Source: a virus. From it: a DNA stretch of 21,229 bases. The stretch covers positions 1 through 21,229 of the IMG/VR virus record IMGVR_UViG_3300027782_000430; one strand, 5' to 3'. Below are positions 1 through 21,229 of this stretch, piece by piece. Numbering within the stretch: the stretch's first letter is position 1; each line of letters starts with the position of its first letter. The notes under the pieces were generated by a model that saw nothing but the letters and a program-made list of their open reading frames with translations, was not told where the DNA came from and made no database searches. The position numbers and the translations under genes were made by a program.

Positions 1-1
1 A

Positions 2-235
2 GACTCAGATCAGTTGATTGATGAACTAACTGAAGCAACTAAAAAACAACAAACAATGGCCAAACAAAAAATTGTTGATGATTTTCTTGACACACTTTGT
101 GGTGCATTTGAAGAGTTAAGTGGTAAAGAAATCTTTGATTGTTTCTTTGAAGCTGTGCGAAGTCAATTTGACTATACAAAAAAAGAACATGACAAAACCA
201 GTGAACTTCTAGATCTATTGGCTGGACTTAAATGA
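2..235 (+). CDS. Small hypothetical phage protein, 5' end missing
   Basis: The frame is open to the left edge, so the gene very probably starts outside the window; in-window start candidates are a TTG at 14 and an ATG at 56. The 77 readable residues are mixed-charge and probably alpha-helical, with a Lys/Gln-rich stretch, then FLDTLCGAFEELSGKEIF and a Leu-rich C-terminal helix ending LLDLLAGLK. I see no catalytic motif or membrane segment. The stop TGA overlaps the ATG of the next gene (ATGA at 232-235), so the two are translationally coupled and belong to one operon. Function unknown; the same pattern of coupled tiny genes is common in phage accessory regions. Confidence 0.7.
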   Translation, partial: DSDQLIDELTEATKKQQTMAKQKIVDDFLDTLCGAFEELSGKEIFDCFFEAVRSQFDYTKKEHDKTSELLDLLAGLK

Positions 236-483
236 AAACACCTACACCATTACAACTTTTTAAACAATGGAAAAAATACAATCTTGCGTCCAATAAAGCA
301 AGAGATGAAAAAGAATTATTAGATAGGATGGCCTATGAAGCTAAAGATGTTTATTGTACTCGTATTACAGTAGACGGTTTTATTTACGAGTTGACTGCCA
401 GGAAAGGTAATTATAGTTGGAACGCAACTCTTGACGTAACTAAACTTGGTTCAGTTGAAGAGTTTGCTAAGTTAGTCAAATGA
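232..483 (+). CDS. Small hypothetical phage protein (83 aa)
   Basis: It starts with an ATG inside the ATGA overlap with the upstream gene and ends in a second ATGA overlap with the downstream gene, so it is the middle of a three-gene coupled set. The N-terminal half is Lys-rich and helical (LFKQWKKYNLASNKARDEKELLDRM); the C-terminal half looks like a small beta sheet (YCTRITVDGFIYELTARKG, then NYSWNATLDV) ended by a short helix. There is no cysteine cluster, signal peptide or membrane segment. I cannot name a family. The coupling and the balanced alpha/beta composition make it a real gene rather than a chance ORF. Confidence 0.75.
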   Translation: MKTPTPLQLFKQWKKYNLASNKARDEKELLDRMAYEAKDVYCTRITVDGFIYELTARKGNYSWNATLDVTKLGSVEEFAKLVK

Positions 484-677
484 TTAAACAATCTATTGCC
501 TGGGTATGCCACGATTGTGGCGTAGCCCACGGCAAGTGGTATAAAGATGGTGAGTACGTAGGCCCACCAAATCATTACGCCACTATGCACTATGACACTT
601 GTGACATGTGCGGCAAGCACAATGTTATATGCACTGAGCCAAGGGACTATGGCTATTTAATTTGCTGCGGCAATTGA
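480..677 (+). CDS. Small zinc-ribbon-like protein (65 aa)
   Basis: The product has two CxxC knuckles, CHDC at about residues 10-13 and CDMC at about 41-44, plus CC near the C-terminus, a typical layout for a small treble-clef or zinc-ribbon fold. Between them lies an aromatic Gly/Pro stretch (KWYKDGEYVGPPNHYATMHY), and near the end TEPRDYGYL. From memory, proteins with this 'GPPxHxAT...CDxCG...TEPRDYGYL' pattern recur in environmental phages without assigned function. The ATG lies in an ATGA overlap with the upstream gene, the third in the coupled set. The last 21 bp overlap the tail of the convergent gene at 657-1001. A nucleic-acid or protein-binding role is inference. Confidence 0.75.
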   Translation: MIKQSIAWVCHDCGVAHGKWYKDGEYVGPPNHYATMHYDTCDMCGKHNVICTEPRDYGYLICCGN

Positions 678-1001
678 AAACAATACTGTTGCCGCTGTGC
701 CGCCTGATTCAGAAACAAAAACAGGACGAATGAATTTGACCGGGTGGTTGGCTACGTTGTAATGAGTTGTGCCATTAGCAGTAATAGTTGTATTGGCAAT
801 TATCTTAGACCAGTTGGTCTCATCAATAGAACCTTCCAAAGCAACAATAACGTTAGTGTTAACGCTTGCTATCGTAACAAACAACGTAAAATTCTTTGCA
901 ACAATAGAAGGGGGCAAATAAACAGACGTGGAGTCCCCAGAAGCAGGTGCTGTTAATTGTGGATATGTTTTAAAAAAAATGTCGGGTGGCCGTACTGACA
1001 T
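657..1001 (-). CDS. Putative small virion protein (114 aa)
   Basis: The 114-residue product is rich in Thr, Ala, Val, Ser and Asn and poor in charge, with alternating hydrophobic stretches (VTIASVNTNVIVALEGSID, IIANTTITANGTTHYNV, VKFIRPVFVSESGG) that suggest an all-beta sandwich. The 'ALEGSxDETNWxxI' part resembles small head-decoration or tail-associated beta-sandwich proteins of phages, but no family can be fixed by eye. The start ATG is complementary to 999-1001; no strong ribosome binding site is visible. It converges with the zinc-ribbon gene and overlaps it by 21 bp. The opposite-strand reading frame inside it is Arg/Asn/Cys-rich and looks like a shadow. Confidence 0.7.
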   Translation of the reverse strand: MSVRPPDIFFKTYPQLTAPASGDSTSVYLPPSIVAKNFTLFVTIASVNTNVIVALEGSIDETNWSKIIANTTITANGTTHYNVANHPVKFIRPVFVSESGGTAATVLFSIAAAN

Positions 1002-1097
1002 GACGCTTGTTTTTTTTCTATTTTAATTTTACTGCATAAAACTATTGTAAAATCTTCAGTTAAGTTTTGGTAGACTAAGAAGATAAGGTATTTGACT
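1002..1097. promoter_or_regulatory. AT-rich divergent intergenic region
   Basis: These 96 bp separate a - strand gene from the + strand Dps-like gene, so promoters for both should lie here. The region is strongly AT-rich with T-runs. TTGTAA near 1048 and TAGACT near 1074 are rough -35/-10-like hexamers, but their spacing (about 20 bp) is long. AAGG at 1085-1088 sits 9 bp before the ATG at 1098 and favours that start over the upstream in-frame TTG at 1092. Confidence 0.3.
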
Positions 1098-1649
1098 ATG
1101 TATCCGCCTGCGCCCCAACAATATCAACTTGCTGAAATGCCCCAGGATCAACCGATCCCTCAGCCCCAGGATAAACCCAAGGCTCCTGCTAAATCAAAAG
1201 CTGGTGATATTGGTACTTTTATCCAGCAATGTATTTCGTTGTGTGCTCAACTTACAGAACTAAGAACACAAGCACATCTTATACATTTGAATTATGAAGC
1301 ACCAAACTTTTTTGGTGTGCATGCATTTTTAAAAGAACAGTATGAAGCACATCAAGATCAGTTTGATAAATTAGGTGAGTTTATACGGTCTATGGATTAT
1401 CTAATGCCTATGTGTGCCAAAGGGTTAGCTAATGATTGCCCTGAATTTAAACATGTTACTAGCTATAAACCAAATGATATGTTAATTACGTACTATAAAA
1501 ACTTAGAAGATTTTGCTATGCGCTGCAAAAAAGTAGAAACACTTGCTGCCAAAGCACACGCTATTGATATCCAAAACTATATAGCTGAATTAGCAGGGGA
1601 AATCTTTAAGGCGGCTTGGATGGTTAAGGCTACGTTGAGGAATAGCTGA
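1098..1649 (+). CDS. Dps/ferritin-like protein
   Basis: A 183-residue protein of Dps size. Residues 1-36 are a Pro/Gln/Lys-rich disordered tail; the rest reads as a four-helix bundle. Residues 60-94 follow the Dps ferroxidase-centre pattern: H63, then H75 in VHAFLKEQYE, D90 and E94, with exactly the His-12-His-15-Asp-4-Glu spacing of bacterial Dps (E. coli H51, H63, D78, E82). The position of E. coli D67 is Lys79 here, so the iron site may be altered. Known Dps proteins form dodecamers, oxidise and store iron, and some bind DNA through Lys-rich N-tails. The ATG at 1098 is chosen for its AAGG site 9 bp upstream. The TGA overlaps the next ATG by one base. Whether this is a host-protection protein or a virion component is unclear; coupling to a structural-type gene hints at the latter. 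Confidence 0.7.
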   Translation: MYPPAPQQYQLAEMPQDQPIPQPQDKPKAPAKSKAGDIGTFIQQCISLCAQLTELRTQAHLIHLNYEAPNFFGVHAFLKEQYEAHQDQFDKLGEFIRSMDYLMPMCAKGLANDCPEFKHVTSYKPNDMLITYYKNLEDFAMRCKKVETLAAKAHAIDIQNYIAELAGEIFKAAWMVKATLRNS

Positions 1650-3763
1650 TGGCAATAGAACGTTTGTTTCCAGGGAAATATGCTAATCCTAATAGCCCTG
1701 CGGCTATACAAAGAGAGCAGGAAAAACGTAAAGCTGCTAATGCAATTGAAGCATTAGGCGCTGCTGCTGTTACTGTTCCATTTGCATTGACTTCTCCTTT
1801 AAATAGGCCTGGTGTAAATGCATCTTTCAACACACAACAAAAATTAGCACCTAGTATATTTCCTAACGCATTACCAGAAATTTTTGTAAATGGTAGTGTG
1901 CCAAGAACACAGTCACAGGTAAACGAACGTTTATGGGATACAAATGATCCTTATAAAATTAAAAACGAATATTTAACAACGGTAGAAAAACCGGGTGCTC
2001 CTAGTCCTGAACTAGGTTCTTATCAACAAGCTGTTGGAAACAAAACACTTTTTCCGCAAGGAGATATTCAAGCTGTTACGGTAACACCAGGTCCAAATCC
2101 TAGTCGCTTTGCCAAAGATTATGCAGAAGTATTAGCAGATAAACTTGGTAAAACAATTAATGAATATGAACAATTTACTACGCCACCCAAAGGGTATTCA
2201 GCAAGTAGCGTTGAAGAAATAACAAAACAATTAGATTTTATTCAAAACAATATAAACAAAGCTACAAAATTACAAAATAAAATCAACACACTTTCTAATA
2301 AAGTCCCAGGTACTGCTGGCTATGTCTGGGGTAATACAGGGCATCCTGAATATACTTATGCAGAAGGTAATTGGGGATTAGGTGAAAAATTTGCAGGCGC
2401 TAATCCTTCTATATATCTTTCTCGTATTAATGCGGACCCTTCTAAAGAAGCCGATTATTTATTCACACATAGTATTAAAAAAAACGGAAACGTAGATCCA
2501 CGGGCAAATTTTATACAATATGAAGATCTCGGTCCTGGCACAGGTCCTTCTTGGGGAACCTCTACTGCATCAAAAGATATTAGTTTTAGAAAAGATTTAA
2601 TCGGTGCTAGAGGAGAATTAACTACTGGTGATTTGCAGTCTCTTCTTGCTGAACGCAATTTATCTTTTAAATTTCAAACACAAAATCCAACAACTAAAAT
2701 AAAACCCGGAGATTTGTTACGTGATAATTTACAAGCATTAGCAAAAGCGGAAAATCTAACACCTTATCAAACATTAGAAAAATACGCACGTTCTGTACCA
2801 GCAGTAGGAGAAGCTGTTACGCTGCCTACCACTAGTGTAACTGGTGTGATAAGTGAATTTCCATCTATATCGCAACTATTAAATCCAGAAAGTGGCTACG
2901 CTAAAGCAACTGATTTAAAAAATATTGGTATACTGCCATCGAAAGGTAAAAGTTTTTATACTGTAATAACAGAACCTGACGAAAATTTTACTGATAATGT
3001 ATACAGAAAAAAACAAGGTATAAAGTCTAAATATGGAGCATCGACTGAAACGTATATTCCACCAAGATTAATACCTACTGATATTAATAATGTATCTAAA
3101 GACGATATTCTCCGCCCTGGTGGCTATGGTTTTACTATTAATAGAGATGTATTAAGACCTCTTGCTGCTCAAAAATTACTAAGAAGAGAGGCAAATAAAT
3201 TACTTCAAGCAGGGGAACCTGTAAAAGGTTTGGGTCTTGGTGGTTTTGCTACTGGTGGACTTCTTACGGCAATGGATCCTGCAGTTATTGATGCATTGTC
3301 TGCAGGTGATTATCTGCAAGCTGGAACAACTGCTGCTATGAATACAGCAATTGGTTCGGCTGTAGGAACAGGAGCACAATTAGGATTACAAAATTTAGCA
3401 ACAGCTGGTTATGTCCGTCCTGCTGCTTTTGTAGGTGGAACACTTCCTATGGCTGGCGGTTTACTAGCAGGTCTTGGTGCAATTGAAACAGGTAAAGCGC
3501 TTAATCGTGCATATCGTGGTCGCACTGGTAGTGACTGGACAACGCGAAATCAAACACAACAACCTACCATACCTCAATCATCTGTAACACCTAGTATTCA
3601 ACCACGTATGGGAACAGCAATTCTTGGTGGTAAACCTGTCCAAGTTCCTTATGGTTCTGTTGCTGGTACCAAGACTGTTGGTCGCCCTTGGTGGGATCAA
3701 CTTGGTTCTAAAGCCGAAGCATTTGCTAATTTATTAAACAGTGGTTCAATAATAGGTCGTTAA
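1649..3763 (+). CDS. Large putative structural or ejection protein (704 aa)
   Basis: The ATG overlaps the stop of the Dps-like gene by one base and has TTGAGG 8 bp upstream. The N-terminus is short and basic (IQREQEKRKAANAIEALGAAA), the middle is long, polar and low in cysteine, with many TPxxxPS segments. Residues about 530-650 are Gly/Ala-rich and hydrophobic (GLGLGGFATGGLLTAMDPAV, then GSAVGTGAQLGLQNLATAG and AGGLLAGLGAIETG), as in proteins that cross or insert into membranes during DNA ejection. The C-terminus has a Gln/Pro/Ser linker and ends in a compact domain (AILGGKPVQVPYGSVAG, then RPWWDQLGSKAEAF). No enzymatic motif is visible. Size, composition and position suggest a virion-associated inner or ejection protein. 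Its stop overlaps the convergent HNH gene by 4 bp. Confidence 0.65.
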   Translation: MAIERLFPGKYANPNSPAAIQREQEKRKAANAIEALGAAAVTVPFALTSPLNRPGVNASFNTQQKLAPSIFPNALPEIFVNGSVPRTQSQVNERLWDTNDPYKIKNEYLTTVEKPGAPSPELGSYQQAVGNKTLFPQGDIQAVTVTPGPNPSRFAKDYAEVLADKLGKTINEYEQFTTPPKGYSASSVEEITKQLDFIQNNINKATKLQNKINTLSNKVPGTAGYVWGNTGHPEYTYAEGNWGLGEKFAGANPSIYLSRINADPSKEADYLFTHSIKKNGNVDPRANFIQYEDLGPGTGPSWGTSTASKDISFRKDLIGARGELTTGDLQSLLAERNLSFKFQTQNPTTKIKPGDLLRDNLQALAKAENLTPYQTLEKYARSVPAVGEAVTLPTTSVTGVISEFPSISQLLNPESGYAKATDLKNIGILPSKGKSFYTVITEPDENFTDNVYRKKQGIKSKYGASTETYIPPRLIPTDINNVSKDDILRPGGYGFTINRDVLRPLAAQKLLRREANKLLQAGEPVKGLGLGGFATGGLLTAMDPAVIDALSAGDYLQAGTTAAMNTAIGSAVGTGAQLGLQNLATAGYVRPAAFVGGTLPMAGGLLAGLGAIETGKALNRAYRGRTGSDWTTRNQTQQPTIPQSSVTPSIQPRMGTAILGGKPVQVPYGSVAGTKTVGRPWWDQLGSKAEAFANLLNSGSIIGR

Positions 3764-4014
3764 TCTGTCCAGTGCTCAAGCCTGTGGCAGTTGCAACAAA
3801 GGGGAATACATTTTTCAATTTCTTTTTGGATGCGGTCCCAACCGTATCCATGATTAACCATTTTAGATACGTTTAAATCTTTGTCACCAATATGGTGAAA
3901 TTCAAGGACGCGATGATCGGCTAACTCACAGTGATTACAACGTAAAGTTTTTTTGTACGCAAGAAACTTCTGACGATTTCGCTCAATACGTTTTCGATTC
4001 TGCGTCCAGGTCAT
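3760..4014 (-). CDS. Small HNH endonuclease (84 aa)
   Basis: The product has the compact HNH/zinc layout: CNHC at residues 26-29, then VLEFHH with H40 and H41 as the metal/catalytic pair, and CCNCHRLEH at about 73-81 giving the second CxxC and the final His. The N-terminus is strongly basic (NRKRIERNRQKFLAYKK), suited to DNA binding. Stand-alone HNH proteins of this size are nicking or homing-type endonucleases common in phages. Its TTA stop complement overlaps the stop of the 704-aa gene in a 4-bp convergent overlap, so it sits exactly at the end of a structural gene. Its own 5' side is a dense hairpin region, and a short degenerate reading frame ends in an ATGA overlap with its start. Confidence 0.85.
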   Translation of the reverse strand: MTWTQNRKRIERNRQKFLAYKKTLRCNHCELADHRVLEFHHIGDKDLNVSKMVNHGYGWDRIQKEIEKCIPLCCNCHRLEHWTD

Positions 4015-4017
4015 CTA

Positions 4018-4250
4018 GGAATGTAAGGGCGACCCCAAACTTCTGGGCGGGATACATTTAATGCAGTTACCCTAGCTGCACCCTTTATATTTTTGGGACC
4101 TCTTTCTAGGCTATGGGCCTAGCGAGTATCCCGTGTTGCGGGTCCCATCCCCGCTGGGTTCTTTAGCAAGATCAAAGAACGCACCCTTCCGTTTAGCCGG
4201 AAGTACACTGAACCCGATGCAAATGCATAACGGGTACACAGTTAGTATAA
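4018..4250 (-). other. Hairpin-dense region upstream of the HNH gene
   Basis: About 230 bp hold no convincing gene but at least seven inverted repeats: 4034-4037/4044-4047; TGCAG/CTGCA 4062-4066/4076-4080; CTAGGC/GCCTAG 4106-4111/4117-4122; CCCG/CGGG 4130-4133/4139-4142, mutually exclusive with GCGGG/CCCGC 4138-4142/4150-4154; GTTCTTT/AAAGAAC 4158-4164/4174-4180; CTTCCG/CGGAAG 4186-4191/4198-4203; and ACCCG-ATGC/GCAT-AA-CGGGT 4212-4235. It starts just past a leftward terminator and a TATACT hexamer at 4244-4249 (- strand), so it could be the structured leader of the HNH mRNA or an independent small RNA. A short - strand frame reading NVSRPEVWGRPYIPR just before the HNH start could be a remnant coding tail. 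Confidence 0.45.
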
Positions 4251-4251
4251 C

Positions 4252-4275
4252 AAAAAACCCCGGTTCAGGCCAGGG
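4252..4275 (-). terminator. Rho-independent terminator of the leftward operon
   Basis: On the - strand, CCCTGG pairs with CCGGGG (one G-T pair) around a 6-base loop and is followed directly by six T. It lies about 90 bp beyond the stop of the VPPKKG-repeat gene and ends transcription of the leftward genes 6134 to 4362. Confidence 0.8.
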
Positions 4276-4309
4276 TAAATAAACAATCCACACCCGCCCC
4301 TTTCGGAGC

Positions 4310-4358
4310 ACACTTCTTTATAAGGTGGAACGGACTCGACTGTCCGCACGGTAAGTGT
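4310..4358. other. Nested hairpin in the 3' untranslated region
   Basis: An outer stem ACACTT/AAGTGT (4310-4315 with 4353-4358) encloses an inner stem CGGAC/GTCCG (4331-4335 with 4342-4346). It sits between the last leftward gene and its terminator and could be a 3'-end stabilising structure. No T-run follows on either strand. Confidence 0.4.
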
Positions 4359-4361
4359 AAC

Positions 4362-4550
4362 TTATTTTTTCTTAGGTGGCACAGCCTTCTTGGCTGGGAC
4401 AGCTCCCTTCTTAGGGGGAACTTCTCCTTTCTTAGGAGGAACTACACCTTTCTTGGGCGGTACAGCTTCTTTTTTGCCGCCTTTCTCAGGGGCTGCTTTA
4501 CCGATGGGAACCATTCCCTTTCCGGGGACAAACTTTTTACCTTCAGCCAT
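4362..4550 (-). CDS. Lys/Pro-rich VPPKKG-repeat basic protein (62 aa)
   Basis: After a short N-terminus (MAEGKKFVPGKGMVPIGKAA) the protein is five near-copies of a 7-residue unit, (A/V/E)VPPKKG, ending AVPPKKK. About a third of residues are Lys and there are almost no acids after residue 30. It resembles histone H1-like or PAAK/PPKK-type tails that bind DNA or RNA without a fold. The repeat is visible in the DNA as a 21-bp periodicity. It is the last gene of the leftward operon, after two other small basic proteins. A purine-rich GAAGAGA lies upstream of the ATG. A role in DNA binding or condensation is inferred from composition only. Confidence 0.7.
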   Translation of the reverse strand: MAEGKKFVPGKGMVPIGKAAPEKGGKKEAVPPKKGVVPPKKGEVPPKKGAVPAKKAVPPKKK

Positions 4551-4585
4551 AATTAAAAATATCTCTTCAGTAATTATAGATTGAA

Positions 4586-4795
4586 TTACTTACTCTTGTA
4601 ACGTTTGGCTGCACGTGCTGCACGACCTGCTTTCTTAGCTGCATCCGTATTAGAAACAAATTGTTTTCCTTCACGACTGGCAGCACGTTTTTTTTGATCT
4701 GTTTCCTGACGTTCTTCTTTTGACAATGATGCCCAAGCTTTTTCTGGTAGGTAACGCTTGGTATATCCGTCCTGTATCGCCTTATCACTTGCCAT
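4586..4795 (-). CDS. Small basic protein, C-terminal half of a DUF5872-like type
   Basis: A 69-residue, very basic protein: MASDKAIQDGYTKRYLPEKA, then WASLSKEERQETDQKKRAAS, GKQFVSNT, and an Ala/Lys/Arg tail ending AAKRYKSK. From memory this matches the second half of a protein type found in large DNA viruses and phages (labelled DUF5872 in my recollection), where the first half carries 'GGKPGQWSARKAQL' and a 'SLxKW' segment. Here that first half is the separate gene immediately upstream. The ATG overlaps the upstream stop by 11 bp, and the AGAGG inside the upstream gene's Lys-Arg codons lies 8 bp before it, so translation is coupled. Function unknown; nucleic-acid binding is plausible. Confidence 0.75.
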   Translation of the reverse strand: MASDKAIQDGYTKRYLPEKAWASLSKEERQETDQKKRAASREGKQFVSNTDAAKKAGRAARAAKRYKSK

Positions 4796-5066
4796 CTTTA
4801 TACCTCTTGGCTGCAGCTTTAGCTTTACTGCGTTTCTCGTATTCGTCTTTGGTTTGCCACTTTTCTTTACCCCATTTTTCTAAAGATTTCTGCCCTTCTC
4901 CCTTACCTCCCTTATAACCCCCACCTTCTTGCTTATACTCTTGCGCTACAAGTTGAGCCTTGCGTGCAGACCACTGGCCTGGCTTACCTCCCTTGGAGCC
5001 AGCCATCACACGATCTTTAATGTTCTCGCGTAACTCAGGTTTTGTATACTTAGTCTCCTGAGACAT
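4785..5066 (-). CDS. Small basic protein, N-terminal half of a DUF5872-like type
   Basis: Taking the ATG complementary to 5064-5066 gives 93 residues: TKPELRENIKDRVMAGSKGG, then KPGQWSARKAQLVAQEYKQE, GGGYKGGKGEGQKSLEKWGK and a basic tail ending AAAKRYKDGK. The reading frame extends further upstream to 5159 but only through the neighbouring gene, so the internal ATG is preferred. The 'GGKPGQWSARKAQL...GGGYK...QKSLEKW' signature is one I recall from small uncharacterised proteins of giant viruses and phages. In those, the 'YLPEKAW...GKQFV' part follows in the same chain; here it is in the next gene. Both genes end in nearly the same tail (AKRYK), which suggests the split is settled rather than a fresh frameshift. 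Confidence 0.7.
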   Translation of the reverse strand: MSQETKYTKPELRENIKDRVMAGSKGGKPGQWSARKAQLVAQEYKQEGGGYKGGKGEGQKSLEKWGKEKWQTKDEYEKRSKAKAAAKRYKDGK

Positions 5067-5106
5067 CAGGATTATTTTCTTTTCTTCTAGTATTTTAACC
5101 CAGCTA

Positions 5107-5352
5107 TTAGTTGATGTTACGTTCTTGAGCTTTATGGAACTTTTCCATAATGTCTTCAATGTGCTCCAGGGATTCGAGCCGCATTAAGATATCTGAAAGG
5201 GTGTTGATGGTAATAGGGTGTTCTGCGCGAGCAGCAAATGCCAACGCATCACGCAAGCAATCGGTAGCGGCATTAACAGATTCTTTTACTTGATTTGATA
5301 AAGCCATTTCAGATTCTTTGGGTGCTCTTAGTATAGGGCCTGTAATGAACAT
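5107..5352 (-). CDS. Hypothetical helical protein (81 aa)
   Basis: The protein is helical, with an Ala-rich segment (CLRDALAFAARAEH) followed by INTLSDILMRLESLEHIEDIMEKFHK. No motif is recognised, and there is no membrane segment or cysteine pair. Two starts are possible: the ATG complementary to 5350-5352, preceded by CAGGA 5 bp upstream, or the internal ATG at 5307 giving the 66-residue MALSNQVKESVNAATDCLRD form. I prefer the first for its ribosome binding site, although the N-terminal 15 residues look poorly structured and conservation may start at MALSN. It lies 14 bp downstream of the methyltransferase on the same strand and is part of the leftward operon. Confidence 0.65.
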   Translation of the reverse strand: MFITGPILRAPKESEMALSNQVKESVNAATDCLRDALAFAARAEHPITINTLSDILMRLESLEHIEDIMEKFHKAQERNIN

Positions 5353-5366
5353 GTGTATCCTGTAGG

Positions 5367-5969
5367 CTACACTGCTTCTTGCCAGATCCAGCCGACTTGA
5401 TAATCATCAAAGTACGGTTCAATTCCAAGAGATTCCATCAGTTCATAAATAAGACGACCTTTGCCAAGGCGTTTGCCATTGGGTGCGGTGATGTTGTCAT
5501 CCACCACAATCAAGGTGCCCTCTTTAATACAGTTCTTAGCTGCAAATAATTCTTTTAGGTGGTGAGCAGCCGGTGCCCAGTCGTTATTCCAATCATCAAT
5601 ATTGTAGGAATCCAGGTAGAGAAGATCGACTTTACCTTCAAGAGAGCCAAGAAATTCCACTGAGTCTGACTCAACTACCTCGGTGAAAAAAGTATTTTCT
5701 CTGGCTAGCTCACATGCTTCTGGATCAATATCAACAGAATAAACACTACCTCCATGGTAATCAATAAATGAATCAAAAAGAAGAGTAGAGCATCCGTCGC
5801 CTTCATAGTTGTCTTCTTCACGGTACGTACCGGTCTCAACAATGACCGGATTTTTTTTGTCGCTTAGGTATTTAAAAATTTTTTGAAAGCTATCACTACG
5901 TTTGTTAAGACGGGGTTGAACGGTTTCAAAATATTCTGCCCATGAGGCGGGAGGATTGTGAACTTTCAT
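5367..5969 (-). CDS. Class I SAM-dependent methyltransferase
   Basis: The 200-residue protein has the Rossmann-type methyltransferase core. Motif I is at about residues 42-50 (VIVETGTYR, the SAM-binding Gly loop, followed by an unusually acidic EEDNYEGDG insert). The acidic SAM-ribose residue is in VYSVDIDPEAC (about 77-85), and motif IV-like KVDLLYLDSYN is at about 113-122. It resembles the Methyltransf_24-type enzymes that accompany glycosyltransferases in polysaccharide modification. The substrate cannot be read from sequence; a DNA methylase motif such as DPPY or NPPY is absent, so a small molecule, sugar or protein is more likely than DNA. It lies between two small genes of the leftward operon (gap 12 bp upstream, 14 bp downstream). 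Confidence 0.8.
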   Translation of the reverse strand: MKVHNPPASWAEYFETVQPRLNKRSDSFQKIFKYLSDKKNPVIVETGTYREEDNYEGDGCSTLLFDSFIDYHGGSVYSVDIDPEACELARENTFFTEVVESDSVEFLGSLEGKVDLLYLDSYNIDDWNNDWAPAAHHLKELFAAKNCIKEGTLIVVDDNITAPNGKRLGKGRLIYELMESLGIEPYFDDYQVGWIWQEAV

Positions 5970-5981
5970 GACAATAAAACT

Positions 5982-6134
5982 TTAAAGGGCGATGCGGATG
6001 TAATCAATCTTTTCTTGCTGGAGCTTTTCTTCGTGAAGATCAGCTTCTTCTTCGTCGTAATCGTCAAAGGCTACCTTGTTGAAGCCATCGGAGGTGTGTT
6101 CGCCATAGTAAAAGCGTACTAGTTTACAGCTCAT
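5982..6134 (-). CDS. Very small acidic protein (50 aa)
   Basis: Reading from the ATG complementary to 6132-6134 gives a 50-residue product: MSCKLVRFYYGEHTSDGFNK, then VAFDDYDEEEADLHEEKLQQ and EKIDYIRIAL. The N-terminal part looks like a beta hairpin and the rest like an acidic amphipathic helix. It fills an otherwise empty gap and stops 12 bp before the methyltransferase ATG on the same strand, so it is probably the first gene of the leftward operon. There is no recognisable ribosome binding site and no known family. The coding-like composition and position support it as real. Confidence 0.6.
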   Translation of the reverse strand: MSCKLVRFYYGEHTSDGFNKVAFDDYDEEEADLHEEKLQQEKIDYIRIAL

Positions 6135-6226
6135 GGAAAAATTTGTAGCTGATCATTCACTAACCATAGCAAAATATACAGTTCGTTGATACATGTACTA
6201 GATTGTAAGCAATATAAAAAACTCAA
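6135..6226. promoter_or_regulatory. Divergent intergenic region between the two main operons
   Basis: Genes to the left run leftward and the exonuclease to the right runs rightward, so promoters for both should be in these 92 AT-rich bp. TTGATA near 6186 and TATA-like runs near 6212 on the + strand are weak candidates with imperfect spacing. I find no repeat or operator-like inverted sequence. Confidence 0.3.
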
Positions 6227-7042
6227 ATGAGTAACGATTGGCAAGGTCGCCTCAAAGATTTAAATCGTGGTCCTGCACGAATAACACTTAATGGCAAACG
6301 TCACTACGTTACTCCGCTTGAAACTGGGCCAGCGCCTTCGGTCACCACAATTCTTTCGGAAACTGCATCAGAAGCCAACAAGAAAAAGTTGGAGATGTGG
6401 TCCAAGGCAAATCCTGGCGTTAAGGAAGCTGCTGCAGAACGCGGTACTGCAATTCACTATGGGATGGAACAGTACCTTAAAGGGAATAAAACTCCGGAGA
6501 TCAAGGAGGATTATGCGGAATTTTGGTCGGGTATGCCATCAATTCTTGACCAATTTACGGAGGTTCTTTGGGCGGAATCCCCCATTCTGGAGCGATTTAA
6601 TTTCACTGTTGGCGCTGATGACGTGGCTCGCGTGTGGGGTTGCGATGACGAAGGGCGGGCTTGGGCTGGCGCTCCTGACATCATTGGCGTGGTTAACGGT
6701 AAGCTTACTCTTGCTGATTTAAAAACCAGCGTCAAACCCTACAGTCGCAAGTGGCCTAAGGATTTGGAGAAGGGGTCGCCTGAATGGCGAGACCTGCTGG
6801 GGGGTCACATGAAATTTAAAAAGACACTTAAGCAACTAGCTGCGTACGATATAGGTATTACCCAGACCCTAGGAATAAAAGTACAACAAGCTGCAATTCT
6901 TGTTTCAACGCCCATAAGAACACAAATTTTTAAAATTTCTAGGCGGTTTCTTGATTCTTTACATACTGACTGGTACCAAATTGTTGCGGAATACTATACG
7001 CAAATTGAAAATTGCAACGTTTACGACCCTGATTTAATTTAA
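6227..7042 (+). CDS. PD-(D/E)XK (RecB/Cas4-like) phage exonuclease
   Basis: The 271-residue protein carries the RecB-family nuclease signature: RGTAIHYG at residues 72-79 (the conserved RGxxxH helix), then WAGAPDIIGVVNGKLTLADLKTS with D151, D164 and K166 as the PD...DxK metal-binding core, and a QLAAYDIG segment matching the downstream QxxxY motif. Such enzymes degrade duplex DNA 5'-3' or process ends during phage replication, recombination and host-DNA recycling. It opens the rightward replication block, four bases before an endonuclease VII-like gene. The ATG at 6227 has no strong Shine-Dalgarno sequence. There is no iron-sulfur Cys cluster, which argues against a true Cas4. Confidence 0.85.
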   Translation: MSNDWQGRLKDLNRGPARITLNGKRHYVTPLETGPAPSVTTILSETASEANKKKLEMWSKANPGVKEAAAERGTAIHYGMEQYLKGNKTPEIKEDYAEFWSGMPSILDQFTEVLWAESPILERFNFTVGADDVARVWGCDDEGRAWAGAPDIIGVVNGKLTLADLKTSVKPYSRKWPKDLEKGSPEWRDLLGGHMKFKKTLKQLAAYDIGITQTLGIKVQQAAILVSTPIRTQIFKISRRFLDSLHTDWYQIVAEYYTQIENCNVYDPDLI

Positions 7043-7046
7043 ACCG

Positions 7047-7475
7047 ATGGAAAAAATCTGTACTTTGTGTAAAGAATTAAAAAATTTTTCTTGTTTTAGT
7101 AAAGCTGGGCGCAAGGAAGCGCTTAGAAGTAATTGCAAAACGTGCGATGCTAAAAAATATAAAGAATGGAAAAATAAAGACCGCACTGCTTATTTGCGTA
7201 GCTCTACCAATTCAGGTTTAAAGCTACGATATGGAATTGAATTGAAAGATTATGAAAATTTATTAATAAAACAAGGGCATTGTTGTAAGATTTGCAAAAC
7301 AAAAAGCCCCGGCAGGACAGGTGTTAAACGTTTTGCTGTAGATCATTGCCACAAAACGAATAAAGTAAGAGGGCTTCTGTGTATGGCTTGTAACACTTCT
7401 ATTGGTTTATTAAATGAAGACCCTAAGCTGTTTGATGCAGCAAAACAATATCTTCAAGATTATCAACAAGAATAA
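7047..7475 (+). CDS. Endonuclease VII-like HNH nuclease
   Basis: A 142-residue protein in two parts. Residues 5-33 form a small zinc knuckle (CTLC...CKTC). Residues 62-138 match the recombination endonuclease VII fold: YGIELKDYENLL, then CCKIC (80-83), VDHCHKT with D99, H100 and H102, VRGLLCMACNTSIGLL with C112, C115 and N116, and the closing YLQDY. Family members cleave Holliday junctions and branched DNA, or act as homing nucleases. Position right after a PD-(D/E)XK exonuclease fits DNA processing, while the three HNH-type genes in the window fit mobile insertion. The gap to the upstream stop is 4 bp. Confidence 0.85.
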   Translation: MEKICTLCKELKNFSCFSKAGRKEALRSNCKTCDAKKYKEWKNKDRTAYLRSSTNSGLKLRYGIELKDYENLLIKQGHCCKICKTKSPGRTGVKRFAVDHCHKTNKVRGLLCMACNTSIGLLNEDPKLFDAAKQYLQDYQQE

Positions 7476-7480
7476 ATAAC

Positions 7481-7723
7481 CTAGCTGTAATAGGCGGATT
7501 CATTTTGGCTGAGCCCCAGGTCACTTGCGCCAAATGCAAGGCGAGGATTTGCCTGTAGCATCGCACGTCCTGGGCTTAATCCTTTGATCTTCCCCTCAAT
7601 CTTGGCACTAGCCATTGCATTGGAGGGGTCTACTTCTGCTAAGTATTTCCCAGCAACTTGCATGATTTTATTGCTGCAGTTCTCATCATATGCGAACTTC
7701 TCCTTAGAAATTATGCGTCTCAT
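7481..7723 (-). CDS. Hypothetical protein (80 aa)
   Basis: The - strand frame gives an 80-residue protein: MRRIISKEKFAYDENCSNKI, MQVAGKYLAEVDPSNAMASA, KIEGKIKGLSPGRAMLQANP, and LAFGASDLGLSQNESAYYS at the end. It mixes basic helical and Gly/Ser segments; I see no motif, membrane segment or signal peptide. It runs opposite to the flanking rightward genes and stops 5 bp from the convergent endonuclease VII-like gene. Codon pattern and fit in the gap suggest it is real, but support is limited to this. Confidence 0.55.
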   Translation of the reverse strand: MRRIISKEKFAYDENCSNKIMQVAGKYLAEVDPSNAMASAKIEGKIKGLSPGRAMLQANPRLAFGASDLGLSQNESAYYS

Positions 7724-7805
7724 TAGACTTGCTGATTCTTAAACTTTCTATAGGTTGTAGCTGAATGACCCGGCGTAGGATAAGAAAACACTCAAATCGA
7801 CTCCC

Positions 7806-8039
7806 ATGGAAATCCATATTTTTCCAGGGGAATGGATAGCTGCGTTAGGCAAACGCATGGCATCTGCTGTGGATGGGGACATTTTTTGTCTTCCAACACC
7901 TATGCATGTTCATGCATTTTCCCTACTGAAGGATTCCCAATTCCCTCAAAGAAACCTAGAGTGGACCTTACGACCAACCCGCACCCCGCATGACGAGCAC
8001 CAACAAGTTGTCCCTACGACCGGGAGAAATTCGCCTTGA
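7806..8039 (+). CDS. Possible small protein overlapping the primase start (77 aa)
   Basis: The frame starts at an ATG at 7806 and reads MEIHIFPGEWIAALGKRMAS, AVDGDIFCLPTPMHVHAFSL, and a tail running 50 bp into the primase-helicase gene in another frame. The first 50 residues look protein-like (alternating beta and helical stretches); the last 17 are Arg/Pro/His-rich and look like read-through. It would fill the 266-bp gap between 7723 and 7990 and could couple translation of the primase. There is no clear ribosome binding site; AGGATAAG near 7778 is far. No family recognised. Confidence 0.4.
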   Translation: MEIHIFPGEWIAALGKRMASAVDGDIFCLPTPMHVHAFSLLKDSQFPQRNLEWTLRPTRTPHDEHQQVVPTTGRNSP

Positions 8040-10632
8040 CTTCATCCCACTTGACTGGCCGCTCACGCCACTCGGCGCACGTAAGGATCCGTACATTACA
8101 GGCTGGCAGGCTAAGCCTTTTGGCCTGAAAGAAATTGAAGAAGAAATTATTGCAGGTGACTGTAAAGCAGTTGGTGTCATAGGTGGGCCTGCTTACAACA
8201 ATCCGTATGGGTTGGTGTGGGTTGACATTGATGGGCCGACTGTCTACCCACTCGTCACAGAACTGGCAGACGAAACCGATTTCAATGCCGCTTTGCCTCC
8301 TACCTTGACCATTTGCAGCGGGAAAGAGGGTCGAGAACGGAAACTATACAAATTAAATCGGGAGAAACACAAGCACTTCGTCCGTAATAAATACACCTGG
8401 CACGGGACGGGTGCCAAAGAAAAACTTGAGATTCTTTGGTCTCGGCACCAGGGAGTTCTCATGGGTCTACACCCTGAGACTGACGGTTATTACACGGCAG
8501 AAGGGCAGGGGTTTGAGTGGTGTGACAAGCTACCAGAATTTCCGGACTGGTTATTGAATGCCATCATCAATAAGAATGTTAAGCAGGGGGTTCCGGCCAC
8601 AGAAATTACTCGTGTGGTTGGCAAGAATTTTGCAGTCACGTCTGAGATTAGTGTTGAACGTGACATGCAACTGGCACAGGAAGCTATGTGGGCTTTGCCT
8701 ATAGAAGCCTGTGATGACTACGACATTTGGATTACGATTGGTCAGACGCTTCACTCAACGGATGAATCCCTGCTCGATGCTTGGGATGAATGGTCCAAGC
8801 AATCAGATAAGTACAGGGATGGTGAGTGCCACAGACGTTGGCTTTCCTTTAGTAAAGGAGGGGGTCGTGGCTTGGGGTCACTAATACATATCGCCCAAGA
8901 ACATGGGTGGAAACCTTCGCAAGATCATCGGGCAATGAATGTAGACGACGCAACATTGGACCATGTTTCCAAGCTTCTTGTTGACCTTGAGAAGGAGCTG
9001 TTGGATTCAGGTCTTGAAGATTTGGTACAACCGGAGCAGCCTGCACAGGTGTTTGATACACGCCAAGCAAGGGTGCCGGTGCTACCAAGCACGAAACAAG
9101 GCAAAGACCAGAAGCCAAGGAACCCATCATCGGATGTTGTGTCGGATGTGATTCGGCAAATGTACAACGGCAACCTTCGGTACAGCCAAACGCAAGGCTC
9201 ATTCTTTATCTACGAGTATCGCGGGCCTGGGTTGTGGTCCCAGCTGTCGGAGCATGAGGTGCGTGGCGACATCAAACATAAGTTTGAAATGGTGAAGGAT
9301 AACTTTCTTCACAATGGCTACAGCATGAATCTGATCAACGATGTGCTAGAGCAACTTCGTATCACTCTCATCTTTGATGACTGGTACGAAAGCAATGACC
9401 ACCTGCTTTTTACTAATGGAATCCTTAACATCCACACCAGGGAACTCCTGCCTTTCAGTCGGGAAATGCACATCACGCAACAACTGCCCTACCCATATGA
9501 CCCAGGGGCTGGATGTGAACCCATCATCAAGTGGCTCAAAAGTGTCCAGGATGATTCCTGGGGAAGGGTGCAAGTCTTGCGAGCTTGGCTGCGGGCGGTG
9601 CTCCTGAGTTGTTCTGATATTCAAAAGTTTGTTGAGATTGTCGGCCCAGGAAAATCGGGTAAGTCAACCTACGCAAACCTGGCCCATGCCCTGGTGGGTG
9701 ATGACAACGCCATGATCTCCTCGCTGGAGCATCTGGAGAAAAACAGGTTTGAGACAGCTAACTTATATAAGAAAAAGTTATTGCTGTTCAATGATGTTGA
9801 GCGCTATGGCGGTTCGGTTTCAGTGTTGAAAGCATTGACTGGGCGTGACCTTATCCGTAATGAACGTAAGTTTCAGACCGGTAGTCAGAAGCCTTTCAAA
9901 TTTAATGGCCTTGTAATGATCACTGCCAATGAACCGATTCAAACAACTGATCCAACCTCTGGTCTCGCCCGTCGCCGTCTTACTATTCCTTTTAATAATG
10001 TGTTTGGTGGGTCGTCTGCAGAACAAAAAACACTCATCGATATGGATGATCGTGGGCGACCGTTCGGTGAATTTGCTCACCTCCTTCCTGGACTGGTCAA
10101 CTGGGTTCTCGACATGAATGAGACTGAGATGCGGGAGTACCTGATGGAAACCAATAACAAAGTTAAGTTTTTTGCTAAGCATCACCGCGAACAGATCCTT
10201 AAATCCAATCAAATTATGGATTGGTTGCAACACTGTATTGTCTTTGACCAGGGGGCATCTGCTCCTATTGGCCTAGCAAAACACACGACGGGTGGTTCTT
10301 CAAATGTATATGTGAGTTGCGACAAGTGGTTGTATGCCAGCTACTGTGAGTTCTCACGTGCCAGTAATAGCAACATTCTGGGTCGCAGCCGGTTTGAATC
10401 CCTGTTGATGGACGTGTGTATGCATCAGCTGAAATTGAATATCTACCAATTTAAAGACAGTCGTGGCATGCGTGTTGTCAACCTGGCATGTAGGGCAGGC
10501 GACCCTAAATATGCAAACTATCCATCTATTGTGGAAGTCGGTTTAAATAAAGAAGAGTGGCGATCTTACTACGGAGATGTGCTGGATAGGAAGACTGATG
10601 CAAAAATAGAGGATGAAGCAATAGACAATTGA
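7990..10632 (+). CDS. Primase-helicase (PrimPol + PriCT-2 + SF3/D5-like helicase)
   Basis: An 880-residue replication enzyme. Residues about 15-195 form an archaeo-eukaryotic type primase-polymerase domain, with the metal-binding VDIDG at 78-82 and GLHPETDGYY further on. Residues about 233-311 match the PriCT-2 linker (ALPIEACDDYDIWITIGQ ... GLGSLIHIAQEHGW). Residues about 455-700 are a D5_N plus superfamily 3 helicase: Walker A GPGKSGKST (552-560), Walker B LLLFNDVE ending at 604, motif C ITANE with sensor N647, then the arginine-rich SGLARRRLTIPF. The enzyme should make primers and unwind DNA at the phage fork. No Shine-Dalgarno is seen at the ATG. Its TGA overlaps the TTG start of speD. 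Confidence 0.92.
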   Translation: MTSTNKLSLRPGEIRLDFIPLDWPLTPLGARKDPYITGWQAKPFGLKEIEEEIIAGDCKAVGVIGGPAYNNPYGLVWVDIDGPTVYPLVTELADETDFNAALPPTLTICSGKEGRERKLYKLNREKHKHFVRNKYTWHGTGAKEKLEILWSRHQGVLMGLHPETDGYYTAEGQGFEWCDKLPEFPDWLLNAIINKNVKQGVPATEITRVVGKNFAVTSEISVERDMQLAQEAMWALPIEACDDYDIWITIGQTLHSTDESLLDAWDEWSKQSDKYRDGECHRRWLSFSKGGGRGLGSLIHIAQEHGWKPSQDHRAMNVDDATLDHVSKLLVDLEKELLDSGLEDLVQPEQPAQVFDTRQARVPVLPSTKQGKDQKPRNPSSDVVSDVIRQMYNGNLRYSQTQGSFFIYEYRGPGLWSQLSEHEVRGDIKHKFEMVKDNFLHNGYSMNLINDVLEQLRITLIFDDWYESNDHLLFTNGILNIHTRELLPFSREMHITQQLPYPYDPGAGCEPIIKWLKSVQDDSWGRVQVLRAWLRAVLLSCSDIQKFVEIVGPGKSGKSTYANLAHALVGDDNAMISSLEHLEKNRFETANLYKKKLLLFNDVERYGGSVSVLKALTGRDLIRNERKFQTGSQKPFKFNGLVMITANEPIQTTDPTSGLARRRLTIPFNNVFGGSSAEQKTLIDMDDRGRPFGEFAHLLPGLVNWVLDMNETEMREYLMETNNKVKFFAKHHREQILKSNQIMDWLQHCIVFDQGASAPIGLAKHTTGGSSNVYVSCDKWLYASYCEFSRASNSNILGRSRFESLLMDVCMHQLKLNIYQFKDSRGMRVVNLACRAGDPKYANYPSIVEVGLNKEEWRSYYGDVLDRKTDAKIEDEAIDN

Positions 10633-10982
10633 GCAACGGTCGCCACTTAATTCTGGATCTCTACGACTGTGATCCAGAAATCCTTGATAACTATGAGGAG
10701 CTTCAGCGATTGCTTGAGGCTTCTCTTGTGATGGCAAAAGCCAATATCCTTCGGATTATTGGTGAGAAATTTAAACCGCAAGGCGTTACCCTGTTGGCTT
10801 TGCTGGCAGAATCCCATGCAAGTATTCATACCTGGCCTGAGATTGGGTATGCGGCCATTGACTTATATACATGTGGTGATACCACTCAAACTCATAGGGC
10901 TGCTGAGTTCCTTAAAGTCAAACTTAAATCAACTAAAGCGAAAGAAAAAGAATTAGTACGGTCCACAACGCCGACGAATTAA
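10629..10982 (+). CDS. speD: S-adenosylmethionine decarboxylase proenzyme
   Basis: A 117-residue prokaryotic class 1B AdoMet decarboxylase. The self-cleavage pair is E61-S62 in LLAESHASIHTWPE; S62 would become the pyruvoyl group. H67 and C82 (YAAIDLYTCGD) match the conserved catalytic His and Cys (S63, H68, C83 in the Thermotoga enzyme). The enzyme makes decarboxylated SAM, the aminopropyl donor for spermidine. The start is TTG in a TTGA overlap with the primase stop; no ATG exists before residue 35, inside the fold, so the TTG is forced. speD has been reported as an auxiliary metabolic gene in cyanophages. Spermidine could help DNA condensation or replication. There is no speE or other polyamine gene in the window. 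Confidence 0.92.
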   Translation: MSNGRHLILDLYDCDPEILDNYEELQRLLEASLVMAKANILRIIGEKFKPQGVTLLALLAESHASIHTWPEIGYAAIDLYTCGDTTQTHRAAEFLKVKLKSTKAKEKELVRSTTPTN

Positions 10983-10993
10983 GTATAGTAAAG

Positions 10994-11005
10994 CGAGATA
11001 TCTCG
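10994..11005. promoter_or_regulatory. Perfect 12-bp palindrome before the glycosyltransferase
   Basis: CGAGATATCTCG is self-complementary and lies between the speD stop and the glycosyltransferase ATG, 6 bp from the latter. A TATAGT hexamer at 10984-10989 precedes it. It could be an operator or an RNA hairpin covering the start of the glycosyltransferase message. Confidence 0.35.
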
Positions 11006-11011
11006 TCTTAA

Positions 11012-12277
11012 ATGACAACTAAAAAGAAATTGCTTTGGTGTGGTGATATTGTCGCCATGACTGGATTTGCGCGGGTAACCGAAAATGTCCTTGAACGCAT
11101 CCGTGATGAATACGACGTTGTAGTACTAGGGCATAACTGGTGGGGAGATCCGACTCCCTTGCAGGAATACTACAAAATGTACCCCTCATCCAACAGGTTT
11201 CAAACAGCACCTTTCGGTGAGCAACGAATTAGGGAGATAGTTGAAAAAGAAAAGCCTGATATCGTTTTTACCATTAATGACATGTGGATCATTAATGAAC
11301 AGTACAAACAAATTGCTGATTTACACGAAGCAAAGAAGTTTAAATTTGTTGGGTATGCCCCAATGGATTCCTATGCTTGGTTGGGGTGCTTGGCTGAAAC
11401 AGCTAACAAATGGGATGGGGTTATTTCGTACACGGAATTTGGTGCTTACGAATTTATTGCTGGTGGTGTTACGCAGCCAATTGCTGTTATCCCCCATGGT
11501 GTAACAAAGAGTCAGTTCTATCCACAAGATAAGGCTGAAGCACGTAAGCGCCTGGGTTTGAGTGATGATATTTTTATTGTGTTCAACGGTAACCGTAATC
11601 AATTTCGCAAGAGGATTGATATTACTATTGAAGCTTTTGCTAAATTTGCTAAAGATAAACCTGATACCCAGCTGTACCTACATATGGGGTTGAAGGACCA
11701 GGGTTGGGATATCATGCCTCTTTTCGCACGGGCTATGCAACGTGAAGGCCTTGATCCGAATGGTCGCATCATCTTGACTGCGCAAACGGAAGGGCCGCCT
11801 AACGTTGAAGTTGAGACTCTTAATTCTATTTACAATGCTGTTGACATTGGCGTCAATACATGTAAAGGGGAAGGCTGGGGTCTTGTTAATTTTGAGCACG
11901 CGGCCTGTCGTGTTGCACAAATAGTGCCTGACCATACGTCATGCAAGGAGATCTTTGAGGGCTACGGGCGCCTTATCCGTTGTGATCACGTGGATGTGGA
12001 CGTCAACTACGCACGCGAATTGCCCTGTCCTTCCAGTGATCACCTGGCGGAGATTCTTACGGATCTATATGAGAATCGTGAGAAACTTAATGAGACAGCT
12101 GAGCTTTGTTATCAGCGTGCTACAGATACACGCTTTGATTGGGACACAATTGCGTCTCAGTTTGGTGGGATCTTTAACGACGTACTGACGGCAGAAGAAC
12201 CAAGTCCTGAACCGGTGGAGAAAAAAAAGAAAAAGAAGGAGCGTCGTGAGAAACGCATGATTAATGCACTAACATAA
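11012..12277 (+). CDS. GT4-type glycosyltransferase
   Basis: A 421-residue GT-B fold glycosyltransferase. The N-terminal Rossmann domain has GDIVAMTGFARVTENVLERI with the donor/acceptor Gly loop; the C-terminal domain begins at NGNRNQFRKRID (192-203), where R199/K200 would contact the donor phosphate. The GT4 E-x7-E motif is E287-GWGLVNF-E295. The extreme C-terminus is a Lys/Arg-rich tail (about 13 basic residues around 400-416), unusual and possibly nucleic-acid or membrane-phosphate binding. It may glycosylate phage DNA, virion proteins or host surface glycans; the target cannot be read from sequence. It lies 29 bp after speD and is followed by a strong terminator, so it closes the replication operon. 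Confidence 0.85.
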   Translation: MTTKKKLLWCGDIVAMTGFARVTENVLERIRDEYDVVVLGHNWWGDPTPLQEYYKMYPSSNRFQTAPFGEQRIREIVEKEKPDIVFTINDMWIINEQYKQIADLHEAKKFKFVGYAPMDSYAWLGCLAETANKWDGVISYTEFGAYEFIAGGVTQPIAVIPHGVTKSQFYPQDKAEARKRLGLSDDIFIVFNGNRNQFRKRIDITIEAFAKFAKDKPDTQLYLHMGLKDQGWDIMPLFARAMQREGLDPNGRIILTAQTEGPPNVEVETLNSIYNAVDIGVNTCKGEGWGLVNFEHAACRVAQIVPDHTSCKEIFEGYGRLIRCDHVDVDVNYARELPCPSSDHLAEILTDLYENREKLNETAELCYQRATDTRFDWDTIASQFGGIFNDVLTAEEPSPEPVEKKKKKKERREKRMINALT

Positions 12278-12295
12278 ATCTGCGCGTTGGTCTCC

Positions 12296-12324
12296 AAACC
12301 CCTTGCTACGGCTGGGGGTTTTTT
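12296..12324 (+). terminator. Rho-independent terminator after the glycosyltransferase
   Basis: AAACCCC pairs with GGGG(T)TT around a loop with a short inner GC/GC pairing, and six T follow at 12319-12324. It lies about 20 bp after the glycosyltransferase stop and ends the rightward replication block. Confidence 0.85.
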
Positions 12325-12545
12325 ATTTACGCACTCAGTCTTATGTTGAGACCAGGGTTGGATACAGAGATTGCAGACTTTGGGGGGTCTTTTATTCCCC
12401 TATAAGCTGGATGACACTGTACGACAATAGTGTATGTGTCTTATGAGACGCAAGTGAGAAACACGTACACTTTGCGACAGCGGCGTCATTTAGCTCTAGA
12501 CTAAAAAAAATTAACCCTAAGTACGCAAAGTCTGCACAGGCACCT
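12325..12545. other. Hairpin-rich non-coding spacer
   Basis: I see no gene in this stretch. It contains a second G4/C4 hairpin (12382-12400), ACACT/AGTGT (12414-12418 with 12429-12433), a strong CGCAA-GTG/CAC-T-TTGCG hairpin (12449-12456 with 12468-12476), and TTTAG/CTAAA (12489-12493 with 12501-12505) followed by an A-run. It should hold the promoter of the downstream gene set, but no clear -35/-10 pair is visible. No tRNA cloverleaf could be built. Confidence 0.4.
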
Positions 12546-13229
12546 ATGGCAAATGTTCATCGACAAGTCAAAAACGTAGTTGAGCAGGCATCTTTCAGGT
12601 ATGTGCAGCTCATTGAGCAGCTCGACAAGTCTCAACTTGAGTCTCACGAGTATCATCATGGATACTATTGTCCCCATGGTCATACGATCCGAGACTCAAC
12701 CAATCATTGGTGTTACTTCTGCGTTAAAAAAATCCTTAGCAACAATTGTGGATTCGATATTAACTTTCTTCATAATGATTACAAACTAAAATATTTAAAA
12801 CTTTGGAAACGTATTGACATTAAACATCCAGAAGATTGTTGGACCATCACCAGCTCTGGTGCGTACAGTCCCAAGCGTGTGTGTATGCCTTCCTACCGGG
12901 CTCAATACAGTCACCAAAAAGCTGAGAACGTGACCATCCACAAGGCGATCTATCAGTGCGCCTGGGGGGATGTGGGTTCCATGGTCGTCACCCGCGCCTG
13001 CGGTAATCCAAGGTGTGGCAACCCTTTGCATATGGTCTCAAGTTGGAATCGTTCTTTTCCACCTGAGAAAACGTATCCGTTTGAAATTGAATTCAAAGCA
13101 GAAAAATTAATGCAGATTAGTAGGGCTCGTTTGTTAAACCGCGAGCAAGAAATTATTACACAAGATTACAAGCCAACGATTACGCACCCGTTAGACGCTA
13201 AGGAACCTCCCGAGTATGATGAAGGATAG
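12546..13229 (+). CDS. HNH_3-like zinc protein, probably catalytically altered
   Basis: A 227-residue protein. Residues 42-59 form a zinc knuckle (CPHGHTIRD ... CYFC). Residues 94-163 have the layout of phage HNH_3-type homing endonucleases: DCWTITSSGAYSP, then TIHKAIYQCAWG with H132, and CGNPRCGNPLHM with C152, C157, N159 and H162. In active members a 'V-x-H/DH' precedes the first Cys; here that place reads VVTRAC (T149, R150), so the central metal/general-base His is missing. It may be an inactive nuclease or a DNA-binding derivative. The C-terminal 60 residues are charged and probably disordered. It opens a chain of + strand genes, 24 bp before the next. Confidence 0.65.
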   Translation: MANVHRQVKNVVEQASFRYVQLIEQLDKSQLESHEYHHGYYCPHGHTIRDSTNHWCYFCVKKILSNNCGFDINFLHNDYKLKYLKLWKRIDIKHPEDCWTITSSGAYSPKRVCMPSYRAQYSHQKAENVTIHKAIYQCAWGDVGSMVVTRACGNPRCGNPLHMVSSWNRSFPPEKTYPFEIEFKAEKLMQISRARLLNREQEIITQDYKPTITHPLDAKEPPEYDEG

Positions 13230-13253
13230 GATTTATATTTCAATTAAGTAATA

Positions 13254-14003
13254 ATGGCCAGGAATCAGTTTCCTCAAAGACAGCGTACACAGAATAGTCC
13301 TTTAAATTTAGGCTCATTCAATCAACTTTCCTTACGTAATTTAAAAGGAAATCTTGGGCCTGAAAATAAAGTTGTGGGGCGTGCTGATACAAACTCCAGT
13401 TCAAACGGAGGTTTTGGTGGAGGTGCTTACAATCATTGGTTTAAGATTGGGCTTTTAACTCCAGGTTGGTTAATTTTTGCTAAAGGTGGTGAACGTTCTA
13501 AATACATCAATTTATCTACTTATGATTTAAATTTAAATCCTATTGAAAGTCGTAATGTTTTTGACGCTGATAGCGTAGTGATGTCAATTAATGGAGATAT
13601 ATATCATCCCTATGTTGGGCATATGATGGCAGCCCAGTCTGATTTATATAACTTATACAATGCAAACCGACTTGATCAAAGTGATCAGCGTTATTTCCCT
13701 TTGGGAGTGGGTGAATACTTACTGTGTATTTCCAGTACCAGGAATGAGCCTATTTCTTATGAAGTAGCAATGGTAATTGAGTTTCCTGTTACTGAATTTT
13801 ATTTAGATTTAGAAGATTATACCTACTTACTTTATGAAGATATTTCAACTGAAAGTTTGGTTGAGGCTGATATAACTGATACTTATACAGTGAATGATAT
13901 ACATGATCACTCGTTAAGCGAGTGGACTGAAGCATGGGAGCGAGAGCATCAAGACTCAGATCGTTTCCCGGCTGTGCTAGTACCCCTTACAACAAGCCCA
14001 TGA
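13254..14003 (+). CDS. Hypothetical, probably virion-associated protein (249 aa)
   Basis: The N-terminal 60 residues are Gln/Asn/Ser/Gly-rich and disordered (FGGGAYNHWF at the boundary). Residues about 60-185 look like a beta-rich domain (FKIGLLTPGWLIFAKGGERS, KYINLSTYDLNLNPIESRNV, EYLLCISSTRNEPISYEVAM). The C-terminus is strongly acidic, with repeated EDYTYLLYED/DITDTYT patterns. From memory similar proteins occur uncharacterised in cyanophages. The domain order (disordered tail, beta domain, acidic end) would fit an adhesion or tail-associated protein, but this is inference. It ends in an ATGA overlap with the next small gene. Confidence 0.65.
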   Translation: MARNQFPQRQRTQNSPLNLGSFNQLSLRNLKGNLGPENKVVGRADTNSSSNGGFGGGAYNHWFKIGLLTPGWLIFAKGGERSKYINLSTYDLNLNPIESRNVFDADSVVMSINGDIYHPYVGHMMAAQSDLYNLYNANRLDQSDQRYFPLGVGEYLLCISSTRNEPISYEVAMVIEFPVTEFYLDLEDYTYLLYEDISTESLVEADITDTYTVNDIHDHSLSEWTEAWEREHQDSDRFPAVLVPLTTSP

Positions 14004-14140
14004 TTAATTTTTACAACTGGTTTATTTGCAAATTGTTTCAACAATGTCAACTAGAAGTTAAAAACAAAGCACTAACTCCTTTTGAGCGCTATTGTGAAGA
14101 AAATCCTTGGGCTGCTGAAGCTAAGATGTTTGACTTGTGA
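14000..14140 (+). CDS. Very small protein (46 aa)
   Basis: The ATG at 14000 overlaps the upstream stop (ATGA), which favours it over an upstream in-frame ATG at 13934 buried in the previous gene. The product is MINFYNWFICKLFQQCQLEV, then a basic linker and FERYCEENPWAAEAKMFDL. The first 16 residues form an amphipathic aromatic helix. The 'YCEENPWAxExxxFD' ending is one I recall from other small aquatic-phage proteins without function. Its own stop overlaps a GTG start of the next gene. Confidence 0.6.
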   Translation: MINFYNWFICKLFQQCQLEVKNKALTPFERYCEENPWAAEAKMFDL

Positions 14141-14361
14141 CTATTAACAATGAGAATAAAACGATGCAAAAAGACTGGGACGATTTTTTTGCCCCAGAAA
14201 ATGATCCTAAAACTGCGTTTGATTCCGTGGATCAAGACTGGCTCGGGCTGTATATGGCTGGCGAGTATGGCAGTGGGAAAAAGCATGAAACAAATAAACC
14301 AGTGGATGAGTCGCCGTTTGACTACCAGGGTCCGCCGCCTGGATATGTCTTTGACCGGTAA
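14137..14361 (+). CDS. Small acidic protein (65 or 74 aa)
   Basis: Two starts are possible: GTG at 14137 in a GTGA overlap with the upstream stop (74 residues), or ATG at 14164 (65 residues, MQKDWDDFFAPENDPKTAFD). The overlap and the tight coupling of neighbours favour GTG; the more typical N-terminus favours ATG. The product is acidic, with DWDDFF, DSVDQDWLGLYMAGEYG and a Pro-rich end (FDYQGPPPGYVFDR). No family recognised. It overlaps the next gene by 17 bp in another frame. Confidence 0.6.
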   Translation: MTINNENKTMQKDWDDFFAPENDPKTAFDSVDQDWLGLYMAGEYGSGKKHETNKPVDESPFDYQGPPPGYVFDR

Positions 14362-14572
14362 GTTTGGGCCAAAGACTCAAGCTATCGCAATACGTCAAGT
14401 GCGCCACTGGTTAGATGAGATCCCTGCGGGTGATTCAATCTGTTTACGTTGCGAATCAACAGTGCCAGATAAACAGTTTCGGGTGTGGAAACGATGGTTT
14501 AAAATGCATGAAGATAGCAACTGGGAGATATCAGAGGAACATAAATCTTTTTTCTTTTATAAAAAACGTTAG
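14345..14572 (+). CDS. Small basic protein (75 aa)
   Basis: The ATG at 14345 lies 17 bp inside the previous gene. The product is MSLTGKFGPKTQAIAIRQVR, HWLDEIPAGDSICLRCESTV, PDKQFRVWKRWFKMHEDSNW and EISEEHKSFFFYKKR. It looks like an alpha/beta mini-domain: a basic helix, a short CLRC pair, then an aromatic basic helix and a strand. The frame continues upstream to 14150 but that part is Lys/Arg/Met-poor in sense and overlaps the previous gene, so it is treated as read-through. No family recognised; a nucleic-acid-binding role is possible. Confidence 0.6.
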   Translation: MSLTGKFGPKTQAIAIRQVRHWLDEIPAGDSICLRCESTVPDKQFRVWKRWFKMHEDSNWEISEEHKSFFFYKKR

Positions 14573-14602
14573 ATAGAATAAAGAAAATTATTTCTTTTGG
14601 TC

Positions 14603-14764
14603 ATGGGAATTACTAAGTATGTTGATGCTGCATTTGCGGTTCATGCTGCAGCTAGTGTAATTACTGCATTAACGCCTACTCCTAAAGACGATACAATTGT
14701 GCGTCGTATTTATAAGGTAATTGAAATGTTAGCCCTGGTAATTGGCAAAGCAAAAATGCGTTGA
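14603..14764 (+). CDS. Very small protein (53 aa)
   Basis: Reading from the ATG at 14603 gives MGITKYVDAAFAVHAAASVI, TALTPTPKDDTIVRRIYKVI and EMLALVIGKAKMR. Two weakly hydrophobic Ala/Val/Leu helices are split by a TPTPKDD turn, a helical-hairpin layout seen in small phage membrane-associated or lysis accessory proteins. It abuts, with no gap, the stop of the convergent holin gene at 14765, so it sits against the lysis cassette but on the other strand. Function unknown. Confidence 0.6.
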   Translation: MGITKYVDAAFAVHAAASVITALTPTPKDDTIVRRIYKVIEMLALVIGKAKMR

Positions 14765-15091
14765 TTAAGGAGTAGGCGGTAATACGGGCGGTGCTTTGGG
14801 TTGACTTTTGCTACCTGGGGGACGCCCGCGTCTAGGGGTTGGTGTTCCAGGAATTGAATCGATCCTTGGCGCAGGACCAACTGTTGGTTCTTTCCTTTCT
14901 TCTTCTTTGCGTGATACGCCATAAACGGCAAGCACGCTAGTTACCAAACTAGAAATAAACGCTGCATCAATCTTAGTTGCAATCCCGATATAGTTCATTG
15001 TTAACACAGCCAGCGCCCAGGTAAGGACACCGGCTGGTATAAGTGTGCTGAGGTAAGACCTGAGTTGTGTTGGAGTTAATTTAATTTTCAT
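14765..15091 (-). CDS. Putative holin (108 aa)
   Basis: The ATG complementary to 15089-15091 overlaps the endolysin stop (ATGA). Residues about 10-34 (YLSTLIPAGVLTWALAVLTM) and 44-60 (AAFISSLVTSVLAVYGV) are two membrane segments, followed by an Arg/Lys/Glu cluster and a long Pro/Arg-rich cytoplasmic tail (TPTPRRGRPPGSKSQPKAPP). Two segments, a charged C-tail and direct coupling to an endolysin are the signs of a class II-type holin, which would permeabilise the inner membrane and release the endolysin. An upstream in-frame start at 15112 lies inside the endolysin gene and is less likely. Confidence 0.75.
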   Translation of the reverse strand: MKIKLTPTQLRSYLSTLIPAGVLTWALAVLTMNYIGIATKIDAAFISSLVTSVLAVYGVSRKEEERKEPTVGPAPRIDSIPGTPTPRRGRPPGSKSQPKAPPVLPPTP

Positions 15092-16314
15092 GGCTGGAAA
15101 GTACGTCCCCAACCTGATGTAGGTCCTTCGGGTAACCAGCGGGATTGAAGCATCTTACGTGTGTAGACAGCACCCTTACCATTTTCTGGGGGGCCTGAAT
15201 ATCCGTCATTAACTGAGCCGTAGGGATCGTTGACGATAAAGTCACCGTTGGTTTTAAGACCACGCACTACGAGCATGTGGCCTCCAGTGGGGGTTGATAA
15301 GGTGCCACGGTGGAGGATGCCGATAACAACCGGACGGCCAGCCTTCAGTTCTTTTTCAAGATTTGCAAAGCCTAGGTTGGTGTGCCAAGTGGAGTCAAGG
15401 CCGTAGCTTTTAAGTAGGCGACCCTGTGCACCATGGTCGGTTGTATCGCCAAAACCACCCGAGATTAATTTTTTGATGTATTCATCATCGGATTTGATAG
15501 CACCTGGCTTGAGGAAGGCAAGGCACATTGCACAACTTGAGGAGTTGCAGGTGCGACCAGCTTGGGTGTAGTTGTCGGTTTGCAACCATTCTGGGACAGC
15601 AAGTTTAATGTCACCAGTAGCAGCACTAGGCGTAGCAGCTGGGGTATCACCACCCAACCCGTTCCAATGACCAGGAAACACCCACCAAGTACCAGAGCCA
15701 AACGGTAATTCAACTTGGACGTGACCGGATTCTTCTTTAAGTATTTTAGCGTTTTCGTACGTTTTCCCTTTGCTGATACTAGCTTTTTCATTGGCTGCTA
15801 ACTCAGCACCAGCAACGGGTTCCTTCTTGAGAAGGGTATCGTGTGTAGCGGTAATGGTAATTATTTTATTTGTTGGCGAAACTGCAGAACTACTGCAGAA
15901 CAAATCAGTTTCAGCTTTGCGGCGACGTACAAGACCTGCTAAACCACCATTGGTCCAACGCTTTAATTCTTCCTGTGCAACAGTATTTGGATTTTCTTTT
16001 GCGTTAAGCCTGCGACGAAGTGTTGATTCTTCCAGTGCACCGTTACCGCAATTAAATGCGAACGATACAAGGGCATCAAATTGTTCTTGACTGAGAGGGA
16101 TTGAAATTAATTTGGAGACACCTTCTTCAAAACGCGTAAGATCTTTCTTTAGTAGATCTTCTGCTTCTTTTTCGGTAATATGCATGCCTTGACGTACATG
16201 ACTACCAGTAGATCCATAGCCAATTGTAAGGACGTTTGATGAACAATAATAAGCATCAAGGCGCAATCCTTCAAATTCTTTGATTAACTTAAGGCCCTTA
16301 GATGAGATCTTCAT
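15088..16314 (-). CDS. Bifunctional endolysin: GH24 muramidase + C39-like peptidase
   Basis: A 408-residue, three-part lysin. Residues 1-141 are a GH24 (T4/P21-type) muramidase with E15, C24 and T30 at the E-x8-D/C-x5-T active-site spacing and TIGYGST; the middle position is Cys, as in some P1-type lysozymes. Residues about 150-220 look like an SH3-type wall-binding module (THDTLLKKEPVAGAELAANE ... GTWWVFPGHW). Residues about 237-408 are a C39-like papain-fold peptidase: C256 in TCNSSSCAMCL, H346 in TGGHMLVVRG and N362-D363 in NDPYG. The two catalytic ends could cut both the glycan and a peptide bond of peptidoglycan, or process a toxin/leader-like protein. There is no signal peptide, consistent with a holin partner. 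Confidence 0.88.
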   Translation of the reverse strand: MKISSKGLKLIKEFEGLRLDAYYCSSNVLTIGYGSTGSHVRQGMHITEKEAEDLLKKDLTRFEEGVSKLISIPLSQEQFDALVSFAFNCGNGALEESTLRRRLNAKENPNTVAQEELKRWTNGGLAGLVRRRKAETDLFCSSSAVSPTNKIITITATHDTLLKKEPVAGAELAANEKASISKGKTYENAKILKEESGHVQVELPFGSGTWWVFPGHWNGLGGDTPAATPSAATGDIKLAVPEWLQTDNYTQAGRTCNSSSCAMCLAFLKPGAIKSDDEYIKKLISGGFGDTTDHGAQGRLLKSYGLDSTWHTNLGFANLEKELKAGRPVVIGILHRGTLSTPTGGHMLVVRGLKTNGDFIVNDPYGSVNDGYSGPPENGKGAVYTRKMLQSRWLPEGPTSGWGRTFQP

Positions 16315-16384
16315 GTTTATATTTTTTCTGATTTAATTCTACCCGGTGATAAACTTAAAGCATGCCCTGGTTCAATTTAAAAAC

Positions 16385-16738
16385 ATGTGGAAATTACTAG
16401 CTTTCTTAACATTTTTAATAGGTGCCCCCGCCTTTTCTCAAGTGGTAACGCCCAACTTCACAACAGGAACAGTCAACTCAACAACAGTCAGCTCCCAAAA
16501 CATTACCGAAACTTATCGAATCGAAACCTATGGTGGCACTCAATATTCTGTAACAGGTTCCAATATCGCCCCCTCTGGTGTGATTGGTTCTACTACAACC
16601 TATGCGGTGACAGATCCAACAAAAGACTTCAGCTTCAGCGAAGTAAAACTAAACGCGGGCATTATCAGCACTACGGATTTAAACCGCACTATCACCACTA
16701 CTTCTACTACCAACTCGTTGTCTGTCTTCTCGCAATAA
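16385..16738 (+). CDS. Secreted Ser/Thr-rich protein (117 aa)
   Basis: The ATG at 16385 gives a clean signal peptide, MWKLLAFLTFLIGAPAFS, with cleavage before QVV; an in-frame GTG at 16346 adds only 13 residues before it. The mature part is rich in Thr, Ser and Asn with alternating beta strands (TGTVNSTTVSSQNITETYRI, GTQYSVTGSNIAPSGVIGST), low in charge and without Cys. I recall similar exported beta proteins near the end of cyanophage structural regions, usually paired with a second exported protein as here. It diverges from the endolysin across about 70 bp. Its codons near 16678 contain the slippery heptamer T TTA AAC. Confidence 0.65.
   Translation: MWKLLAFLTFLIGAPAFSQVVTPNFTTGTVNSTTVSSQNITETYRIETYGGTQYSVTGSNIAPSGVIGSTTTYAVTDPTKDFSFSEVKLNAGIISTTDLNRTITTTSTTNSLSVFSQ
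16678..16684 (+). other. T TTA AAC heptamer in phase with frame 1
   Basis: TTTAAAC lies in the upstream gene so that the codons read T TTA AAC, the canonical X XXY YYZ phase for a -1 ribosomal frameshift. A -1 slip moves exactly into the frame of the next gene, which has no standard start codon of its own. A possible ACCAG/CTGGT hairpin lies about 56 nt downstream, further than the usual 5-9 nt, so stimulation is not obvious. Confidence 0.4.
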
Positions 16739-17223
16739 CACCAGCCCTGGGGCAGACTGGTAATACTAATGTCAATGCAAATCCCCAGGCAAGTTCTTTT
16801 GGTAGCGTTACAAACCAAGCCGTCCAAATAAACCAAGGTAGTTTTAACCAGCAATCATTTAGCCCTGGTCTTGTATGTAGCGGTCCAACTGTAGTGTTCA
16901 CTCCTTTTTATATTGGTAATTCCCAATTTAATCAACAAGCAAGTTCAGGTAATTATGGAATGCAATTATCTTTTAGTGTTCCATTAGATAAAGAAGCTGT
17001 TAATTTGTGTAAAGAATTAGGACGTAGTAAGTTATCCAAAGAAAGATTAGATTATGAATTGGTAAGACTTCTTAAATGCGCTGAGTTTTATAAGTCTGGT
17101 TTTGTTATCCGCCCTGAATCTCCTTATGCACTCGTTTGCGCTGACGTAATTCCATCCGCTGCCGTGACCACGTTAAAGTCTTCTTCCCCCGCAACTTCTG
17201 TATTCGTTTTAAAACCTGAGTAA
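16711..17223 (+). CDS. Secreted protein without a standard start (about 170 aa)
   Basis: The frame reads a hydrophobic LVVCLLAITPALG followed by QTGNTNVNANPQASSFG, which looks like the end of a signal peptide and a mature N-terminus. The mature part is Asn/Gln/Ser-rich, then SCSGPT-like LVCSGPTVVFTPFYIG, a beta segment GNYGMQLSFSVPL, and a helical end (AVNLCKELGRSKLSKERLDY, LLKCAEFYKSGF). I find no ATG, GTG or TTG in this frame between the hydrophobic segment and a GTG about 300 bp upstream, so the 5' end given is approximate. Either a -1 frameshift from the previous gene, a non-standard start, or a sequence error explains it. The last 119 bp overlap the convergent Pro-rich gene. Confidence 0.6.
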   Translation, partial: QLVVCLLAITPALGQTGNTNVNANPQASSFGSVTNQAVQINQGSFNQQSFSPGLVCSGPTVVFTPFYIGNSQFNQQASSGNYGMQLSFSVPLDKEAVNLCKELGRSKLSKERLDYELVRLLKCAEFYKSGFVIRPESPYALVCADVIPSAAVTTLKSSSPATSVFVLKPE

Positions 17224-17695
17224 TAATTGGTTTGAATACTGTTACCAAATGTTTAAACGTTGCTGTTGCCGATAAGGTAGCTACAACACTTATTACGCTT
17301 GTTGTTGCAGCTGCACTAATAATCTCTGCTCTTGGTACGGGAATTTGTATATCAGTTCCAGGTAGAGTTATAGAAGTTGTTTCTTTTGGCTGAGGTGGGT
17401 TATTTAATTCAGGCTTTAACAAAGGCGTTGGTTCAATCTCTTGTGGTTCTTGTGATGTTACTGGTGGGGTTATTGCCGCTACTGGTGGTGGGGCAGCTGG
17501 TTGACTCTTCTGGTTCTCAGGGGCGGTCTTTTGTTCTTCGGACGCACTAGTTTGTTTTGGTATGTTGGTTTCCCCTGAGTAGGGAAGAACGATTGGTGCG
17601 TAGCTTGGGACTTCAATACGCGGTAGATCTAAGGCTGGCTTTGGTAATGGCGGTATTGGTGGGAATTGAATATTAGGTGGGAGTAGTTTATCCAT
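17105..17695 (-). CDS. Pro-rich membrane protein (196 aa)
   Basis: The first 115 residues are disordered and very Pro-rich (PPNIQFPPIPPLPKPALDLP, then repeated PPPVAAITPPV). Residues about 124-150 (IISAAATTSVISVVATLSAT) form one Ala/Thr/Ser/Val membrane segment, followed by a basic amphipathic helix (VFKPIITQVLKRIQKLRGKK) and an Arg/Lys-rich end. The layout, Pro-rich arm plus a single segment plus a basic anchor, would suit a protein spanning the envelope or attached to the virion interior. I recall uncharacterised cyanophage proteins of this type. Its last 119 bp overlap the tail of the secreted-protein gene on the other strand; both frames look coding. Confidence 0.6.
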   Translation of the reverse strand: MDKLLPPNIQFPPIPPLPKPALDLPRIEVPSYAPIVLPYSGETNIPKQTSASEEQKTAPENQKSQPAAPPPVAAITPPVTSQEPQEIEPTPLLKPELNNPPQPKETTSITLPGTDIQIPVPRAEIISAAATTSVISVVATLSATATFKHLVTVFKPIITQVLKRIQKLRGKKTLTWSRQRMELRQRKRVHKEIQGG

Positions 17696-17712
17696 AGATG
17701 AATAATTAAATC

Positions 17713-17892
17713 ATGGATTTCGGCAAGATGTTAGGAGATGAGTTGCTAGATGTAGCGTCTCCGGTTACGGAACGTGTGGATGAGGTGATTACGCGTATTA
17801 AAAAAATTGAAGTATTACTTGTAAATATTGACAATAAATTAAAACAATTACAACCAGTTATTGATTTATTAAAAAAATTCCGGTTGTTGTAA
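17713..17892 (+). CDS. Coiled-coil mini-protein (59 aa)
   Basis: From the ATG at 17713 the frame reads MDFGKMLGDELLDVASPVTE, RVDEVITRIKKIEVLLVNID and NKLKQLQPVIDLLKKFRLL. After about 20 residues it is a continuous heptad-like helix with I/V/L at a/d positions, so a trimeric or dimeric coiled coil is likely. It lies between the Pro-rich protein (divergent start at 17695) and the end of the repeat protein, 8 bp beyond its stop. A structural or chaperone role for the tail fibre is possible but not shown. Confidence 0.55.
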   Translation: MDFGKMLGDELLDVASPVTERVDEVITRIKKIEVLLVNIDNKLKQLQPVIDLLKKFRLL

Positions 17893-17900
17893 TTTGTAAA

Positions 17901-20387
17901 TTAAACTAAAGAATATTGGTACATAGAGTATGGTGTGGGTGATGCACTGACAATGTATAAAAATCTTCCTAAATCATCAATTACCACCCCATTTGTAGAT
18001 GTTGATTGTAAAGAAACACTGAAAGATTTGCTGTCATAAGAACCAGTGCTCACATCCCATGCTGTAGCGCAAGAGTATTGAAATACTGTATTATTTGAGC
18101 TGCCTACAATATAAAACTTAGTACCATCTGATTTAAAAAATACTCCGGCTGGAGATGATTCCTGTGAACTAACAAGAAAAGATTTACTGTCATAAGATGC
18201 AGTGCTAATATCCCATGCTGTAGCACATGAGTATTGATATACTCTTGTATTTGCCAGGCCTACAACATAAAATTTTAACCCATCTGGTTTAAAAAATAAT
18301 CCAAGTGATAGTGTTTCCTGTCCAGAAATACTAAATGATTTGGCATCATAAGATGCAGTACTAATATCCCACGCAGTAGCACATGAGTATTGAAATACCG
18401 TATCACTTGTTTGTCCTACAATATAAAATTTAGTACCATCAGATTTAAAAGATAATCCATGGGGAGCTGTTTCTTGCGTAGTAACACGAGCACGTCCGTA
18501 AGCACCACTTGAGTTGTAATTGAAAACCGCAGTAGTTACATCCCATGCTGTAGAACATGTGTATTGATAAAGCGAATCATTTTGACTGCCAAGTAAATAA
18601 AGCTTGGTGCCATCTGAGCTAAAAGTTATTTCAGTTGGGTTGTCATCTTGTAAGTTTACCGCAAAAGATTTAATGCCAAACCCAGCATTAACCACGTCCC
18701 ATGCCAGGGGTAGGTCGTATTGAAATAAAGTATCAGTCGCTGCACCTACAACGTAAAGTCTAGTGCCGTCTGATTTAAAAAATAAACCGTATGTTTGATT
18801 GTCTGTTGCGGAAACCGTAAAAGATTTATTATCATATGAAGCAGTACTTACATCCCATGCTGTAGCACATGAGTATTGAAAAACTCTTGGAGTATTTAGT
18901 CCTATGATATAAAATTTAGTACCATCATCTTTAAAGAATAATCCATATGGATTTATTTCTTGTGTAGCAACACTAAACGATTTGGTATCGTAAGAGGCAG
19001 TGCTGATATCCCATGCTGTAGCACATGAGTATTGATAAATAGTATTATTAGTGTCCCCTACAACATACAGCTTAGTACCATCTGATTTAAAAAATAATCC
19101 AGTTGGAATTGTATCTTGCGTTCCAACATTAAAAGATTTAGTGTCATATGACGCAGTACTTACGTCCCATGCTGTAGCACAAGAGTATTGATATACTCTT
19201 GTATTTGCTTGACCTACAATATAAAACTTAGTGCCGTCAGATTTAAAAAAGAAACCTAAAGGTAGTGTTTCTTGCGCAGCAACACTAAACGATTTGGTGT
19301 CATAAGATGCTGTGCTTACATCCCATGCTGTAGCGCATGAGTATTGATAAATAGTATTATTAGTGTCCCCTACAACATAAAACTTAGTGCCATCTGATTT
19401 AAAATAAACATCCTGTGGAACCGTATCTTGTCCCCCCACATAAAACACACCGCCAGCTCTATTGTTAGTACTAACATCCCAGGCAGTAGACAAGGTGAAT
19501 TCAATTACTAAGTCAAGATCAGTACCAATAACATACAATCTAGTTCCATCAGATTTAAAACATAAACCAGTAGAGGATCCTTCTATACCAGAAAGTCGGC
19601 AAGATTTAGTATCGTAAGATCCTGTACTTACGTCCCAGGCCGTGGCGCATGAGTATTGGTATACTGCGTCGCTAACTGAGCCGACAACATAAAATTTAGT
19701 ACCATCTGATTTAAAAAATACTCCATTTGGCCCTGAATCTTGTGCAAAAACACTAAATGATTTAGTATCATAAGATGCAGTACTTATATCCCATGCTGTA
19801 GCGCAGGAGTATTGATAAACCGTAACACCGTTAACACCTGCAATATAAAACTTAGTGCCGTCCGGTTTAAAAAATAATCCAAGCGGGGTTCCTTCTTGTG
19901 CATTAACACTAAATGCTTTAAGATCATAAAAAGCAGTACTTACATCCCATGCAGTAGCACATGAGTATTGATATACAGTGTCATTTGTTTGGCCTACAAT
20001 ATAAAACTTGGTACCATCAGATTTAAAAAATAATCCATTTGGAGTACTTTCTTGCGCATTAACACTAAAAGATTTACCTGTGTAAAAAGCTGTAGTTACA
20101 TCCCATGCTGTAGAACAAGAGTATTGAAAAATTGTATCTCCAGAAGTACCTATAATATAAAGTTTAGTTCCATCATCATTAAACTGAACATCGGTGGGCG
20201 TTGTTTCACTTAACCCAACCGTCCATTTTTTATTTAGGTAATATCCGTTATTCACCTCCCACGGTTGACCGGTCCATTGGGTATCACGTACCATTTGCCC
20301 CTGGTCGTAAATTTCCCAAGCCCCTGTTTTACTGGCAGAGACGGCGCTGTAACCAGAGGGTTTTTTACCGATGTAACTTCCTTTCAT
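17901..20387 (-). CDS. Beta-propeller-like repeat protein, probable tail fibre
   Basis: An 828-residue protein. The first 60 residues (KGSYIGKKPSGYSAVSASK, GAWEIYDQGQMVRDTQWTG) resemble phage tail-protein N-terminal modules that attach to the virion. The rest is 15 tandem units of about 52 residues: AWD(V/I)STASYD, (T/S)KSFSV..Q, GLFFKSDGTKFYIVG, and NDTVYQYSC. The SDGTKxYxVG turn is the mark of propeller blades; 15 blades would make two 7- or 8-blade propellers. Units vary mainly after FYIVG and at the loop after KSFSV. Such proteins bind sugars or cell-surface partners, so receptor binding is the likely role. It starts 20 bp downstream of a paralogue. Confidence 0.8.
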   Translation of the reverse strand: MKGSYIGKKPSGYSAVSASKTGAWEIYDQGQMVRDTQWTGQPWEVNNGYYLNKKWTVGLSETTPTDVQFNDDGTKLYIIGTSGDTIFQYSCSTAWDVTTAFYTGKSFSVNAQESTPNGLFFKSDGTKFYIVGQTNDTVYQYSCATAWDVSTAFYDLKAFSVNAQEGTPLGLFFKPDGTKFYIAGVNGVTVYQYSCATAWDISTASYDTKSFSVFAQDSGPNGVFFKSDGTKFYVVGSVSDAVYQYSCATAWDVSTGSYDTKSCRLSGIEGSSTGLCFKSDGTRLYVIGTDLDLVIEFTLSTAWDVSTNNRAGGVFYVGGQDTVPQDVYFKSDGTKFYVVGDTNNTIYQYSCATAWDVSTASYDTKSFSVAAQETLPLGFFFKSDGTKFYIVGQANTRVYQYSCATAWDVSTASYDTKSFNVGTQDTIPTGLFFKSDGTKLYVVGDTNNTIYQYSCATAWDISTASYDTKSFSVATQEINPYGLFFKDDGTKFYIIGLNTPRVFQYSCATAWDVSTASYDNKSFTVSATDNQTYGLFFKSDGTRLYVVGAATDTLFQYDLPLAWDVVNAGFGIKSFAVNLQDDNPTEITFSSDGTKLYLLGSQNDSLYQYTCSTAWDVTTAVFNYNSSGAYGRARVTTQETAPHGLSFKSDGTKFYIVGQTSDTVFQYSCATAWDISTASYDAKSFSISGQETLSLGLFFKPDGLKFYVVGLANTRVYQYSCATAWDISTASYDSKSFLVSSQESSPAGVFFKSDGTKFYIVGSSNNTVFQYSCATAWDVSTGSYDSKSFSVSLQSTSTNGVVIDDLGRFLYIVSASPTPYSMYQYSLV
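17930..20250 (-). repeat. 15 tandem repeats of about 156 bp (52 aa)
   Basis: In-frame direct repeats inside the 828-aa gene, with near-identical DNA at the YQYSC-AxAWD segment and variable DNA at the loop positions. High local identity makes recombination and assembly collapse both likely. Confidence 0.85.
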
Positions 20388-20407
20388 TTTTAATATGTTC
20401 TATTTGT

Positions 20408-21229
20408 TTATTGTAGTAGACATGAGTATTGATAGATCGTATCGCTAGCTTCACCTAAAACATAAAATGTAGTACCATCTGATTTAAATTGAATATCATG
20501 GCTTGTCGTATCTTGTGTTAAAATACTATACGCAACACCGTCATAGGAAGCAGTGCTTACGTCCCATGCGGTAGTACAAGAGTATTGATAAGCTGAATCA
20601 TTTATACTACCTACAATATAAAATTTTGTTCCGTCATCTTTAAAAAACACACCTTGTGTAGTACCTTCTTGCGCTCTAATAATAAATGATTTTGTTTCAT
20701 AGTACGCGGTACTAATTTCCCAAGCTGTGCCACAGGCAAATTGAAATACTGTGTCGTTTGTAGTACCTGTAATATAAAACTTAGTGCCGTCTGGTTTGAA
20801 AAACAATCCTTCTGCGCCGCTTTCCAGTGTAGTAGCACTAAATGACCTGCTATCGTAAGATGCAGTGCTTACGTCCCACGCCGTAGCACATGAGTATTGG
20901 AATACCGCATCATTTGAACTGCCTATTACATACAGCTTAGTGCCATCTGGTTTAAAAAATAAACTACTGGGTTGTGTTTCTTGCGCAGTAGTAGTAAACG
21001 CTTTGTTGTCATAAGACCCAGTACTAATATCCCAAGCCGTTGCGCATGAGTATTGAAAAATTGTGTCGTATGTATTGCCAACAATGTAAAATTTAGTTCC
21101 GTCTGTTTTAAAAACTAACCCATAGGGCACTGTTTCTTCTGTAACTGTTCTAAACAATTTATTGTCATGAAAAGGAGATTGAATTTCCCATGCGGCAACA
21201 GTTGAGTATTGATATATTGTGTCATTTAT
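20408..21229 (-). CDS. Paralogous propeller-repeat protein, 5' end beyond the window
   Basis: The frame is open to the right edge, so only the C-terminal 273 residues are seen. It has the same 52-residue unit, at least five complete copies plus a partial one at the edge (NDTIYQYSTVAAWEI), and ends IYQYSCLLQ. The 828-aa paralogue ends YQYSLV, so both stop at the same point in the unit, as expected when a propeller closes between blades. The two genes are tandem on the - strand with a 20-bp gap, so they are probably successive tail genes made by duplication. Details of its N-terminus and blade number cannot be seen. Confidence 0.8.
   Translation of the reverse strand: MNDTIYQYSTVAAWEIQSPFHDNKLFRTVTEETVPYGLVFKTDGTKFYIVGNTYDTIFQYSCATAWDISTGSYDNKAFTTTAQETQPSSLFFKPDGTKLYVIGSSNDAVFQYSCATAWDVSTASYDSRSFSATTLESGAEGLFFKPDGTKFYITGTTNDTVFQFACGTAWEISTAYYETKSFIIRAQEGTTQGVFFKDDGTKFYIVGSINDSAYQYSCTTAWDVSTASYDGVAYSILTQDTTSHDIQFKSDGTTFYVLGEASDTIYQYSCLLQ

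Follow-up and report, generated by a model that had tools for sequence, protein, structure and literature searches.

A Dps-like miniferritin with an altered ferroxidase site adjoins a variable gene slot in S-EIV1-like cyanophages

The window, that is, the whole 21,229-nucleotide stretch analyzed here (positions 1 to 21,229 of IMG/VR virus record IMGVR_UViG_3300027782_000430), encodes a Dps-like protein in which four ligands of the ferroxidase site are kept and a fifth canonical residue is replaced. The gene comes from an S-EIV1-like freshwater cyanophage. We consider that this phage Dps, a Dps-fold miniferritin, probably acts as an intracellular iron-binding cage that protects replicating DNA, and that its gene also forms one edge of a recombination slot. 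The features concerned are the following:

1098..1649, plus strand: Dps-like miniferritin gene (183 aa); its S-EIV1 homologue is AHV82153, annotated as "DNA-binding ferritin-like protein"
1098..1208, plus strand: N-terminal tail (residues 1–37), Pro-rich, with the Lys cluster KPKAPAKSK, predicted to be disordered
1284..1379, plus strand: ferroxidase-site stretch H63–E94, with H63, H75, D90, and E94 kept, K79 in place of Asp, and L64 in place of Trp
1649..3763, plus strand: 704-aa slot protein, overlapping dps by 1 base, with homologues of about 51–52% identity
3760..4014, minus strand: small convergent HNH endonuclease gene (84 aa; PHROG HNH, 5.3e-18), overlapping the slot gene by 4 bases

The dps ORF runs from an ATG at 1098 to a TGA at 1647–1649. 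Its 183-aa product matches Pfam Ferritin PF00210 (E = 1.7e-12; 47.9 bits, above the curated cut-off of 24.5) and PHROG_3636 (E = 1.6e-27). In the phage collection, its sole relative is the protein of Synechococcus phage S-EIV1 (65% identity, 146 aa). Two IMG/VR scans confirmed 153 and 238 homologous stretches, respectively, and six of the seven S-EIV1-like records longer than 75 kb carry the gene. Scores against the NCBIfam equivalogs of E. coli Dps (16.5 bits, cut-off 114) and cyanobacterial DpsA (16.3 bits, cut-off 300) lie below the cut-offs. A scan of bacterial and archaeal genomes with the Dps alignment found no homologue by means of phage-specific peptides as search patterns, so that a cellular Dps is still a possible origin.

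The AlphaFold2 model of the monomer, built from 38 sequences (window and related loci; pLDDT 83), is a four-helix bundle with a BC helix (helices 36–65, 71–98, 107–112, 125–152, and 156–181). When this model was searched against the PDB, the best 50 matches listed were all Dps, with TM-scores by target mostly between 0.75 and 0.88; its BC helix is short, and by these matches it is nearest to Dps and not to the 24-mer ferritins. The sequence-only reading had called the protein Dps-like, and this identification holds: given the predicted bundle and the Dps proteins that make up these 50 matches, a refutation based on the fold fails. The same reading had described a Pro/Lys-rich tail. The composition was rightly noted, with the correction that the tail is N-terminal. 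Residues 1–37 comprise 9 Pro, 4 Lys, and 4 Asp/Glu and carry little net charge, KPKAPAKSK occupies positions 26–34, and pLDDT is below 50 for nearly all of residues 1–34.

As had been claimed, H63, H75, D90, and E94 are separated by 12, 15, and 4 residues, and what was then called the second Asp of the site is Lys79, which aligns with the Asp or Glu found four residues after the second His. HMM alignment to solved Dps structures pairs K79 with E. coli D67, Listeria D47, and a Glu of HpNAP, and places the four conserved residues on the inter-subunit ferroxidase site, not outside it. The E. coli and Listeria sequences in our comparison alignment are what we take to be the reference Dps of these species. 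Across 84 distinct homologues, the four ligands never vary; position 79 carries Lys in 63 of them and Gly in 21 and is never acidic. Another nine loci, several of which diverge more (52–64% identity), agree with this. The residue following the first His, canonically Trp, is Leu in 78 of the 84 and Phe in six, and the compared sequences have Phe, Tyr, or Leu after the Glu, where Arg is canonical. Judging from these alignments, the changed ferroxidase site was correctly recognized and is family-wide, and the replacements of Trp and Arg had been missed. The Ferritin and PHROG_3636 E-values, the fixed ligands, and the constant Lys or Gly at position 79 put the observation well beyond chance.

The canonical ferroxidase site is composed of two His and one Asp from one monomer and of an Asp and a Glu from the other (PMC6675082). 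The phage Dps has only four of these five residues, the first Asp being Lys or Gly in 84/84, and we therefore left it out of the canonical-ferroxidase subclass. It is not a His-type Dps either, as the counterpart of E. coli position 78, D90, is Asp in all 84 sequences. Two candidates for an additional ligand were rejected: the acid at position 80, which is Asp or Glu in 75/84 and otherwise Lys, Gly, Ala, or Asn, and H85, which is invariant but, by residue count, does not share the helix face of the site. In the C–D loop, where the alignment is uncertain, the acidic-pore positions of Listeria Dps, presumably correctly assigned, align with Ala/Gln151, Ile156, and Asn160; D157 is invariant. With Ala/Gln, Ile, and Asn at these places, iron may enter poorly.

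The phage Dps thus has the bundle with its BC helix and the H/H/D/E spacing of the Dps of E. coli, Listeria, and Campylobacter (3kwo) and of HpNAP (1ji4). It differs from them by a Lys or Gly instead of Asp/Glu as fifth residue, by Leu/Phe for Trp and Phe/Tyr/Leu for Arg, and probably by the lack of the pore acids. Dps are also encoded by Streptomyces, Lactobacillus, Campylobacter (CP220), Proteus, Cronobacter, Salmonella, and Aeromonas phages. In nine of ten other phage Dps compared, unlike that of the window, the equivalent of position 79 is Asp or Glu; in CP220, it is Gln. The cyanobacterial His-type proteins NpDps4 and TeDpsA likewise carry no coordinating acid where E. coli Dps has residue 67; their sequence similarity to the phage Dps is weak, and D78 is replaced by His in them, whereas the phage Dps keeps Asp. 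Our data add a Dps subclass, represented by many environmental sequences, with replacements at one canonical residue and two nearby ones and with all direct ligands fixed. This combination offers a clean test of the role of the fifth residue.

In Listeria Dps, iron is held by H31, D58, and E62, and H43 is the only other proposed ligand, for a second metal (PMC7762939). All four have invariant counterparts in the phage Dps. In NpDps4, an Asn occupies the position of E. coli Asp67 and makes no contact with the metal (PMC6675082); this protein, whose pore is noncanonical, nonetheless oxidizes iron with O2 (PMC6675082; PMC7762939). As the Listeria ligands are all kept and NpDps4 is active with Asn, loss of the Asp is not evidence for an iron-free protein, and the fact that the other ligands never vary speaks for metal binding having been kept. 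The proposal that the protein is iron-free is consequently unsupported. Fe(II) would be bound at the four-ligand site, with site A complete and site B weakened by the change of Asp to Lys or Gly.

A rather unlikely alternative is that the metal site is structural or a slow oxidase, holding one Fe or Zn/Mn, and that Dps mainly serves as a DNA-coating cage during replication. The kept site A ligands next to a weakened site B and a probably weakened pore would fit such a role, and Zn is known to bind site A in other Dps (PMC6675082). However, the four ligands make up the full Listeria set, including the equivalent of H43, the ligand of the second metal.

The genomic context bears on where Dps acts. 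In S-EIV1, dps lies on the same strand as the genes for primase, DNA polymerase, SSB, and ThyX, and the terminase gene and its neighbors are on the opposite strand. Similarly, in the Salmonella, Cronobacter, Proteus, Aeromonas, and Campylobacter phages, the genes directly beside dps encode thymidylate synthase, ribonucleotide reductase or its ATP-cone, or a processivity factor together with GTP cyclohydrolase; Lactobacillus phage Lb338-1 has a thymidine kinase gene one gene away from dps. This location among replication and nucleotide genes points, indirectly, to a part played while DNA is synthesized in the cell, not in the virion, and Dps most likely works within the infected cell. There, subunits would assemble into a cage that associates with DNA through the Lys-containing N-terminal tail and may limit iron/peroxide damage to replicating phage DNA in the light. 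In the window, the primase gene is followed by an S-adenosylmethionine decarboxylase gene (10629–10979); S-EIV1 has one too.

The sequence-only reading had instead suggested that the protein could be a Dps derivative free of iron, used in the virion and binding DNA or capsid, which we regard as improbable. The Lys or Gly at the Asp67 equivalent, the loss of the Trp and Arg of the site, the probably weakened acidic pore, and the Lys in the tail are in its favor. But ligands fixed in 84/84 are unexpected if metal binding was lost, the S-EIV1 gene belongs to the replication/nucleotide arm opposite the terminase arm, which leaves use in the virion unsupported, and the supposed virion partner is exchanged or missing in relatives.

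This partner is the 704-aa protein, whose ATG indeed begins at 1649, the final base of the dps TGA, which gives the 1-base overlap reported before. Six homologues (about 51–52% identity) are found in viruses carrying other Dps alleles. The protein could be assigned to no family in PDB, Pfam, PHROG, or NCBIfam, and it has no counterpart in the phage or plasmid collections. When six of its peptides were used to scan viral sequences directly, no relatives appeared; its homologues were reached only via dps loci. Its AlphaFold2 model (seven sequences; pLDDT 36) is uninformative. Its former description as a likely virion protein is not borne out; its gene is exchangeable slot content and is missing from many loci. 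The argument that the overlap reflects a shared role fails as well: the coupled gene is swapped between relatives, or absent, beside near-identical Dps, so that the overlap says little about the role of Dps.

We define the slot as the stretch between the dps stop codon on the left and the convergent HNH gene on the right (1649–4014 in the window). The small HNH gene is present downstream of dps in 73 of 91 distinct loci, and in 63 of the 68 with at least 4.5 kb of sequence downstream of dps. Measured from the dps stop codon to the HNH 3′ end, the slot is empty in 19 loci and filled in 54, and holds zero to three unrelated orphan proteins. The slot proteins form at least 14 families under a 60% coverage rule and 17 under a 75% rule, one small "family" being a flanking exonuclease gene picked up in the absence of the HNH gene. 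In filled slots, the start codon of the first gene usually overlaps the final base of the dps stop codon (offset 0 for 41 of 51 such genes), and the last gene often ends on the HNH stop codon. A scan seeded with the HNH protein found a convergent dps in 77 of 80 loci, at distances of −13 to 2903 bases; the sequence of the three others stops less than 1 kb from the HNH gene, giving 77/77 testable loci. Both the dps- and the HNH-seeded scans started from window proteins, and these slot counts therefore describe this phage lineage only.

Slot content varies between close relatives. It differs in 27 of 32 pairs of loci whose Dps are at least 96% identical, and the median nucleotide coverage between such pairs (blastn) is 0.57 upstream and 0.49 downstream vs 0.0 in the slot. 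The clearest case is L068 and L070: their upstream regions, dps, HNH, and downstream regions are 100%, 98%, 98%, and 96% identical, respectively, and their slots show nearly no similarity (4% covered). Parsimony on the Dps tree counts 37 slot-type changes vs a mean of 43 for shuffled labels, which is nearly random, with a small inherited component. The relative nearest to the window by primase (95%) and HNH (94%) has both another Dps allele (60%) and another slot protein, indicating that dps and the slot can move together. Recombination in the genes on either side probably moved the cargo next to dps, and HNH cleavage perhaps helps this exchange. Free-standing HNH endonucleases beside variable phage genes are known from intronless homing in T4. 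The likeness here is one of gene position, with a small HNH gene bordering sequence that is quickly exchanged. A hypervariable slot is thus exposed in a widespread cyanophage lineage, and its orphan proteins can now be listed and tested for functions in defense, counter-defense, or others.

Some slot proteins share modules. Those of L053 and L112, with unrelated N-terminal parts, have a common C-terminal stretch (81% over about 150 aa), as do those of L102 and L110 (72% over 134 aa). Others have a common N-terminal LFQxFLN...GGxLPGGG stretch. From the sequences, recombination from the HNH side would explain the shared C-termini, a targeting tag being the alternative; we rejected the shared C-terminus as proof of virion targeting, because recombination beside the HNH gene explains it equally well. 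In L341 (5207 bases), a slot-type protein with an LFQxFLN...LPGGS N-terminus is encoded past the HNH gene, on the opposite strand, and this module is therefore not confined to the slot. The product of positions 20441–21907 in L082 (S-EIV1 AHV82152) is annotated as "sulfate adenylyltransferase." Neither PHROG nor NCBIfam supports this name, and the L002 homologue lacks a Pfam match; the product is a slot protein, and the annotation is probably wrong.

T4 possesses variable internal proteins, and by analogy the dps–HNH slot might, although this seems very unlikely, be a dedicated position for cargo, where a single conserved Dps translation unit serves in many phages to express polymorphic proteins that have C- or N-terminal modules in common and are possibly co-packaged with Dps and injected against host defenses. 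It is also very unlikely that Dps and the slot protein work as a unit, such as a cage and its guest, with the overlap reflecting a complex: the overlapping start is retained in most filled loci, but 19 of the 73 bounded loci are empty, the content differs between near-identical Dps, and the median slot coverage is zero, below that of both flanks.

Other observations concern the remainder of the window. Three small Lys-rich ORFs lie near the HNH gene (4362–5066, minus strand). One is a Pro/Lys repeat (VPPKKG) and one is weakly DUF5872-like, below the Pfam cut-off; they could be histone-like DNA-binding proteins. A second variable block contains a methyltransferase gene (5367–5969), also found in L004 and L007; other relatives have ORFs of about 242 aa and of 390–400 aa instead, the corresponding block occurring in L002, L008, L014, and L017. 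At the end of the window, tandem ORFs on the minus strand (17901–20387 and 20408–21229) encode beta-propeller-like repeats of about 50 aa with SGL/Lactonase matches.
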